64,000 nt of DNA from Gammaproteobacteria bacterium (GTDB lineage: Bacteria; Pseudomonadota; Gammaproteobacteria; Steroidobacterales; Woeseiaceae), in assembly GCA_013151645.1 (NCBI GenBank), contig JAADHU010000005.1:62001-126000 (forward strand). Reading direction: 5' to 3'. The notes under the pieces are model-generated. The model had not been told where the DNA came from. It worked only from the letters and a program-made list of their open reading frames with translations, and did not search any database. The first letter of the stretch is position 1; every line of letters starts with the position of its first letter. This document shows, in pieces, positions 1 through 64,000 of the stretch. The translations under genes and the position numbers were made by a program.

Positions 1-627
1 GTTTGTGCCGGACGGTCCACCACCGAGCGTCGCGCCGGCATTTTCGAGTTGATCGGCACCGCCGAACGATGCCCAGTCTTTGCCCATTGAATAAACGATC
101 ATCGGCGCCCGGGATGACAAAGTTGTCGTCGTACTGCCACAGGCCGACGCCGTCGTACCGGCCGCCGTGCTGCAAACAGACAGATCGGGAGCGAGATCGG
201 GCATGCCAACGTCACGCAATTCCCCGCCGGTGGTAAAATCCCAGTATCCATCGCCGTCAACGTCCGCCGCCGAAACGCTGTAACGAAACGGTGATCCCCA
301 GGGGTCCAGCAACAGATTGTCGTCGTTGCGGGAACCCGGCAGACCCAGCGTCGATGCCGGTACGAAGCCGTGCTGCACCGCGCAACCGCCGCCGGCCGTC
401 GCTGCCAGCCCGGCGCTTGCGGGCGTCGCCGGACACGGCAAATAGCCGTTGGCGAGCGCATATCCCTGCAAGGCCTCTTCAATGTATTCCAGAACCTCAC
501 GTACGTCCCGGACGCGAAGATTTTCTCTCTGGGCCGACAGCGGCATGGCAATACCACCCAGAATCAGCCCCATAATCAGTATCACGATCGATAACTCAAC
601 CAGCGTGAAGCCTTTTTCCGCACGCAT
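1..627 (-). CDS. Type IV prepilin / major-type pseudopilin (partial, runs off the left edge)
   Basis: The first 209 residues of a secreted pilin-like protein are visible; the stop lies beyond base 1. It begins with a short basic leader ending in Gly6, followed by FTLVELSIVILIMGLILGG: a prepilin peptidase site with Glu at +5 and a hydrophobic assembly helix. The start ATG at 627 has a strong AGGAGG ribosome site 7 bases upstream. The globular part carries LPCPAT and a later Cys, a pattern shared with the neighbouring pseudopilin (LPCPD), so both may have the same disulfide-stabilised head. It is the last visible gene of the pilus operon. Whether it is the main or a minor subunit cannot be decided without the genes to the left. 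Confidence 0.85.
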   Translation of the reverse strand, partial: MRAEKGFTLVELSIVILIMGLILGGIAMPLSAQRENLRVRDVREVLEYIEEALQGYALANGYLPCPATPASAGLAATAGGGCAVQHGFVPASTLGLPGSRNDDNLLLDPWGSPFRYSVSAADVDGDGYWDFTTGGELRDVGMPDLAPDLSVCSTAAGTTASACGSTTTTLSSRAPMIVYSMGKDWASFGGADQLENAGATLGGGPSGTN

Positions 628-638
628 CTTTATGCCTC

Positions 639-2075
639 CTAACACGAAGTCACCGCGAGCGTCGGATCGATACAAATGACAATGTCATTGAAGGAGTCCG
701 TCGCCGGCATGGATTGGTAATCGGCCGCGCCACCGCGGTACGGATGATTGAGCGCGTTCGCACCCTCCAGATAGTTGCCGATCCGGCCTCTGGTGTCTGC
801 GTCAATCGGCGGCGCGTTTCTCGTCTGGGCGGACGCGCTCAAACGCTCACCGGAAAAAAATACCATCGCGGCATACTGTCCGCCGCCGTTTATCGACAGA
901 CAATTTCCGCACTGAACCGGCACCACGGCCGATGGCTGAAAGGCATCTGCGACAACGTAGAAGAAATGATCTTTCCAGGTCCGCCACAATGCCAGCGACG
1001 TGTTGTTCCATTCCGGAACCTTTGCTGGATCGCAGTCGCCGAGTACTCGCAAGACGCTGCTACCGGTTACCCCGGCGCTGTCATCCACTGAATCCGGGAG
1101 CCGCCCGGAATACAGGCCCGTATTCACATCGTCGTAAGAATTGTCGTCCGCGTAGTTTGCCATCGACATCTGTGCCGGCCAGGGCAGTCTGCTATCGGCG
1201 AGGCCGGCGGCATTTGATCGCCCATACGCAGCGATGCATGCCGCAACGCCTTGTGTAAGTGCCGTCATCCTGGCGGCGAAGTCGTGCCGCCGATAGATGG
1301 CTTTCGCCAGTTCGTCACGACCGAGGCTAATAATGCGATCGTTGTGAGAGGCATTGGCGCCGGTGGCCACAGCGAATGTTTCAATGACGTACGGACTGGC
1401 CGACAAGGCCGCATTGGAAACACCAACAGTCGCGTCAGCCTCCAGAAAATCGGTCGCTGTAAAATCATCACTACAATTTCCGCCGGGGGAGCCGGCGGCC
1501 GCTCTCGACTGCCCGGCCACTGCTTCCATCGGCGCGATAATCATCGCAACCGGTCGATCTTCCGGTGCGATTCCGGCAATCATCTGTCCGCTATCGATGG
1601 AGTACAACTGCAGTTGTCCGTTTGAATCCGGATTGATCATTGTCGATGTCGATGCTGCCGCATTTTTGTAACTGCCGGAAACAACGTACCAGAGACAGGT
1701 ACCGCTACTATCGTGATACGGGCGCGTAGCCAGTGTTTTCCACGGAAATCGCCCCATAACCGCGACGCCTGAATTTCCGCACGCTGCGGTATGTGCTTCA
1801 CCATCCTGCCAGGGGCCGGTCGCATCGATATCCGGGCACGGCAGTCGCGCCGCAGCACCCGGTGAAAACTCTGAATACGTTGTCGCGTATTCGATCAACG
1901 CCTGCTTTGCCATCGCGAGTACGCGCTGCGTGTCCGCATTTCGTTCATTGCGCGCGAGCCCGGATCGCAACTTGCCGACAAGCAGCGCGGATGCCGCGAC
2001 AACCACGACCATCAGCATCAGCAGCAATGCCGCGCCGCGTTCGCGTCGCGGGTACTTAGTGTTCGCCGGCATCAT
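639..2075 (-). CDS. GspK/PilX/MshP-like minor pseudopilin
   Basis: 478 residues. After RRERG comes a hydrophobic segment AALLLMLMVVVVAASALLV, a class III prepilin leader but without Glu at +5, as in GspK/PilX-type subunits that cap or prime the pilus. The large periplasmic part contains LPCPD near residue 78 and several paired Cys (for example CGNC late in the protein), suggesting disulfides. It overlaps the end of the preceding small exported protein by 20 bases and ends 11 bases before the prepilin ribosome site, so it belongs to the same transcript. By position it corresponds to MshP/MshQ-type genes of MSHA clusters, but no specific orthology is claimed. Pseudopilin call is firm; the exact subfamily is not. 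Confidence 0.7.
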   Translation of the reverse strand: MMPANTKYPRRERGAALLLMLMVVVVAASALLVGKLRSGLARNERNADTQRVLAMAKQALIEYATTYSEFSPGAAARLPCPDIDATGPWQDGEAHTAACGNSGVAVMGRFPWKTLATRPYHDSSGTCLWYVVSGSYKNAAASTSTMINPDSNGQLQLYSIDSGQMIAGIAPEDRPVAMIIAPMEAVAGQSRAAAGSPGGNCSDDFTATDFLEADATVGVSNAALSASPYVIETFAVATGANASHNDRIISLGRDELAKAIYRRHDFAARMTALTQGVAACIAAYGRSNAAGLADSRLPWPAQMSMANYADDNSYDDVNTGLYSGRLPDSVDDSAGVTGSSVLRVLGDCDPAKVPEWNNTSLALWRTWKDHFFYVVADAFQPSAVVPVQCGNCLSINGGGQYAAMVFFSGERLSASAQTRNAPPIDADTRGRIGNYLEGANALNHPYRGGAADYQSMPATDSFNDIVICIDPTLAVTSC

Positions 2076-2532
2076 CGGTAGAATCGCTCGCAGCAGACGA
2101 CGTTTCGGGAGGACTGCCCTCAGAGACGCTGACGGCCGCAGGAGAATGGGGCCCGCCGGCGGTTGGCGTCTTTCGCACCCCGATTACGATGCTGCCGGAA
2201 AGCCGCAAACGCCGCGACGAAGACGTACTGTTCGTCGGTCGGAAATCGCCGTTCGCCCAGGTCGAGCGCCTGCCCGAGGGACCGACGATGTAACCGACCG
2301 CCTGTCGCCGCTTGGCACTCGGCCTGTCAATATTCTCGCCCACTGGTCGCGAAGCGGGGACCACCTCAGGCGGGACCGCCACCCTCCTGGCATCGAGTCG
2401 CCGCCGCTCGTCCACGCTCAGGAAAAGCCCGCCAAGCGGCTGAGCCTCCGTTGTGACGGTATCGTCCGCCTGAGCGGTCGAGAGATGACCGCACAGCCCG
2501 ATGACGATCATGACTTTGGCGAATGTCTTCAT
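2056..2532 (-). CDS. Small exported pilus-assembly protein (MshK/GspC-like position)
   Basis: 158 residues starting with a cleavable-looking signal peptide (MKTFAKVMIVIGLCGHLSTAQA) followed by a low-complexity periplasmic region with LFLSVDERRRLDARR near residue 36, a motif seen in small partners of secretins in MSHA-like loci. A later stretch, RLRLSGSIVIGVRKTPTAG, could be a short beta domain similar in role to PilP/MshK (linking inner-membrane platform and secretin). The start overlaps the stop of the PilO-like gene as ATGA, implying translational coupling. Low sequence information: the function is inferred from order and topology only. Confidence 0.5.
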   Translation of the reverse strand: MKTFAKVMIVIGLCGHLSTAQADDTVTTEAQPLGGLFLSVDERRRLDARRVAVPPEVVPASRPVGENIDRPSAKRRQAVGYIVGPSGRRSTWANGDFRPTNSTSSSRRLRLSGSIVIGVRKTPTAGGPHSPAAVSVSEGSPPETSSAASDSTDDAGEH

Positions 2533-3161
2533 ATAATGACTTCATTGTCCGTGACGTCCGGTGTTGTCACGCTAAACACGACGATCGAGCAACTCGCGAC
2601 AATATTGGGATGTATTGTGGACAGTTCAGCCAATTCCGATTCACGCGTCATTGTGCACCGTTCAACCTTGATGAGGCCGGGAACTTCTGACTGCAGTTTG
2701 TCGACGAAGCGGAGTAAGTCCAGCTCATGTATCAGGCCGATTTCAAGTTCTAACGTACTTTGGCTGATCTTTATGTCGTCGACATGGCCAGGCCCGCCAA
2801 CCGGAGCGATTACACCGCGCTGTGGTTGCAGCGCATAGGTCACGTGCGGCAACCCCAGCTCTTTCGCAATGATGCGTAAGGATTCGATCCAGTCCAGTCG
2901 GCTTTCCGAACCGACGAACCCTTGCTTCTGGAAATATTCGTAGCGGCGCAAGTAGCGGTTCACCAACCGCTGACGATAAATCAGTTCATCGTAGTCATTG
3001 TTCACCGCCGCACGATTGCTCGAAAACTGCGCATAGCGCTGCTGCTCGGTGTCGACGAACCAAAAGCTCGCCGCGAGCACAACGATCGCCACCAGGGCTG
3101 TGGACGCCGGCCACAATGTGTCTTTAAGGAGGTACCTCCAGTCGACATCAACCATTTTCAC
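2529..3161 (-). CDS. PilO/GspM/MshJ-like inner-membrane assembly protein
   Basis: 210 residues: short cytoplasmic N-terminus, one transmembrane helix (about residues 18-35), then a coiled-coil segment rich in Arg/Gln/Tyr and a C-terminal ferredoxin-like-sized periplasmic domain. This is the standard layout of PilO/GspM proteins, which form the inner-membrane alignment ring with PilN/GspL. It overlaps the end of the upstream GspL/PilN-like gene by 14 bases and the next gene by 4 bases. Sequence similarity in this family is low, so the call rests on topology, length and the gene order L-like then O/M-like. Confidence 0.6.
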   Translation of the reverse strand: MKMVDVDWRYLLKDTLWPASTALVAIVVLAASFWFVDTEQQRYAQFSSNRAAVNNDYDELIYRQRLVNRYLRRYEYFQKQGFVGSESRLDWIESLRIIAKELGLPHVTYALQPQRGVIAPVGGPGHVDDIKISQSTLELEIGLIHELDLLRFVDKLQSEVPGLIKVERCTMTRESELAELSTIHPNIVASCSIVVFSVTTPDVTDNEVII

Positions 3162-4731
3162 CGCTACTTTCTCCTGTCATCGTGCCCCATTCGAGCCGCA
3201 AACGAAATTGCGCACTACGAGTCGCACCGCCGCGAACCACTTCGCCACTAATGGAAGACTGAGGACTCGCGTCGAGCGGGTACTGCGTTGTCGTCACTTG
3301 ATCGAATGCGGTATTTTCCTGCAGCGCCGCCACGAAACGATTGATTGATGCAAAAGCGACCCGCATGTCGCCGCCAAAAGGCGTTATCTGTGCGGATAGC
3401 TCGACACTGATCGAGGTCAGTGCCGAGATACTCACCGGCAGCGGTTGTTCGCCTGGCCGCTGCCGCGACGGAACACTCTGGCCGTTATCCGGCGGTCGTG
3501 TCGACCAATTCAACTGCTCAATCCGAATCTGCGGAAAAGCACCGAGAACACTGGCAATCTCACCCATCACCCACGCGACAGGAAGGCGGTTGTGCAGGAT
3601 ATAGTCACCCGTATCCACAGCCAGCTTCATTTCATTCGAGTTCGCCCGAACGGGCGCGAAATTTTCGTTTTCGCGCTGCAATGTTTCTGCTATTCGCTGA
3701 ATCTGCCGGTCCGTGGCGGCCGAGGCGGACCGAAGAAACAGCCCGTCAACAACGTTAATACCGGCGGCCGCACAAAATCCGACGCTTGCCGCCAATGCAG
3801 CACCGACCATGGCGTGGCGTAACTTCTGCAGTCGAAAATATCTCGACTCAGATCGCAATGCGTAGCAGGAACGCTTCCTGCTGCGTGACATCATTGCCAG
3901 GTAGAGAAATTCCTGATGATTGCTTTCGAGGCCAGCGTTCAATCCAACTGCATTTGCCGCCTTCACGGGGTCCATAAAGTGTATCTTTATAGGCATCGTC
4001 CCCTGATCGCCGGCCATAACCAGGTCGGAAGTTTCCCGGTCGGCAAGTAAGTAGACGTCGATATTTTCGTAAACGCTCAACAATCGGCTACGTTCAAGAT
4101 AGCGACGACTTCGCGAAACCTCCGCGAAGACGAAATCGCCGAATGCGGGGTCGACGATGTCAGGACTTTTCGACAGTCGCGCGCTCTTGGCGAAGCCGTC
4201 ACGCACGAAAACCTGCCGCAACATGTTTCCCTGGTGAAGTGTCATGAATAGAGCGTTGTGCCCCGGATTGAACAGTTTTGCAAAAAGTTCGGCACCCAGC
4301 ATTGGCACTGAACGAATTTCACTCAGCGGCGTTTTGTAGGTCATCAGAACTTGCAACCAGGCATCAAGCAATTCCGGGTTCGAGACGGCGCTGTACATTA
4401 CTTCGTGCGTATTTTTCTTGCGATGTTTGCCAACCTGATAATGCCCAAGTCGATAGGAGGTCCGCGGAAACTTGCGCATCAGACGGCGTTCAATCAGCGC
4501 TTTCCGGTCACGAATGCCCAGCCGGGGAATGGAATCTGCATAGAGTTCTTCTTCGATGACGTCTACCAGCATCGCACTTGGCTGCTGCGAAGCACTTTTC
4601 ATATAAGATGAAAATTCGCTCAGGCCACCGTCATCACGGTGAAATCGTGCGCATTCCTCAAAACGTCCGCGTCGACGAAGGTAGACCACCAACTCCTGCT
4701 GCGTAACGTAGAATATTCGTCGTTCGGCCAT
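3148..4731 (-). CDS. GspL / PilM-PilN-like fused inner-membrane protein
   Basis: 527 residues. The N-terminal ~300 residues are cytoplasmic, with alternating strands and a motif LLDAWLQVLMTYKTPLSEI that fits a degenerate actin-like PilM/GspL domain. One transmembrane helix follows (about 318-340), then a coiled coil and a periplasmic domain ending in sequence resembling PilN. The protein thus joins the PilM and PilN roles as in GspL and would recruit the ATPase to the platform. I place the start at the ATG at 4731, one base after the stop of the GspF gene; the longer open frame begins inside that gene. Standard MSHA loci encode MshI and MshJ separately; here the cytoplasmic part is unusually large and no MshM-like ATPase is found. 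Confidence 0.6.
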   Translation of the reverse strand: MAERRIFYVTQQELVVYLRRRGRFEECARFHRDDGGLSEFSSYMKSASQQPSAMLVDVIEEELYADSIPRLGIRDRKALIERRLMRKFPRTSYRLGHYQVGKHRKKNTHEVMYSAVSNPELLDAWLQVLMTYKTPLSEIRSVPMLGAELFAKLFNPGHNALFMTLHQGNMLRQVFVRDGFAKSARLSKSPDIVDPAFGDFVFAEVSRSRRYLERSRLLSVYENIDVYLLADRETSDLVMAGDQGTMPIKIHFMDPVKAANAVGLNAGLESNHQEFLYLAMMSRSRKRSCYALRSESRYFRLQKLRHAMVGAALAASVGFCAAAGINVVDGLFLRSASAATDRQIQRIAETLQRENENFAPVRANSNEMKLAVDTGDYILHNRLPVAWVMGEIASVLGAFPQIRIEQLNWSTRPPDNGQSVPSRQRPGEQPLPVSISALTSISVELSAQITPFGGDMRVAFASINRFVAALQENTAFDQVTTTQYPLDASPQSSISGEVVRGGATRSAQFRLRLEWGTMTGESSGENG

Positions 4732-4732
4732 G

Positions 4733-5935
4733 TCAGAGTCCGAGTTGTCCGAGCGTGTCATAGATCGGACCCAGCACCGATAGCATGATCCAGCCCATGA
4801 TGGCTCCGAGCACAACGGTCATCGCCGGTTCGATCACCGCCTGCAGCTTATCGATCGATTCGCTGACTTCCCGATCGTAGAAATAGCTGACGTTCTCCAG
4901 TGCAACATCCAACTCGCCGGTCACCTCGCCCATCTTGATCATCCGCACGACCAGCGGCGGAAACAGACCGGTCGCTTCTACACCTCCACTGAGGGAAGCG
5001 CCGTCCGCGATGGACGCCGATATGTGTTGTAACGCACGCTTGATGACGGCATTGCCTGCGATTTCCTCGCTAAGCTTCAAGGCGGAGAGAACGTCGAGGC
5101 CCGCACCGTACAGAAGCCCGAAATAGCTCGCAAAGCGATTTAATATCAGCTTGTTAATGATCGGACCGATGTACCAAAGTCGCAGTTTCCAGCCGTCTAC
5201 GACAAGGCGCATCTCCTGACTTCGTCGCGCCTGGAAGCGAATGCCCAGTAATATGATGAAAGGCGATGGAATCACCCAGTACCAGTTACCGACCATAAAA
5301 TCTGATAAAGCGATCAGCGCAATAGTATGGAGAGGGAGTTCCTGTCCCATATCTTCAATAAAGCCCACCATCTCCGGCACGACGTAGAGCATCATGAACA
5401 CCAGTACCGAAAGCACCACGACACCGACGAACGCCGGATACATGGCGATGGATTTCGACTTCGCGATCAACTCGTCCTGCCACTTGAGTGATTCGGTTAG
5501 CTTCTGCATCACTTTTGGCAGTTCGCCGGTTTCCTCGCCGACCGCGACAAGACTCACAAACACTGTATCGAATGCATCAGGAAAATCTTCCATTGCCTGC
5601 GACAACGTCTGACCTGCTTCCACCGAGATAATCAGATTCGCGATGACACTCCTGAATTCAGGCAGCGTCGTGCTATCGCGCAGATCCGTGAGCGCTTCCA
5701 ACATCGGCAAGCCGGCCTTGGACACCTGTTCCATGTGAAAGCAAAAACCGATCAGGTCTTTGCGACTGACCTTGTTGGTTCGACCGAATCGACGACTGCG
5801 TTGTGCACCGAAACTAACCAGCTCACTATCGGCCTGCCACAAACGCGATTCGAGCGCGCGTTCGTTCGGTGCATCGAGACTCCCCTGAACGATATTTCCC
5901 TGCGGGTCGACGGCGCGATACGTGTAAGTGGGCAT
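4733..5935 (-). CDS. GspF/PilC/MshG-family platform protein
   Basis: 400 residues with the two-repeat T2SSF architecture: each repeat is a cytoplasmic helical bundle followed by a membrane hairpin, with transmembrane segments near 165-190, 212-232 and 370-390. Typical motifs are GNIVQGSLDAPN at the N-terminus, FCFHMEQVSKAGLPMLEAL in repeat one and GAGLDVLSALKLSEEIAGN with MIKMGEVTGELD in repeat two. It forms the rotary inner-membrane base on which the GspE-type ATPase acts. It follows the ATPase gene after 5 bases. Full length for the family (about 400). Confidence 0.92.
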   Translation of the reverse strand: MPTYTYRAVDPQGNIVQGSLDAPNERALESRLWQADSELVSFGAQRSRRFGRTNKVSRKDLIGFCFHMEQVSKAGLPMLEALTDLRDSTTLPEFRSVIANLIISVEAGQTLSQAMEDFPDAFDTVFVSLVAVGEETGELPKVMQKLTESLKWQDELIAKSKSIAMYPAFVGVVVLSVLVFMMLYVVPEMVGFIEDMGQELPLHTIALIALSDFMVGNWYWVIPSPFIILLGIRFQARRSQEMRLVVDGWKLRLWYIGPIINKLILNRFASYFGLLYGAGLDVLSALKLSEEIAGNAVIKRALQHISASIADGASLSGGVEATGLFPPLVVRMIKMGEVTGELDVALENVSYFYDREVSESIDKLQAVIEPAMTVVLGAIMGWIMLSVLGPIYDTLGQLGL

Positions 5936-5940
5936 CTCGG

Positions 5941-7668
5941 TTAACTCACTCTCGTGGTCAGATCCACGACGCGAGAGATTTCTGAAAGACTGGTCATGCC
6001 GGAAAGAACGATGCGGGCCGCATCTGTCGCGAGGTCACGAAAGCCGTTTTGTTGCGCCAGCGTTAACATTTCCTGTTGCGTCGCACCACGCGCGATCAGT
6101 TCGTCCATGCTCGAATTGAATTTCAAGACCTCAATCACCGCGACACGGCCTTTGTAGCCAATATTGTTACAGGCTTCGCAACCGGACTCTCGATATAACA
6201 ACAGGGGTTTCGTCGTGTGAGTATCCAGCAATCGACGTTCGGTCTCGTCCGGCGCATAAGCCTGCTTGCAATGTCGACACAGCTTGCGTACCAGTCGTTG
6301 CGCCACTATGCCGATTATATTGCCGGCCATAATGCGCGGTTTTACACCGATGTCGACGAGTCGTGGAATCGCCCCCAATGCCGAATTAGTATGCAACGTG
6401 GAGAATACCTGGTGACCGGTCATGGCCGCACGAAAGGCCATGTCCGCGGTGCCCTCGTCACGTATTTCACCAACGAGGATAACGTCCGGGTCCTGACGCA
6501 TCATTGAGCGGATACCGTTCGCGAAATCGAGTTTGGCGGATTCGTTGACTGACGTTTGTCGAATCATCGCCATCGGATACTCGACAGGATCTTCGAGCGT
6601 CATGATGTTTATCGATTCGTCATTTCGATAATTGAGCATGGAGTAAAGTGTCGTCGTCTTACCGCTACCGGTCGGGCCGGTAACCAGGATAATGCCCTCC
6701 GGCCTGGCCATCATGACCTGCAAAGCGGTCAGCGTTTCTCGCGCAAGATTCAGATTCTCGAGCGGCACAATGCCCTTTTTCCTGTCAAGAATACGCAAGA
6801 CGAAATTCTCACCGTGCGTTGTTTGCTGGCAGGCGACGCGAAAGTCGATTTTTCGACCCGCGAGACTCAGTGAAATTCGGCCGTCCTGAGGTGCCCGCGA
6901 TTCGGCGATATTCATTCTGGACATTACCTTGAGGCGTACAATCATGCCGGGCCAGTAAGAACGGTGCAACGCCATAACCTGCCGCAAGACGCCATCGATA
7001 CGGTAACGAACACGCAGGAATCCGGCCTCCGGCTCCAGGTGAATGTCCGATGCGTCTCGTTTCACCGCATCGGCCAGGATCGCGTCAACAAGACGAACAA
7101 GGGGATGACTGTACTCGTCGTTTTCAACAGCGAGTTCCAGTTTGTCTACCTCGCCGGTATCGATTTCTCTCAAGATGCCCTGCAACGACAATTCGAACTG
7201 GTAGAACTGTTCGATCGCGGCCTCGATCTCCTCCTCCCCGGCAACCAGGGTTTCCATACCGATGTCGCCGCCGAGCAATGCGGCTATCTGGTCAAGCGCA
7301 ACAAGATTGAAGGTGTCCGACATTGCAATTGTGAGCACCTTGTCGTTCTTGTCAAAATTGATCGGCAGGAGGGAATAGCGTCGCGCAACGTCTTTCGGGA
7401 TCATTTGCAGCGCGTCCGGATCGGGAATCACGCTGGCCAGATCGATACTCTCGTGCCCGAACGACTCACCCAGCGTATCCCGAATGACGCCTTCGCTAAC
7501 GAGGCCAAGCTTGACCAGGATGCGTCCAAGGGGTTCGTCATGCCGGCTCTGTTCGGTCAGCGCAACCTGCAATTGGTCCTGCGTAATCAGGCCGGAATTG
7601 ATGAGCCGTTCGCCCAGAGGCAGGCCCGGCGCGACATTCTGCAGCTTTCGAATGGTCGTTGTGCTCAC
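5941..7668 (-). CDS. GspE/PilB/MshE-family assembly ATPase
   Basis: 575 residues. An N-terminal MshEN-type domain holds two LG-L-G-L motifs (LGERLINSGLITQDQL near 18-33 and LGRILVKLGLVSEGVI near 47-62), followed by a second N-domain (about 75-160). The ATPase core carries Walker A GPTGSGKT (331-338), Asp/His boxes, Walker B VILVGEIRD (396-404) and a four-Cys zinc site (C464, C467, C497, C500) typical of extension ATPases. MshEN domains bind cyclic di-GMP in MshE; here the Arg that normally precedes the first LG is Pro17, so binding is uncertain. Its ATG overlaps the stop of the TPR gene (ATGA). It powers pilus or pseudopilus assembly. Confidence 0.92.
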   Translation of the reverse strand: MSTTTIRKLQNVAPGLPLGERLINSGLITQDQLQVALTEQSRHDEPLGRILVKLGLVSEGVIRDTLGESFGHESIDLASVIPDPDALQMIPKDVARRYSLLPINFDKNDKVLTIAMSDTFNLVALDQIAALLGGDIGMETLVAGEEEIEAAIEQFYQFELSLQGILREIDTGEVDKLELAVENDEYSHPLVRLVDAILADAVKRDASDIHLEPEAGFLRVRYRIDGVLRQVMALHRSYWPGMIVRLKVMSRMNIAESRAPQDGRISLSLAGRKIDFRVACQQTTHGENFVLRILDRKKGIVPLENLNLARETLTALQVMMARPEGIILVTGPTGSGKTTTLYSMLNYRNDESINIMTLEDPVEYPMAMIRQTSVNESAKLDFANGIRSMMRQDPDVILVGEIRDEGTADMAFRAAMTGHQVFSTLHTNSALGAIPRLVDIGVKPRIMAGNIIGIVAQRLVRKLCRHCKQAYAPDETERRLLDTHTTKPLLLYRESGCEACNNIGYKGRVAVIEVLKFNSSMDELIARGATQQEMLTLAQQNGFRDLATDAARIVLSGMTSLSEISRVVDLTTRVS

Positions 7669-8939
7669 AGCGGCACACCCGAATCCGAAGTCAGTTTATG
7701 CAGCTGTTCCGCAATTAGGTTGCGATCAACCGAAGAGCTCCGGTCTGCGGTGGTGGACGCGATTCGATAGTACGATCTCGCCTGCCTGTATTGTCCGAGA
7801 TGGTGCATGCATACAGCTGCGTTGAAACTGTAATCCGCATTGGCAGGTTCCAGGCGGTGGGCATTGAGAAAGGCCAGACGCGCCTCCGCCCATGATTCAA
7901 CCTCGGCCGCCAGCAAACCCAACGCAAAATGCAGCTCAGCGGCCTGCGGATGCCGCTGCAACAAGACCTTCAAGCGGGTGGTTCTGGTCGCTCGATCACC
8001 GCTCGACGAATGCATCAGGAGCACGGACGCCGCGGCGGTATTCCGGGGTTCCTGCTCAAGCAATTTTTCGTATACCGGAATCCATTTATCCGGGCCGGCC
8101 GTTTTTCGCAATACAGCGGCTAATCCGGCCAGCGCATTTGAATTGCGCGGATCGATGCCGAGTGCCGCACGATAGTGAATTTCAGCTCGCCGATAATCAC
8201 CTGTCTGATAGGCTTCGAACGCCGCGCGTTCGTCTGCAAAAGCGGGTGTACGGAAGCCGGGCAGAAGCTGCTTGACCTCGGCCGGTGACGCGCGCTCGGC
8301 CGTGGACGATCCTCGCAGATCCGGCTCCGAATGGGATCGGGCACGAATCCGCTCCGCTGCGGCTACTACCTCCGGCTGACTGTCGTCCCGACTACCACCC
8401 GGCACACTATTCTCGCGCAATTGAGTCCATTCGCTGACGTCGATATTCTCCCGGGTATCGCGTCCAGGCGGAAACGACAGGTCGCCCAGATCGTAATTCA
8501 GGTTTTGCACCGTCGCGTATTGGTAGAGAGCATAGGCACCCGCCGCTGTCGATAGCGCCAGCAGTGCTATCGCGGGCGACCATACGCCAACGCGCACAAT
8601 CCAGTGACGCCTGCACAATGCTCTGCCATCGTTACTTTCGGCGGAATAGCCCGACGATGCTACATCCGCGTCGCTGAGTACCGGCAATAAACACGCTTCG
8701 TCGTCCATTGAGCGATCTGCCTCGTTATCGCCCTCCGTCACTGTCGCATCGGGATCGGTGGCAAGCTCGAGGTCTTTTTCGTCCTCGATGTACAAGGTCT
8801 CCGGCCGCACGTCGACCGTCGCGGCGTGAGCCACGATGTCGCCGCCCTCGTGGCGCTCCGCTGGCAAGCCGTGCGAAACAGGATCTGTTTCCGCATCAGC
8901 GCTCGCTTGTCGCAGCAAGTCTGCCAGTGGACTTTTCAT
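7665..8939 (-). CDS. MshN-like TPR membrane protein
   Basis: 424 residues: an acidic, probably disordered cytoplasmic N-terminus, one transmembrane helix (about residues 122-143, VGVWSPAIALLALSTAAGAYALYQY region), then a periplasmic part with tetratricopeptide repeats from about residue 235 on (GDYRRAEIHYRAALGIDPRNSNALAGLAAV and three further units). The same layout and the position between secretin and ATPase genes match MshN. TPR proteins of this type help secretin or pilus assembly as PilF/PilW do. In Vibrio MSHA loci an AAA+ MshM gene usually separates secretin and mshN; here there is none. Confidence 0.65.
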   Translation of the reverse strand: MKSPLADLLRQASADAETDPVSHGLPAERHEGGDIVAHAATVDVRPETLYIEDEKDLELATDPDATVTEGDNEADRSMDDEACLLPVLSDADVASSGYSAESNDGRALCRRHWIVRVGVWSPAIALLALSTAAGAYALYQYATVQNLNYDLGDLSFPPGRDTRENIDVSEWTQLRENSVPGGSRDDSQPEVVAAAERIRARSHSEPDLRGSSTAERASPAEVKQLLPGFRTPAFADERAAFEAYQTGDYRRAEIHYRAALGIDPRNSNALAGLAAVLRKTAGPDKWIPVYEKLLEQEPRNTAAASVLLMHSSSGDRATRTTRLKVLLQRHPQAAELHFALGLLAAEVESWAEARLAFLNAHRLEPANADYSFNAAVCMHHLGQYRQARSYYRIASTTADRSSSVDRNLIAEQLHKLTSDSGVPL

Positions 8940-8966
8940 TGTTGCGCCCGCCGATTCACGATGTGC

Positions 8967-10694
8967 CTAACCGCCGAATCCGTTTCGTCCGGATTCCGTG
9001 TAATAGTCCCGAATACCCGGCGAACCAGCAGGTGAGGTACCGTTCCTGATAATGGTTGGGCGAAGGAAAATAACAAGTTCCGTCTTTTTCAGCTCATCCC
9101 GGGTATAGGAAAACAGACCGCCGATTTTCGGGATTTTTGACAAACCGGGAATGCCGTCGACTGACTTGACCTGTTCATTTTGCATCAATCCGCCGAGAAC
9201 GATCGTGTGCCCGTCAACGACTTGCAATAGAGATTCGATTTCACGCACCTGGATTTCCGGAATCAGGTTATCGAAATTTGAAGCGGCAAGCCTCGGCGCA
9301 GGATCGATTACGAAACCGGTGATACGACTGATCGTCGGCCGGATATTCAGACTCACGTACCCGTCCTCGCTGATCTGAGGCGTCACACTCAGGATGAGTC
9401 CGACCGGAACGGTATGAATCTCGCTGGTAAAGGTACGTCGTTCGGGAATATTTGCAGTCGCATCGCGTATATCGAGCTCGATCGAGAAATACACCTTCTC
9501 ATTCACGACTTTGAGCAATGCGGTCTGATTGTTCAGTGCCATAATCTTCGGGCTGGAAAGCACTTTAGTGTCGCCGAACTGTTGCAACATCCGTACAGTT
9601 GCCGATACGCTGCTGCCGTCGGCGTTGTCTTTGTTGTAGCCAAAGCGGAAGAACGGCGGTGCCGATAACGCCGGTCCTAACAGGCTGGACTCAAAAGATC
9701 CGCCGTTGCTTCCCAGACCGGCCTGATCGGATAGCCGCTGCCAGTCGACGCCCGCCTGGTAGTTGTCACTGAGTTCGACTTCGACGATGGTCATTTCGAT
9801 CAGGACCTGACGCCGGGCATTGGCGAGAATTGTATCCAGGTAGGACTGAACTTGCGCGTGCGCCCGCTGCGTGGCAAATACCGTAACGACCCCTGCCATC
9901 GGATTACTGATCACCGGATTGCTCGATTCCGGCACCGAGGACTCACCCTCCTGAACCGTGCGTGCGCCAATGACAGACAGCAAACCGCTTTCCATCGCAT
10001 TCCAGAAATTATTCTCCGATTTATTCGTGACCGTCGTTGTGGAGATGTTGCCCCGGCCGCCACCCTGCTGTCCGCCGCTTTGCTGTCCACCGCCCTGCTG
10101 TCCACCGCCATTGCCTCTAACGGTACCGCCTGCCGTTGATATCTGAGTTGCAACTCCAACTGCGCCTTCGCTAACCCGGCTGATGTTGACGTAGTCGACC
10201 GGGTAGTTGTGCCAATACGGTTGATCGTCCCGAATCAACAGGTTTCTCCCATGCAGCTGATAACGCAGTCCGGACTGCGCACAGATTCGGCCCAGTACAT
10301 TCTCCAGCGGCTGGTCAACGGCATTGAGAGTAATGGTATCTTCGCTGGAGGACTGAAGATCCAGTTCGAGACCCGCATCCAACGCAAGCGAAAACAGCAA
10401 GTCGTTAACCGGTACGTCCTTTACCACGACGCTATAGGCCGGTTCGGGCGGCAATGGCAACGGCGCTTCCACCACCGGCGGAGGCACTACCAACGGAGGC
10501 GCTTGCGAGGGCGATGGTTCGCTATCGAGCAGGTGACCCACCGAATCGCTCACCGTTCGATTGCCAGCGCAAGACGCGAGCGCGATCAGTACGGCAGACA
10601 ACAGCGCAATTCTCAATGGCGTGCCGCAAACGTCGACGCCAACGCGACGCGCCGGAATCCGTAGTGAGCGACCGAAGCGAAGTTTCTGCGTCAT
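8967..10694 (-). CDS. Secretin lipoprotein (MshL/PilQ/GspD family)
   Basis: 575 residues from the ATG at 10694. The leader ends in LIALASC, a lipobox, so the protein is lipidated. It has an STN-like domain (PVNDLLFSLALDAGLELDL region), an N1-type domain split by a Gly/Gln-rich insert with repeated GGQQ units, and a C-terminal secretin pore with VLSSPKIMALNNQTALLKV, VGLILSVTPQISEDGYV and GHTIVLGGLMQNE motifs. It forms the outer-membrane channel for the pilus or pseudopilus. A GTG-initiated extension to 10733 is possible in frame but would start inside the promoter, so the shorter start is preferred. First gene of the operon. Confidence 0.9.
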   Translation of the reverse strand: MTQKLRFGRSLRIPARRVGVDVCGTPLRIALLSAVLIALASCAGNRTVSDSVGHLLDSEPSPSQAPPLVVPPPVVEAPLPLPPEPAYSVVVKDVPVNDLLFSLALDAGLELDLQSSSEDTITLNAVDQPLENVLGRICAQSGLRYQLHGRNLLIRDDQPYWHNYPVDYVNISRVSEGAVGVATQISTAGGTVRGNGGGQQGGGQQSGGQQGGGRGNISTTTVTNKSENNFWNAMESGLLSVIGARTVQEGESSVPESSNPVISNPMAGVVTVFATQRAHAQVQSYLDTILANARRQVLIEMTIVEVELSDNYQAGVDWQRLSDQAGLGSNGGSFESSLLGPALSAPPFFRFGYNKDNADGSSVSATVRMLQQFGDTKVLSSPKIMALNNQTALLKVVNEKVYFSIELDIRDATANIPERRTFTSEIHTVPVGLILSVTPQISEDGYVSLNIRPTISRITGFVIDPAPRLAASNFDNLIPEIQVREIESLLQVVDGHTIVLGGLMQNEQVKSVDGIPGLSKIPKIGGLFSYTRDELKKTELVIFLRPTIIRNGTSPAGSPGIRDYYTESGRNGFGG

Positions 10695-10714
10695 CTCGTG
10701 GGGCCCTTTTAGTT

Positions 10715-10744
10715 TTAATACAGCTACCCCCACTTATTCGTCAA
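10715..10744 (-). promoter_or_regulatory. Predicted sigma70 promoter of the pilus operon
   Basis: On the minus strand, TTGACG (10744-10739) is followed after 18 bases by TATTAA (10720-10715), about 20 bases before the secretin ATG. An AAAAGGG stretch between the -10 box and the start can serve as ribosome site. The -35 box lies inside the palindrome described separately, which suggests control by a repressor or competing activator. Confidence 0.5.
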
Positions 10745-10751
10745 TTTGACG
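10739..10751. promoter_or_regulatory. 13-bp perfect palindrome overlapping the pilus promoter
   Basis: CGTCAATTTGACG is a perfect inverted repeat of CGTCAA around a central T. It covers the predicted -35 box of the pilus operon. Its half-site GTCAA resembles half of a FleQ box, but the spacing between halves is shorter (3 rather than 6 bases between GTCA and TGAC), so a FleQ-family protein is only one candidate. A FleQ-like gene lies 1.3 kb away. Confidence 0.4.
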
Positions 10752-10915
10752 ATAAACTTTAGTATCCGTACCCGGCCGGTTTCTTCACGCAGGCACCACG
10801 GGCTGGTACACGAGTTGCATGGCAAGAGCGACGATACAACCTGAATGCGCGTCGAATCTTCGACATTCTTTGCTAAAGATTATGCGACGAACGCCGTTAT
10901 GAAAGAGAGACTGCC

Positions 10916-12013
10916 GTGCGCTCATCGCCCGTTTGTGAGCGGACGACGACCGGCAATGCAACCGCAACCTTAAAAAGTGACCGCGAATTGAACAGTACCC
11001 CGACTATCTCCAGACAACACCGGCCGAGTAGCGAAAACTCTCTCCGGCATACGGTTTTTCGGGTGCTGGAAACCGCGAATGGGAACGATCGCCTGAGTCG
11101 TGCGGTCGATATTTCGATCGTCGCGCTGATTTGCGCCAGCGTCGTTGCCGTCGTACTCGAATCAATCGCCACACTCGAAACTGAATACGCCGATTGGTTC
11201 TACTGGTTCGAGGTCGTCACCGTATCGGTCTTTTCGGTGGAATACTTTTGCCGGGTATGGAGCAGCGTCGAAAAGGAGAACCGCAACCATTCTGATAGTT
11301 CGTTCATCGTCAGACTTCGATTCGTTTTTTCGTTCCATGCGATGATCGATGTAATTGCCATCCTGCCGTTTTACCTGTTGACGTTCGGCCTTACCGGCGG
11401 GTTCGATATGCGCTTCCTCAGAGCAGTCCGTCTTCTGCGGGTACTGAAACTTACGCGCTACTCCAGTGCCCTCAACATGCTGTTTACAACAATCAGCGAA
11501 AACGGCCGGTCGCTCGGCGCATCCTTTTTCATCTTGATGACCGTCATGTTGCTGGCCTCGTCCGGCATTTACTATTTTGAACGGGAATCTCAGCCGGTTG
11601 ATTTCGGCAATATTCCAGCCGCAATGTGGTGGGCATTCGCGACATTGACAACGGTGGGTTACGGCGACGTCACACCGATAACAGCGGGCGGCAAAGTTTT
11701 CGGTGCATTGATCACGGTTGTTGGCGTGGGCATGGTGGCGCTGCCAACCGGTATTCTCGCTTCAGGCTTCGCACAACAACTCAGGCTTCGTTCCGATCAA
11801 TACCAATCCAAGGCGGACCTGGCGCTCGACGACGGCGTACTTACCGATACCGAGATCTCCGATCTTGAAACACTTCGGTTGCAGCTTGGTTTAGGCAAGA
11901 ATACCGCGAGTCAGATTCTCGACGTACAGAAAGTGCAAAAAATGCTGGAATCCGAACATGAGAAGTATTGTCCACACTGTGGCTCACCGGTTTCACGTTC
12001 CCGAGACGTATAG
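10916..12013 (+). CDS. Voltage-gated-type potassium channel (Kv-like, six transmembrane helices)
   Basis: 365 residues. After a ~55-residue polar N-terminus come helices S1-S4; S4 is RFLRAVRLLRVLKLTRY with regularly spaced Arg/Lys, the voltage-sensor pattern. The pore has the selectivity filter TVGYGD preceded by AMWWAFATLT, and S6 is VVGVGMVALPTGILASGF. The tail contains a coiled region and a CPHCG pair near the C-terminus. It should conduct K+ across the inner membrane. The frame opens with GTG at 10916, preceded by a GAAAGAGAGA purine tract; a downstream start is possible. It is transcribed away from the pilus operon and ends 9 bases from the convergent FleQ-like gene. Confidence 0.88.
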   Translation: MRSSPVCERTTTGNATATLKSDRELNSTPTISRQHRPSSENSLRHTVFRVLETANGNDRLSRAVDISIVALICASVVAVVLESIATLETEYADWFYWFEVVTVSVFSVEYFCRVWSSVEKENRNHSDSSFIVRLRFVFSFHAMIDVIAILPFYLLTFGLTGGFDMRFLRAVRLLRVLKLTRYSSALNMLFTTISENGRSLGASFFILMTVMLLASSGIYYFERESQPVDFGNIPAAMWWAFATLTTVGYGDVTPITAGGKVFGALITVVGVGMVALPTGILASGFAQQLRLRSDQYQSKADLALDDGVLTDTEISDLETLRLQLGLGKNTASQILDVQKVQKMLESEHEKYCPHCGSPVSRSRDV

Positions 12014-12022
12014 CCGTGTCGC

Positions 12023-13436
12023 TTAGTGCGAGATCTCATAGCGACGAATTTTTTCTACCAGCGTCGTACGTCCCATCCCCAGCTTGTCCGCCGCCCTTTG
12101 CACGACGCCCTGACTGTCCCGGAGTGCCGTTTCGATCGCGCCCTGCTCTACTCTTGACAGGTATTTTTTCAGATTGAGTCCCTCTTGCGGAAGATCCACC
12201 AACGATGTCGCATCGGGACGGGTCGTCACAACAAGGGATTCGCTCAAGATGGTCGGGTTCGTTGACTCTATCGCTGGTTTCAATGGCCACGGTAAATCGG
12301 ATTCGTCAATCAGACCGTTAGGGTTAATAACCGCGAGACGTTCGATCAGGTTCGCCAGCTCGCGCACATTACCCGGCCATGCGTAGCCCGTTAGAAAACT
12401 CAAAGCGTTGTTGGTCAAAGTGATGCCAACGCCGTTACGCCGGCGTACACGATCAATCATTTCATCGACCAACGGTTCAATATCGTCAGGCCGATCGCGC
12501 AAAGCCGGGATCTCAATCGGAAATACGCTCAACCGATAGTAGAGGTCTTCCCGAAAATTTCCGTCCTCGATGTGTTTCGGCAAATCACGATGAGTCGCGG
12601 CGATCAATCTGATGTCAACCGGTATGCTCTTCGTGCCACCGAGTCGTTCAATCACTCGCTCCTGCAATACGCGCAGCAATTTGACCTGCATGGCTTTCGG
12701 CATATCACCGATTTCATCGAGAAAAAGCGTGCCGCCATTTGCCAGTTCGAAGCGTCCCGCCCGTGCCGAAACGGCTCCGGTGAATGCGCCCCGTTCGTGC
12801 CCGAACAATTCGCTCTCCAGCAGGTTGTCGGGAATCGCACCACAATTGATCGCAACGAACATTCCTTTACGAGCGGATTGTTCGTGTATGCGTCTTGCAA
12901 CAACCTCCTTGCCGGTTCCGGATTCTCCGCTTATTAAAACGGTCGCCCCGGAAGGCGCTACCCGGTCAATGAGTGAGCGAATCTGTATTGATTCAACGCT
13001 CTCGCCAATCAATCGGCTATTGCCGTTCTCAAGCGTCGTTTCATTTCGATGGTGACTGTGTGACGCCCATATTTCGTCCAGAACGTCACCCAGCTCGTCG
13101 AACCGAATCGGATAATTCAATTCGTGGAATCGTGCCCAGGCGAATTGTTCCCTGCCCGGCATATCCTTAGTGACCCACGCCATCCGCAGACACCATAACG
13201 ATCGGTGTATTGGGGTCAATCTCACCAACGTCCGTAATCAGGCCATCGATCACATCCGGCTCGAGATCGTCGCCCAGGAAGATGGCCGCCAGACGGCAAT
13301 CGCCGAGTCGCTTGAGCCAGTTGTCCGGCGCTGCGATGCGCACTCGCGGCGCATCCATGAATTCGATCAATTCCTTGAGGTTTTGCCCACGGGCTTCACG
13401 GCCTTCAATGACCATAATGAGGCGTTCTCCGATCAT
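12023..13436 (-). pseudogene. Second FleQ/FlrA-like sigma54 activator, reading frame split
   Basis: Two overlapping minus-strand frames together make one FleQ-type protein. Frame one (13436 to the stop at 13167-13169) encodes a FleQ-like degenerate receiver domain starting MIGERLIMVIEGREARG and ending in PIVMVSADG. Frame two (open from 13228 down to 12023) resumes with the receiver tail (WARFHELNYPIRFDEL), then the AAA+ domain with [14 protein letters not shown] and DEIGDMP, and a Fis-type helix-turn-helix (VVQRAADKLGMGRTTLVEK). The continuation lies in the +1 frame near 13170-13190. The ATG at 13436 has GGAGGA upstream. Reasons could be a real frameshift mutation, a sequencing error, or two separate polypeptides by re-initiation. 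All sigma54-contact motifs are intact. Confidence 0.7.
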
Positions 13437-13924
13437 GGCTGCATTTCCTCCGAATCGCCTTGCCACAAAAAACGATATTTGGTCGATTGAACCCATATAC
13501 TTATTTTTGTCACATATGTAACCATCTTCTTATCTTAATCGAACTTGTCGAAATCAATCATTTCGGCGCCGAAAGCGGTCTGCCACGCCTCGTGGATGGT
13601 TCGCAATATCAATCGCCAGCGCTGTTTTGTATACGTTTTCCCTGATATACAAATAGGGTTCCAGACGTTTTAAACGACACGGTCAATCGCGGATCACCCA
13701 TAGCGACCCCATCAATCGATCTGTTTTTGGCACTTTTATTAACTGAATACCTAATATATGCGGACTAACCCATTCAAGCAAACTTTATAAAATCTATTCA
13801 CTTATTTGTTCTTTCTGACCTATATTCAGTATTTCTTAGCTAACTAGACGAAATTTATCGATTTCCTGCGAAAATTTGGCCGCCGTCGGGCGGTGGCCCG
13901 GGAGCGCCAACGCAACTCCCCCAC
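13437..13924. other. AT-rich divergent intergenic region
   Basis: About 490 bases without a credible gene between the split fleQ-like gene (minus) and the diguanylate cyclase (plus). It is visibly richer in A+T than its surroundings. Notable items: a near-palindrome GTCACATATGTAAC around 13509-13522; an inverted repeat TTGTATA / TATACAA with a 12-base spacer (about 13626-13651); and two GC-rich hairpin-forming stretches at about 13878-13920 immediately before the sigma28 promoter. No function is assigned. Confidence 0.4.
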
Positions 13925-13951
13925 TAAAGAATTCACCGGATGCGCCGATAT
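13925..13951 (+). promoter_or_regulatory. Sigma28 (FliA) promoter of the diguanylate cyclase gene
   Basis: TAAA (13925-13928), exactly 15 bases, then GCCGATAT (13944-13951): a near-perfect match to the enterobacterial/pseudomonad FliA consensus TAAA-N15-GCCGATAA. Expected transcript start is near 13958, 63 bases before the chosen ATG. This excludes the longer open frame beginning at 13940, which would start inside the promoter. Confidence 0.8.
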
Positions 13952-14020
13952 CCTCGGTATCGATCATCGTCAGATACGTCACTGATCACGGTGGAAACGC
14001 ACAGGTGGAAATGCAACTCA

Positions 14021-15142
14021 ATGGGATTCGTACAAAAATTTATCGGCGACGCGAAACTCGACACTGCGCACAGCGAGAACGGCAATGACCGACACACCGA
14101 TCTCGCGGATGGAGCCCTGGACACATTGGGCTGCATCATTCGAACTATGGGAAGTGCGTCTTTTCCGCTCGCCAATGAGGCGGATCCGAGCGCTTTTGCG
14201 GCACAATGCGATGACTTCGCCTGCCACGTAGAAAACGGCGCGGCCGTACCGTCGGCAAACATAGGTCAGTCTGCGGATGGCGGTCGGGAATGGTCCCAGG
14301 TCAGGCGTTTTTTCATCGATCGCAGACAAAACGAAAAAGAGTTTGTCACCAATCGGCTGGAAGACTATCGCGGCTTTGTCGACGACCTGGTGTCCGGTTT
14401 GCGGCAGATTGGACCCCGTAACCAGGAAACCGAACAATCAGTCCGGGAAAGCCTCGATACGATTGAGCACGCCATCGTCACGGGTGCCCTGCCGGAGATC
14501 AAGGCTGCGCTGGACCAATCCATAGAGACAGTCAGCGAAACTTTCGCACAACAAAAACAGGACTACGAGGATCAGATCAATGACCTCAATGACCGCATGT
14601 CGAATCTGCGTCAGGACCTGGTAACCGTCCAGGAGGAAATGAAACGCGATAACCTGACGGAAGTATTCAACCGCGGTGCGTTTGACAAGGCCATTGCGCA
14701 ATGTCTGAATACACAGTTCATTCTGAATCAGCCGGTCACGCTGGTTCTGATTGATATCGACCACTTCAAAACGATCAACGATTCGTGGGGACACGCGGCC
14801 GGCGACCAGGTACTTCGGTCAATCGGGGAATGCCTCGAACGTTCGTTTATTCGCAAAAGAGACCTGGTCGCCCGCTACGGCGGTGACGAATTCGCCGTCA
14901 TTCTCAATGACACCACGGGCCGCCATTCGAAACCGCTCATTGATCGATTTTTTCAACACGTCGAGAGCATCGTCGTGCCCTATGCGCCGCCCGATGCCCA
15001 CGTCAGTTGTTCCGCTGGATACACCGAAATCACGCCATCCGATACGGTTGAGTCGCTGTTGGTGCGCGCCGACAAAGCTCTCTATCGAGCCAAAGCCGCA
15101 GGCCGCCAATGCGCGCGATACTCACCACCAGAGGAAGAATAA
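14021..15142 (+). CDS. GGDEF diguanylate cyclase of the FliA regulon
   Basis: 373 residues, no membrane segment. Residues 1-200 are helical with a likely coiled coil just before the catalytic domain (DYEDQINDLNDRMSNLRQDL); a dedicated sensor domain is not recognised. The C-terminal domain has the metal-binding LIDIDHFKTIND motif, the intact active site GGDEF (287-291) and an I-site RKRD (278-281) exactly five residues upstream, so it should make cyclic di-GMP and be product-inhibited. The ATG at 14021 is preceded by AGGTGG. It sits just upstream of the stator operon, and both have their own sigma28 promoter, so the enzyme is expected late in flagellar assembly. Confidence 0.9.
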   Translation: MGFVQKFIGDAKLDTAHSENGNDRHTDLADGALDTLGCIIRTMGSASFPLANEADPSAFAAQCDDFACHVENGAAVPSANIGQSADGGREWSQVRRFFIDRRQNEKEFVTNRLEDYRGFVDDLVSGLRQIGPRNQETEQSVRESLDTIEHAIVTGALPEIKAALDQSIETVSETFAQQKQDYEDQINDLNDRMSNLRQDLVTVQEEMKRDNLTEVFNRGAFDKAIAQCLNTQFILNQPVTLVLIDIDHFKTINDSWGHAAGDQVLRSIGECLERSFIRKRDLVARYGGDEFAVILNDTTGRHSKPLIDRFFQHVESIVVPYAPPDAHVSCSAGYTEITPSDTVESLLVRADKALYRAKAAGRQCARYSPPEEE

Positions 15143-15174
15143 CCCCATATATCGTTCTGGCATGGGCCAGCGCC

Positions 15175-15201
15175 TAAAGCACGACCGAAAACTGCCGATA
15201 A
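15175..15201 (+). promoter_or_regulatory. Sigma28 (FliA) promoter of pomA-pomB-pilZ
   Basis: TAAA (15175-15178), exactly 15 bases, GCCGATAA (15194-15201): a perfect consensus match. The transcript start should lie near 15208, leaving a leader of about 78 bases before the TTG start of pomA. Confidence 0.88.
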
Positions 15202-15285
15202 CCTGCATAGCACTACTGCACACCCGTCGCTCTTCCGGACCACGCCCGGCGACGACGGGCGTCCGAATGAATACGGGAGACGAAC

Positions 15286-16050
15286 TTGGATCTGGCGACA
15301 CTTATTGGCCTCATCGGTGGATTTGCCGTTGTCCTCACGTCCATCATGCTTGGCGGCTCAGCCAGCACCTTCATAAACGTCCCGTCGTTGGCGGTCGTAT
15401 TTGGCGGCACGATACTCGTTACCATGATGAAATTCAGTCTCGGCGAGTTTCTGGGTGCCGCATCCATCGCCGTGAAAGCCTTCCTGCACAAGCCCTCAGC
15501 TCCCGAGGCACTCATCGAGAAAGCGGTCGAGCTTGCAAAAACGGCACGCCAGGGCGGACTTCTCGCTCTTGAGGACGCCGAGGTTCCCGACGAATTCATG
15601 AAAAACGGCCTTGGCCTGCTCATTGACGGCCATCCGGCCGATGTCGTCCGCTCCATGCTCACAAAAGACAAGAATCTAACCCTGCAAAGGCACAACGACG
15701 GTCAAAGCATATTCAAGGCGATCGGCGATGTCGGGCCCGCCATGGGCATGATCGGCACGCTCATCGGACTGGTTCAAATGCTATCCAACATGGACGACCC
15801 GAAACAAATTGGCCCGGCAATGGCCGTCGCCCTTCTAACAACACTTTACGGTGCGATTCTTGCGACCATGTTCGCGCTGCCGATTGCCGACAAGCTGGGG
15901 CTACGAAGTCGCGAGGAGAACATCACCAAGTCACTGGTTATCGACGCCCTACTCGGCATACAGGGAGGCCAAAACCCGCGTGTTATCGAGAGCATGCTGG
16001 AAACCTATCTGCCGAAATCCAAACGACAAAACGAAGATACCGAGGAATAG
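15286..16050 (+). CDS. pomA: Flagellar stator protein PomA (MotA family)
   Basis: 254 residues with four transmembrane helices: two at the N-terminus (IGLIGGFAVVLTSIMLGG; FINVPSLAVVFGGTILVTMM) and two at about 150-205 (AIGDVGPAMGMIGTLIGLVQM; AMAVALLTTLYGAILATMF). The cytoplasmic loop carries charged residues that contact FliG. The N-terminus MDLATLIGLIGGFA closely follows PomA/MotC-type stators rather than MotA, which suggests but does not prove sodium coupling. The start is TTG at 15286, with GGGAGA 6 bases upstream; an unusual start may keep expression low. Followed after 23 bases by pomB. Confidence 0.92.
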   Translation: MDLATLIGLIGGFAVVLTSIMLGGSASTFINVPSLAVVFGGTILVTMMKFSLGEFLGAASIAVKAFLHKPSAPEALIEKAVELAKTARQGGLLALEDAEVPDEFMKNGLGLLIDGHPADVVRSMLTKDKNLTLQRHNDGQSIFKAIGDVGPAMGMIGTLIGLVQMLSNMDDPKQIGPAMAVALLTTLYGAILATMFALPIADKLGLRSREENITKSLVIDALLGIQGGQNPRVIESMLETYLPKSKRQNEDTEE

Positions 16051-16073
16051 CGTGAACATTCCGGGAGCGTCAG

Positions 16074-16943
16074 ATGTCCGATGAAGCGCCAGCACCACCA
16101 GCAGAGCGCGGCATTCCAGCCTGGGTCATGACCTTCGCCGATCTCATGACCTTGCTCATGTGTTTCTTCGTACTGCTGCTCGCCTTTTCCGAAATGGACG
16201 CCGCCAAATTCAAGCAACTCTCCGGTTCTATGAAGGATGCCTTCGGTGTGCAGGCGGACGTCGAAGTTCGCACCATTCCGAAAGGCACCAGCATAATCGC
16301 GCAGGAGTTCAGCCCGGGAAAACCGGACCCAACGCCCGTTAATACGGTCAAGCAATTCACGATCGATTCGAATCAGAATACGCTCGATGCAATGAACAGA
16401 GACAAACGCGATCTGGATGACACAGAAGAACATGCTCGCCGCCTTCGTGCCGCCCTGAGCACGGAAATAAGCGACGGCGACATCTCCGTTCAAACCGAGG
16501 GCAAGAAAATCATCATTCACATTCTCGAAAACGCGTCTTTTCGATCCGGCCAGGCGGAAGTAAGGCCAACCTTCCTGCCTGTACTACGAAAAATCGCGGG
16601 ACTTATTGACGAGAACAGCGGCTCGGTGAAAGTATCCGGGCATACCGACGATGTCCCCATATCGACGAAACGCTTTCGCTCTAACTGGGAGCTATCGACA
16701 TCTCGTGCCGTCTCCGTTGCACACGAACTATTGAAAACCTCAACTCTGAACGACAATCGATTTGTAGTAACGGGACATGCCGATACGCAACCGGTAGCCG
16801 ATAATTACACCGTTGAAAATCGCGCGAAGAATCGGCGTGTAGACATAAGCATCGTGCGCGGCGGCGATATCGATCAGGCACAGAAAATAAGCGTCGGTAA
16901 CGAACTAACAGGCTCGAGCACCGCAAAGGCTGAAATACGATGA
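16074..16943 (+). CDS. pomB: Flagellar stator protein PomB (MotB family)
   Basis: 289 residues: a short cytoplasmic N-terminus, one transmembrane helix (about 17-37) with FADLMTLLM, in which Asp23 is the expected ion-binding residue, a plug/linker region, and a C-terminal OmpA-like peptidoglycan-binding domain (about 150-265) with VSGHTDDVPI and NRAKNRRVDISIV. It couples ion flow to torque by anchoring the PomA ring to the wall. The stop overlaps the ATG of the PilZ gene (ATGA), giving translational coupling. Confidence 0.92.
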   Translation: MSDEAPAPPAERGIPAWVMTFADLMTLLMCFFVLLLAFSEMDAAKFKQLSGSMKDAFGVQADVEVRTIPKGTSIIAQEFSPGKPDPTPVNTVKQFTIDSNQNTLDAMNRDKRDLDDTEEHARRLRAALSTEISDGDISVQTEGKKIIIHILENASFRSGQAEVRPTFLPVLRKIAGLIDENSGSVKVSGHTDDVPISTKRFRSNWELSTSRAVSVAHELLKTSTLNDNRFVVTGHADTQPVADNYTVENRAKNRRVDISIVRGGDIDQAQKISVGNELTGSSTAKAEIR

Positions 16944-17581
16944 TTAACATGAATGGGAATGGAAACAACAACGGAAATACCGACGACGGTCGCCGCTCCT
17001 TCCGGGTATCGGAAACGGTTTACCTGAAATACGATGTCATCAACGATCGTGAATTCCATGAAGGCCTTGATCGTCGAAAACTTCGCCTGGGTGTTAGCGA
17101 TGGACTGCGTTCCGTCATTCTCGATCTTGACACACGCCTCGATCAGAAGCTGTACTTGTTGCGTGCGGAATCCAATCCGATCGGCGAGTGCCTCGCTTTA
17201 TTGAACGACAAGGTGAATACCGTCATTCAACAACTTCCGGAAATGCGGGAATCCCAGTCCTCCCTGGCCCGATCGAAACCGCTAACCTGTGAAGTCGGCG
17301 CAGATGGCATGGCCTTTTCCAGCGACAAAAACTACGATATCGGCACCAAGCTCGCGTTGCGTTTCCTGCTCGAATCCGATAATCGGTACATCGAAACATT
17401 CTGTCACGTGGTCCGCCACATCGATCCACCGGGGGATATCGATGTTGAGCGACCGTTCGGAATTGCCGTGGAATTTCAGGGTATGAAAACTTCCCAGAAA
17501 GAGATTCTCATCCAGCACCTTTTCGAACGTGAGTCTGAAACCCTGCGCATGCGACGTTTGAATCTGGATGCCATGCAGTAG
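16940..17581 (+). CDS. PilZ-domain protein coupled to the stator operon
   Basis: 213 residues. RRSFRV near residue 18 fits the PilZ RxxxR cyclic di-GMP-binding motif. The second motif, normally (D/N)xSxxG, is recognisable only as EVGADGMAF near residue 115, after an unusually long ~90-residue insert that looks helical. The C-terminus has PFGIAVEFQGM, a PilZ beta-barrel signature. The gene starts inside the pomB stop codon, so it is made together with the stator. By analogy with YcgR-type brakes it may adjust motor output in response to cyclic di-GMP, but the altered second motif leaves binding unproven. Confidence 0.7.
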   Translation: MINMNGNGNNNGNTDDGRRSFRVSETVYLKYDVINDREFHEGLDRRKLRLGVSDGLRSVILDLDTRLDQKLYLLRAESNPIGECLALLNDKVNTVIQQLPEMRESQSSLARSKPLTCEVGADGMAFSSDKNYDIGTKLALRFLLESDNRYIETFCHVVRHIDPPGDIDVERPFGIAVEFQGMKTSQKEILIQHLFERESETLRMRRLNLDAMQ

Positions 17582-17602
17582 GGCCGGGCTTTTCTGTTTT
17601 TC

Positions 17603-18451
17603 TCAGGCCGCAGCCGCAAGAGACTGTTGCACCGATTGTAACTTTTCCTCGTAAGCACTAACGATTGCGGGCATCACTTCTTCAGTGACGGCGAGTTTCA
17701 CACAGGATGGAATCGCCTCCAGATCCACCGCTTCATCCCCGCTTGCGTCAAGTAACAGGCGTGCCACATAAATAACATCGACCATCGACGGCGCATCGTG
17801 GGTTAACTCAACAAGGTATTCCTCGGCATCCAGTGATTCGCAGACGTCAGCCGGGAATTTCCACGCCTCGACAATATTCTTGCCTATTTGCGGATGCCAC
17901 TCATCCAGCGCATTGTTTAGCGATTTTGTATCTCCGAGGAAAGAAGGAAAGTCCTTTGCCTTGGTCAGGATATACAACTTGCCGACTTCGTGAAAAAGAC
18001 CACACATGAAGGCCGTCTCTTCGTTGACCTCTTTATGTCGCTGGGCGAGTGCAAAAGCCATCGCTGACAACTTCATGCTGCGCGCCCATATCTTGCGCAG
18101 TTGCGGCGCAATCGCCTTGTGCTTTTCGCCCAGAAACAATTGCTTGATCGCCAGCGAAACTGCTGTATTGCGGACCAGCTCGAAACCAAGCCGAGCGATC
18201 GCTGCGTCCAGAGAGTCGATACGATCACCCGTCTGATTGTGGTAGGCCGAATTCGCGAATACAAACAACCGCGATACGAGAACCGGATCGACGCGCACCA
18301 GTTTGCTGACCTGCTCGAAATCACAGTGTTTCTTTTCGAGCTGACTGCGAATCCGGGTGACCACATCCGGGAGCGATGGCAGACGAATCTCGTTGGCCGC
18401 CAGCTCGCTGGCAAGCAAGCTGATAAAGCGAAATTTCTCCTGGTCCGGCAT
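17603..18451 (-). CDS. HDOD-domain signalling protein
   Basis: 282 residues, cytoplasmic. The HDOD pattern is clear from about residue 22 on: LPSLPDVVTRIRSQLEK, VSKLVRVDPVLVSRLFVFANSA, SLDAAIARLGFELVRNTAVSLAIKQLF, AFMCGLFHEVGKLYILTKAKD. The metal ligands of true HD phosphodiesterases are not all present (HDOD proteins generally lack activity and act as regulators). It is the last gene of the long fliL-to-fliA transcript and faces the PilZ gene head to head. HDOD genes near flagellar loci often affect motility or cyclic di-GMP signalling, but its partner is unknown. Confidence 0.82.
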   Translation of the reverse strand: MPDQEKFRFISLLASELAANEIRLPSLPDVVTRIRSQLEKKHCDFEQVSKLVRVDPVLVSRLFVFANSAYHNQTGDRIDSLDAAIARLGFELVRNTAVSLAIKQLFLGEKHKAIAPQLRKIWARSMKLSAMAFALAQRHKEVNEETAFMCGLFHEVGKLYILTKAKDFPSFLGDTKSLNNALDEWHPQIGKNIVEAWKFPADVCESLDAEEYLVELTHDAPSMVDVIYVARLLLDASGDEAVDLEAIPSCVKLAVTEEVMPAIVSAYEEKLQSVQQSLAAAA

Positions 18452-18462
18452 TTCAATATCTC

Positions 18463-18885
18463 CTACGTCGACGAGGCTGCAATCGAGAGTGGACGTTGAC
18501 CATGCAGTGTATGCATAAGCCTGGCCTCACCGATATTGAGGCCACAATTTTGCGTCAGGTCTTCGACACTGGCGCCGCGCCTGGCCATGCGGGCCGCATG
18601 TTCAAGCGGCATCTGGCTGGGCGGCACTGCAGCGCTCGATTGTTGCCATTGACAGAGCTTGCTGACAGTCTCTTGCAGCACAGAAATCTGGTGCGCCAGC
18701 AACTTGCTCTGATCGATCCGCGCTGGCTCCTCTGTCTTCATCGCCGCGCCCGTCGGGCTCTCCCAAAAGGTCCTGGACTCCCGCACGATACGTTGAAAAC
18801 GCAACACGGCCAAAGCCGCGGCTGCAAGCAATGCAGCGTTCGCGAAGAGCAACCCGTACAGTGAATAGCTGGTTTCAATCATCAT
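18463..18885 (-). CDS. DUF2802 membrane-anchored protein
   Basis: 140 residues: an N-terminal transmembrane helix (about 6-28), a linker with a helical segment (KLLAHQISVLQETVSKLCQW), and a C-terminal DUF2802 segment MPLEHAARMARRGASVEDLTQNCGLNIGEARLMHTLHG that looks like a helix-turn-helix fold. DUF2802 proteins are habitual members of polar flagellar/chemotaxis clusters, usually after cheW; their role is unknown. The start overlaps the stop of the preceding 67-residue gene (ATGA). Here it follows fliA almost directly because no che genes are present. Confidence 0.72.
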   Translation of the reverse strand: MMIETSYSLYGLLFANAALLAAAALAVLRFQRIVRESRTFWESPTGAAMKTEEPARIDQSKLLAHQISVLQETVSKLCQWQQSSAAVPPSQMPLEHAARMARRGASVEDLTQNCGLNIGEARLMHTLHGQRPLSIAASST

Positions 18886-19085
18886 ACATACTCATCTATT
18901 TGTGATTTTTGATCGTCGTCATCGTCCTTGGCCCCGGTATCCGGTGGCGATCGATCCTGATTTCGTTTTCCCGACTTACGATCCCTATTGGACGGTTGAA
19001 CCGGTTTAACCGGGTACGTCGGCGTCACATTATTAACACCGGAAATAGGCTCAGACACAACGCTTTCTCCTTCATCAACTGCCAA
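18882..19085 (-). CDS. Small conserved-looking flagellar-cluster protein
   Basis: 67 residues, no signal or membrane segment. It has a motif VNNVTPTYPVKPVQPS followed by a basic segment and a very acidic tail (DDDDD). Short proteins with a PTYPVKP-like motif occur next to fliA or che genes in other polar flagellates, but no function is known to me. It overlaps the end of fliA by 11 bases and the start of the DUF2802 gene by 4 bases, which makes it likely to be translated. Confidence 0.6.
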   Translation of the reverse strand: MAVDEGESVVSEPISGVNNVTPTYPVKPVQPSNRDRKSGKRNQDRSPPDTGAKDDDDDQKSQIDEYV

Positions 19086-19791
19086 AGGCGGCCCGCACGC
19101 GTATTAGCGCCTGGCCGTGAATCTGGCAAACCCGCGACTCGCTTACGCCGAGAATTTCGCCAATCTCTTTCAGATTAAGTTCACGCTCGTAGTAGAGGGA
19201 CATCACCATTTGCTCACGCTCGGGCAACTTGCGAATAGCGTCTGCCACTTCGGTTCGCAGCTCGTCCTGATCGAACGCCTGGTCCGGCGTATCCAGATCC
19301 GATGTCGGCAATTCGCGCCCATATCCGGGGTCGTCGAGTGTTTCGTCAAGACTGAACAAGCGACACCCGGCCGTATCTCGCAGGATGTCGTGGTACTCCT
19401 GCAGTGACAGCCCCAAACGGGCGGCCACTTCATGACCTTCTGCGACGCGACCGGTTTCAACCTCGATCGTCCGTACCATCTCCGCGACCTGCCGATGTTT
19501 CTGGTGAACGGAGCGCGGCGTCCAGTCGTGCTTGCGCACTTCATCGAGCATCGCGCCGCGAATCCTGATTCCAGCGTAAGTCTCGAAACTCGCGCCCCTC
19601 GATGAATCGAAATTGTTTGCCGCTTCCAGGAGTCCGATCATGCCGGTTTGCATCAGGTCGTTAAGTTCGATATTCGCCGGCAATCGTGCAATGAGATGGT
19701 AGGCGATACGCTTTACCAAACCGATGTTTCGGGTCACCAGCTCATCGTTGGATTCATAGTTAACCGGCGCAACACTGGTATAGGCGATCAT
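19075..19791 (-). CDS. fliA: Flagellar sigma factor sigma28
   Basis: 238 residues with the FliA layout: region 2 (LVKRIAYHLIARLPANIELNDLMQTGMIGLLEAANNFD, GASFETYAGIRIRGAMLDEVRKHDWTPRSVHQ), region 3 (GRVAEGHEVAARLGLSLQEYHDIL) and region 4 helix-turn-helix (MSLYYERELNLKEIGEILGVSESRVCQIHGQA). It directs late flagellar genes; four matching promoters are visible in this window (fliC, flgM, pomA, GGDEF gene). It is held inactive by FlgM, encoded at 56.4 kb. Its ATG overlaps the fleN stop (ATGA). Confidence 0.95.
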   Translation of the reverse strand: MIAYTSVAPVNYESNDELVTRNIGLVKRIAYHLIARLPANIELNDLMQTGMIGLLEAANNFDSSRGASFETYAGIRIRGAMLDEVRKHDWTPRSVHQKHRQVAEMVRTIEVETGRVAEGHEVAARLGLSLQEYHDILRDTAGCRLFSLDETLDDPGYGRELPTSDLDTPDQAFDQDELRTEVADAIRKLPEREQMVMSLYYERELNLKEIGEILGVSESRVCQIHGQALIRVRAAFGS

Positions 19792-20663
19792 GTCAACTCC
19801 CCCACTTGCATCGTATCGGCATACAGGAGACGCTCAAGAAAGAATTGTATATTGCCGCTCGTAGTGCCTGATGATCGATCTGTTTGAATGGCCCGAGCGA
19901 TTTTTTGAAACGCCTTACCCGATGAACTGTTCGGGTAGATATCAACGACCGATCGTTGCTCCTGAACGGCCTTTCTCAACCAGCTGTCGTGTGGCACGTT
20001 GCCAATATGACGAAGGACGACATCAAGGAACTGATCAGTTACTTTCCTGAGTTTTCTAAACAACATCCGGCCTTGCCAATCGTCGCATGTTTGATTGGTA
20101 ACGATTTCGAAACGGTCTATGCCGTAGTCTCGACTGAACACCTTGATAAGTGCATATGCATCCGTAATCGATGCAGGCTCATCACAGACGACGATGATAG
20201 CCTGTTGCGCCGCACTGACGAATCTCGCCACGCTTTCGGAGATTCCCGCAGCAGTGTCAATCAGCAGCACGTCCGGTTGATCCGCAATGTTCGCGAACGC
20301 CTGAATAATCGCGGCCTGCGAAACGACAGGAACGTCGATGAGTGATTTGTTGCCGGACGAAGCGGGAACGATGCGAATGTTTTTGGGGCCCCTAAGTATC
20401 GTACTTTCGAGGTCGACCTCGCCACTCAAAACGTGAGACAGGTTAAAGCGCGGTTGCAGGCCGAGTAGAACATCGACATTCGCTAACCCGAGGTCCGCGT
20501 CCAGCAGCATGACATTTGTATCGAGCGCGCCCAGCGAAACTGCGATGTTTGCCGCAACGTTGGTTTTGCCAACGCCGCCCTTGCCGCTGGTGACCGCGAT
20601 CACTTTAACCGGGGATCGATTAATTACTTTGCGTAGCCCGACGGATTGAGATGCATTAGCCAT
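19788..20663 (-). CDS. fleN: Flagellar number regulator FleN (FlhG), MinD-like ATPase
   Basis: 291 residues from the ATG at 20663, which overlaps the flhF end by 8 bases. A longer frame exists but starts deep inside flhF. The N-terminal helix ASQSVGLRK corresponds to the segment that stimulates FlhF GTPase. The deviant Walker A VTSGKGGVGKTNVAANIA and DADLGLANVDVLLG motifs are those of MinD/ParA ATPases, and a C-terminal amphipathic membrane-targeting region is plausible. FleN limits flagellar number, in Pseudomonas by restraining FleQ. Confidence 0.93.
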   Translation of the reverse strand: MANASQSVGLRKVINRSPVKVIAVTSGKGGVGKTNVAANIAVSLGALDTNVMLLDADLGLANVDVLLGLQPRFNLSHVLSGEVDLESTILRGPKNIRIVPASSGNKSLIDVPVVSQAAIIQAFANIADQPDVLLIDTAAGISESVARFVSAAQQAIIVVCDEPASITDAYALIKVFSRDYGIDRFEIVTNQTCDDWQGRMLFRKLRKVTDQFLDVVLRHIGNVPHDSWLRKAVQEQRSVVDIYPNSSSGKAFQKIARAIQTDRSSGTTSGNIQFFLERLLYADTMQVGELT

Positions 20664-22047
20664 GAGCGATACTCGCGATAGCGTAATTTTCCGCCATCGT
20701 GCGTTCATCAACGCGCGGCTCACTGGCTTCCATACACTCTACTGCCTGATTGATAAGCCACAGCCTCTTGCGCGCTGCGGTGTGTAAATCATCGGGAATT
20801 CGCTGTCCATCAGAAAACCACAAAGCTGGCAAATCGTTTCGTATTAAGGCGCTGATTACGCAGCCAAGCTGGCCCGCCTCGTCAATTTTCGAGACGACGG
20901 CACCTGCCAGCGGCACCTTGCTAAACTGTCGAATCGTTTCGTCCAATCCGGCTTCCTGGCTCGCGGCCGAGAGCGTCAGGTAGAAATGTACTCTGTTCAT
21001 ATTACTGCCATAGGCGGCCAGCCGATTCGCCAGATCCATATCCCGCTGACTCATGCCCTCGGTATCAATCAGAATTAATTTCTTCGATTGCAATCGATCG
21101 AGAAGATCATTGAGTTCGACTGTCGTACTGGCTGCGTGCACCTTGACACCTATGATGTGGCCGAATGCCGTAAGATGCTCTTTCGCACCGATTCGATAGG
21201 CGTCTGCACATATCAAAGCGATGTCTTCGCTGCCGTGCGCCATCGCGTAGCGGGTTGCAATTTTGGCAATAGTCGTTGTCTTGCCAACGCCCGTCGGCCC
21301 GATCAAGGCGACGATTCCACCCTGGGTAAGCAAGTTGTCTTCCTTAACCGGTACCAGCTGAGCGAGCTCCGCAAGCGGTGAGCGCCAGATCTGTTTTATA
21401 TCCCGAAGAGGCTCCAGTCGATTGACGATGATATTGGCGATATCGGGCGCGACACCGATGCGTGCCAGGTTGCGTAGTACCTGAGCACGTTCGGGTGCGT
21501 GTTTGGCACCGTCTTTCCAGACAAGCCCGGACAATTGCGACTCCAACAATTCCCGAACCGATGCTATTTCTGATTGTACGGTGGTTAACGAGGCCTGAGT
21601 CTCATCCGCCAGAACGACCGGGTTTTCAGGTCCGCGCGCAGTAGCGGGTTCAACACTTTCATGCTCGCTCGCAATAGCGGGTCCAACACTTTTGTGCTTG
21701 CGCACAGTAATGGGTTCAACACTTTCATGCTTGCGCACAGTAGTGGGTTCAACTTCTCTCAGGTCGGATGCGATGACGTCAACATCCGTTTCATTGCGGA
21801 AGTTGATCTCGTCTGGTGCGTTGGTGACCGTATCGGCGGGTTCGGCAATACGACTGAACGCCGCCGCGGTCGGTTGCGATCCGATCGCGTGCCGGATAAG
21901 GGCCTCATCGTAGTCGACGGCTGCGACGACCTCGATCCCCTCATCGACACGTCGATTGGATAAAATGACCGCATCAGGCCCCTGCTCCTCTCGAACACGA
22001 CGCAAGACCTTGCGCATGTCTGTATCCAAATACCTTTTAATTTTCAC
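20656..22047 (-). CDS. flhF: Flagellar placement GTPase FlhF (SRP-type)
   Basis: 463 residues from GTG at 22047 (VKIKRYLDTDMRKVLRRVREEQGPDAVILSNRRV), chosen because GGAGG stands 8 bases upstream; a longer ATG frame from 22098 lacks that support. The N-domain is followed by a variable linker containing an 11-residue tandem repeat, then the GTPase domain with ALIGPTGVGKTTTIAKIA (G1), CADAYRIGAKEHL, DTEGMSQRD (G3) and a G4-type region SKIDEAGQ. FlhF marks the cell pole for flagellum assembly and recruits FliF. Unusual: G3 reads DTEG where DTAG is typical. Confidence 0.93.
   Translation of the reverse strand: MKIKRYLDTDMRKVLRRVREEQGPDAVILSNRRVDEGIEVVAAVDYDEALIRHAIGSQPTAAAFSRIAEPADTVTNAPDEINFRNETDVDVIASDLREVEPTTVRKHESVEPITVRKHKSVGPAIASEHESVEPATARGPENPVVLADETQASLTTVQSEIASVRELLESQLSGLVWKDGAKHAPERAQVLRNLARIGVAPDIANIIVNRLEPLRDIKQIWRSPLAELAQLVPVKEDNLLTQGGIVALIGPTGVGKTTTIAKIATRYAMAHGSEDIALICADAYRIGAKEHLTAFGHIIGVKVHAASTTVELNDLLDRLQSKKLILIDTEGMSQRDMDLANRLAAYGSNMNRVHFYLTLSAASQEAGLDETIRQFSKVPLAGAVVSKIDEAGQLGCVISALIRNDLPALWFSDGQRIPDDLHTAARKRLWLINQAVECMEASEPRVDERTMAENYAIASIAHG
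21646..21753 (-). repeat. 33-bp tandem repeat inside flhF
   Basis: Three imperfect 33-base units (21646-21678, 21679-21711, 21712-21744) plus the first 9 bases of a fourth. In protein they give 11-residue units such as VEPTTVRKHES, VEPITVRKHKS and VGPAIASEHES. The length keeps the frame, so unit number can change without breaking FlhF. It lies in the linker between N- and G-domains. Confidence 0.85.
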
Positions 22048-22136
22048 GGTCCATCCTCCACCATCGGATCTTTTGCTGTCGCTCGTTACTTTTTCCAACC
22101 ACTTGCTGCATCGTCCTTAAATCCTTGTTCATTCGG

Positions 22137-24194
22137 CTAGCTCACCGCTGCAACCATCTGAATGCGTTTCTCATCCGGTATCTCGTTGTAGGCCAACACC
22201 GATAAATTGCGAATGCCACGCATCATGCGTGCCAGCCAGGGGCGCAAATTAGGCGCCACGAGGAGCACGGCCGGTTCGCCGGCAATCTCCTGTTTCTGTG
22301 CTTTCTCGCTGAGCGTCTCATGCAGTCTCTCTACCAACCCCGGTTCCAGGCCCTGACAGGCGCCATCCTGAGTAGATTCATTCAAGATTCGTTCCAACTC
22401 TGGCTCTAACGTCAAAACAGGCAGGTCAGGCCGCATTCCTGCTACGTTTTGCACGATCGTCCGACCCAGCGCGACGCGTACACTGGCCGATAAAACGGCG
22501 GGATCCTGACTCTTCGTGCCGTGCTCCGCCAAAGTTTCGGCGATTTTCCGAATATTGCGGATCGGCACCCCTTCTTCGAGCAGATTTTGCAATACGCGTG
22601 CAATAACACTGGTTGGCAGAACTTTGGGCGTAAGGTCCTCGACCAGCTTGGGTGCTGTCGTGGCGAGGCGTTCCAGTAACTGCTGCGTCTCCTCGTGACC
22701 GAAGAGCTCATGGGCATTGGTTTGCAGCAGCTGACTCAGGTGCGTCGCAACCACCGTTGCCGGGTCGACCACGGTAAAGCCCAGCATCTGGGCTTCTTCC
22801 CGCTGCGACTCTTCGATCCAGTAGGCCTCCAGGCCGAATGCCGGATCCGTCGTTTCAATACCCTTGATTGTGCCGAATACTTGTCCGGGATTGATCGCAA
22901 GTTCTTTGTCAATATGCGTTTCGCCTTCGCCGATCGGTACTCCCGCCAGGGAAATCCTGTACGCGTTTGGTGCCAGATCCAGGTTGTCGCGAATGTGTAC
23001 CGCCGGAATCAGGAAGCCAAGTTCTTCCGTCAGTTTCTTACGCACGCCCTTGATACGCGCGACCATGGCACCGTCACGTTGTTTGTCGACGAGCGGAATC
23101 AACCGGTAACCGACTTCGAGCCCGATCATGTCCAGCGGATCCACGTCGTGCCAACCGATATCGGCGGCGGCCGCGGCGGGCGCCGGAGCTGCTGCGTCTT
23201 CCGCGTCGTCCTCAGGCGGCTTCCTGGACATCCGATGTGCCGCAAATCCGGTGACCGCTGCAAACGAAAGAAAAGCAACATTGGGCATGCCCGGGATAAC
23301 ACCCATGATCGTCAGGACAGCCGCTGTCACATAGAGTGTGCGATGGTCACTGAACAACTGCAGATATACCTGCTTGCCCATATCCTGAGCGCGCGATACC
23401 CGCGTAACGACGATCGCAACGGCGCTTGATAACAAAAGCGACGGAACCTGTGCGACCAGACCGTCTCCGATCGTCAGCAACGTGTAGTTGCGTACTGCCA
23501 CGGCGAACGTCAGGTCGTGTTGGGAGGTGCCAATAATCAAGCCACCAATGATATTGATGAACAAAATGAGAATACCGGCGATTGCATCACCACGCACAAA
23601 CTTGCTGGCACCGTCCATCGAACCGTAAAAGTCCGCCTCTTCACCGATTTCCCGACGTCTCTTGCGCGCCTCATCCTGATCGATAACGCCGGCATTCAGA
23701 TCCGCGTCGATGGCCATTTGCTTGCCCGGCATAGCGTCCAGGGTAAATCTCGCTGTCACTTCGGACACTCGACCTGCACCTTTCGTCACGACGACGAAAT
23801 TGATAATGACGAGGATCGAGAATATGACCAGACCGACGGCGTAGTTGCCACCGACGACGAAATCGCCAAACGCTTCAATAACCTTACCGGCGGCGCCCGT
23901 ACCGGTATGCCCGTACATCAACACAACGCGTGTCGACGCAATATTCAGCGCGAGCCGCAATAACGTAACCACCAGAAGAATTGTTGGAAATACACCGAAA
24001 TCCAACGGCCTGCCCACGTACACGGCGGTCAGCAGAATCGCAATCGACAAGGCAATGTTGAACGTGAATAACGTGTCAAGTGCCAACGGTGGCAACGGCA
24101 CCATCATCATGGCGAGCATGATCAGCAACAATATCGGCACACCCAAACCACGGCTAATCTCCGTCATGAATCCATTTTTTGCTATCGCCGCCAT
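22137..24194 (-). CDS. flhA: Flagellar export gate protein FlhA
   Basis: 685 residues. The N-terminal half has about eight transmembrane helices with the FHIPEP-family stretch TRFTLDAMPGKQMAIDADLNAG and, later, the signature RNYTLLTIGDGLVAQVPSLL. The C-terminal half (about 340-685) is the cytoplasmic ring domain that docks chaperone-substrate complexes. It forms the nonameric gate of the flagellar type III export apparatus. Located between flhB (32 bases upstream) and flhF in the fliL operon. Full family length. Confidence 0.96.
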   Translation of the reverse strand: MAAIAKNGFMTEISRGLGVPILLLIMLAMMMVPLPPLALDTLFTFNIALSIAILLTAVYVGRPLDFGVFPTILLVVTLLRLALNIASTRVVLMYGHTGTGAAGKVIEAFGDFVVGGNYAVGLVIFSILVIINFVVVTKGAGRVSEVTARFTLDAMPGKQMAIDADLNAGVIDQDEARKRRREIGEEADFYGSMDGASKFVRGDAIAGILILFINIIGGLIIGTSQHDLTFAVAVRNYTLLTIGDGLVAQVPSLLLSSAVAIVVTRVSRAQDMGKQVYLQLFSDHRTLYVTAAVLTIMGVIPGMPNVAFLSFAAVTGFAAHRMSRKPPEDDAEDAAAPAPAAAAADIGWHDVDPLDMIGLEVGYRLIPLVDKQRDGAMVARIKGVRKKLTEELGFLIPAVHIRDNLDLAPNAYRISLAGVPIGEGETHIDKELAINPGQVFGTIKGIETTDPAFGLEAYWIEESQREEAQMLGFTVVDPATVVATHLSQLLQTNAHELFGHEETQQLLERLATTAPKLVEDLTPKVLPTSVIARVLQNLLEEGVPIRNIRKIAETLAEHGTKSQDPAVLSASVRVALGRTIVQNVAGMRPDLPVLTLEPELERILNESTQDGACQGLEPGLVERLHETLSEKAQKQEIAGEPAVLLVAPNLRPWLARMMRGIRNLSVLAYNEIPDEKRIQMVAAVS

Positions 24195-24226
24195 ACGTCT
24201 ATTTCCTGGTTATTCGGTGCATACTG

Positions 24227-25348
24227 CTAAAACTGACTTTCGTCGATTTTGGGTGTCGGCAACTCGGGCCAGCGCGCACCATTTTTCAATGCCGCGTTGA
24301 GCTGCATCAGATAGGCGAGCACTTGAGCCACCGCTGCATAAAGTCCCGGTGATATTTCCTGCCCGATCTTGCTACTGCGAAAAAGTGCGCGCGCCAGTGG
24401 GGGCGCGGAAAACAGGGGCACGTCGTGCTCCGCAGCAATTTCGCGAATTCGTTTCGCAATGAGGTCCTTGCCCTTGGCGATCACCGTCGGAGCACCCATC
24501 GCGTTCTCGTCGTATTTGAGTGCGACAGCGAAATGCGTCGGGTTCGTAATGACGACATCTGCGTTGGGCATGTCTTCCATCATGCGTCGCGTCGCAATCT
24601 GTTGTTGTAAGGCGCGAATCTTCGACTTAACTTCCGGTCGACCTTCGGTTTCCTTGAATTCATCACGAACCTGTTGCCGGGTCATTCTCAATTTCTTCTG
24701 AAAATTCCATAACTGAAATGGAACGTCTGCAAGCGCAATAAGCACCAACCCTGAACTGACAACAAGAAGTGACATGCTGGCAATTTTCATCACATGCGGA
24801 ACTGCGATATCGACATCTTCCCGGCCCAGGGAGAGGAGTTCCTCTACTGACCACCAGAGCCAGGCGAGACCAATAATGGCGACCAGGAAAAATTTGGCCA
24901 TCGCTTTGACGAGCTCATTGAGGCTATTGGCGCTAAAAACCCGTTTCAGCCCTTTGACGGGATTGAGGCGTTCTCCCTTTGGTGCGACAGCGGTCATGCT
25001 GAACGACCAGCCACCAATCGCCATGGCTCCCAGGAAGACGGCCGCCAGCAAAATAATCGCAAACGGCACCAGTCCTGCGAAAGCGTTATTCGTAAACGCC
25101 GCGAACGACTCACCCATATAGCGAGGGTTGAATATGTCAGCGCGTTCGATCCGAAATGCGCTGCTAAGCGTACCCCGGACTTTTTGCAAAATTGGATCGA
25201 CATTGAACAACAGCGTCATGGCACCCGTCAGCATGACGCCGGTCATGGTCAGTTCGCGCGACCGGGGAACATCGCCCTTCTTGCGAGCGTCTTCCCGGCG
25301 CTTGGGTGTCGCTTGTTCTGTGCGATCCTGTTGTTGCTCGTCAGCCAT
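24227..25348 (-). CDS. flhB: Flagellar export switch protein FlhB
   Basis: 373 residues: a charged N-terminus (EQATPKRREDARKKG), four transmembrane helices (about 36-55, 88-115, 147-168, 190-212), and a cytoplasmic domain with the autocleavage motif NPTH at 269-272. Cleavage between Asn and Pro lets FlhB, together with FliK, switch export from rod/hook to filament substrates. The C-terminus is short after KIGQEISPGLYAAVAQVLAYL. Gap of 27 bases after fliR. Confidence 0.96.
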   Translation of the reverse strand: MADEQQQDRTEQATPKRREDARKKGDVPRSRELTMTGVMLTGAMTLLFNVDPILQKVRGTLSSAFRIERADIFNPRYMGESFAAFTNNAFAGLVPFAIILLAAVFLGAMAIGGWSFSMTAVAPKGERLNPVKGLKRVFSANSLNELVKAMAKFFLVAIIGLAWLWWSVEELLSLGREDVDIAVPHVMKIASMSLLVVSSGLVLIALADVPFQLWNFQKKLRMTRQQVRDEFKETEGRPEVKSKIRALQQQIATRRMMEDMPNADVVITNPTHFAVALKYDENAMGAPTVIAKGKDLIAKRIREIAAEHDVPLFSAPPLARALFRSSKIGQEISPGLYAAVAQVLAYLMQLNAALKNGARWPELPTPKIDESQF

Positions 25349-25375
25349 GCTCAGTTATTCACTGCGTCGTCACAG

Positions 25376-26155
25376 TCATCGGCCAAGCAAGACTGGCAAT
25401 TTCGCCAAAGCCGCGCCCAATGAAAGTGCTACGTTTTCCTGCAGACCGGCCATATTCAGAAAAATGACCACGAAGCCCAACAACATGGAAACCGGAAAGC
25501 CAACCGCGAAAAGATTCAGGGTCGGGGCTGCCCGGCTCATCACCCCGAACGACAGGTTCACGACGATAAGGGCTGCGATCGCCGGCAACGCAATTTTCAA
25601 CGCCACCTCGAATACCTGCGATGACCATTCGATCATCGCAACGATCGCCGGACCGCTCAGTCCACCGCTCGCGATGGGCAACAGGTAGAAGCTCTCCGCG
25701 ACCAGCTTGATCAACGCCAGATGCCCGTTCATGGAAAGAAACGTGAGCATCGCCAACATCAAGAAAAGCTGTCCCAGGACAGGAACATTCACGCCACGCG
25801 TCCGGTCCAGGAATACGGCGAAACCCAGACCCATGCTCATCGCGATGACCTGACCACCCAGGGTTACTGCGTCGAATACCAGTTGCACGGCGAATCCCAT
25901 CGCGATGCCGATCGCGATTTCCTGGAATATCGTGATCACCCCCGACAAACTGAGAATCTCCGGCGCTGCGTAGTTCGGTAGTACTGGCATGATGACGGTG
26001 GTCAACGCCATCCCGAGCAACAACCTTACTGTCGTCGGCACAAACGAGCTGCCGATCACCGGCATTACCATGACGAAGGCGCCGATTCTCACGAACGGCC
26101 ATAAATACTGGATCAGGTGATCCACTAAAGCCGCTATATCGATCGTTACGTTCAC
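25376..26155 (-). CDS. fliR: Flagellar export apparatus protein FliR
   Basis: 259 residues with six hydrophobic helices; the order and pattern (LVDHLIQYLWPFVRIGAFVMVMPVIGSSFVPTTVRLLLG at the N-terminus, NLSFGVMSRAAPTLNLFAVGFPVSMLLGF in the C-terminal third) are typical of FliR, which assembles with FliP and FliQ into the export gate. The overlapping 290-residue frame in another phase (25359-26231) is a shadow with no family features. Part of the fliL operon. Confidence 0.95.
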   Translation of the reverse strand: MNVTIDIAALVDHLIQYLWPFVRIGAFVMVMPVIGSSFVPTTVRLLLGMALTTVIMPVLPNYAAPEILSLSGVITIFQEIAIGIAMGFAVQLVFDAVTLGGQVIAMSMGLGFAVFLDRTRGVNVPVLGQLFLMLAMLTFLSMNGHLALIKLVAESFYLLPIASGGLSGPAIVAMIEWSSQVFEVALKIALPAIAALIVVNLSFGVMSRAAPTLNLFAVGFPVSMLLGFVVIFLNMAGLQENVALSLGAALAKLPVLLGR

Positions 26156-26193
26156 TTAGTTGTCTCGCTTGCATATCTGTACCTGCATTTGTA

Positions 26194-26463
26194 TTAGGAA
26201 ATGAGAGACGGGATTTGTCCGAATAACTCAACCGTGTAGTTGGAAATCACGCTGAGCATCCAGGGTCCGGCGAACACCAGAGCGACGACCAGGACCAGTA
26301 GCTTCGGAATAAAACTCATCGTTAATTCGTTGATCTGCGTCGCCGCCTGAAACATGCCGACCAACAGGCCGACCGCCAACGCCGACAGCAGCATGGGGGC
26401 CGCAATAACCATCGTCACCCAAAGCGCCTGTTGTCCAATAGTGGTAACTGTTTCCGGTGTCAT
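26194..26463 (-). CDS. fliQ: Flagellar export apparatus protein FliQ
   Basis: 89 residues, two transmembrane helices, with MTPETVTTIGQQALWVTMVIAAPML and QAATQINELTMSFIPKL, both conserved in FliQ. The open frame extends further upstream, but the ATG at 26463 is preceded by AAAAGGA at proper distance and matches family length (about 89). Lies between fliP (13-base gap) and fliR (38-base gap). Confidence 0.95.
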   Translation of the reverse strand: MTPETVTTIGQQALWVTMVIAAPMLLSALAVGLLVGMFQAATQINELTMSFIPKLLVLVVALVFAGPWMLSVISNYTVELFGQIPSLIS

Positions 26464-26476
26464 ATCGAAATCCTTT

Positions 26477-27214
26477 TCAGGTGAAAAAACTTTTGGCCAG
26501 AGTGCCAAGAACCAAAGCCCAGCCATCCACGAGAACGAAAAGCATGATCTTGAACGGCAGGGAGATCAGCATCGGCGACAACATCATCATGCCCATCGAC
26601 ATCAGGACACTTGAGACAACGAGGTCGATGACCAGAAATGGGATAAAAACCAAAAAGCCGATTTGAAAGGCCGTCTTGAGCTCGCTGACCATAAATCCGG
26701 GGACAATAATTGACATCGGCGCATCGGCCGGCGTTTCAATATCGGTTCTCCTCGCGATGTCCGCAAATAATTTCAAATCACTCTCGCGCGTCTGCGCAAG
26801 CATGAATTCACGCAGCGGCGCAATACCTTTTTCGAAGGCGTCCTGCGGAGTAATTTCCCCGTCGATATACGGTTTAGCCGCGGCCTCATAGATATTATCG
26901 ATGACCGGTGACATGACGAAGAAGGTCAGAAACAAGGCAACGCCCAATAACACCTGGTTGGGCGGCGTCTGGGCCGTACCGAGTGCCTGACGTAATATGG
27001 ACAGGACGATAATGATGCGTACGAATGATGTTGTAGACAGGATCGCGGCTGGCAAAAGCGTCAGCAGCGTCATCATCACCATGATCTGAATGCTCAGCGA
27101 ATACGACTCGCCCTGCGCTGCGTCGCCCGCTATCTTCAATACCGGCATCTCGGACTGTGCTTGCACAAGCGGTGCAAGAAGCAGCAGGAGAACGAAGATA
27201 AATGCTCGCTTCAT
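26477..27214 (-). CDS. fliP: Flagellar export apparatus protein FliP
   Basis: 245 residues: a cleavable signal sequence (residues 1-19), as usual for FliP, then four transmembrane helices with [29 protein letters not shown], the FliP signature, and [29 protein letters not shown] near the C-terminus. It builds the FliPQR gate core. ATG overlaps the fliO stop (ATGA). Confidence 0.96.
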
Positions 27215-27645
27215 TTCCTGGCTCCCTTGACAGCCGCGAGTAGCCGCTCGGCGAATGCGGATTGAGGGGGGCGCTCAGCAGTGCCGATTACCGGCTCGTC
27301 AAATACATGCAGAGTCTGCACATTGGCGGCCGTCATGCCGACGACGATTTGCTTGTCGCCAACCTCGACCAGAACGATTTTTTCTTTGGATCCAAGTGAC
27401 TGCGATGCAAGAATGTTAATAACGCTGCTATTACCGCCATGTCCACCTTGCATGCGCGCATAGAGCCAACCAACGATCACGATGGATGCGATGACTAATG
27501 TCAGGCTGGCACCGAACCCCAGAATCCCAGGCACGCTTACCGGCGAGGAAAGCTCAGGAGTAACTTCTGTCGCCGAGGTAGCAACTGCCCTCAATGGTAT
27601 GAGCAGGAACGCTGCAACCCCGAAACTGTTAGTGAGTTTTTTCAT
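27211..27645 (-). CDS. fliO: Flagellar assembly protein FliO
   Basis: 144 residues: an N-terminal hydrophobic signal-like segment, a second transmembrane helix (about 45-65, [23 protein letters not shown]), then a small cytoplasmic domain with [37 protein letters not shown], the FliO hallmark. It is a scaffold for FliP assembly. Lies 14 bases after fliN. Confidence 0.9.
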
Positions 27646-27659
27646 AATTCAGTCGCGCT

Positions 27660-28043
27660 TCAGCCGATTTTTTCAATTCGTTCGACGGGGCTGACGACAT
27701 CGGTCAGTCGCACACCGAACTGCTCATCAACGATGACAATTTCACCGTGGGCGATGAGTTTGCCGTTTACCAGCACATCCATCGCCTCGGTGGATTCGCG
27801 ATCAAGGGCGATGACAGATCCCTCAACCAGTTTGACCAGTTCGCGAATCGGCAAATCTGTCGAGCCAACCTGGAGTGCCACGTTGACGGGTACTTCGAGT
27901 ACCAGATCTAGATTGACGTCGGCACCGGGTGTATCGCCCGCTACCTTGTTGCTTTCCAACTCGTCCGGCGCGTAATTTTCTGCCTCTTGTGGAGTTTCTT
28001 CTGCCGGCTGCTCTGCGTCCGGGTTCGGTGTATCGGTTGCCAT
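27660..28043 (-). CDS. fliN: Flagellar switch protein FliN
   Basis: 127 residues: an acidic N-terminal tail (about 1-45) and a SpoA/SMPO domain LVLEVPVNVALQVGSTDLPIRELVKLVEGSVIALDRE with VLVNGKLIAHGEIVIVDEQFGVRLTDVV, the FliN/YscQ core. It forms the lower C-ring with FliM and binds FliH and export cargo. Located 18 bases after fliM. Confidence 0.95.
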   Translation of the reverse strand: MATDTPNPDAEQPAEETPQEAENYAPDELESNKVAGDTPGADVNLDLVLEVPVNVALQVGSTDLPIRELVKLVEGSVIALDRESTEAMDVLVNGKLIAHGEIVIVDEQFGVRLTDVVSPVERIEKIG

Positions 28044-28061
28044 ATCGGGATCTTCCTTTGC

Positions 28062-29048
28062 TCAATTAATGGATGTCGGTGTATCGATCCAGCCGGTCGC
28101 TTCGACTGCATTGTGGTCGGCGAGGACGCCGAATCGGCCTTGTAGTACCGGCACGCTGCCCGCGAGCACAATGGCATTTCGAGGATCTTCAATTCGAATG
28201 ACATCTCCAGGTTGCAGACCGGCTATCGAGCCCAACGGTAGCCGGGCCTTGCCAACGACAGCGTCCATTTTCACAACCGCATCGGGGAGGCTGTGCTTGA
28301 TCGATTTTTCCCAGCGTGCATCTTCAGCGGCATCACGCTCGCGTTTTTGTCCGTCAAATACCGGCACCAGCGGCCCAATCATGGCCAGCGGCAAGAGCAG
28401 TGAAAACGCAGTGTGTGTTTCTCCGAAATTCATTTCGAATCGACTGCCAATAACCGTATCGGTATCGCCGATCCCTTCCACCAGGTCTGTACCGATCTCG
28501 GTACTCTTGCGGTCCGCCGCAATTTCGACAATGGGTTCCCAGACTTCCTGAATCATCGACAGGATGGCGTTGCTAAAGAGACGGCAAACGGCGAGCTCCC
28601 CGGCCGAAAAAGTGTCGCCGCTCTTCGTCGCCGACTCATTTCCCGTACCACCGAAGAAGGCCTCGACCAGTTCATTGATCGCGCTTGCCTCCAGAACGAT
28701 CAGCCCGGGTCCTTCCAGCGGTGCCGCCTCAAAAACGGACACGGCCGATAGATCCGGGAAGCGACCGCAATGATCGCCGTAAGACCGAATGGAAACAGGG
28801 TCGGGAACGATCGTCACTTCACAGTTCAGGACCGTCCCGCAATAGTTTGATACTCGGGTTGCGAGTTGCTGATTAAGAACCTGCAGACGTGGATAACTGT
28901 TTTTGCGAATACGCGCGTGCGGTCCAACCTCGAAAGCCTGCACATCGGCATACTTCTGGCCATCCCCGGAATGAACCTCAATAGCACCGGATGACACACC
29001 GTCCAGGAGTGCGTTCTTTTCGTCGTCGGTAAGTACGGGTTCTGACAT
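28062..29048 (-). CDS. fliM: Flagellar switch protein FliM
   Basis: 328 residues. The N-terminal segment VLTDDEKNALLDGV aligns with the CheY-binding peptide of FliM (LSQDEIDALL type), so phospho-CheY control is likely even though no cheY lies in this window. The middle domain has FFGGTGN (GGxG motif, FliG contact). The C-terminal SpoA domain ends with GDVIRIEDPRNAIVLAGSVPVLQGRFG. Follows fliL after 18 bases. Confidence 0.95.
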   Translation of the reverse strand: MSEPVLTDDEKNALLDGVSSGAIEVHSGDGQKYADVQAFEVGPHARIRKNSYPRLQVLNQQLATRVSNYCGTVLNCEVTIVPDPVSIRSYGDHCGRFPDLSAVSVFEAAPLEGPGLIVLEASAINELVEAFFGGTGNESATKSGDTFSAGELAVCRLFSNAILSMIQEVWEPIVEIAADRKSTEIGTDLVEGIGDTDTVIGSRFEMNFGETHTAFSLLLPLAMIGPLVPVFDGQKRERDAAEDARWEKSIKHSLPDAVVKMDAVVGKARLPLGSIAGLQPGDVIRIEDPRNAIVLAGSVPVLQGRFGVLADHNAVEATGWIDTPTSIN

Positions 29049-29066
29049 GACTGGCTGCCGTCCCGG

Positions 29067-29609
29067 TTACTGGATGATCAGACTGGTAAAATAGAGCGCT
29101 TCGACGCTATCGTCCCCAACCTGTTCCAACATGATTGCCTGGATTTCTGCCAGGCCGTCAGCAAGCAGTTTTTCCTTGCCCGCACGGGTAGTCACTTCAT
29201 CGTAGGACGCCGTTCCGTAAAGCAGAATCAGGTTGTTGCGTATAACGGCGGTATGTTCACGAACTGAATTGAGCAATTCCTGATCGCGCGCCATCACTTC
29301 CATCGTAATCTGCATGAAGTGCGTATCGCCCACCGAGTCACGGATATTGACCACCAGCGGCGGATGCAGATTAACGTACAAAGCAGGTTTGCTGGATACC
29401 TCCGCAACCTCTTCGCCGTCTTCACCACCCTCGCCAGCAACTTCCTCTTCCTCGGCCGGCGGCGAAATCATTTTCATCACCGCGGGGCCGGCGAAAACTC
29501 CACCGCCAACCAGCGCGAGAGCGAGTCCGCCCATCATCAGTTTTTTCATCAGTCCGCCGCCAGATTTTTCGGCGACTTCCTCGGTTTCGTTTGTCTCTTC
29601 GTCGGCCAT
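29067..29609 (-). CDS. fliL: Flagellar basal-body protein FliL
   Basis: 180 residues from the ATG at 29609, which has TTGGAG 8 bases upstream; a TTG-initiated form from 29621 would begin within this ribosome site. One transmembrane helix (LMMGGLALALVGGGVFAG), an acidic linker (PPAEEEEVAGEGGEDGEEV), and a periplasmic stomatin-like domain (YVNLHPPLVVNIRDSVGDTHFMQITMEVM). FliL surrounds and stabilises the stators. First gene of the long fliL operon behind a sigma54 promoter. Confidence 0.94.
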   Translation of the reverse strand: MADEETNETEEVAEKSGGGLMKKLMMGGLALALVGGGVFAGPAVMKMISPPAEEEEVAGEGGEDGEEVAEVSSKPALYVNLHPPLVVNIRDSVGDTHFMQITMEVMARDQELLNSVREHTAVIRNNLILLYGTASYDEVTTRAGKEKLLADGLAEIQAIMLEQVGDDSVEALYFTSLIIQ

Positions 29610-29640
29610 GAGTTGCTCCAATGTTCTCTCAACACTGGTT

Positions 29641-29658
29641 ATGCAAGGCTCATGCCAA
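29641..29658 (-). promoter_or_regulatory. Sigma54 promoter of the fliL operon
   Basis: Minus-strand TTGGCATGAGCCTTGCAT fits YTGGCAC-N5-TTGCW with GG and GC exactly 10 bases apart. The predicted start, 12 bases past GC, gives a short leader before fliL. Two FleQ-box-like elements lie about 75-130 bases upstream, as required for an enhancer-dependent promoter. Confidence 0.88.
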
Positions 29659-29728
29659 TTTTACTGAAGAATTTTTATTGTTAATTATCAAATGGTTATA
29701 TTATTTCGTCATTCATCAGGAAAGCCAG

Positions 29729-29744
29729 CGTCAGAAATCTGGCG
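29729..29744. promoter_or_regulatory. FleQ-box-like element, fliL proximal
   Basis: CGTCAGAAATCTGGCG; the inner 14 bases GTCAGAAATCTGGC match the reported FleQ consensus GTCaNTAAAtTGAC at most positions. Same element as two copies upstream of fleS. Centre about 80 bases upstream of the fliL -24 box. Confidence 0.65.
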
Positions 29745-29773
29745 ATTCGATATCGTCGCCGGATACGCCCCTG

Positions 29774-29789
29774 CGGCGGATTTTTGACG
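29774..29789. promoter_or_regulatory. FleQ-box-like element, fliL distal (inverse orientation)
   Basis: CGGCGGATTTTTGACG reads, on the other strand, CGTCAAAAATCCGCCG: 14 of 16 positions fit the consensus CGYCRRRAATCTGRCG drawn from the other three copies. It starts 45 bases from the proximal element. Confidence 0.5.
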
Positions 29790-29816
29790 CTCTCCCCGAG
29801 ACCGGGATCGGTGCGC

Positions 29817-31079
29817 TCAAACGAACGTATCTACCAGCCCCTGCGACAGACGTAGTGGAACTATTTGCCCTGCCTCGTCATGCGGCAATCCATCGTCCGC
29901 TGTATCATTCCAGCCTCGCGCTTCTTGTGCCTGATCACCCTGGGCATCCTGATCCACACCCCTCTCGGCGACGCTGGCATTGCCCAGCTGTAAGCCGTTC
30001 TCGCTCAACAGTTCCCGCAACCTGGGCATGGCGAGTTCAATGGCGTCGCGCGCCGCAGCGTGCTGCGCATGAAACGTCACGTCGGCGGCTTTACCATCAA
30101 CAGCCACCGTGATGGTGATGGGGCCCAGTTCCGCGGGATTCAGTCGAATTTCGGCGCTGCTGATTTTCTGGTTCGTCATGAAAAGTACACGATCACTCAG
30201 CGCATCACCCCAGGCCGCACTCTGCAACGGAGTATCGATCGGCACCGCAAGCGGTAGTGCGGCTTGCGAGGCTAACGCCAATGGCGCCTGCGTAACTGCC
30301 GTCAGGCCTGGTGCGACAGCGATGGGTGGAGGCGAGGTCGCCAAAGATTGAGTCGACGCTGAGCCTTGCCATCGTTCGATCAATCCGGCCAGAGGATCCT
30401 GAGACGAACCCGCTATCGTCCGCAGACTCTCCAGGCTCGCATCCGCATCGAGCGCTGATGCTGGCAGGATCGTATTATCGATGCTGTTCAGCCCCGTTAC
30501 CTGCCGCGTACCAGCCACCGTTTCACCAGGACGGTTCGCCACGCCCGGGTTATTGCTCAACAACGAATTGGCACTTGCCGGCCTGCCAGTCAATGATTCC
30601 AGTTCAGCCGCTACTGACGCGGCCCCTGTTTGCGCGCCGGCCAGTTGGCCCTGCCCGGGTCTCGTCATGAGCGAGGCAGCCACTACCTGAACCTCGGGGT
30701 TCGCCGGCGATGCCGCCTGATTCGTTAACGCGGCCGGTGGCGCCATGCGCACGATGGGTAACTCACCCGGGAATGCCCCAAGTGGTGTGCCATCGCCCCT
30801 TGTCGTCTGTCCGCCAGGCTGCTCCGGCATCAGCAACGATTCGACCGTATCAGCCGGCAACATATTGCCGTCGCTCGGCAATTCCTCGCCTGCCTCATAC
30901 GCCACAACAGAATCGGTTTCAAGGTCAACGGCGGAGTCATCGGCAGGAAGCGGCTGGTTGAGCAGTTCCGCGAAGCCACCCACCGGCGTATCGGCATCAG
31001 GCGGAGCCTGTGCGTCGCCGGCTGGGTCGCCGGTAAAAGCAGTGAAATCTGTCGATTGGAGATTAATAGAGGGAAGCAT
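29817..31079 (-). CDS. fliK: Hook-length control protein FliK
   Basis: 420 residues, rich in Ala/Pro/Gln/Thr and probably unfolded through residue ~270, then a FliK C-terminal domain: LSDRVLFMTNQKISSAEIRLNPAELGPITITVAVDG and ARDAIELAMPRLRELLSENGLQLGNASV. It measures hook length and triggers the FlhB specificity switch. It has its own sigma54 promoter and sits between fliJ and fliL, as in pseudomonads. Confidence 0.92.
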   Translation of the reverse strand: MLPSINLQSTDFTAFTGDPAGDAQAPPDADTPVGGFAELLNQPLPADDSAVDLETDSVVAYEAGEELPSDGNMLPADTVESLLMPEQPGGQTTRGDGTPLGAFPGELPIVRMAPPAALTNQAASPANPEVQVVAASLMTRPGQGQLAGAQTGAASVAAELESLTGRPASANSLLSNNPGVANRPGETVAGTRQVTGLNSIDNTILPASALDADASLESLRTIAGSSQDPLAGLIERWQGSASTQSLATSPPPIAVAPGLTAVTQAPLALASQAALPLAVPIDTPLQSAAWGDALSDRVLFMTNQKISSAEIRLNPAELGPITITVAVDGKAADVTFHAQHAAARDAIELAMPRLRELLSENGLQLGNASVAERGVDQDAQGDQAQEARGWNDTADDGLPHDEAGQIVPLRLSQGLVDTFV

Positions 31080-31135
31080 GCGTTGTCCTTTCGTGGCGGT
31101 GTGTTCTTGCTACTTACGCGTCGGTAGGTATATAA

Positions 31136-31153
31136 AAGCAAGAAGCATGCCAG
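31136..31153 (-). promoter_or_regulatory. Sigma54 promoter of fliK
   Basis: Minus-strand CTGGCATGCTTCTTGCTT, GG and GC 10 bases apart, an excellent match. Predicted start near 31126 gives a 47-base leader. A 14-bp palindrome AGTCGATATCGACT (31152-31165) abuts the -24 box, and TTGCC-N7-GGCAA (31218-31234) lies about 75 bases upstream. Confidence 0.87.
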
Positions 31154-31192
31154 TCGATATCGACTAACCGCGGCGGACCCGCCCTACGTCGG

Positions 31193-31639
31193 TTATGCGC
31201 CGGGACTGTCGAAAACGTTGCCTTGTCCTGGCAAGTCATCCAGTGTTTTCTGCAGGGCCCGTTCCGCTTGCGAAACCTCGGCGCTTCGATATCGTTCCAG
31301 AACTCGCTCCAGCGACTGGAGCCGTTGACGCTTGGCCATCCATCGGTGCCGATGAGCATCGACGTTTTGTTCGCCATCGAGGACGAATTGCTTTTGCGTA
31401 GTGACGGCCTGATCCAGGCGCGAAAGAAAATTCTGATAATCATGCCAACGAATCGCACTGAAACTGTCGCCCGCTCGGGGTGACACTCCATAGTTCAGTC
31501 GATAGGTTGTCAGTTCTTCGAGACGATTAACGGCCTGATCCAGTTCCTGTTGGGATTTCCCCATTTCAATGCATTCGCGCCGCTCTTCCATCTCAGCCAG
31601 CGCGACAATTTTCTTCATCCTGTTGGAGCGGGTCTTCAT
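31193..31639 (-). CDS. fliJ: Flagellar export chaperone FliJ
   Basis: 148 residues from the ATG at 31639, one base after the fliI stop; the longer frame reaches back into fliI. The sequence is almost entirely alpha-helical coiled coil (MKKIVALAEMEERRECIEMGKSQQELDQAV), as in FliJ/YscO, the stalk-like partner that activates the FliI ATPase ring and FlhA. Short Pro/Gly tail after residue 135. Confidence 0.88.
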   Translation of the reverse strand: MKTRSNRMKKIVALAEMEERRECIEMGKSQQELDQAVNRLEELTTYRLNYGVSPRAGDSFSAIRWHDYQNFLSRLDQAVTTQKQFVLDGEQNVDAHRHRWMAKRQRLQSLERVLERYRSAEVSQAERALQKTLDDLPGQGNVFDSPGA

Positions 31640-31640
31640 G

Positions 31641-33056
31641 TCAATTGACCGCTGCCACGTTCTTCGCATCCGCCGCTGTGTTTTGATCTTCGAGTACCGC
31701 GCGTAAGTCACGAATACTGGTTTCGGTGTCAACGCGCTCATTCATATGCTGACGTAGAAAACGCAGAACGGCAGGCCAGCGGGCAATAGCGTCGTCCACT
31801 CTGGGATCGGAACCACGACGATAGGCCCCGACGGCGATCAGGTCTCTGTGCTCCTGATATACGGAATAGATTTGTCGAAACCGGGAAATCAGTTCCTGGT
31901 GCTCACTGCTGACGATTTGTGTCAACGCGCGACTGACGGATGACTCGATGTCAATCGCCGGGTATATACCGGCGTCTGCCAGTTGTCGCGTCAAACTGAT
32001 ATGTCCATCGAGAATCGCCCTTGACGCGTCCACGATCGGATCGTTCAGATCGTCACCTTCCGCCAGCACCGTGTAGATACCGGTAATCGATCCTTTGCCA
32101 TCGGCACCGTTACCGGCGCGCTCGACGAGTTGCGGCAGTTTCGCGAATACTGAGGGAGGATATCCCTTAGTGGCTGGTGGTTCACCAATGGCAAGAGCAA
32201 TTTCGCGCTGCGCTTGTGCGAAACGCGTAAGCGAATCCATCAACAACAATACGTGCAAACCCTGGTCACGAAAATATTCCGCAATCGCGGCCGACAGCCA
32301 TGCCCCATGCATGCGCATCAGTGGTGTGTCATCCGCCGGCGTCGCGACGACCACGGCTTTTCTTAAGCCCTCGGGCCCGAGCGAGCTGTCGATAAACTCA
32401 CGGACCTCTCTGCCGCGTTCGCCGATCAGGCCAACCACGACGACGTCGGCATTCGTATTGCGCGTCATCATGCCAAGTAACATGCTCTTGCCGACACCAC
32501 TGCCGGCAAACAATCCCATGCGCTGGCCGCGACCGATACTCAGCAGCGAATTGATCGAGCGAACGCCGACGTCCAGCGGTTCACGGATCGGCTGTCTTTT
32601 TAGAGGATTAATGGATGTCCCGAACAACGGTACACTTTGTCGCCGACTCAGCGGTTTTCCGTCATCCAGCGGATTGCCACGCCCGTCGAGAACGCGCCCC
32701 AGCAAATCGTCACCGACGCTGACTTCCGGGATACCGGCCACCGGGATGACCCGCGCATTGGGCAACAGGCCGCGCATGTCACCGGCAGGCATCAGGTAGA
32801 GGCGCTCACCCGCAAATCCAACCACCTCGGTTTCGATATGCCGGCCGTCCTCAGCGACCACATCGCAACGACCACCAACCGGCGCAGAGCAACCCTCTGC
32901 CTCCATCGCCAGACCGACTGATCGTCGCAAAACGCCCTCGACGATCAGTTTATCGGGACCGTCAAGTGCTCGATCCACGTAGGCCCCTATTCGCAGCGAA
33001 CGCTCCAGGTTTCGATCGGGATCCGGCCCGGTGAAAGTTTGTGTCTGTTCCGCCAT
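31641..33056 (-). CDS. fliI: Flagellar export ATPase FliI
   Basis: 471 residues, homologous to F1 beta. Walker A is AGSGVGKS (GLFAGSGVGKSMLLGMM), Walker B is LLLMDSLTRFAQAQREIALAIGEPPATKGYPPSVFAKLP, the FliI/YscN signature. N-terminal domain RSVGLAMEAEGCSAPVGGRCDV. It energises early unfolding and delivery of export substrates. Its ATG lies at the fliH stop (1-base overlap). Confidence 0.97.
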   Translation of the reverse strand: MAEQTQTFTGPDPDRNLERSLRIGAYVDRALDGPDKLIVEGVLRRSVGLAMEAEGCSAPVGGRCDVVAEDGRHIETEVVGFAGERLYLMPAGDMRGLLPNARVIPVAGIPEVSVGDDLLGRVLDGRGNPLDDGKPLSRRQSVPLFGTSINPLKRQPIREPLDVGVRSINSLLSIGRGQRMGLFAGSGVGKSMLLGMMTRNTNADVVVVGLIGERGREVREFIDSSLGPEGLRKAVVVATPADDTPLMRMHGAWLSAAIAEYFRDQGLHVLLLMDSLTRFAQAQREIALAIGEPPATKGYPPSVFAKLPQLVERAGNGADGKGSITGIYTVLAEGDDLNDPIVDASRAILDGHISLTRQLADAGIYPAIDIESSVSRALTQIVSSEHQELISRFRQIYSVYQEHRDLIAVGAYRRGSDPRVDDAIARWPAVLRFLRQHMNERVDTETSIRDLRAVLEDQNTAADAKNVAAVN

Positions 33057-33649
33057 TATTGCCGCTCGTCCCCGGTGATCTTACTAATGATTTCCCTGAG
33101 TCGCGTCTCCGACTGTGCATCGACTTTCGAATTCTCGGCAATCACGTTACAGCCTCCTCGATCGATGAGCGGATCCTCGACGATTGACCAGGCGCGTTCG
33201 CCATCGGCCGGCGACAACAATTCGTCAACCAGGTGAGCATCGTCCGGGTGCAAATGAACGCGAATGTCGCGACTGGAACCGGGCAGAACCTGAATGGCTT
33301 CCCGTACCACGCCCACGACGTGGCCTGGATCAATTTTCAACTCACGACGAAACAGTTGTTTAACCACGGTCATCGAAAGCTCAACGAGTTGCTTTTCCAC
33401 TGTCTCGTCGAGCAGATCGAAGGGTCGTGCAAGCGCGCGCAATAGTTCGTCGAAGCGTTCCGCCCGTTGCCGGATTTCTTCGGCACCCGCCTTCATGCCG
33501 TCCGCATGCCCTGACTGCCACGCTTCGTCGTAGGCCTGCTTCTGCAAATCCTGTAAACGACTCGCGGTCAGGAAACCCTGGTCCGCGGCGCCGTCAATCG
33601 ACGGTGCATCCCATTTTTGTGGTGCGGAGGATTGCGCTTCGTCAGACAA
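33056..33649 (-). CDS. fliH: Flagellar export regulator FliH
   Basis: 197 residues. The central helical part AYDEAWQSGHADGMKAGAEEIRQRAERFDELLRAL has GxxxG-like spacing typical of FliH, and the C-terminal domain (VVKQLFRRELKIDPGHVVGVVREAIQVLP, VHLHPDDAHLV) matches V1/A-type stator subunits. It tethers and regulates FliI at FliN. Overlaps fliG by 8 bases. Confidence 0.93.
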   Translation of the reverse strand: MSDEAQSSAPQKWDAPSIDGAADQGFLTASRLQDLQKQAYDEAWQSGHADGMKAGAEEIRQRAERFDELLRALARPFDLLDETVEKQLVELSMTVVKQLFRRELKIDPGHVVGVVREAIQVLPGSSRDIRVHLHPDDAHLVDELLSPADGERAWSIVEDPLIDRGGCNVIAENSKVDAQSETRLREIISKITGDERQ

Positions 33650-34640
33650 ACTCCTCGCCTCCCTGGCCCAGCTGGATGTCGCCAGCGTCTGACAGTCGTT
33701 TCAGAGCTGCAAGGATTTCTTTTTGCGCTTCTTCAACCTCACTGAGCCGGATGGGCCCCCGTGCCTCCATATCTTCCCGCATCAGAGTACCGGCGCGTTT
33801 CGACATGTTGCCAAGAATCTTCTCACTGATTTCCGGATCGCAACCTTTAAGTGCCACCACCAGGAGATCGTTCGAGATTTCGCGCAGAAGTGTTTGAATA
33901 CCGCGATCATCAACCTTAAGCAAAGTATCGAAGACAAACATCTTTTCTTCAATGCGTATGGAAAGCTCTTCGTTTCTCTCTTTTATCTCCTCCAGTACGA
34001 CGTCACCTTGCTCCGAACCGAGCGCATTGATTATGTCGGCCGCGACTTTGTCACCACCGACTCTCGACGAACCGCTGTGATCTACGTTCTTGGATTTGTT
34101 GGCAATAAGGTTTTCAATTTCAGCCAGTGCACTCTGCTGGATATCGCTAAGACGTGCGATGCGCATGATGACGTCCGAACGAATTTCCTCCGGTAGCTGC
34201 CGAATGACCTGCGCTGCCTGCTCGCTTTCCAGGTAGGCGATGATAATGGCAACGATTTGCGGATGTTCGTCGTCCACGATTTCAACCACTTCCGCAGAAC
34301 TCATCCACTTCAGGGCATCAAGGCCCTTGGCATCCGCACCGGTCATAATACGATCGATGAAGGCGTTAGCTTTGCCCGCACCGAACGCGTTACTCAGGAC
34401 CTTTCTGACGTAGGCTTCCGTACCAACCGCAAAATTTTGCGGATCTTCGAAATCACTGATGAAGCTGCTAAGCACTTGCTCGGCGTGGTCTTTCGAGACG
34501 TTCTCCAGTGTCGCCATGGCTGTGCCAAGCAGCTGCACTTCTTTGGCACCCATAAACTTCAGCACCTCTGATGCCTCATCCTCGCCCAGGGTCATCAGGA
34601 GCAATGCGGCATTTTGCGTGCCTGTCATTCCATCACTCAT
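33642..34640 (-). CDS. fliG: Flagellar rotor protein FliG
   Basis: 332 residues in three armadillo-like domains. N-domain NAALLLMTLGEDEASEVLKFM binds FliF; middle domain DEHPQIVAIIIAYLESEQAAQVI includes the conserved EHPQ motif; the C-terminal domain carries the charged torque helix (MREDMEARGPIRLSEVEEAQKEI). Ends with GGEEFV. Overlaps fliF by 8 bases. Confidence 0.97.
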   Translation of the reverse strand: MSDGMTGTQNAALLLMTLGEDEASEVLKFMGAKEVQLLGTAMATLENVSKDHAEQVLSSFISDFEDPQNFAVGTEAYVRKVLSNAFGAGKANAFIDRIMTGADAKGLDALKWMSSAEVVEIVDDEHPQIVAIIIAYLESEQAAQVIRQLPEEIRSDVIMRIARLSDIQQSALAEIENLIANKSKNVDHSGSSRVGGDKVAADIINALGSEQGDVVLEEIKERNEELSIRIEEKMFVFDTLLKVDDRGIQTLLREISNDLLVVALKGCDPEISEKILGNMSKRAGTLMREDMEARGPIRLSEVEEAQKEILAALKRLSDAGDIQLGQGGEEFV

Positions 34641-36255
34641 CGGCGGTTACCCACTTGCTCACGATCTGTGCCACACGAGCCGGATCATGTCCCGTTATGT
34701 TCTTCGCGGCATTCACCTTGTCGTCGAAACTGGGCGCGGAAATAGCCAGTTGCCCACCGGCTGCCGCCGCCGCACCGGCACCGAGCAACGCACGCCCGCC
34801 CTCCACATATCCACCGCCCACCGCGTTGCCGGATAACAAACCGCGCAACATCGGGCGTACCAGTCCAAAGGCCAGTGCGAGCACCAGAGCGACGCCAAGA
34901 ACCTGCTTGAACGCATTTTGCAACATGGGTTTTTCCCAGATTTTTGGCTCTTCAGCTGCGGGACCTTCCGGCAATGCCATGAACGCCGCCTTCATTACGA
35001 CGACACTATCGCCACGGAGTTCATCGAAACCGACGGCCTCCTTCACCAGCGCGGTATATTGTTCAATATCCGCATCGGTCAGCGCCGGTGGCCCATCCAC
35101 GGTTCCATCAAGCGGGCTGTCGTCCACCAGGACGGCTACCGACAGTTTTTCGATTCTCCCCTGCTGCGGCTGTACCCGACTGATGGTGCGATCGATTTCG
35201 AAATTGCGCGTGCTGCTCCTGGTTGAATTCGACACTGTTTTTGTCTCGGTCGTGCCCGCTTGCGAATCTGCGCCAGCCTCCGGTGGCTGATTGCTAAGCG
35301 CGCCGGGCACTCCCTGTGACGCCGCACCACCACCCTGTCGTTCCTGTTCATTTATCTGTTCACTGCGCACGACGGATCGGGTTGGATCGAACGACTCGCG
35401 CGTTTCTTCAGTAACCGTAAAATCGAGTTTCGCGGCTACTTCGGCTTTGACTCTGCCCGGCCCGAGCAATGGAGTTAACAGATCCTCAATGCGTCGCTTG
35501 TACGATTCTTCAAGCCGCTCGGCATGTTTGAACTGACTGCTTACCTGTGCATCGGCCATCTGGCTGCCTGCCGCGCTGAGCATGCGCCCGTTTTGATCGA
35601 TCAAAGTAACGTCACTCGCCGATACATTGGAAACACTCGCGGCGATCAGATGCACTATGGCCGACGCCTGGTCGGGCTCGAGTTCACGACCGCGATAGAG
35701 TTCCAGCAACACCGACGCGCTGCCGCTGTTTTTGTCACGTATGAATGCCGATTGTTTCGGCGTCGCCAGGTGAACTCGCGCACTGCGGATAGCACCGATA
35801 TGCGAAATCGTCTCGGCGAGTTCGGCTTCCAGCGCGTGCTGGTAACGCGCGCCTTCCATGAACTGGCTGACACCGAAACTCGACATATCCTGCAGCATGT
35901 CCATGCCGGCACTGCCGCCCTGCGGTAAACCCTGCGTCGCAAGTTCCAGTCGTGCGTCGTGCAATCGGGATTCGGCCACTAAAACAATGCCCGATCCGGT
36001 ATCGAGCTTGTACTCAATGCCGGCGCCGCGTAGCGCTTCAGCGACCTGTGCTGCATCAGCTGTATCGAGATCGCTGTAAAGCTGCGTAAACACCGGTGAT
36101 TGTGACCACAACACTACCGCGAACCCGACTGCAACACTTGCTGCTACGCCGACGAGCAACAGGAGCTGGCGCACGGCCGGAATCGCCAGCACGCCGCTCA
36201 GATTCAAATTGCTCACCGGCACAACCGGCGATTCAATGACTGCGTTATTTTCCAT
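34633..36255 (-). CDS. fliF: MS-ring protein FliF
   Basis: 540 residues: transmembrane helix one (about 30-50), ring-building motifs with TQLYSDLDTADAAQVAEALRGAGIEYKL and EGARYQHALEAELAETISHIGAIRSARVHLA, a long periplasmic beta-collar region, transmembrane helix two (about 437-458) and a cytoplasmic C-terminus ending ARVAQIVSKWVTADE that binds FliG. Forms the base of the motor. 34 bases after fliE. Confidence 0.97.
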   Translation of the reverse strand: MENNAVIESPVVPVSNLNLSGVLAIPAVRQLLLLVGVAASVAVGFAVVLWSQSPVFTQLYSDLDTADAAQVAEALRGAGIEYKLDTGSGIVLVAESRLHDARLELATQGLPQGGSAGMDMLQDMSSFGVSQFMEGARYQHALEAELAETISHIGAIRSARVHLATPKQSAFIRDKNSGSASVLLELYRGRELEPDQASAIVHLIAASVSNVSASDVTLIDQNGRMLSAAGSQMADAQVSSQFKHAERLEESYKRRIEDLLTPLLGPGRVKAEVAAKLDFTVTEETRESFDPTRSVVRSEQINEQERQGGGAASQGVPGALSNQPPEAGADSQAGTTETKTVSNSTRSSTRNFEIDRTISRVQPQQGRIEKLSVAVLVDDSPLDGTVDGPPALTDADIEQYTALVKEAVGFDELRGDSVVVMKAAFMALPEGPAAEEPKIWEKPMLQNAFKQVLGVALVLALAFGLVRPMLRGLLSGNAVGGGYVEGGRALLGAGAAAAAGGQLAISAPSFDDKVNAAKNITGHDPARVAQIVSKWVTADE

Positions 36256-36289
36256 GATTTAATTCCAGTCCTTAATCTTATTTTCTGCC

Positions 36290-36619
36290 TTACACAGGCA
36301 TATTCATGATTTCCTGGTAAGCGGTAACCAGCTTGTTGCGTACTTCAGTCATCGCCCGGAAGGACAGGTCCGCTTCTTGCGTGGCCACCATCACTTCGAC
36401 CAGGCTGGCATCGCTGCTGCCGTTTTCGAATCCGGTTTTCATGTGTTTTGCGGTCTTCTGTACGTCATTGACCGAGTCCATCGTATTTTTCAGCAGATCG
36501 CCAAAACTCGGACTGTCGGTGGGTGCCGTCGCACTGGTAGCACTGGTTCCTGGCGACTGCAATTCAGCATTGAGCGCACGTATCTGACTCAGGATTTGGT
36601 CGGTGCCGATCGTATTCAT
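36290..36619 (-). CDS. fliE: Hook-basal body adaptor FliE
   Basis: 109 residues, helical, with SFGDLLKNTMDSVNDVQKTAKHMKTGFENGSSDASLVEVMVATQEADLSFRAMTEVRNKLVTAYQEIMNMPV, the FliE family core. It joins MS ring and rod. The ATG shares its first base with the last base of the fleR stop codon (TGATG), with GGAGGA upstream, so it may be translationally coupled to fleR. I found no good sigma54 promoter of its own. Confidence 0.94.
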   Translation of the reverse strand: MNTIGTDQILSQIRALNAELQSPGTSATSATAPTDSPSFGDLLKNTMDSVNDVQKTAKHMKTGFENGSSDASLVEVMVATQEADLSFRAMTEVRNKLVTAYQEIMNMPV

Positions 36620-37980
36620 CAGTGATTTCCTCCTGCATGAGCTGCTGTGCCAACGTGATCCCCTGCGCCTATGAATCCGTCCTCGCGCATACGCGCCAGT
36701 TTGTAACGCAGCGTCCGCGGGCTGATGCCCAGTATTTTTGCAACCGCGAGGCGATTGCCGTTTTCGGCATCCAGCGCATCGACAATCAGCTGGTACTCCC
36801 GAACCTTGAGCTCATCCTGCAGCCCGCTGGGTACGTCCTGCGCGGCCACTTCGCCGGACTCCTCTCCCTCGAGAACCAGGTCCGCCGCATCGATCACCTT
36901 GCCTTGCAACATGATTAAGGTGCGCTGGATGACGTTCTCAAGCTCGCGCACGTTCCCCGGCCAGTGATAGGCCAGCAATCGTCGCTCGGCGTCCGCAGAA
37001 ATAGTGGCTGGGCTCGCGTCCGCGCGCGAGTGTTTGTTTATGGCAAGCTGTGCGAGCGGCAGGATATCGCCTTTACGAATTCGTAATGGCGGTATAACCA
37101 ACGGGAAAACGTTGAGCCGATAGTACAGGTCCTCGCGAAACTTACCGTCTGCTACGTTTTGCCGCAGATCCCGGTTGGTTGTCGCCAGGACGCGCACATC
37201 GAGTTCGATGACGTTGCGTCCGCCGATACGTTCGACTTCCTTTTCCTGAATCACTCGCAGCAGTTTGGCCTGCAAGCCAAGGTCCATTTCCGATATCTCG
37301 TCAAGCAGCAACGTGCCGCCCTGAGCCTGCTCGAATTTTCCAGGGTGCGCGGTGCTGGCGCCGGTAAACGCGCCTTTTTCATAGCCAAACAGCACCGCCT
37401 CCAGCATGTTTTCCGGTATCGCCGCACAATTTATTGCGACGAACGGGCCCTCTGCACGATTCGAGCAGCGATGGATGTAGCGCGCGATGACTTCCTTGCC
37501 ACAGCCGCTTTCGCCGCTGAGCGTTATCGTGGCATTGCTCCTGGCGACCCGTTGAGCAACGCGCAGCAGTTCCACCGTTTTTGGATCGGCGGCAACCGGC
37601 TGCCCGACTTGCGGACGTTCCTGCAGATGGCGATCAACGATCGCTTGAAGATCTTCCACGGCAAATGGTTTGACCAGAAAGTCGACCGCGCCTTTGCGCA
37701 TAACGTCGACGGCGCTCTCAATGGTACCGTAGGCCGTCATCAGCACAGCAGGCAACGCCGGGTGCTGCTCACGGATTTTCCCCAATAGTTCATTGCCATC
37801 CATCGGTTTCATTTGCAGGTCACTAACGACCAGACCGATGTCCTCGCTTTGGAGGAGGTTGAGCGCTTCCGAACCGCTGCCGACCGCGAAGACCGGATGA
37901 TTCCCGTCCCCGAGCGTCGACAGCAATGCCTCGCGTAAATTCGCATCGTCTTCAACGATGAGTACCGCCTGGCTTGTCAT
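36619..37980 (-). CDS. fleR: Response regulator FleR (FlrC type), sigma54 activator
   Basis: 453 residues from the ATG at 37980, which overlaps the fleS stop (ATGA). Receiver domain with IVEDDANLREALL and phospho-acceptor in GLVVSDLQM (Asp about 52), AAA+ domain with SGESGCGKEVIARYIH, GAFTGAST and DEISEMD, and a Fis-type helix-turn-helix (NRLAVAKILGISPRTLRYKLARM). With FleS it activates class III sigma54 promoters (flgB, flgA, fliK). Confidence 0.94.
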   Translation of the reverse strand: MTSQAVLIVEDDANLREALLSTLGDGNHPVFAVGSGSEALNLLQSEDIGLVVSDLQMKPMDGNELLGKIREQHPALPAVLMTAYGTIESAVDVMRKGAVDFLVKPFAVEDLQAIVDRHLQERPQVGQPVAADPKTVELLRVAQRVARSNATITLSGESGCGKEVIARYIHRCSNRAEGPFVAINCAAIPENMLEAVLFGYEKGAFTGASTAHPGKFEQAQGGTLLLDEISEMDLGLQAKLLRVIQEKEVERIGGRNVIELDVRVLATTNRDLRQNVADGKFREDLYYRLNVFPLVIPPLRIRKGDILPLAQLAINKHSRADASPATISADAERRLLAYHWPGNVRELENVIQRTLIMLQGKVIDAADLVLEGEESGEVAAQDVPSGLQDELKVREYQLIVDALDAENGNRLAVAKILGISPRTLRYKLARMREDGFIGAGDHVGTAAHAGGNH

Positions 37981-39110
37981 ACCTGTTCTCCTTTCGAAGG
38001 CAGGCACAGCGCGAACGTGGATCCGTGGGCACCTGAATCAATGAGGATTTCTCCGTCGTGCGCGTCTGCCACCGCACGGACCACGGCGAGACCAAGCCCG
38101 GTACCTTGTGGGCGGGTCGTAAAAAACGGTTCAAACAGCCGTTCCTTGATGTCTGCCGCTATGCCGTGTCCGTTATCACTGACGGTCAGGCAGATTGAGT
38201 CGTTTACTTCCTCGGCACCGAGTTCGACCCGGCCCGTATCACCGCAGGCCTGCTGCGCATTGTCGATAAGATTGATCAGTGCTCCGCGGATCGCATCCCG
38301 GTTTCCCTCAACGGTCAATGCCTTGCGTAGCGTCGCGACGCTGAAAACACCACTGTCCATACACGGCTTGACTGAATCGAGAATTTCCTGAAACAGTTCG
38401 TCGACGCTGAATGATTCACCGCTGCGGCGTGCACCCCCTGCGTAGCAAAGCATGTCGTCCACCATGCGCACCAGTTCGAGCAGTCGATCGCTTACCTTGC
38501 CGGCGAGAACCGTCTCATCTTGCGTGCCCTTGCCGAATTGGCCGACATAAAGCAGCGCTGAAGTCAGTGGCGTTCGGATCTGGTGGGCCAGTGTTGCGGT
38601 CATTTCACCCATGCTCGACAGCCGCTCCCGTCGTTGCAGCAGCTCGGCCATTCGACGACTCTCTGTGACATCCGCGAGCAGTAACAACTCACCGGGCTCG
38701 GATCCGAACGGCTGCCGCGACAGGTTAAACCAGCGGCCATCCCTGAGGCGCAAATCTCCGTCCGCCGCACCCGCCGGAGAAAATTCGCGCTTCGCAATCT
38801 CGGACCAGGCACAGCCCAGTAACGGCTGATTCAGCAATTCCGATGCCTGGGTATTTTTCTCGCGAATGATGCCGCCACCGTCCAGCACCAGCACCGCACC
38901 CGGTACAGCATCCAACGCGCAGGTCATTCGAATGCCGAGCCGTTCTTTTTCAACGAACTCCCGATGTCGGGCCAGTTGCGAAAGCTTGAGCTCCTGCGTC
39001 AGCAAATCGACTTTATCCTGCAGCTCCGCATACGACGCGTCCAACAGGCACGATTGCCGATTGAACAGATCGAATGATTGCCGCAGGATCTCGGTGTTGG
39101 TTGCTGCCAA
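37977..39110 (-). CDS. fleS: Sensor histidine kinase FleS (FlrB type)
   Basis: 377 residues from TTG at 39110, which has GGAG 7 bases upstream. The first ATG in the frame (39164) lies inside the sigma54 promoter and cannot be transcribed from it. The protein is cytoplasmic: an N-terminal helical segment, a PAS domain (DAVPGAVLVLDGGGIIREKN), HisKA with H-box LAHQIRTPLTSAL, and HATPase with NLIDNAQQACGD, DNGHGIA, FFTTRPQGTGLGLAV. It phosphorylates FleR in response to flagellar assembly state. Confidence 0.93.
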   Translation of the reverse strand: MAATNTEILRQSFDLFNRQSCLLDASYAELQDKVDLLTQELKLSQLARHREFVEKERLGIRMTCALDAVPGAVLVLDGGGIIREKNTQASELLNQPLLGCAWSEIAKREFSPAGAADGDLRLRDGRWFNLSRQPFGSEPGELLLLADVTESRRMAELLQRRERLSSMGEMTATLAHQIRTPLTSALLYVGQFGKGTQDETVLAGKVSDRLLELVRMVDDMLCYAGGARRSGESFSVDELFQEILDSVKPCMDSGVFSVATLRKALTVEGNRDAIRGALINLIDNAQQACGDTGRVELGAEEVNDSICLTVSDNGHGIAADIKERLFEPFFTTRPQGTGLGLAVVRAVADAHDGEILIDSGAHGSTFALCLPSKGEQV

Positions 39111-39151
39111 AATGACTCTCCAGTAAGTATTTGCGTTTAGTGGCAATGAAT

Positions 39152-39169
39152 AAGCAAGATACATGCCAA
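39152..39169 (-). promoter_or_regulatory. Sigma54 promoter of fleSR
   Basis: Minus-strand TTGGCATGTATCTTGCTT, GG and GC 10 bases apart. Expected start near 39142, about 32 bases before the TTG start of fleS. Two FleQ-box-like elements lie 65 and 115 bases upstream. Confidence 0.88.
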
Positions 39170-39222
39170 AACGATTTTTACTGAATAATCAATTGCTTAG
39201 GTGGCCTATGCTCCGGAAAAAC

Positions 39223-39238
39223 CGTCAAGAATCTGACG
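39223..39238. promoter_or_regulatory. FleQ-box-like element, fleS proximal
   Basis: CGTCAAGAATCTGACG: a 5-base inverted repeat CGTCA/TGACG with 6-base centre. The inner GTCAAGAATCTGAC fits the reported FleQ consensus GTCaNTAAAtTGAC closely. Confidence 0.72.
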
Positions 39239-39274
39239 ACGGCAAGGTTTTGAGGGGCGTTGGCCTGTTATTGC

Positions 39275-39290
39275 CGCCGGGAATCTGGCG
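39275..39290. promoter_or_regulatory. FleQ-box-like element, fleS distal
   Basis: CGCCGGGAATCTGGCG, same orientation as the proximal copy and 52 bases further upstream, about five helical turns. It overlaps a hairpin GCCGCC/GGCGGC followed by TTTTT on the plus strand, so part of its symmetry could instead belong to a terminator-like structure. Confidence 0.55.
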
Positions 39291-39429
39291 GCTTTTTGAA
39301 TTGCCGTGGCGAAGAGCCGAGCAGTGCTAAGTTACGCAGACGCGAATTCGAGGCAGTTTCCAGAACGAAGCGGCAGGCGTGACCTGACACGCGATGCCCC
39401 GTACAGTGATCGCGTTGGACGTTCGCCTG

Positions 39430-40767
39430 CTAGTGAATCTGGTAGCGCGCGAGTTTCTCAACCAGCGTCGTGCGCTGCATGGACAGGAGGCGCGCAGCCT
39501 TGGCGACGACACCGTTGGAGGCCGACATCGCTTTTTGAATGAGTTCTTGTTCGACAGCTTGCAGATGAGCTTTCAGGTTTGCGCTGGCCAGTGCCTGCAC
39601 TTCGACCGGTTCGCCGTGCGTCACATCGGCCTCGACAACCGCTGAAGCCTCACGGTACTTCGCGGGCAAATCTTCCAGCGCTATTTCGCCGCTGGGGTAG
39701 AGAATCGCCAGTCGTTCGACCAGATTGGACAATTCGCGAATATTTCCGGGCCAGGCGTAGTTGGCCAACGCCCGCAGTGCCGCCGGGCTGACTCGCAGAC
39801 GATCACCTTCCTGACCCTGGTGTTGAACCAGCAATTCGTCCAGCAAGTCCGGTAAATCGCTCGCGCGCTTTTTCAGACACGGCATTTCAATCGGGAAAAC
39901 ATTCAGGCGATAGAAAAGATCTTCGCGAAAATCTCCGCTCTCCGCGGCTGCCGGCAGATCGCGGTGGGTTGCCGCGATGATGCGAACATTGGCAGTTTGC
40001 ATTTTATTGCTGCCAACACGCTGGTAGCAGCTTTCCTGCAATACCCGCAACAGTTTGACCTGCATCGGCAAACTCATATCGCCGATCTCGTCCAGAAAGA
40101 GCGTGCCGCCTTCCGCGAGTTCGAAACGCCCTGCCCGGGCACTCAGCGCTCCGGTAAACGCACCCTTCTCGTGACCGAATAACTCGCTTTCAAGCAGTTC
40201 GGCCGGTATTGCGCCACAGTTAATGGGCACGAACGGCATGTCGGCCCGCTCGGAAAGATCGTGAATCGTTCTCGCGACCAGTTCTTTTCCGGTACCGGAT
40301 TCTCCGGTCACGAGAACTGTTGTGTCGAAATCGGCAACCTGCTCAATCAACTCGCGAATGTGTTTAATGGAATGAGAGTTTCCCGTAAGACGATGTCGAC
40401 GTTCTTCACCGCGGTGGCGTTCCGCGCGGCGCAGTAGCCGGCTGACCTGCGATCGTCGCAACGGCAGGTCGACCTTCCAGGTCGGGCGATTCGCAGAATC
40501 CTGCGAATCCTCACCGGTGGCCGACTCATCGCCGAGCATCAGGAACGGTAAATGCGGTTGTTTTTCAGAGAATAAGTGCAGTGCCCGACTGAAATTCTTG
40601 TCGGACGCCGTGTCACCCACCACCAGGGCTATCGCTGACTCAGCGGCGAATGCGTCCAGCGCAGAGTCCGTATCGGCAACGACGGGTTCATAATTCATGA
40701 ACTTCAGCCGGTGGCTCAATTCGGCAACTCGCTGCGGATTTGCATCCAGAACCAGTACTTTGTGCAT
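39430..40767 (-). CDS. fleQ: Flagellar master regulator FleQ (FlrA), intact copy
   Basis: 445 residues from the ATG at 40767 ([12 protein letters not shown]). Degenerate receiver domain (1-85) without a clear phospho-acceptor, AAA+ domain with Walker A GESGTGKE (155-162), GAFTGA (202-207), DEIGDMS and a Fis helix-turn-helix ([24 protein letters not shown]). The LFRS segment reported to contact cyclic di-GMP in P. aeruginosa FleQ is not evident (HRLTGNS at the matching place), so cyclic di-GMP response should not be assumed. Starts the flagellar cascade; a CRP/Vfr box lies upstream. Confidence 0.94.
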
Positions 40768-40864
40768 CGTTTGTGTCGTTGCCAGCATGCTTCAGGCCTT
40801 CATTGGCGTTATGTAAAAGCACTATCAAGTGGCGCGTAGCATAGCGGGGTCACGACAGCGGTTT

Positions 40865-40880
40865 TGTGACGGACATCACA
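40865..40880. promoter_or_regulatory. CRP/Vfr-type binding site upstream of fleQ
   Basis: TGTGACGGACATCACA: both half-sites of the CRP consensus TGTGA-N6-TCACA are perfect. The centre is about 105 bases upstream of the fleQ start. In P. aeruginosa the CRP homologue Vfr represses fleQ, so a matching cAMP control is plausible. The regulator gene is not in this window. Confidence 0.78.
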
Positions 40881-40926
40881 AATATCAATGTCTTGGCTGC
40901 AGCAGGTAGAGAGCGAATTAAGTTGC

Positions 40927-41253
40927 TCAGCGGTTCGTAGCCAGCGCGCCGGTCGCCCGATAGCTCGCTGTGGCCCGCTGTCCGGTTTTCAAACTGGCCA
41001 GCTGCGAACCTATTTCTTCACTTTGTTCAATGGCCCGAGTATGAACCCGATCCACCCGATTTCGGGCCGCCAGCAAGATATCACGGCGCGCCTGCTCGGG
41101 GATTCTGCTGATAAGGCCTGGCAAACTCTGCAGAATCCGGGCAATTTCGTCCCACTCACCGGCATCGGCAAACCGTTCCATTTCCTGCATTCGCGCCTCG
41201 ATCTGCTCGCCAAAATCACGCGATTCATAGACTGTTGAGAGGGTCGCTGCCAT
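40927..41253 (-). CDS. fliT: FliT-like filament cap chaperone
   Basis: 108 residues, wholly helical: AATLSTVYESRDFGEQIEARMQEMERFADAGEWDEIARILQSLPGLI. Length and position directly after fliD-fliS match FliT, the FliD chaperone, whose sequence is poorly conserved. Ends in a disordered Thr/Ala/Arg tail. Call rests mostly on context. Confidence 0.72.
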   Translation of the reverse strand: MAATLSTVYESRDFGEQIEARMQEMERFADAGEWDEIARILQSLPGLISRIPEQARRDILLAARNRVDRVHTRAIEQSEEIGSQLASLKTGQRATASYRATGALATNR

Positions 41254-41276
41254 AGGGGTTTCTCCAGGTAGGTCGA

Positions 41277-41696
41277 TTAGTCTGCTTGTCCGGGCTCACC
41301 GTCAACCTCGGCGCCGATCGCGTCCCAGGCCTCTTTAAGTTCGCGCATCAATCCCGCGACCTCATCCAGCAAACTCGGCTCGTTTTTCAAGTTAGCCTGC
41401 ACCAGTTGTCGCTTCATATAGTCGTACAGCGCATCAAAATTGCCGGCGAGTCGCTTGTCCGGTTTGTGGTTCAAACTGGCTTGCAAGCCGTCGATGATGC
41501 TGATCGCATCGCCGATGTGAGCGCCTTTCTCGGCGATCGCTTTACGCTCCATATAGTTACGTGCAAGCGAGATTTTCGTCAGTACTCGCGCCATCATTAG
41601 TTGAATAAGGCGATGCGGTGTCGCGGTTTCTATTTCCGTTGTAATGCCGATCCGTTTGTAGGCCTGCATCGCAACCGGGCTGCCCGTGCTCATCAT
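41277..41696 (-). CDS. fliS: Flagellin chaperone FliS
   Basis: 139 residues. AMQAYKRIGITTEIETATPHRLIQLMMARVLTKISLARNYMERKAIAEKGAHIGDAISIIDGLQASLNHKP is the FliS four-helix core, which clamps the flagellin C-terminus before export. GAAGGA precedes the ATG pair at 41696/41693. 24 bases after fliD. Confidence 0.94.
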   Translation of the reverse strand: MMSTGSPVAMQAYKRIGITTEIETATPHRLIQLMMARVLTKISLARNYMERKAIAEKGAHIGDAISIIDGLQASLNHKPDKRLAGNFDALYDYMKRQLVQANLKNEPSLLDEVAGLMRELKEAWDAIGAEVDGEPGQAD

Positions 41697-41720
41697 GAAA
41701 AATCCTTCAAAATCGTTGTC

Positions 41721-43109
41721 TTATCGGCCTGGCCGGGTAACACCGGGCAGGTTATCCAGTTGTTGCGCCAGAAAATTGCTGGTCGATGACAGCTGCCCAA
41801 GCAGCGAATCAAGCGCATTGAAGCGTCGTAACAAGCGTGTCTCAAGCGAAGCCAATCGCTCGCTAAGGGCCTCCCGTTGCTCGCCAAACCCTTTGACCTG
41901 ATCATTCAGTCCTTTCGTCCTGGCTTCCAGCACGCCATCGGTATCGAGGTACCGCTCGACCAGGTCGAAAGCGCGTACTGCGAAACCATCGGTGGTCGCA
42001 AACAGTTGTCCAAACTTGGAGAAATCATCCGCCAATACCGTCGCTAGTTGAGGCTCGTCGACGGACAGCGTGCCATCGAGCTGCAATTCGATACCAATCT
42101 CGGACAGGGTTGAAAAATTCGCATCAAGGTCGGTCACAGTGGTGCTGAATTCCCGCCGAATCTGGTCGCGAATATTGCGCAGCGTAGTGTCGCCAAGCAG
42201 CGGCCCCGCCACTTTCGTTTCCGCGTCGAAGTTGCTTAACTGATCGAATGTTTCAATCAGTTGATTGTAGCTTTCGACGAATTTCGTCACCGTAGTGCTC
42301 GCCGCCGCGGTATCGTTCACCACACTAAGCGAAGTCGTTTGTCCGGGAGCGGACCCGGCCAGGCTAATCGTGATTCCCTGTATCGCGCCCGCAATCGTAT
42401 TCGTGTCACTCGCGACATCAAGGCCGTCTATGCGAATGAGCGCATCTTGCGCCGCAATGGATTCCGTTAGCGCATTGAGCCCATTACCAGGATCGTACTC
42501 AAGGCTGGCAAGACCACCATCGCCACCCGTCTGGGTGATCGTTATGGTGTTAGCGAGACCCGTTTTATCGCCTGAAAGAATCAGGTAACTCCCGGCATCG
42601 GCGTTGACAATGGATGCCAACACGCCCTGATTATCGGTCGCCGCATTGATCGCATCGCGAATGCCGGCCAGCGTATTGTTGCCCGCCGTGACATCAATAT
42701 CGAATGAGTTGGCGCCTACGCCGATTTGCAGAGTGCCGGTGCCGATTGCCGTATCCTGATCGACGAATGAACCGGAAGTCAGTTTTTGTGCCTGTGCGAC
42801 CTGCAGGATTTCGATCGAATAGCTGGCCGGCACAGCGCTACCGGAAACGCTCGCGGTGAACAGGCTTTCGTCACCGGACACACCCTGGCGTACCAGGAAC
42901 TTGTCGATGTCCCGCATGACATCAAGCGTGTCGCGAAATTCGGAGAGCGACGCTGTCAGGTTGCCATAGGCGGACAGTTTGAACTGCGCCCGTGCCTCCT
43001 GTAGTCCGAGTCTTGTCTCCACTGGTCGGGCCTCCGCAGCCACTAGCTGTTGCACGATGCCGGCGACGTCCAGTCCAGAGCCAATTCCTGGCGATGTGAT
43101 GTTAGCCAT
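41721..43109 (-). CDS. fliD: Filament cap protein FliD
   Basis: 462 residues. The N-terminus ITSPGIGSGLDVAGIVQQLVAAEARPVETRL is the FliD signature; the variable middle is rich in Thr/Asn/Gly, and the C-terminal coiled-coil part has FDQLSNFDAETKVAGPLLGDTTLRNIRDQIRR and a final region ending in SNFLAQQLDNLP. It forms the pentameric cap that folds flagellin at the tip. First gene of fliD-fliS-fliT. Confidence 0.95.
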   Translation of the reverse strand: MANITSPGIGSGLDVAGIVQQLVAAEARPVETRLGLQEARAQFKLSAYGNLTASLSEFRDTLDVMRDIDKFLVRQGVSGDESLFTASVSGSAVPASYSIEILQVAQAQKLTSGSFVDQDTAIGTGTLQIGVGANSFDIDVTAGNNTLAGIRDAINAATDNQGVLASIVNADAGSYLILSGDKTGLANTITITQTGGDGGLASLEYDPGNGLNALTESIAAQDALIRIDGLDVASDTNTIAGAIQGITISLAGSAPGQTTSLSVVNDTAAASTTVTKFVESYNQLIETFDQLSNFDAETKVAGPLLGDTTLRNIRDQIRREFSTTVTDLDANFSTLSEIGIELQLDGTLSVDEPQLATVLADDFSKFGQLFATTDGFAVRAFDLVERYLDTDGVLEARTKGLNDQVKGFGEQREALSERLASLETRLLRRFNALDSLLGQLSSTSNFLAQQLDNLPGVTRPGR

Positions 43110-43150
43110 TCCTGTCTCTCAATCTCTGTGTTCGAGGGTTCAATCCTGAG

Positions 43151-43168
43151 TTACAAGAACCGTGCCAC
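43151..43168 (-). promoter_or_regulatory. Probable sigma54 promoter of fliDST
   Basis: Minus-strand GTGGCACGGTTCTTGTAA: the -24 half is perfect, but the -12 GC reads GT. Spacing is the correct 10 bases and the start would fall about 32 bases before fliD. The changed C makes it weaker than the other five. Confidence 0.55.
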
Positions 43169-43196
43169 AATGGCAGCGATCCAATCATGCGTTGCG

Positions 43197-43565
43197 TCAA
43201 ACCAATTCATCGAATAGCCGGATTGCGACACCACCTTCCATCAGGACATAGGTCGACAATTTTTCAGGCGGAATCTGGCGAATTATCTCGCCTGTGTCCC
43301 GGTCAAGCACCTGGATAACCGAGCGTCCGCTGTCGAGATTCACTTCAAATCTGAGATCGCGCCCGATGTTTGTCGGTGCCTTGTTCAGGCTGCGCGCGAT
43401 CGCTTGCATATCGGGCTTCTCGTCATTTGCCGGCGGCGGCAATACTTTGCCGCCCCTGCGCGTACTCTCACCGCCACTACCCGCCACCTGGCCCAAAGCA
43501 TCACTCGTGAGCGTGGTAAACGTACCGGTAGCGGTGGAAATATTGTTGCCTGATTGCGCCGACAT
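43197..43565 (-). CDS. flaG: FlaG-family protein
   Basis: 122 residues from the ATG at 43565 (MSAQSGNNIS); the longer frame begins inside a stable hairpin. The C-terminal half, LRFEVNLDSGRSVIQVLDRDTGEIIRQIPPEKLSTYVLMEGG, is the FlaG domain. FlaG affects filament length in polar flagellates and typically sits between flagellin and fliD genes, as here. Confidence 0.88.
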   Translation of the reverse strand: MSAQSGNNISTATGTFTTLTSDALGQVAGSGGESTRRGGKVLPPPANDEKPDMQAIARSLNKAPTNIGRDLRFEVNLDSGRSVIQVLDRDTGEIIRQIPPEKLSTYVLMEGGVAIRLFDELV

Positions 43566-43580
43566 TGCGTGTTTCCCGTA

Positions 43581-43619
43581 CCCCGATCGGACGGCATCCA
43601 TGCCGTCCTTTTTCGGGGG
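43581..43619 (-). terminator. Hairpin between fliC and flaG
   Basis: Stem of GGACGGCAT with ATGCCGTCC and an outer CCCCCGA/TCGGGG arm. Read on the minus strand it follows fliC but lacks a U-run, so it is more likely a 3' mRNA-stabilising structure or partial attenuator than a full terminator. Read on the plus strand the inner stem is followed by TTTTT. Confidence 0.5.
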
Positions 43620-43643
43620 TATTACTCGTTACTTACCGGTTGC

Positions 43644-44780
43644 TTACTGCAACAGACTCAGCGCCAACTGCGGCTGAGTATTCGCCTGCGACAGAACTGA
43701 TATGCCGGCCTGCTGCAGGATCTGAGCCTTGGTCAATGCCGCGGTTTCAGAAGCGAAATCCGCATCCAGGATTCGACCCCGTGAAGCCGAGAGATTCTCA
43801 CTGACGGTTTGCAGGTTGATGATCGTTGACTCGAAACGGTTCTGGATAGCACCCAGGTTACCGCGCAGACTGTTCACGTCGGTTAGCGCCGAGTCGATTC
43901 GAGCAATGGCGAAGTTCGCGCCAGAGACCGTGTCAACACCAACTCCAGCGAGCGTGGTTGCTGTGGCAGCGGTTTCTTCAGCCGTGACCAACGTGTCGAG
44001 GCCCAGCGTATTGGCTGCACCTGCGGTCGTTTCAGCCGCCGTAACAGCGCCTACACTGGACAGGATTTGCAGCTGATCGCTGGCATTTACGAACGCCGAT
44101 ACACCGCTGATATTGGCGGTGTTAATCGTATCGGCCGCCTGCTGTACAGACGAACCGGCCGCAACGTCAACGTTACCCAGTGCGCCGCCCGCATTCGTGA
44201 ACGCGACGTTCACGAAATCCGTATCGGTTGCCAAATCGAACGCTGCGCCCGTCACGGTGTTGACCGTGCCGATAGCGGCCGCGGTAACATTCGTCGTCAG
44301 GCTCACAGAAATGGTCTCGCCAACGTTGGCGCCCACCTGGAACGTTGCGGTACCGAACGAGCCGTCAAGGACCTTAACGCCGTTGAAGTTAGTCTGTTTC
44401 GCAATACGATCAACCTCTGCGATACGTTCTGTTACTTCTGCGTTCAGCGCAGCACGGTCAGACGCAGAGTTCGTTGCGTTAACCGATTGTACGGCCAGTT
44501 CACGAATCCGCTGCAGGTTGTTGGTCAACTCACCCAACGCGCTTTCAGCCGTCTGTGCCAGTGAAATGCCATCACTGGCGTTTCGTGAAGCCTGGTTCAA
44601 ACCACGGATCTGTGTAGTGAAACGCTCGGAAATTGCGAGACCTGCCGCATCATCCTTTGCGCTATTAATTCGCAGGCCGGTAGACAGTCTTTCAAGTGAC
44701 TGGTTTAGCAAACCTTGCGAACGATTCAAGTTACGTTGTGCGTTAAGCGAAGCAACGTTGGTATTGATCGAAAGTGCCAT
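43644..44780 (-). CDS. fliC: Flagellin
   Basis: 378 residues. N-terminal D0/D1 MALSINTNVASLNAQRNLNRSQ to IRELAVQSVNATNSASDRAALNAEV, a short Ala/Thr/Val-rich exposed domain (about 160-280) and C-terminal FAIARIDSALTDVNSLRGNLGAIQNRFEST to SVLSQANTQPQLALSLLQ. The only flagellin gene in the window. AGGAG precedes the ATG; its leader from a sigma28 promoter contains GGA motifs that could bind a CsrA-type protein. Confidence 0.97.
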   Translation of the reverse strand: MALSINTNVASLNAQRNLNRSQGLLNQSLERLSTGLRINSAKDDAAGLAISERFTTQIRGLNQASRNASDGISLAQTAESALGELTNNLQRIRELAVQSVNATNSASDRAALNAEVTERIAEVDRIAKQTNFNGVKVLDGSFGTATFQVGANVGETISVSLTTNVTAAAIGTVNTVTGAAFDLATDTDFVNVAFTNAGGALGNVDVAAGSSVQQAADTINTANISGVSAFVNASDQLQILSSVGAVTAAETTAGAANTLGLDTLVTAEETAATATTLAGVGVDTVSGANFAIARIDSALTDVNSLRGNLGAIQNRFESTIINLQTVSENLSASRGRILDADFASETAALTKAQILQQAGISVLSQANTQPQLALSLLQ

Positions 44781-44877
44781 TGTTAATCTCCTAATTAAAA
44801 ATAACCGGTCTGCTCTAGCCGCCGGAAGTCTTTAGTCTGGGGTCGCGAAATCCATTCAAGACCACCGTACATGGAAG

Positions 44878-44904
44878 TTATCGGTGAACTTCAGGAAACC
44901 TTGA
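44878..44904 (-). promoter_or_regulatory. Sigma28 (FliA) promoter of fliC
   Basis: Minus-strand TCAA (44904-44901), exactly 15 bases, ACCGATAA (44885-44878). Differs from TAAA-N15-GCCGATAA at two positions only. The start near 44871 gives a leader of about 90 bases. Confidence 0.82.
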
Positions 44905-45047
44905 GGATTTTTTTTCAGAAGTGCGACCCGGCTGTTCGGCGGCACCGGCAATGCCTGGAGATTCTTTAGCCTGCGAGTGAAAATATGTGAACTGTGACTC
45001 GAATCGGAGGTTTCCCCCCTCTGCATGGTGTAGAAACCAGGCGATTG

Positions 45048-46241
45048 CTACAGGAAGTTGAACAATGACAAGCTTTGAGTCCGTACATACGTTTGTTGCG
45101 CAGCCTCAAGAACCGACAGCTCGAAACTCAGTCTCGACAGTGCTTCCGCGTAGTCGAGATCTTCGAGTTCACCAATGGTCTGCTGTAAAGTGAGCGCGAA
45201 AGCGCCGTTTGCATCACCCTGGCTCTCTATCGCGGCAAGCCGTGATCCTACTTGTGTGCGCACCTCAAGAATCTTGCCAATTGCCTGGTCGATGTTCTGC
45301 AGCCCGCTATTGATTCCGTTGTTTAAAGAGGCTCGCGAAGTATTGCTGACCACCGGCGTTTCGACAGCCGCGATCAAATTTTGAATACTGCTAAAGACAT
45401 CCTGATTGGGGCTGGGTGCCGTCAGGAATTCGTCTCCCGCCGCTGGCTGACCGTCGACAGTGAATTCGATACCGCGAAATGCAATCGAGTCGCCAGGCTG
45501 GTAGGCGCCGGTGGAAATAACCGCGTTCGATGAATCCAGGACCTCGTAGTTCCCCGGGTCGATAAACCGCACCGTATACGGCGCGCTGTCATATTGCGTC
45601 GGGTCAACCACACTGCTGCTGCCCGCAACACCCGCGCCGGTGTTAGTGGTGCCTGCCGTAACAACGAAGGTCCCGTTGCCCGCCCGGATGCGGAAAAACA
45701 CGTCCGCACCGGAATCGCCATCCGCTATCGTTCTGCTCTCACTGATCTGAATTTGCCGTTGTCCCTGATCGCCGTTATAGCTGAAGCTGGTGCCATTGAC
45801 CGTCACAGGCGTCGTATTATCGAGGTTGCCCGAAAAAAGAAAGCGCCCGCTACCGTCCTTCTGGTTGGCGAATTGCACCAGTTGATCGAGGCGCTCACGC
45901 AATTCGATCGCAATGAGGCCGCGCGTCTCATTGCTCTGCGTCGCGTTGTTCGCCTGCAACGCAAGCTCCCGAACCCGTTGCAGCACATCATTGACGCCCT
46001 GCAGCGCCACCTCTTCATCCTGCAAACGGTTTGTCGCGATATTGCTGTTGCGGTCGAACTGCTCCAGGCGCGATAACGACTCTCGCAACTCGAGTGCGCG
46101 CGAAGCTGCAATGGGATCGTCGGAGGGCGTCAGTATGCGCTGCCCGCTGGAGATTTGTCGTTGTGTCCTGCCCACGGCCGCCTGCAGATCCTGCATCATA
46201 CTCAGGCCTCGTTGATACGAACCAAAGGTAGAAACTCTCAT
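45048..46241 (-). CDS. flgL: Hook-filament junction protein FlgL (HAP3)
   Basis: 397 residues with flagellin-like ends: RVSTFGSYQRGLSMMQDLQAAVGRTQRQISSGQRILTPSDDPIAASRALELRE and C-terminal LSFELSVLEAAQQTYVRTQSLSLFNFL. Larger central domain. Last gene of the flgB-flgL transcript; the next 267 bases hold the fliC promoter and no gene. Starts 2 bases after flgK. Confidence 0.94.
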   Translation of the reverse strand: MRVSTFGSYQRGLSMMQDLQAAVGRTQRQISSGQRILTPSDDPIAASRALELRESLSRLEQFDRNSNIATNRLQDEEVALQGVNDVLQRVRELALQANNATQSNETRGLIAIELRERLDQLVQFANQKDGSGRFLFSGNLDNTTPVTVNGTSFSYNGDQGQRQIQISESRTIADGDSGADVFFRIRAGNGTFVVTAGTTNTGAGVAGSSSVVDPTQYDSAPYTVRFIDPGNYEVLDSSNAVISTGAYQPGDSIAFRGIEFTVDGQPAAGDEFLTAPSPNQDVFSSIQNLIAAVETPVVSNTSRASLNNGINSGLQNIDQAIGKILEVRTQVGSRLAAIESQGDANGAFALTLQQTIGELEDLDYAEALSRLSFELSVLEAAQQTYVRTQSLSLFNFL

Positions 46242-46243
46242 AC

Positions 46244-48133
46244 CTACCTCCTGGTCGCGTTCAGGAGTGTGTCAAACAAGGTGCTGGCAACGGAGATGAC
46301 CTGAGCGGAGGCTTGATAGGCCTGTTGAAAACGAATCAGGTTCGCGGCTTCCTCGTCAATATTGACACCCGAACGTGACAGCTGTGCGTCTTCAACATTG
46401 GTGAGCACGACGTTTTGTGCGTCGAGATTAGCCCGCACCTGGCGTGTTGTACCACCCACGTCCGCGACCAGCTGACCGTAGTTCCCGGTAATGCTGATGC
46501 TGCCACCATCCAGAATCCCGACAGACTGAACATCGCCCAGCAGCAGACCATTGCCGTTATCGCCGGATGCCCCGAAATTCGGTTCCAGCGTAAACTGATC
46601 GCCGACCTGCGGCACGCCACTGATCGTAAATTCCGCCCCGTTAACGGTTATCGGTGCACCGTTCGTATAGGCGAACGCGCCGGCGCCATCGATACTATAA
46701 GTGGACGGACCGGTAAACTCGATGACCGAGGTGGTGAGCAGTGCAGGATCTCCTGAATCCACGGTCGTTGTCGCACTGATCGTTGCATCGCCCAGATTGT
46801 TGACCGAACTTCGCGTCCTGGTCGGTGCCGCCATAGCGATCGCCTGCGGGTCCGAAATCAATACGCCGATCGACGCCGCAGCGTCTCGACCGGTACGAAT
46901 CATCATTTGATCGCCCGCTGCCGGGGCTCCGCCGACTTCAATGCTCAAACCCTCGGCGAGAAACGGGTCCGCCGCCGTACCGCTGCCGGTCATCGGGACC
47001 GCCTCACCGGTACCGGCACGCGCCAGACGGTAGCTCGCGCCGTCGAAATCGAGAATATAGTCTTCGCCGGTCAGAGCCGACAGATCGGTAACGGCGGCAA
47101 TCGCGGTGCCGCTGCCGGTATTCAATCCTGACGCCAAAACGCTTGGCGGCGCAATACTAAAGAAGTCACCTCCCAGGGCGCCGCGCAAATCCATCCCGGA
47201 CGCGTGCTGTTCGTTAAAACTCTGAGCGAAAGCCACTGCAGTTTGCCCGAGCGACTGCCGCGTCTGATCCAGTGTCTGGCTGCGAAATTCCAGCAAACCG
47301 CCGAGTGTACCGCCGGCCAGACTGGTATCGAGGGGCGTACTCCCGGCGATGCCCTTGTAGACAACCTCCAGTCGCGTCGGGTCAAAACGACTTCCCTGCA
47401 CGGCAAGTTCTCTCGCATCAGTGCCGATAACCAGCGTCTGTCCCGAACCGATGAAAACACTGAGCGTACCGTCATCCTGTTTCGTCGTCGTAACGGACAC
47501 CTGCTCCGCGAGCTGCCGCACCAGCATATCCCTCTGATCCAGAAGATCGTTAGGCTGCTGGCCCCCACGGCCACCGGCCAGTGCGATTTTGTCGTTAATA
47601 TTCGCGATCGCGCCGGCCAGAAAGTTAATGTCCTCGACCGATCGCGAGATGCGTTGGTTAACCTCGGATTCCGTCTCCGCGAAACGCTGATCCAGTGAGA
47701 GAAATCGCTGCACAACACCGTTAGCCTCGCCCAGCAATGCCTGCCGCGCGGGAATCGAGCCGGGATCGTTGGCAACGTCCTGAACGGAGCTGAAAAAGGA
47801 TTGCAAACCGGAACTCAAACCCGTATTCGGGTCCGCGAGCAACGAATCCAGCCGACTGGACAAGGTATTCAGGGTACTAAATCGTGAGAATCCGGTCGTT
47901 GCTGTACGCAATTGCTCGCCGAGCATCACATCGTAGATGCGCTTGACGGACGAAATTTGTGTACCGCTGCCGACGTAACCGCCGCTCCCGCCCACCCCCG
48001 GACGAGCCGTAAACTCGGAAATCTGGCGGCTATAGCCCGGGGTATTGGCATTGGAAATGTTGTTCGCGGTCACTTCCATCGCACGCTGAAACGCTTGCAT
48101 CCCGGACAGGCTGGTTCCTAGTAAATCTGACAT
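46244..48133 (-). CDS. flgK: Hook-filament junction protein FlgK (HAP1)
   Basis: 629 residues. N-terminus SDLLGTSLSGMQAFQRAMEVTANNISNANTPGYSRQ is the rod/hook-family motif; the C-terminus ends with GVNIDEEAANLIRFQQAYQASAQVISVASTLFDTLLNATRR, typical of FlgK. Middle region varied, Gly/Thr rich. Connects hook and FlgL. Confidence 0.96.
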   Translation of the reverse strand: MSDLLGTSLSGMQAFQRAMEVTANNISNANTPGYSRQISEFTARPGVGGSGGYVGSGTQISSVKRIYDVMLGEQLRTATTGFSRFSTLNTLSSRLDSLLADPNTGLSSGLQSFFSSVQDVANDPGSIPARQALLGEANGVVQRFLSLDQRFAETESEVNQRISRSVEDINFLAGAIANINDKIALAGGRGGQQPNDLLDQRDMLVRQLAEQVSVTTTKQDDGTLSVFIGSGQTLVIGTDARELAVQGSRFDPTRLEVVYKGIAGSTPLDTSLAGGTLGGLLEFRSQTLDQTRQSLGQTAVAFAQSFNEQHASGMDLRGALGGDFFSIAPPSVLASGLNTGSGTAIAAVTDLSALTGEDYILDFDGASYRLARAGTGEAVPMTGSGTAADPFLAEGLSIEVGGAPAAGDQMMIRTGRDAAASIGVLISDPQAIAMAAPTRTRSSVNNLGDATISATTTVDSGDPALLTTSVIEFTGPSTYSIDGAGAFAYTNGAPITVNGAEFTISGVPQVGDQFTLEPNFGASGDNGNGLLLGDVQSVGILDGGSISITGNYGQLVADVGGTTRQVRANLDAQNVVLTNVEDAQLSRSGVNIDEEAANLIRFQQAYQASAQVISVASTLFDTLLNATRR

Positions 48134-48158
48134 CGAATTCCCCTGGCGTCACCGCAGT

Positions 48159-49058
48159 TCATCTAAAAACCGTCGGTGTACGATCTGTGTTTATCGGCCC
48201 CAGTGGGCCGATCTTTAGGCCTTTGAGCGCGGACTGCATCGTTTCGCCGCGCAAAATGTTACCGATCTTGCTGGCGTATGAAGGATCCGTGGCGTACCCG
48301 GCATCCTGCAACGCCGTCGCGAAAGCGTCGCCGTTCGCACCGCTGTCGCGCACTGCCTCATAGCGTGGATTGTCTTCAATCAGTGCCGCATAGTCATCGA
48401 AAGTCGCCGCAATATCCGGATACGCCCTGAAACGTTCCACCTTGCGTTGCGCCACGCCCTCCGTGTACTCCAGAGTCGAGCGAGCGACACTGCCGCCCGA
48501 CCAGTCCTTGCCGGCCTTAATGCCGAACAGGTTGAAACTGCTGACGCCGTTAGCACGCTCCATAACGTGCTTGCCCCAGCCGGTCTCAAGGGCCGCTTGC
48601 GCCAACAGCGCTTCGGGCGCGACATTCAGTTTCTCAGCCACACGTTCAGCGTGCGGCCATACGTCACGAACGAATTCCTGTGGATCGGACCACGTTGGAT
48701 CCTGGGTCGTCGCAACCGGCCGCGACGGCGCGGACAGCGAGAAAACCTCGGTCGTTGCCTGTACTTGCCGGGACTCACCGCCCAATTGCTTCACGAGCAT
48801 GTCGGCCAGTCCGATGCCGGGGCCGCTGGACATTTCAAGCGCGAGCTGTTGATCGAGCATGCCTTGCATCATTTCGTGTTGATCACTGTTGCCGAACAGC
48901 GGGTCGGCAAGCTCACCGGCGCGCATGTTTTTCAGAATCGTCTGCAGAAACAGCGCTTCGAACTGTCCCGCTACCTCGCGCAACACCTCCGGATCATTGT
49001 TCTCGGCTCCTGCCCGCAGGCCTGAGAACTGGTTGAAATCCGTAATCGCTGCGGTCAT
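48159..49058 (-). CDS. flgJ: Rod-cap / peptidoglycan hydrolase FlgJ
   Basis: 299 residues, two domains: an N-terminal rod-binding part (FEALFLQTILKNMRAGELADPLFGNSDQHEMMQGMLDQQLALEMSSG) and a C-terminal glucosaminidase domain (AQAALETGWGKHVMERANGVSSFNLFGIKAGKDW with catalytic Glu, and YPDIAATFDDYAALIEDNPRY). This dual form, which cuts the wall for rod growth, is typical of gammaproteobacteria. Confidence 0.95.
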   Translation of the reverse strand: MTAAITDFNQFSGLRAGAENNDPEVLREVAGQFEALFLQTILKNMRAGELADPLFGNSDQHEMMQGMLDQQLALEMSSGPGIGLADMLVKQLGGESRQVQATTEVFSLSAPSRPVATTQDPTWSDPQEFVRDVWPHAERVAEKLNVAPEALLAQAALETGWGKHVMERANGVSSFNLFGIKAGKDWSGGSVARSTLEYTEGVAQRKVERFRAYPDIAATFDDYAALIEDNPRYEAVRDSGANGDAFATALQDAGYATDPSYASKIGNILRGETMQSALKGLKIGPLGPINTDRTPTVFR

Positions 49059-49067
49059 CGCATTGCC

Positions 49068-50198
49068 CTAAATCACAATAAGCTCGGCGCGCAAAGCACC
49101 CGCCTGTTTCAGTGCCTCGAGAATTGCCACCAGATCACCGGGTGCCGCACCGACGCGATTTACGGCCTGTACGATTTCATTCAGGCTCGCACCGGGCTCG
49201 AACAGGAACATGCTCGACTCCTCCTCTTCGATCGTCACACTGGAATTGGGTAAAACGACGGTTTCGCCCGCATTTGAAAATGGCGCGGCCGGCTGACTGG
49301 CAAAGGGCTGCTCGCTGATCGTCACCACGAGAGAGCCGTGCGAAACCGCGGCCGCGGACACGCGCACATTAGAGCCAATCACGACGGTACCGGTTCTCGA
49401 ATTGATAATGACTCGCGCTGACGCGCTACCCGGCACGATCTCGAGGTTTTCAAGGTGAGCGAGAAATGAGGTGCGATTCATCGGATCCGCAGGAGGTCGG
49501 ATACTGACCGACACGGCGTCGACTGCCAGTGCGGTACCCGCACCCAGCGTCTCGTTAATTAAGGTAGCAAGACGATTTGATGTCGTAAAATCAGGGCTGT
49601 GCAGATTTAGCACTATGGACTCACGGGTATGAAAGTCACTCGCGACCGTGCGCTCGACCGTTGCGCCGTTAGGAATCCTGCCGGTACTCGGTATGTTGAC
49701 GGTGACTCGCGAGCCGTCATTGCCCTCGGCGCCGAAGCCGCCGACGATCAGATTGCCCTGCGCCATCGCGTAAACATTACCGTCTGCACCGCGCAAGGGC
49801 GCCATCAGCAGGCTTCCGCCGCGGATGCTTTTCGCATTGCCAATCGAGGCAACCGTGACATCAATCATCTGCCCCGGTTTACTGAACGGCGGCAACGTGG
49901 CGTAAATCGACACCGCCGCAACGTTCTTGAGTTGCATATTCGTTCCCGGCGGTACCGTAATACCGAACTGCGTTAACATGTTAACGATGCTCTGCACGGT
50001 AAACGGCGTCTGGCTGGTCTGATCTCCCGTACCGGCGAGACCCACAACGATGCCGTAGCCGGTCAATTGGTTGTTGCGCACACCGGCCACACTGGCAAGA
50101 TCTTTAACACGGTCCGCCTGCGCCGTCATACTCATTAGCACAACGACAAGCAGGGAAAACCAACGCGGTAAATGACTGTTTTTTCTGTCAGGCCTCAT
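49068..50198 (-). CDS. flgI: P-ring protein FlgI
   Basis: 376 residues with a signal peptide (to about residue 28, [36 protein letters not shown]). Further FlgI motifs: [45 protein letters not shown] and a conserved C-terminus [34 protein letters not shown]. Periplasmic ring around the rod. Confidence 0.96.
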
Positions 50199-50208
50199 GG
50201 ATGCAACC

Positions 50209-50898
50209 TCAGTACGGGTGAAATACGGAATTGAAGAATCGTGATATCAGGCCCATTTTATTCGCTGCGGCCAGCACACCCTTACTGCTATAGGTAATGC
50301 GTGCGTCCGCGATTTTGCCGGACAACACGGAGTTATCCGGTCCGATGTCGTAGGGACGAATGATCCCGGATAATTGTATGAATTCTTTGCCTTGATTGAG
50401 CATCACCCACTTTTCGCCGCGTATCCGCAGATTGCCATTTGGCATCCGTTCCACGACAGTAACCGCGATATCGCCTTGCAGACTATTGCTTTGACTGCTT
50501 TCACCGCTGCCGTCGAACTCCGATTCTCCGCTTAAGCTTCCATCGAACAACGGCGTGCCACCCCTGGTTACTGGTCGACCCAGGAACGTCGGGTTGACCA
50601 ACGTCGCGGCGGTTGATTTCGCGGTCTTGGTGTTGGAGTTCTTCGTCGCGTCTGTTCGCTCGACCAGACGTACTGTCAGGATGTCACCGACACGTCCGGC
50701 CTTCAGGTCTTCAAATAGTCGCACTTCCGCGCCCGACTGGTATATCGAGCCGCCACTGGGTGGCTCGTAGGCCGGTTGCGTCGGCGCCGGCGGATCGAAA
50801 CTCTCCGGTAAGTGGGGCAACGAGCTACAGGCACCCAGGGATAGCACCACGATTGCAAGAACCGGGAACTGCATTTTCTCAAATGAGTTGTACGTCAT
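50209..50898 (-). CDS. flgH: L-ring lipoprotein FlgH
   Basis: 229 residues. Lipobox LGAC near residue 24. Body motifs: [39 protein letters not shown] and [48 protein letters not shown], ending [13 protein letters not shown]. Outer-membrane ring. An internal ATG at 50874 would give a more standard short signal; neither start has a strong ribosome site. Confidence 0.95.
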
Positions 50899-50910
50899 AT
50901 TTTTTATCCG

Positions 50911-51696
50911 CTAAATATTATTGTTCAGGTACTGCATCATCTGGTCGTTCGTCGAGATCGCTTTGGAATTCATCTCGTACGCACGTTGCGTTTCGATCAT
51001 ATTCACCAGTTCGGAGACCACGTTGACGTTCGAGCCTTCCAGGGCACCCTGTACCAGCGGTCCGAAACCATTGAGTCCCGGCGTACCACTTTGTACCGTC
51101 CCGCTCGATGCTGTCTCGATGTAGAGATTTTCACCAATAGGCTGCAGACCGACAGGGTTAATGAAGTCAACCGTTTCCAGGATGCCCACTTGCGAAGGCG
51201 CTGCCTGACCCGACAGTTGTACCGATACCACGCCATCGGTACCGATGGTGATGCTCTGGGCTCCGTCCGGAATCGTGATGGACGGTTGTACGGTATAACC
51301 GCTGGCGGTAACCAGTTCGCCTTGCGAACTTCGCTGGAAGGTACCGTCACGCGTATAGGCGAGATTGCCGTCGGGTAACAGAATCTGGAAAAAGCCGCGC
51401 CCTTTTACCGCCACGTCCAGCGCATTGCCGGTTTGCAGCATGCTTCCCTGGGTAAACAGTTTTTCGGTGGCGACTATGCGCACGCCCGTACCCAGATTCA
51501 GACCGGACGGCAACACCGTATTCTGCGACGTCTGGCCGCCGGATTGACGGACGGTCTGATAGAGCAGATCCTCAAAAACGGCTCTGCCCTGCTTGAAGCC
51601 CGTCGTGTTCACGTTGGCCAGATTATTTGACACAACCGCCATACGCGTTTGTTGTGCGTCCAGTCCGGTTTTCGCTATCCACAATGCCTGGTTCAT
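50911..51696 (-). CDS. flgG: Distal rod protein FlgG
   Basis: 261 residues, the canonical FlgG length. [46 protein letters not shown] at the N-terminus and [41 protein letters not shown] at the C-terminus are the family ends. Builds the distal rod. Confidence 0.97.
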
Positions 51697-51738
51697 TTTC
51701 TTCTCCTAACCCTCACTTATTCCGTTCAGCGGTCCTGA

Positions 51739-52479
51739 TTAGCCAATTCGCATCAGCTGAGCCGCCGCATCAGCATCTTCTTTCGATGTCCTGATCACGT
51801 TGACTTGCATTTCGTACTGGCGAGACAGCTGAATCATATTGACCAGTGTCTTCGCCACGTTGACGTTGCTTTGTTCCAGCACGCCTGAGATCAGACGCAC
51901 GCTGGCGTCGGCACCCGCGATTTCGCCCTCCGGCAGGCGGAAAAGACCGTCACTGCCTTTTGCAAGCAAACGCGTATCCGGGTCCACCAGCTTCAGTCGA
52001 TCAACGGTCGCCAGCGTCTCCGGGCCCTGACCGATCGGCTGCACTGAAACAGTGCCATCGGTACCGATCAGCAGACTGCTGTTCGGCGGAACGGCAACCG
52101 GGCCGCCGTTACCAATAACCAGTCTTCCGGAACCGGTTTCAAGAAGGCCGCCGGAACCGATGCGTAAATCTCCGGCACGGGTATACGCCTCACTGCCGTC
52201 ATCGGCCTGGACCGTCAGAAACCCAGAGCCCTGAATCGCGACATCCAGATCGCGGCCGGTACTTAAGACCGCTCCCTGTGAAAAGTCCGTGCCATAGGAA
52301 TCCACCACCGCGTTGACGCGAGATTCCACGCCCGGGCCCTCGATCGGCACCGAACTGAATGCATGCAGATCCGCGCGAAACCCGGTCGTCGAAATATTGG
52401 CGAGATTGTTGCTGTTGATAGCCTGCGCATATTCAGTCTGCTTCGCGCCGGTCATCGCCAGGTAGATCATTTCGTCCAT
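51739..52479 (-). CDS. flgF: Proximal rod protein FlgF
   Basis: 246 residues, N-terminus MDEMIYLAMTGAKQTEYAQAINSNNLANISTTGFRADLHAFSSVP and C-terminal EQSNVNVAKTLVNMIQLSRQYEMQVNVIRTSKEDADAAAQLMRI, specific to FlgF. Located between flgE and flgG in the usual order. Confidence 0.96.
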   Translation of the reverse strand: MDEMIYLAMTGAKQTEYAQAINSNNLANISTTGFRADLHAFSSVPIEGPGVESRVNAVVDSYGTDFSQGAVLSTGRDLDVAIQGSGFLTVQADDGSEAYTRAGDLRIGSGGLLETGSGRLVIGNGGPVAVPPNSSLLIGTDGTVSVQPIGQGPETLATVDRLKLVDPDTRLLAKGSDGLFRLPEGEIAGADASVRLISGVLEQSNVNVAKTLVNMIQLSRQYEMQVNVIRTSKEDADAAAQLMRIG

Positions 52480-52502
52480 TAGCGTTCCCTGATCAATTCG
52501 CG

Positions 52503-53720
52503 CTAGCGAATATTGATCACCGTCTGTGTCACTGTGTCGGCCGTCGATATCATCTGAGCGTTAGCCTGGAAATTTCTTTGCGCCGTAATCATCTGCACAA
52601 GTTGTGCCGTCAGATCGACATTGGATGCTTCCAGCGCACCGGACTGAATGTCACCAAACGAGGCGGTACCCGCCTCACCAAGCAACGCGTCACCGGAAGT
52701 GAACGATTCACCCCAGCTTGTATTTCCCAGTTGTTGCAGGCCCTGTGGATTAACGAAATTGGCGAGGGCGAGCTTGCCAAGCGACGTCGACTGGCCGTTG
52801 GTGAAGCGCGCGAACACCACACCCTCCGCATCCACGCTGACACCGGTCAGACGACCTGTCGTGAAACCGTCCTGAGACAGGGAATTCACACCGAAGGCAT
52901 TACCGAATTGGGTCGCCGCTCCGAAATCGAGCGACATGGTGATATCGGCGGCACCGGTTGAGGGCGTGTAGGCCCCCAGGGCCATCAAACCGCCTGCCGG
53001 CGATTGCAACGAGCCATCATTATTGAAAACGACCTGGGTGGCACCGGCGACCGACGTTCCGTCAATCTCGACCTGGGTATTCCAGGTATTGGCCGCCGCA
53101 TCCTTGATGAAATACGTCGTCGCTGTGTGTGCGGCACCCAACGAATCGTAAACGGTGACCGATGTCGTGTGATTGAAGCTGCTTGGATCCAAAGGATCGA
53201 AGACCGGGTTCGCAGGCACCGGCGCGTTCGCGGGCAAGTTCAGCCCCAGTGAAGCGCGGGTCGTTGCCTGTGGTGGATTCGCGCCGGTTTCCAGCTGCAA
53301 GTCCTGTGGCGTACCGGTATTAAAAAGTCCGTTACCCGCAAACGGATAGGCTTGCAGGCGTAGTCCCTGTGCGTTCACTACATTGCCCTGGTTGTCGACA
53401 CCGAAAGCACCCGCTCGCGTGTACGACCTTGAGCCGTTATCGCTCAAGACAAAAAATCCTTCGCCGGCAATTGCCAGATCCAGCGCGTTGTCCGTAAAAT
53501 CGATATTGCCCTGCGTAAACTGCTGCGAAATAGTGGACAGTCGAACGCCGCTGCCCGAAGCGCTCGAACTGACGCTTTGAGTTCCCACTGCGAATACTTC
53601 CGCGAACTGTGCGCGCGACATTTTGAAGCCGGTCGTATTGACGTTGGCAACGTTGTTCGCGGTGACGCCCAGATCCGCGGATGCGGCGTTAAGTCCGCTG
53701 AGTGCAATTGCAAATGGCAT
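52503..53720 (-). CDS. flgE: Hook protein FlgE
   Basis: 405 residues. N-terminus [42 protein letters not shown], central hook domains with TSVTVYDSLGAAHTATTYFIKDAA, and C-terminus GALEASNVDLTAQLVQMITAQRNFQANAQMISTADTVTQTVINI. Polymerises into the hook under FliK length control. Confidence 0.97.
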   Translation of the reverse strand: MPFAIALSGLNAASADLGVTANNVANVNTTGFKMSRAQFAEVFAVGTQSVSSSASGSGVRLSTISQQFTQGNIDFTDNALDLAIAGEGFFVLSDNGSRSYTRAGAFGVDNQGNVVNAQGLRLQAYPFAGNGLFNTGTPQDLQLETGANPPQATTRASLGLNLPANAPVPANPVFDPLDPSSFNHTTSVTVYDSLGAAHTATTYFIKDAAANTWNTQVEIDGTSVAGATQVVFNNDGSLQSPAGGLMALGAYTPSTGAADITMSLDFGAATQFGNAFGVNSLSQDGFTTGRLTGVSVDAEGVVFARFTNGQSTSLGKLALANFVNPQGLQQLGNTSWGESFTSGDALLGEAGTASFGDIQSGALEASNVDLTAQLVQMITAQRNFQANAQMISTADTVTQTVINIR

Positions 53721-53749
53721 GGTTTTATCTCCTGACTACGAATAGTTTC

Positions 53750-54415
53750 TTAAGTGATTTGTCGAATCTGGCTCAGCGGCAATTGCGCACCGCCCGGTAA
53801 ATTGAGCGTAATGCCCTGGCCGAAGCGGCCCAGGGAGACACTTTCTATAGTTGCCTCCAGTAATGTTTCAGCGTTTTCCACATTGGCGCCACGACTAACC
53901 CGGGTGACGATCGAGTAGTCGCCGCTGTCGACTACGTCCCCCCTGCTATCGCGACCATCCCAGGTAAATCGCACCTGGCCCGACGGTTGCGCGCCCAGAT
54001 CAATACGTCGAATCAGCTCTCCACTGCTATCGGCAATTTCAACTTGTACGCTGCTGGCACTGGACCCCAGCTGCACGGCACCGGAAATACTGCCACCGTC
54101 GGCCAGGTAGCCAACGTCTGCGCTGGCCAGAACACGACGCCCAACCAGATTCGCCGCCTGCAAGGCCTGATCGTTTACCAGGGATGCCGACAAGCCGTTA
54201 AAACCTTCATTCAACGACGAAATACCGCTCACCGTGCTGAATTGCGCCAATTGACCCAGAAATTCGCCATTTTCCATCGGCTTGAAAGGATCCTGATTAC
54301 GAAACTGCGTGATCATCAGGGTCAGAAAATCCTGCTGACCAAGATCGGTACGGGACTCCTGTGGCGGTGGCGGTGCAAACAGTCGTGAGTCATCTAAAGG
54401 CGCTATGTCATTCAT
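53750..54415 (-). CDS. flgD: Hook-cap scaffolding protein FlgD
   Basis: 221 residues: N-terminal DLGQQDFLTLMITQFRNQDPFKPMENGEFLGQLAQFSTVSGISSLNEGF is the FlgD signature, followed by a beta-rich tudor/fibronectin-like part (IRRIDLGAQPSGQVRFTWDGRDSRGDVVDSGDY). Cap for hook polymerisation. Confidence 0.95.
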   Translation of the reverse strand: MNDIAPLDDSRLFAPPPPQESRTDLGQQDFLTLMITQFRNQDPFKPMENGEFLGQLAQFSTVSGISSLNEGFNGLSASLVNDQALQAANLVGRRVLASADVGYLADGGSISGAVQLGSSASSVQVEIADSSGELIRRIDLGAQPSGQVRFTWDGRDSRGDVVDSGDYSIVTRVSRGANVENAETLLEATIESVSLGRFGQGITLNLPGGAQLPLSQIRQIT

Positions 54416-54447
54416 TGTTTTTCCCTGTTCTGCTGGTCAGTCACGTA

Positions 54448-54861
54448 CTAGCGACCGAGTGACAAGGTCTGCAACAACAGATCCTTGGTCGTATTGATTA
54501 ATTCGACGCCGTTCTGATAGGAACGTGATGCGGACATCATGTTGACCATCTCTTCGACGGAGTTGACGTTGGAAACGTAGACGTTGCCATCCTCATCGGC
54601 TTCGGGATGACTGGGCTGATACAACTTATTGAGCGGCGCGGAACTTTCGATCACACCTTCCAGGCGCACACCGCTAACTCCCGTCTGGTTGCTCAGTGCA
54701 TCGCCAAAGCTGGAAAACACCGGTTGTCGTGCCCGATAAACCTTGTCCGGATCACCGCTGGTGCTACCGGCGTTTGCCATGTTACTGGCGGTGACATTCA
54801 AACGTACGGACTGTGCATTCATCGCACTGCCCGCAACATCAAACACGTTAAAAAGTGACAT
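54448..54861 (-). CDS. flgC: Proximal rod protein FlgC
   Basis: 137 residues: SLFNVFDVAGSAMNAQSVRLNVTASNMANAGSTSGD and YVSNVNSVEEMVNMMSASRSYQNGVELINTTKDLLLQTLSLGR, both standard FlgC ends. One-base overlap with flgB. Confidence 0.96.
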   Translation of the reverse strand: MSLFNVFDVAGSAMNAQSVRLNVTASNMANAGSTSGDPDKVYRARQPVFSSFGDALSNQTGVSGVRLEGVIESSAPLNKLYQPSHPEADEDGNVYVSNVNSVEEMVNMMSASRSYQNGVELINTTKDLLLQTLSLGR

Positions 54862-55259
54862 TAGTCGCTCCCTCTGAGGGCGTAACGCAGGCCATTGATC
54901 TCTCCGTTAAGGAAGGCAAGGCTGGCGCGGTACATCACCGCATTCTCTGCGAATTCCGCTTGCTCTACGTCAGTCTCGACGGTGTTGCCGTCGAGCGTGG
55001 GTTGTGTGGGTATGCGGTATTGGACCGTCGCACCCAGTTTGTTCGTGTTCCAGGCGTCGCGGTGCATTTCGCTGGTTTTGCTCATTTGCAACGGCGCACC
55101 CTGAGCACCCTTCAGCACGCTCTTGAAATCAATGTCGCGAGCCTTGTAGTTCGGCGTATCCGCGTTGGCAATGTTCGACGACAGCACCTCGTTGCGCTGC
55201 GCGCGAAACATCACTGCATTCTCATGCTGGGCGAAAGGACTGATTTTCATTGTCGTCAT
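54861..55259 (-). CDS. flgB: Proximal rod protein FlgB
   Basis: 132 residues; RAQRNEVLSSNIANADTPNYKARDIDFKSVL is the rod-protein motif of FlgB. Two in-frame ATGs (55259, 55250); the first is used here, the second fits the family N-terminus (MKISPFAQHENAV) equally well. First gene of the flgB-flgL operon behind a sigma54 promoter. Confidence 0.95.
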   Translation of the reverse strand: MTTMKISPFAQHENAVMFRAQRNEVLSSNIANADTPNYKARDIDFKSVLKGAQGAPLQMSKTSEMHRDAWNTNKLGATVQYRIPTQPTLDGNTVETDVEQAEFAENAVMYRASLAFLNGEINGLRYALRGSD

Positions 55260-55287
55260 ATATCCGTGTTACTTCCTGATCCTCTCC

Positions 55288-55305
55288 ATGCAAAGGGTGT
55301 GCCAA
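55288..55305 (-). promoter_or_regulatory. Sigma54 promoter of the flgB operon
   Basis: Minus-strand TTGGCACACCCTTTGCAT: GG and GC 10 bases apart, near-perfect. Predicted start near 55278, 19 bases before flgB. Shares its upstream region with the divergent flgA promoter. Confidence 0.9.
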
Positions 55306-55364
55306 GTTGACCAAGACTCATCTGCGAAGGACTTGCCACCCGAAACCGGCAATCGTGGCAAACC

Positions 55365-55384
55365 CTTGCCGCCCCGGCGGCAAG
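55365..55384. promoter_or_regulatory. Inverted repeat between flgB and flgA promoters
   Basis: CTTGCCGCC-CC-GGCGGCAAG, a perfect 9-bp inverted repeat with 2-base centre. A second, looser pair TTGCCAC/GTGGCAA lies at 55333-55361. It is placed so that one activator could serve both divergent sigma54 promoters; FleR is the obvious candidate, by inference. Confidence 0.5.
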
Positions 55385-55417
55385 CAACGACCACCGCCCT
55401 CAACAACCGCGCAAACA

Positions 55418-55435
55418 CTGGCACACGTCTTGCAT
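55418..55435 (+). promoter_or_regulatory. Sigma54 promoter of flgA
   Basis: Plus-strand CTGGCACACGTCTTGCAT, GG (55420-55421) and GC (55432-55433) 10 bases apart. Start near 55444 leaves a 22-base leader with AAAAGGAAG before the flgA ATG. Confidence 0.9.
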
Positions 55436-55466
55436 AAGCATTCGGTACTACTAAAAGGAAGCGAAA

Positions 55467-56324
55467 ATGCACGCCAGAAATTCAACGCCAATCGACAGCA
55501 GGAATGCGATGTCCGGCCCGGTCTCACGGACCATGGCCGGTTTCCGGTTATCGAATACAGTCAGGTTTTTGACGCGCAGCGGCCGGATCCGCCGTTTGTT
55601 TGACGGTTCAGCAAGATTCACCGGCGGCGTTGCCAGCCTGGCTGTCTTGTTAGTCAGCGCTTCTCTGGCCGAATCCGTTCCGGCTTCGCGATGGCATTCG
55701 ATTGCTGACATTGCCGAAGCCGCCGAAAACTATGTACGCCGCGTCGTCGGCGAAACCGATCAACGCATCAGCCCACAGGCCGGCCGACTCGACCCGCGAC
55801 TACAGCTGCCGCGATGTTCAGAGGTTTTGGAGGCGTTTCAGCAACGAGGCAGCAAGATCACCAGCCGAACGGTCGTCGGCGTGCGTTGCGATGGCGTCAA
55901 CCCATGGAAAATTTATGTACCGGTGGACGTCGTCGTCACTGAAACGGTGCTTGTCACTCGGCGAACGCTGCCTTCCGGGCACATTTTCGCATCGGATGAT
56001 GTCACCACAGCACAACGAGATGTGTCACGCCTGGTCAGTGGCTACCTGTCACGACCGCAAAACCTGATTGGCAAGAAGCTAAAGCACGCATTAATCGCAG
56101 GCCGAGTCATCACACCGTCGATGCTGAAGGCCGATATCATGGTCCGGCGCGGTCAGACGGTCACCATTATCGTGCGAAATGACAGTTTGAATATCCGCAT
56201 GATGGGCAAGGCGCTGACGGATGGAACTGAAAACCAGCGAATTCGGGTCGAAAACACGAATTCAAAACGGGTGGTCGAAGGCATTGTCCGCTCACCCGAG
56301 CAAGTGGAGGTACTGGTCTATTGA
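55467..56324 (+). CDS. flgA: P-ring assembly chaperone FlgA
   Basis: 285 residues. Unusually long basic N-terminus (about 45 residues) before a hydrophobic export segment GGVASLAVLLVSASLAESV, then the SAF/FlgA region: TRRTLPSGHIFASDDVTTAQRDVSRLVSGYL, LIGKKLKHALIAGRVITPSMLKADIMVRRGQTVTIIVRNDSLNIRMMGKALTDG and the C-terminal NTNSKRVVEGIVRSPEQVEVLVY. The start is fixed by AAGGAAG and by the promoter just upstream. Confidence 0.92.
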   Translation: MHARNSTPIDSRNAMSGPVSRTMAGFRLSNTVRFLTRSGRIRRLFDGSARFTGGVASLAVLLVSASLAESVPASRWHSIADIAEAAENYVRRVVGETDQRISPQAGRLDPRLQLPRCSEVLEAFQQRGSKITSRTVVGVRCDGVNPWKIYVPVDVVVTETVLVTRRTLPSGHIFASDDVTTAQRDVSRLVSGYLSRPQNLIGKKLKHALIAGRVITPSMLKADIMVRRGQTVTIIVRNDSLNIRMMGKALTDGTENQRIRVENTNSKRVVEGIVRSPEQVEVLVY

Positions 56325-56349
56325 GGCCGTACTATTTTAACGCCAGCAC

Positions 56350-56376
56350 TAAAGTTGCGGCCATCTTGGCCGATAT
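56350..56376 (+). promoter_or_regulatory. Sigma28 (FliA) promoter of flgM
   Basis: TAAA (56350-56353), exactly 15 bases, GCCGATAT (56369-56376). One mismatch to consensus. Lets FliA drive its own inhibitor. Gives a leader of about 30 bases. Confidence 0.85.
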
Positions 56377-56413
56377 GAGGGTCTGGCAACAATGATTGTT
56401 GAGGTTGGAGATT

Positions 56414-56743
56414 ATGTCTAACAGTATAAACCCGGTGGATCAGGGCATGCACGGAAAGATTGGCGACAAGATCGGTGAAACCGCGACCACGCGCAAGCTG
56501 GACGCTGCGTCACCTGCTGCGAGCGAAGGCGCACAAGGCAAGGCCGGCGCCAGTGACACGGTGCAGCTGACCGATAGCGCTAAGTTGCTGGAACGCCTGG
56601 AGAAAACCCTGGCTGAAACACCGGCTATCGACAGCGCGAGAATCGACGCCGTTCGTGCCGACATTGAGAGTGGAAACTATGCCATCAATGCCGACAAGAT
56701 AGCCGATGCATTGTTGCGCACGGATCTGGAGCTCAGTGAATGA
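56414..56743 (+). CDS. flgM: Anti-sigma28 factor FlgM
   Basis: 109 residues from the ATG at 56414 (GGTTGGAG upstream). Low-complexity N-terminus, then the FlgM C-terminal core: DTVQLTDSAKLLERLEKTLAETPAIDSARIDAVRADIESGNYAINADKIADALLRTDLEL. Binds FliA until secreted through the finished hook. ATGA overlap with flgN. Confidence 0.93.
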   Translation: MSNSINPVDQGMHGKIGDKIGETATTRKLDAASPAASEGAQGKAGASDTVQLTDSAKLLERLEKTLAETPAIDSARIDAVRADIESGNYAINADKIADALLRTDLELSE

Positions 56744-57231
56744 GCGACGAATCTACCCACGAGACTCGCGACCGGATCGTCAGGATACTGACTGAAAGTG
56801 TCGATTGCGCCCTCGGTCTGAAAGAAACACTGGTCGATGAACGGGATGCGCTGGAACGTCGCGATACAATTTCCCTGAACACGGCTGCGGTGTCCAAAGC
56901 CGCTCTGATTCGCAAACTCGCCGGTTTGAACGAAAGCCGCGGCAAGATCAGCGAACAGGCAGGATTCGGCCGCGGCACGGAAACGATGGAAGACCTGGCC
57001 GCATGGTGTGACGAGGATTCGCTGGTCAGCAATTGCTGGCGCCGTTTCCGCGAAATCGCGAGCGAGTGCGATCTTCTTAACAAGACCAACGGTGCCATTA
57101 TTCTCCTGCGACGCCAACAGATTCTCGATGGTTTGTCTCTTTTACGTGGCAACCAGAACAGCACCAGCACCTATACCCCAACCGGCGCGGCAGTGAATTC
57201 CTTTGCGGGCCGGGAACTCACCGAAGCCTGA
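56740..57231 (+). CDS. flgN: FlgK/FlgL chaperone FlgN
   Basis: 163 residues, helical N-terminal two-thirds (RIVRILTESVDCALGLKETLVDERDALERRDTISLNTAAVSKAALIRKLAGLNESR) as in FlgN, with a C-terminal hydrophilic tail that includes LLRGNQNSTSTYTPTGA, the segment type bound by FlhA. Coupled to flgM by ATGA. Confidence 0.9.
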   Translation: MSDESTHETRDRIVRILTESVDCALGLKETLVDERDALERRDTISLNTAAVSKAALIRKLAGLNESRGKISEQAGFGRGTETMEDLAAWCDEDSLVSNCWRRFREIASECDLLNKTNGAIILLRRQQILDGLSLLRGNQNSTSTYTPTGAAVNSFAGRELTEA

Positions 57232-57260
57232 CGGACTACTGACAGTAGGGAGTCGAAACC

Positions 57261-57464
57261 ATGTTAATTGTAAGCCGACGCGACGCAGAATCGATCGTGA
57301 TTCGCCCGGGAACTGACATCGATCCAAATATGACGCTGGCGGACCTGTTCCGCGGCGGCCCCATAGAGATCACCATATTCTCAGCGGGCGCGAACCGCGT
57401 AAAAATGGGTGTGCAGGCCCCGGAACAACTGGCCATCTGGCGCAAGAGTCCCGCTGCTGCTTAA
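57261..57464 (+). CDS. RsmN/RsmF-like CsrA-family RNA-binding protein
   Basis: 67 residues. Both RNA-contact strands of CsrA are present: N-terminal MLIVSRRDAESIVI and C-terminal GVQAPEQLAIWR, with Arg61 in the place of the essential C-terminal Arg. Between them an insert of about 18 residues (PGTDIDPNMTLADLFRGGP, about 16-34) interrupts the usual fold, as in the RsmN/RsmF variant of P. aeruginosa, where an inserted helix rearranges the dimer. AGGGAG precedes the ATG. It lies 29 bases after flgN, so it is probably co-transcribed with flgM-flgN. It may control translation of flagellar mRNAs. Confidence 0.8.
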   Translation: MLIVSRRDAESIVIRPGTDIDPNMTLADLFRGGPIEITIFSAGANRVKMGVQAPEQLAIWRKSPAAA

Positions 57465-57492
57465 GCCGAAAAACGGCCAACGAGGCGCTCAG

Positions 57493-57564
57493 AAAAAGGG
57501 CTTGGGCCGAATGAACTCGAAAAGGGGCTGCTTTTTTTGAGTCCATTCGGCCCAAGCCCTTTTT
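57493..57564. terminator. Long bidirectional terminator
   Basis: A perfect 21-bp inverted repeat (57493-57513 with 57544-57564) rich in A on one flank and T on the other. The 30-base loop can itself pair (ACTCGAAAAG with CTTTTTTTGAGT). A second strong hairpin than usual for a simple terminator. Ends the flgMN-csrA-like transcript. Confidence 0.85.
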
Positions 57565-57589
57565 ACGACCTCTTTTGTGTCCGCGGCCC

Positions 57590-57618
57590 TTGACATAAAG
57601 CCATGATGCCCCTATTGT
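57590..57618 (+). promoter_or_regulatory. Sigma70 promoter of the phasin gene
   Basis: TTGACA (57590-57595), 17 bases, TATTGT (57613-57618). Consensus -35 box. The start would be near 57625, in the middle of the palindrome. Confidence 0.75.
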
Positions 57619-57650
57619 GCGCTGCAACATATGTTGCACCGCACAATAGG
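57611..57650. promoter_or_regulatory. 40-bp palindromic operator over the phasin -10 box and leader
   Basis: Two 20-base arms (57611-57630 and 57631-57650) complementary at 19 of 20 positions. The centre TGCAACATATGTTGCA is a perfect 16-bp palindrome. It spans the -10 box, the start site and part of the ribosome site, so it should work as a repressor site on DNA: the mRNA starts within it and cannot form the full hairpin. A PhaR-type granule-sensing repressor would fit the gene but is inference. Confidence 0.65.
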
Positions 57651-57653
57651 AGC

Positions 57654-58244
57654 ATGAACATGAACTCGCAAGTTGAAAATTCCATAAGTCGTATTGCCGA
57701 GCAGGCACGCGACCGCTACACCATCGCCCTCAAGAACGCTCGCAAACGCACCGAAAAAGCGGCTGATCGGGTTGCTGACGGCAAGAAACCCGTTAAGACC
57801 TTGTCCAAACTGAGTCTGAAGCTGACCGCAGTTACCCACCGGACTGCCGACAAGGTATTGAAACAACAGGCAAAAATGCTTGAGCATCAAATCGATGCCT
57901 TCGCCGGCCGTCTGTCCGCCGCGGCGGAAGCAACGGATGTTCGCAACCTGCTCAAAACCCAATTTCGCTTGATCCCGGAAAACGCCGCGTTATTCGTCAA
58001 CGACGCACGCAGCGCGCTTGGCATCGTGGCTGGCGCCGGCGCTGAAGTCCGCGACCTGCTCAAGGGCACTGTGCAGGAATTCCGTGGCACGAAGAAAGCC
58101 ACAGCGAAGAAAACGAAGAAAACAACGGCCAAAAAAGCCGCCAGGCCCCGCAAGAAAACCACCCGGAAAAAGACCGTAGCGGCCGCGGTTGAAGCACAGA
58201 AAGTTCAAACCAGCGCCGCGACAGAGCAGTCAAAAGCGGCCTGA
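57654..58244 (+). CDS. Phasin with histone-like tail (PhaF-like)
   Basis: 196 residues (ATG at 57654 or 57660; the second is better spaced from AGGAG). The N-terminal ~130 residues are helical and phasin-like (ENSISRIAEQARDRYTIALKNARKRTEKAADRV). The C-terminus is a Lys/Ala/Thr-rich tail (AKKTKKTTAKKAARPRKK) like AlgP and PhaF, which binds DNA without sequence preference. PhaF-type proteins coat polyhydroxyalkanoate granules and link them to the nucleoid. No pha synthase is in the window, so granule function is inferred from sequence type. Confidence 0.7.
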   Translation: MNMNSQVENSISRIAEQARDRYTIALKNARKRTEKAADRVADGKKPVKTLSKLSLKLTAVTHRTADKVLKQQAKMLEHQIDAFAGRLSAAAEATDVRNLLKTQFRLIPENAALFVNDARSALGIVAGAGAEVRDLLKGTVQEFRGTKKATAKKTKKTTAKKAARPRKKTTRKKTVAAAVEAQKVQTSAATEQSKAA

Positions 58245-58254
58245 CCCCACCCCG

Positions 58255-58279
58255 GAGGTCGCCGAAAAGGCGACCTCCG
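58255..58279 (+). terminator. Hairpin after the phasin gene
   Basis: GGAGGTCGCC / GGCGACCTCC, 10-bp perfect stem with a GAAAA loop, 10 bases after the stop. No U-run follows, so termination may be partial. The remaining ~200 bases to pckG hold a TATAAT box at 58412-58417 without a good -35 and no gene. Confidence 0.55.
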
Positions 58280-58478
58280 CCCCCATTTCCGAACGGCCGG
58301 CCTCCCTTCCAGGGCGCGCAAGCGGCCTCGCCGCCGCACGGCTTTCCATCGGCACCACGAGCCGATCGTGCCTTCCACGGTACAGGCCCTCCTTTTTCCA
58401 CCCTGTCTATGTATAATTGCCGCCCCTTGCTGGCATGCAAACCCTCGTGCGGCCCAACGACCACTCAGAGACCCGACT

Positions 58479-60230
58479 ATGACAACCCGTTTATCCGCCC
58501 TGCAGGATTGGGTAGATTCCGTTGCGAAACTGACCCAACCCGAAGACATTCATTGGTGCAATGGCAGCGACGCCGAATACAAGCGACTGATCAGGCAGAT
58601 GAACCGATCCGGCGATCTCATTGAACTGGACGCGGCAAGTTATCCGAATTGCTATCTGCACCGATCCGATCCTACGGACGTGGCGCGTGTCGAACACCTG
58701 ACCTTCATTTGCACGCAAGACGAAGAAGATGCGGGACCGAACAATCACTGGATGAAGCCCGCTGACGCGCATGCGAAAATCGATGCGCTGTTTGAAGGCG
58801 CCATGCAAGGCCGGACAATGTACGTGATTCCCTATTGCATGGGACCGATCGAATCGCCCTATTCGCGCCTGGGTGTCGAAATCACGGACAGTCCGTACGT
58901 TGTCGCCAACATGAAGCTCATGACCCGTATGGGCGCGGATGCGCTGGCGCGCATTGAGCGCGAAGGCACCTTTGTAAAGGGACTGCATTCCACCGGCGAT
59001 CTCGATCCCGATCGACGCTTCATCATGCACTTCCCCGAAGAACTGGCGATCAAGAGTATTGGCTCCGGCTACGGGGGCAATGCGTTACTGGGCAAGAAAT
59101 GTCATGCGCTGCGCATCGCGAGCTGGCAGGCACGCCAGGAAGGCTGGCTTGCAGAGCACATGCTGATCGTCGGCGTTGAAAGTCCGCAGGGCGAAACGCA
59201 TTATATTGCGTGCGCGTTCCCCTCGGCCTGCGGGAAGACCAACCTGGCGATGCTGATTCCACCCGATTCTCAACCGGGCTGGAAAATCTGGACGCTGGGC
59301 GACGATATCGCCTGGCTGCACCTGGATGAAGGCGGACAACTGCGCGCTATTAATCCGGAGGCCGGATATTTCGGCGTCGTACCCGGCACGAACGCGAAAA
59401 CCAACAAGAACGCGTTCGATATGATTCAAAGCGACGCGATATTTACCAATGTCGGCGTTACAGCGGACAATCAGCCCTGGTGGGAAGACAAGAAAACCGG
59501 CACACCGGTCACAGACTGGAAGGGCGATCCGTATGTGGAGGGCGCCGGGCCGGCCGCTCACCCCAATTCACGCTTCACGGTATCGGCGAAGCGAAATGCG
59601 GCGTATTCCGAGTTGGCCGATGCACCTGAGGGCGTACCAATTTCAGCGCTGGTTTTCGGCGGCCGCCGAAAAGAACTGGCACCGTTGGTTTACGAAGCGA
59701 AAGACTGGAAACATGGCGTACTGGTTGGTGCCGGCGTTGCTTCTGAAACCACGGCGGCCGCAACGGGCGAAATCGGTGTCGTGCGGCGTGACCCGATGGC
59801 AATGAAGCCGTTTTGCGGTTACAACTTCGCCGACTACTGGGCACACTGGCTTTCATTCGCGGAACGCTCGGACAAACTGCCGCGGGTTTTCCACGTTAAC
59901 TGGTTCCGCCAGGATGCTGATGGTAAATTCCTCTGGCCGGGATTCGGTGAGAATCTCCGCGTGCTTCGCTGGATCATTGATCGGTGCGAGAATCGTGTCG
60001 GTGCCAATGAGACGGCGATCGGCTTCCTGCCCACAGCAGACGATATCGATACTCGCGATCTGGATATTAGTGCTGAAACCATGGCGGCGCTGCTGTCTGT
60101 GGACAAAGATCAATGGAAAGCTGAAATGGCATCGGTTGGTGAGTATTTGCAAAGTTATGGCGATCGTTTACCGAGCGAATTGCTCGCTATACAAGCAGAC
60201 GTGGTTGCGGCACTGAATGTCCCGGACTAA
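58479..60230 (+). CDS. pckG: Phosphoenolpyruvate carboxykinase (GTP)
   Basis: 583 residues from the ATG at 58479, the usual N-terminus for the family. Converts oxaloacetate and GTP to phosphoenolpyruvate, GDP and CO2, the first step of gluconeogenesis. The nucleotide-binding kinase-1a loop FPSACGKTN is at 247-255, followed by GDDIAWLHLDEGGQLRAINPEAGYFGVVPGTNAKTN with metal and GTP contacts, and GGRRKELAPLVYEAKDWKHGV. The GTP rather than ATP class is clear from these motifs. Full length. Own transcript, ended by the terminator at 60.27 kb. Confidence 0.96.
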   Translation: MTTRLSALQDWVDSVAKLTQPEDIHWCNGSDAEYKRLIRQMNRSGDLIELDAASYPNCYLHRSDPTDVARVEHLTFICTQDEEDAGPNNHWMKPADAHAKIDALFEGAMQGRTMYVIPYCMGPIESPYSRLGVEITDSPYVVANMKLMTRMGADALARIEREGTFVKGLHSTGDLDPDRRFIMHFPEELAIKSIGSGYGGNALLGKKCHALRIASWQARQEGWLAEHMLIVGVESPQGETHYIACAFPSACGKTNLAMLIPPDSQPGWKIWTLGDDIAWLHLDEGGQLRAINPEAGYFGVVPGTNAKTNKNAFDMIQSDAIFTNVGVTADNQPWWEDKKTGTPVTDWKGDPYVEGAGPAAHPNSRFTVSAKRNAAYSELADAPEGVPISALVFGGRRKELAPLVYEAKDWKHGVLVGAGVASETTAAATGEIGVVRRDPMAMKPFCGYNFADYWAHWLSFAERSDKLPRVFHVNWFRQDADGKFLWPGFGENLRVLRWIIDRCENRVGANETAIGFLPTADDIDTRDLDISAETMAALLSVDKDQWKAEMASVGEYLQSYGDRLPSELLAIQADVVAALNVPD

Positions 60231-60269
60231 CAATCGGCTCTGAGGCGCGACCCTCCCACGGAACCAGAA

Positions 60270-60310
60270 AAAAAAGGGCATGAACCGAAATTCGGTTCAT
60301 GCCCTTTTTT
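60270..60310. terminator. Bidirectional terminator between pckG and the cyclase gene
   Basis: A perfect 20-bp inverted repeat (60270-60289 with 60291-60310), GGGCATGAACCGAA / TTCGGTTCATGCCC flanked by six A and six T. Serves two converging genes. Confidence 0.92.
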
Positions 60311-60322
60311 GTCATCCGTTTC

Positions 60323-61222
60323 CTATTCTTCGCACATGTAGTGAATGGCCAGCGGCGTACCCGGTTGAGCCACACGACCGAGGCCAATGATGCCTTCACC
60401 GGAGAGCGTGCTGGTGTCACGCCGAATGAAAATCTCCTCGCCCTGGGCATTTTGCAGGAAGGTGCCGTTGGTACTTTGATCAACCAGTATGAACTTGCCG
60501 CGCCGCATCTCGACCTTGGCATGAATACGGGAGATGAGATTGCCCTTGATGACCAGATCGTTATCGTCAGCGCGGCCAAGATTGGCGCTTTTGTTGCGAT
60601 CATCGACAACGACAACAGAATCGCGAAAACTGAGCGTAAGCTTCGTGGCACTCCGCCCCTTGTTCTCCCATTCGATGGTCGGCAACATGCTGGTCGCTTC
60701 TTCCGGTTGCCAGAGAAGTTCGAACAACGCAACCTCGTCGAGACGCCCGCGGACAGTCGCCAGGTCAATCTGTCGCGTTTGCGCTCGCCACTCATCACTC
60801 ATGTGATCCACGGAGGTACCTGACATGACCACTTGCCGGGATTTAGCCTGCGACGTCATGCGATTAGCCGTATGCACCGCGGCACCGAAAATATCGTTGC
60901 GTTCCTGCACAACCGGACCGAAGTGACAGCCGATACGAATCGAAACGGGAATGTGTCCGTCACTCTTGTCTTTATCGTTGCTGATGCGCTTTTGCATCTG
61001 GCTGGCGGCACCCATGGCGTCGTCGACGGTCGGAAACGTCGACATGACCTCATCGCCAATGGTCTTGATGACCGTACCGTTGAACTGATGCGTTGCGTCT
61101 TTCATGATATCGAGGCAACGCGATACAGTCTCGCTCGCGGTGGTATCACCGAACTTGTCGTACAACTGTGTACTGCCAACGACATCAGCGAACAGTATTG
61201 CGACTTCCAAATCTTTTGCCAT
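60323..61222 (-). CDS. Class III adenylate/guanylate cyclase with FHA domain
   Basis: 299 residues. The cyclase domain is N-terminal: LFADVVGST with metal Asp13, VIKTIGDEVM with purine-selecting Lys53 and metal Asp57, and DIFGAAVHTANRM with Asp110, Asn120 and Arg121. All key residues for an active adenylate-type cyclase are present. The C-terminal part (about 200-285) is an FHA domain (LGRADDNDLVIKGNLISRIHAKVE, VDQSTNGTF), which binds phosphothreonine. FHA-linked cyclases suggest control by a Ser/Thr kinase. Cytoplasmic, no membrane segment. Monocistronic by spacing. Confidence 0.9.
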   Translation of the reverse strand: MAKDLEVAILFADVVGSTQLYDKFGDTTASETVSRCLDIMKDATHQFNGTVIKTIGDEVMSTFPTVDDAMGAASQMQKRISNDKDKSDGHIPVSIRIGCHFGPVVQERNDIFGAAVHTANRMTSQAKSRQVVMSGTSVDHMSDEWRAQTRQIDLATVRGRLDEVALFELLWQPEEATSMLPTIEWENKGRSATKLTLSFRDSVVVVDDRNKSANLGRADDNDLVIKGNLISRIHAKVEMRRGKFILVDQSTNGTFLQNAQGEEIFIRRDTSTLSGEGIIGLGRVAQPGTPLAIHYMCEE

Positions 61223-61379
61223 CCAGGCGGTACCCAGTTCTCTTCCAGATCCGACGACGTATCTGTCACCGGAACCCGCGATTATAAACGCTTACCATCG
61301 CAGGTCGCGAACATTATGTCCAATTTAGGACTATTTATGTGGCTTGGCCGGTATCGGCACCAAGTGCCTCAATTGCCGA

Positions 61380-62258
61380 CTATTTTTCAGCAACAATAAA
61401 CGCAATCCAGGCCAGATCCGCTTCGCCGTTTTCCTCCGGCGTAAAGACGCCGTTACCCTCGCCGTCCTCGTCTTCACCTTCCCAGTATACGGTTGCTTTA
61501 CTGAAGCCCGCCTCAAGTAACACTTCGCGTATCTCCGGTGCAGACCACAGTCGCCATTCGTACGTAAACGCCTTTTTGATCTTGGAACCGTCAGGAAATT
61601 TGAAGTGGATATGACAACGAATAAAATGGCTCACCGGATTGAACCTGGCTTGATGCCAAACGTAGGTAAACCCCTTGTGCTTGGTTTTTTCGCGCATCTC
61701 TTCCTGCGCTTCCGGGCCACCAAACAGGTCAACAAAGAACACACCGTCGTCTTTCAGCCCTTGACGAGCTCGTTCGAAATAACGGCGAAGTTTTTCACGC
61801 GTGTCGAAAATGAAGTAGCTGAAATTAAAGGCCACCAGCACGTCCGCCGGTGGTGTCTCAACCGTCAATACGTCGGACTCGATCAGGCTGACGCGTGTCT
61901 GATCCGCAACGGGCAACGCGCCAAGCCGATGCTTTCGCCCCCAGTCCAGCACCGATGAATCAATATCGACACCAATTGCCTGGTATTCGTCTCCCTGCCG
62001 AACCCATTGGCACGAGGCACTCGCCGTGCCGCAAAAGTCCTCGCGCAACAAATAGGCAGTCCGACCCCGCAAGGCTTTGAACGTCGTTTGCAGGAACTCT
62101 GTTTCATGCTCGACGTTCTGCACGGACTCTTCGTAGAGCTCATGAATATCGGCCTGCTCGGCCATCGTCTTTTGCGCCGCGCCGGCGGTTGCCTCGTTGC
62201 TGCTCATGTTGTCACTCAATTGCGGGAATTTCGGGACGGGCATTGTAGCTTTAGCCAT
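61380..62258 (-). CDS. Class I SAM-dependent methyltransferase
   Basis: 292 residues. The Rossmann core is recognisable: LREDFCGTASASCQWV in the place of motif I (LDxGxG replaced by EDFCGTA), IGVDIDSSVLDWG for the SAM-ribose strand, SLIESDVLTV, and PADVLVAFNFSYFIFDTREKLRRYFERARQGLKDDGVFFVDLFGGPE. The substrate is unknown. Acidic C-terminus EGEDEDGEGNG. It follows dusA after 26 bases, so the two may be co-transcribed. A start further downstream is possible because several ATGs fall in the first 32 residues. Confidence 0.8.
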   Translation of the reverse strand: MAKATMPVPKFPQLSDNMSSNEATAGAAQKTMAEQADIHELYEESVQNVEHETEFLQTTFKALRGRTAYLLREDFCGTASASCQWVRQGDEYQAIGVDIDSSVLDWGRKHRLGALPVADQTRVSLIESDVLTVETPPADVLVAFNFSYFIFDTREKLRRYFERARQGLKDDGVFFVDLFGGPEAQEEMREKTKHKGFTYVWHQARFNPVSHFIRCHIHFKFPDGSKIKKAFTYEWRLWSAPEIREVLLEAGFSKATVYWEGEDEDGEGNGVFTPEENGEADLAWIAFIVAEK

Positions 62259-62284
62259 CGAAGCTGGCTAGCGCCCCGCCCGAC

Positions 62285-63271
62285 TCAAGCTGCTCGCGGC
62301 AGTTGCTCAAGTGCGCGCTGCAATACTTCGATCCCGGCGCCGGACTGATGCGCGTGTTCACTCAAATAGCGACGCCATGCCCGGGCACCGGCTTGTCCCG
62401 CGAACAGGCCAAACAAATGACGCGTAATTCGCTTGAGCGGCACACCGGCGCACAATTGTTGCTCGATGTAGGGATACATCTGTTCGATGATCTGCTCACG
62501 TTCGACTTGCCTGACCGTATCCTTCTCCCGCATTGCCTGCTCAAGCTCAAACAGAAACCACGGTTGCTGATAGGCCTTGCGACCAATCATAACGCCGTCA
62601 AGCATTTCAAGTTGTCGCCGACACTGCTCAATGGTCGTGATCCCTCCGTTGAGAACGATCGTCAGATCCGGAAACGCCCGTTTGATTTCGTAGACACGGT
62701 CGTAATTCAGTGGCGGGATACGACGGTTGTCCTTCGGGCTCAAACCACTCAGGATCGCCTTGCGGGCATGTACTACAAACAACTCACAACCTGACGCGGC
62801 AACGGTGGCGACGAAATCCTGCAAGAATTCAAAGCTGTCATGATCGTCGATTCCGATTCGGGTCTTGACGGTCACCGGAATGTCCACAGCGTCGCGCGCC
62901 GCCGCAACGCAATCGCCGACGAGCTTCGGCTTCGCCATCAGACACGCACCGAATGCACCGCTTTGTACTCGATCGCTGGGACAGCCGATATTGATGTTGA
63001 TTTCGTCGTAGCCGGCATCGGCTCCCATTTTTGCCGCGCGCGCCATCGTCGCAGGATCGGAGCCGCCCAGTTGCAGCGCAAGCGGATGTTCGCTGGGATC
63101 GAATTGCAACAAGGTTGCAGCGTCACCATGGCAAAGCGCCGCCGTGGTCACCATTTCAGTATAGAGGCGAACACCCGGACTCAGCAGTCGCATGAAATAG
63201 CGACAATGACGGTCGGTCCAGTCCATCATAGGCGCGACGGCTATTCTTGAGTAGTTTGTTGAGTTTTTCAT
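62285..63271 (-). CDS. dusA: tRNA-dihydrouridine synthase DusA
   Basis: 328 residues, TIM-barrel flavoenzyme reducing uridines in the tRNA D-loop. RIAVAPMMDWTDRHCRYFMRLLSPGVRLYTEMV is the DusA N-terminus (Met/Asp FMN contacts); NINIGCPSDRVQSGAFGACLMAKPKLV includes the catalytic Cys region (the reactive Cys in GACLM); VKTRIGIDDHDSFEFL and LNGGITTIEQC complete the FMN site. ATGA overlap with the upstream gene. dusA genes are frequent integration sites for mobile elements, but no attachment repeat is seen. Confidence 0.95.
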   Translation of the reverse strand: MKNSTNYSRIAVAPMMDWTDRHCRYFMRLLSPGVRLYTEMVTTAALCHGDAATLLQFDPSEHPLALQLGGSDPATMARAAKMGADAGYDEININIGCPSDRVQSGAFGACLMAKPKLVGDCVAAARDAVDIPVTVKTRIGIDDHDSFEFLQDFVATVAASGCELFVVHARKAILSGLSPKDNRRIPPLNYDRVYEIKRAFPDLTIVLNGGITTIEQCRRQLEMLDGVMIGRKAYQQPWFLFELEQAMREKDTVRQVEREQIIEQMYPYIEQQLCAGVPLKRITRHLFGLFAGQAGARAWRRYLSEHAHQSGAGIEVLQRALEQLPRAA

Positions 63272-63861
63272 TTTGACATCACCGGATTCGCTTCATTTCT
63301 CTCAGGTCGAGCCAATTCTACTGCTGTATGGAAACGCTTGAAGTCCTCGTCAGTTTCGCCTTCATTTTCATACCACCTTCGCAGTTCCTTCCAGTCGATT
63401 TCCTGGTTGGCAGCGACGAGAACAGCTTGTTCGCGCGATTGGGCATCGTTCCAGGAAATTGCAGCTGCGAGTCGATCCATTACTGACTGTGTGGGCGTCA
63501 CGATTCTCAGCCTGCCGGCCGGCAATTCGATGATTGCGCATTGTTCGTGAGTGACATACAGGTGACCAAATGAGATTGGAGTTGCAGGAAACTCGACGTA
63601 CCACTCGACCAACGGATGAGAAAACTGTGCGATGCGTGGCACACCCGTATGCACAAACCCGAGTGCACCGAGTACCGGCGATACATCCGCGAGCATTGCA
63701 GCGGTGACAAAATTAAGATCTTTGGATTGATATTGATTGTCCGAATAAATAGAAACTGCTGCACCACCGGACAGCGTTGCTGCAATACCGGCTTGTTCAA
63801 GCGAACTTGAGACTATTGCCGCGACATCCTGCAGCGTTGACTTTGGTTTGATTTCTGACAT
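63268..63861 (-). CDS. Nucleotidyltransferase-fold-like protein of unknown role
   Basis: 197 residues. LSGGAAVSIYSDN followed by SKDLNFV resembles the GGxxx-n-(S)xDLD active site of nucleotidyltransferases such as AbiEii-type proteins, but the expected second acid is Asn (DLN), so activity is doubtful. The rest is mixed alpha/beta, with a helical C-terminus (WKELRRWYENEGETDEDFKRFHTAVELA). It starts immediately after the stop of an upstream gene (TAAATG) and overlaps dusA (ATGA), so three genes are coupled. A toxin-antitoxin or defence role is possible but not shown. Confidence 0.45.
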   Translation of the reverse strand: MSEIKPKSTLQDVAAIVSSSLEQAGIAATLSGGAAVSIYSDNQYQSKDLNFVTAAMLADVSPVLGALGFVHTGVPRIAQFSHPLVEWYVEFPATPISFGHLYVTHEQCAIIELPAGRLRIVTPTQSVMDRLAAAISWNDAQSREQAVLVAANQEIDWKELRRWYENEGETDEDFKRFHTAVELARPERNEANPVMSK

Positions 63862-64000
63862 TTACAGCGGCTTCCCTTTGCGCCTGGGTCGCCGGCGCTG
63901 CCGATAGTATTTTTTCAATCGGTCGCTGGGAATACCGTATTCGAGTGTACTTTTCAGCAATTCTCTTAAGCCGTCGAGGGCGGGATCACGCGGGTTCCAG
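63862..64000 (-). CDS. C-terminal fragment of an unknown protein (runs off the right edge)
   Basis: The last 46 codons of a minus-strand gene are visible, including DGLRELLKSTLEYGIPSDRL and a very basic end (RQRRRPRRKGKPL). The stop TAA directly precedes the ATG of the nucleotidyltransferase-like gene, so both are translated from one mRNA. Family not recognised. The open frame to the window edge and tight coupling support a real gene. Confidence 0.6.
   Translation of the reverse strand, partial: WNPRDPALDGLRELLKSTLEYGIPSDRLKKYYRQRRRPRRKGKPL

Follow-up and report, generated by a model that had tools for sequence, protein, structure and literature searches.

The window, by which we mean the whole 64,000-nucleotide stretch analyzed here, contains flgM and flgN directly followed by a small open reading frame (ORF) that begins with ATG 29 nt past the flgN stop codon and that we call csrV as a working name (Table 1). 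The earlier note on this DNA had described the ORF as a CsrA variant behind flgM and flgN, and the two genes directly upstream do match PF04316 and PF05130. Between runs of A and T 3' of csrV lies a very stable hairpin, probably a (bidirectional) terminator that ends flgM-flgN-csrV. Our terminator scan, which is limited to 20 pairs and to loops of 3 to 8, missed this structure. The sole Rfam match at E <= 1 between positions 43000 and 64000 was a sub-threshold microRNA on the same hairpin (29 bits versus 73).

Table 1. Positions, strands, and identifying evidence for the flgM-flgN-csrV operon and the fliC region in the window
Feature	Position	Strand	Evidence or remark
fliC, major flagellin, candidate target	43644..44780	-	PF00669 match G000:C5:106358-106768, E 1.2e-46
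HP1, hairpin close to the 5' end of the fliC leader; apical loop with AUGGA at 44851-44855	44839..44866	-	
fliC sigma28-type promoter, TCAAG...CCGATAA	44878..44904	-	TAAAG in many relatives
sigma28-type promoter upstream of flgM, TAAAG-N14-GCCGATA	56350..56375	+	Sequence motif
flgM, anti-sigma28 factor, first operon gene	56414..56743	+	PF04316, 57 bits
flgN, export chaperone for hook-filament junction proteins, directly upstream of csrV	56740..57231	+	PF05130, 80 bits
csrV (working name), inserted-segment CsrA/Rsm protein, 67 aa	57261..57464	+	ORF, profile, alignment
Very stable hairpin 3' of csrV	57493..57564	+	MFE -54.9 kcal/mol, 91 nt

The csrV product matches the Pfam CsrA family (PF02599) over residues 1 to 62 with 43 bits (gathering score 27), but reaches 35 bits where the NCBIfam csrA equivalog cut-offs (TIGR00202 / NF002469) stand at 70 to 73. 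Because its score falls so far under these cut-offs, we regard CsrV as a member of the CsrA family but not as an ordinary CsrA. Like canonical CsrA/RsmA, it has the beta1 and beta5 RNA-binding strands, both of which had been named at the outset and are present in the ORF. Unlike the canonical proteins, it has an insert between beta2 and beta3, spanning about residues 18 to 34, and a short C terminus, with 6 residues past Arg61 where the canonical rows are longer. Measured as the aligned gap against canonical CsrA, the insert comprises 17 residues; thus, the inserted architecture claimed in the earlier note stands, whereas its length of ~18 residues does not.

One scan of genome contigs yielded 26 orthologous csrV loci, 19 of them from Woeseiaceae or Woeseia and the others from Gammaproteobacteria or Proteobacteria. 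In the 23 loci that were aligned with the window copy, csrV is 72 to 85% identical to it. By tblastn segments, identity to the window's genes is 74 to 85% for csrV across the 26 loci, compared with 34 to 58% for FlgN (25 loci having FlgN) and 43 to 71% for FlgM, so that csrV is better conserved than either of its operon partners. In an alignment of the window copy with 23 loci (A1; L047, L050, and L054 were omitted as equal or nearly equal to kept rows), 36 of the 67 positions are invariant. This degree of conservation, together with the identity among orthologous loci, argues that the ORF is a true gene and not a chance occurrence. The residues invariant in all 24 rows include Ile3, Ser5, Arg6, and Arg61, which correspond to RsmN Ile5, Ser7, Arg8, and Arg62, as well as the Gly33-Pro34-Ile35 that follows the inserted segment. 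Arg61 is the RNA-contact arginine, so that the conserved Arg on which the initial reading depended is indeed kept in the orthologs.

Among solved structures, the best PDB chains retrieved by phmmer were RsmF (4k59, E 0.0068) and RsmN (4kji, E 0.0085), which align with CsrV residues 2 to 61, insert included; the matching stretches of the best canonical CsrA chains start only at CsrV residue 29 or 32. An AlphaFold2 monomer model built with the 24 orthologues predicts two strands, a short helix, and three further strands. The confidence of this model is middling (pLDDT 70, pTM 0.44; pLDDT about 81 for residues 21 to 30), and the helix that it predicts inside the insert is short, covering residues 26 to 29 only. 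All four best PDB matches of the model in Foldseek were RsmF or RsmN (prob 1.00, TM 0.64 to 0.65, E 0.015 to 0.065), and VIA-align superposed it on the same proteins with Z 6.4 to 6.5 and rmsd 2.5 to 2.9 over 61 aligned residues, Z values that fall below the tool's caution level of 8. No canonical CsrA chain appeared among the VIA-align or Foldseek matches, an absence that according to the tool's note is not evidence. By sequence and predicted fold, the nearest solved relatives of CsrV are RsmF/RsmN of P. aeruginosa; the RsmN/RsmF-like architecture recognized in the earlier note is thus borne out, and the RsmF-like fold is supported, without being proven, by a monomer model of middling quality.

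RsmN/RsmF (PDB 4k59, 4kji, 4krw) share with CsrV an insert of 16 to 17 residues between beta2 and beta3, the conserved RNA-contact Arg, Ser, and Ile, and a short C terminus, at an identity of 31 to 33%. The Gly-Ile that closes the inserted helix in all ten RsmN sequences of Morris et al. (PMC3791407) is Gly-Pro-Ile in CsrV. The two also differ in the RsmN Arg8-Glu64 intrasubunit salt bridge, whose Glu is not conserved in the CsrV orthologs: in the 24 rows, Arg6 never changes, while position 63 is variable (Ser, Gly, Asn, Asp, Lys, or other residues).

We examined how csrV is distributed among 107 genomes of its presumed family, Woeseiaceae. The gene was found in 33 of them (E <= 1e-6) and flagellin in 35; 32 genomes have both, 1 has csrV only (G470, in which flagellin gave no match), 3 have flagellin only, and 71 have neither. 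Flagellin therefore accompanies csrV in 32/33 genomes but occurs in 3/74 genomes that lack it (Fisher p 1e-22, without correction for relatedness), and by these counts CsrV is flagellum-bound in its distribution. A survey of flgN neighbors in the relatives, an idea of the earlier note, placed csrV directly after flgN in 31 of the 33 genomes and in 25 of the 26 scanned loci. In the sister genomes G462 and G464, csrV lies away from flgN, and G445 carries a displaced copy in addition to the flgN-linked one. Inspection by eye of ~400 bases after flgN revealed no csrV remnant in G032, G465, G462, or G464. Strongly diverged flgN-linked csrV genes are found in G481 (L198) and G430 (L200), the latter without the SRR of strand beta1. 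There is also a second type of inserted-segment paralogue (L063, L061, L197, and L196, in G006, G015, G463, and G462, respectively), which gives weaker matches, is not flgN linked, and is less conserved than csrV.

A TAAAG...(G/T)(C/T)CGA site occurs upstream of flgM in the window and in 25/25 flgN-linked scanned loci. Among the flgN-linked family genomes, a set that overlaps these 25 loci, 29/31 have a sigma28-type site at this place. Of the two misses, G015 is on a contig that starts inside the promoter site and still has CCGATAA, and G007 has TAAAG...GCCGCTAA, with the same CCGCTAA also upstream of its fliC. All three displaced csrV copies have TAAAG...GCCGATA, located 34, 57, and 162 nt upstream of where translation starts. 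Flanking similarity common to G462 and G464 suggests that these two copies probably go back to one move and the G445 copy to a separate one. The promoters before flgM and before all displaced copies constitute our strongest evidence; on the basis of these motifs, the assignment of csrV to the late (sigma28-dependent) class is well supported, as would follow from the shared sigma28 promoter proposed in the earlier note.

The leader of fliC is a candidate site of action for CsrV. We fetched 35 fliC leaders, of which 34 were usable (G492 was dropped because its leader meets a contig end). Many of them carry, just past the sigma28 -10 element, the hairpin HP1, GGUGGUC-uugaAUGGAUuucgc-GGCC, with AUGGA in its apical loop. 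The GGA in the ribosome site, named in the earlier note, is present, and the AUGGA of the HP1 loop is an additional one that had not been singled out before. In an alignment of 25 of the 34 leaders (A2; the most divergent nine, G006, G015, G007, G464, G465, G462, G013, G479, and G023, were left out), the drawn stems have 88% paired cells, versus 15 to 43% when slid. Covariation is weak: the score was equaled by 32/500 shuffles and the "further pair types" by 424/500, and the RNAalifold covariation term on A2 is 0.08, about zero. Whole-leader minimum-energy folds contain HP1 in 11 of the 18 UGAAUGGA leaders, those of G482, G010, G493, G478, G463, G445, and G005 lacking it. Folded in isolation, the five HP1s tested exceed shuffles in stability by a modest margin (z -1.1 to -2.4). 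Another conserved hairpin, CCGG-CGGC...GC-AGA-CCGG, is located between HP1 and the ribosome site (window 44781-44839, minus strand); it is found in most fliC leaders (L160-L194), including those of csrV-less genomes.

An ANGGA in the loop of a leader hairpin is found in 19/27 genomes with an intact flgN-linked csrV, the window included, namely, 18 leaders of the UGAAUGGA form and that of G007, where ANGGA sits in a different hairpin. It is found in 0/7 genomes in which csrV is absent (G032, G465, G013), moved (G462, G464), or diverged (G430, G481). We counted G479 and G023 as lacking the motif, since the GGA that they carry in another hairpin loop is not part of an ANGGA; in G032, which has no csrV, an ANGGA near the 5' end of the leader is at the base of the hairpin, outside the loop. 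The raw Fisher p for this pattern is 0.0012, with rows that are related and a pattern that was seen before testing. An Mk simulation of loop versus gene, which covered six of the seven comparison genomes, gave about 0.066 (305/4643 draws). With only two independent csrV changes to work on, the independent-pairs test is unable to attain 0.05. In G013, csrV may be missing only from the assembly, since flgN was not found there either. Given two independent gene changes and a pattern noticed before the test, we consider the association between the loop motif and csrV suggestive; a strong claim of coevolution was dropped, as it is not significant once phylogeny is corrected for.

An action of CsrV on the fliC leader is plausible in light of these sequences. 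We lean, with modest confidence, toward a scenario in which CsrV is a dedicated late-flagellar protein of Woeseiaceae, of the RsmN/RsmF type, that has kept its RNA-contact residues and restrains flagellin through the fliC leader. Export of FlgM would free sigma28, and CsrV would then be made. By extrapolation from RsmN, it would dimerize in the fashion of RsmF and recognize ANGGA. In the step of which we are least sure, CsrV would bind the AUGGA loop of HP1 in the fliC mRNA, with its second site holding the GGA of the ribosome site; we propose this pair of sites because of the anatomy of the fliC leader. Once bound, CsrV might restrain flagellin translation, or it might protect the 5' end of the mRNA, and flagellin output would then match export. 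There are examples of both modes, since CsrA represses the Bacillus hag mRNA by bridging to the ribosome site and protects the flhDC message through a 5'-end site. The sign of the CsrV effect is thus uncertain, and we favor a brake on flagellin.

A brake of this kind would correspond to the one that CsrA exerts on Bacillus flagellin, but without FliW. As in the CsrA-FliW homeostasis of Bacillus and Campylobacter, a CsrA-family protein would act on the flagellin mRNA via GGA sites. In contrast to that system, CsrV represents another CsrA subfamily, its gene stands behind a sigma28-type promoter, and the family genomes yielded no FliW. In agreement with the earlier note, which had not seen FliW at the locus, our search found none in the window's genome and none in the family (0/107 genomes, E <= 0.001), and the same search recovered the FliW proteins of Bacillus subtilis and Thermotoga maritima as a control.

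Alternatively, CsrV could be a sigma28-dependent RNA binder whose main targets lie beyond the filament gene. Completion of the flagellum would then be coupled to a wider regulon, such as metabolism, biofilm, or second messengers, and the fliC hairpin would serve something else or canonical CsrA. We judge this the lesser possibility, though one to be taken seriously. It accommodates the 8/27 intact-gene genomes without a loop ANGGA, among them the single-contig G006, and it agrees with the report that RsmN binds 503 transcripts (PMC6061880). Moreover, canonical csrA co-occurs with csrV in 25 of the 33 csrV genomes and could be the real ligand of the hairpin. Yet the loop motif is gone in both lineages in which csrV is absent, moved, or diverged, and canonical CsrA persists in 6/7 of those genomes, which mildly favors csrV over canonical CsrA as the partner of the motif. 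Nor is the motif unique to fliC: STGAATGGAWWTCGNG, with at most one mismatch, occurs at 83 places in 25 genomes, 15 in fliC leaders and 68 outside them, versus 12 for a reversed-pattern control. Further targets could account for this surplus, as could a coding bias. For the window's genome, the four places outside the fliC leader (4 examined of the 68) are all inside long ORFs and not in leaders, contrary to what a wider regulon would suggest.

Canonical csrA was found by the PF02599 search neither in the window's genome (G000) nor in its six-contig relative G009; the weak CsrA matches of G000, L002 and L003, score 16.2 and 14.4 bits, far below the CsrA cut-off. Unlike csrV, canonical csrA adjoins alaS in G006 and G010, and in G000 alaS runs off the end of contig C14, which it reaches at base 5, so that just positions 1-311 of 847 are present. 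For this reason, the missing csrA of G000 most likely reflects an assembly gap, and the idea that CsrV is the only CsrA of this genome was rejected. In G009 and G479, the alaS matches are partial and below the alaS cut-off.

Another scenario, which we think unlikely, holds that CsrV acts mainly via protein contacts. FlgN (or FlgM) would bind it in the style of CesT and CsrA, and FlgN freed by the export of FlgK and FlgL would release CsrV from mRNA. That csrV adjoins flgN in 31/33 genomes and that FliW was found in none of the 107 would fit this scenario, for which there are precedents: the secretion chaperone CesT is reported to bind CsrA (PMC5864733), and FlgN, according to a review, also promotes FlgM translation (PMC8036289). 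The argument, however, rests on adjacency, and in the sisters G462 and G464 csrV is away from flgN. The CesT-CsrA analogy and the effect of FlgN on FlgM translation lead us to name FlgN as a speculative candidate for a CsrV antagonist. It is similarly doubtful that there is a FliW-less checkpoint in which FlgN, translated from the same mRNA as CsrV and freed by FlgK/FlgL export, strips CsrV from HP1 and the ribosome site of the fliC mRNA; if true, completion of the hook-filament junction would switch on flagellin translation.

Inserted-segment CsrAs also occur outside the bacterial family that carries csrV, in at least 16 genomes from 11 families of an evenly drawn 369-genome class sample (matches to the csrV profile over its whole length at E <= 1e-8, with no in-frame stops; G168 was dropped for such stops). 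At most one of these families can be that of Pseudomonas, and the count is a lower bound because RsmN itself is only weakly similar to the csrV profile. Linkage to flgN is not a general property of inserted-segment CsrAs, as none of the 12 FlgN-bearing outside genomes, several of them fragmented assemblies, has one beside FlgN. While this would be expected if csrV were a general Rsm paralogue found in a flagellar operon by chance, as a transcriptional hitch-hiker, we find that explanation very improbable, given that the three displaced copies, which probably stem from two moves, all have a sigma28-type promoter and that csrV tracks flagellin across the family. In G042, which belongs to the same order, two similar inserted-segment CsrA genes (L070 and L071) are on different contigs, with no FlgN beside them.

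To place RsmN relative to these proteins, we built a tree without the insert columns (55 columns), in which the inserted-type proteins, csrV, and RsmN lie opposite eight canonical CsrAs. The branch that groups the inserted-type proteins with RsmN has support of 76/92 and is not starred, and a tree that excludes RsmN from this group withstands rejection (p-AU 0.236). When the insert was kept, a quick FastTree put RsmN among the canonical CsrAs. It is possible, then, that the inserted type of RsmN arose separately from the csrV-type proteins.

Inserted-segment CsrAs themselves are already known, and what is new in CsrV is the apparent dedication of an RsmF-like protein to the flagellum. RsmN-like proteins are widespread within Pseudomonas, where RsmN overlaps RsmA in global regulation (PMC3791407, PMC7366521). 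The rsmN gene is located between PA5183 and PA5184 (PMC3791407), whereas csrV is part of a flagellar operon that a sigma28-type promoter precedes. Thus, an architecture known from Pseudomonas global regulators appears here to be tied to one machine, and we found no published account of its linkage to flgM-flgN in the open-access literature. CsrV follows flagellin, retains a sigma28-type promoter even after moving, and comes with a definite candidate site on an RNA. In so narrow a setting, it becomes testable what the inserted segment is for. CsrV may also be another way of achieving flagellin homeostasis in the absence of FliW.

The surroundings of csrV contain two further sequence elements. 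In the flgM leader, GCAACAATGATTGTTGAGG (window 56386-56404, plus strand) is nearly invariant across L034-L055 and L057-L059, with small departures. It consists of a CAAC/GTTG stem with AUG in the loop; this AUG opens a short reading frame that does not share the flgM frame in the window and that ends at different places in different loci. The element is possibly a translational control element of flgM. At the start of a phasin-like gene, there is a near-perfect 38-bp palindrome (window 57612-57649), CTATTGTGCG...CGCACAATAG with TGCAACATATGTTGCA at its center, which we take to resemble a PhaR-type operator. A motif resembling this palindrome was found after flgN in G462.
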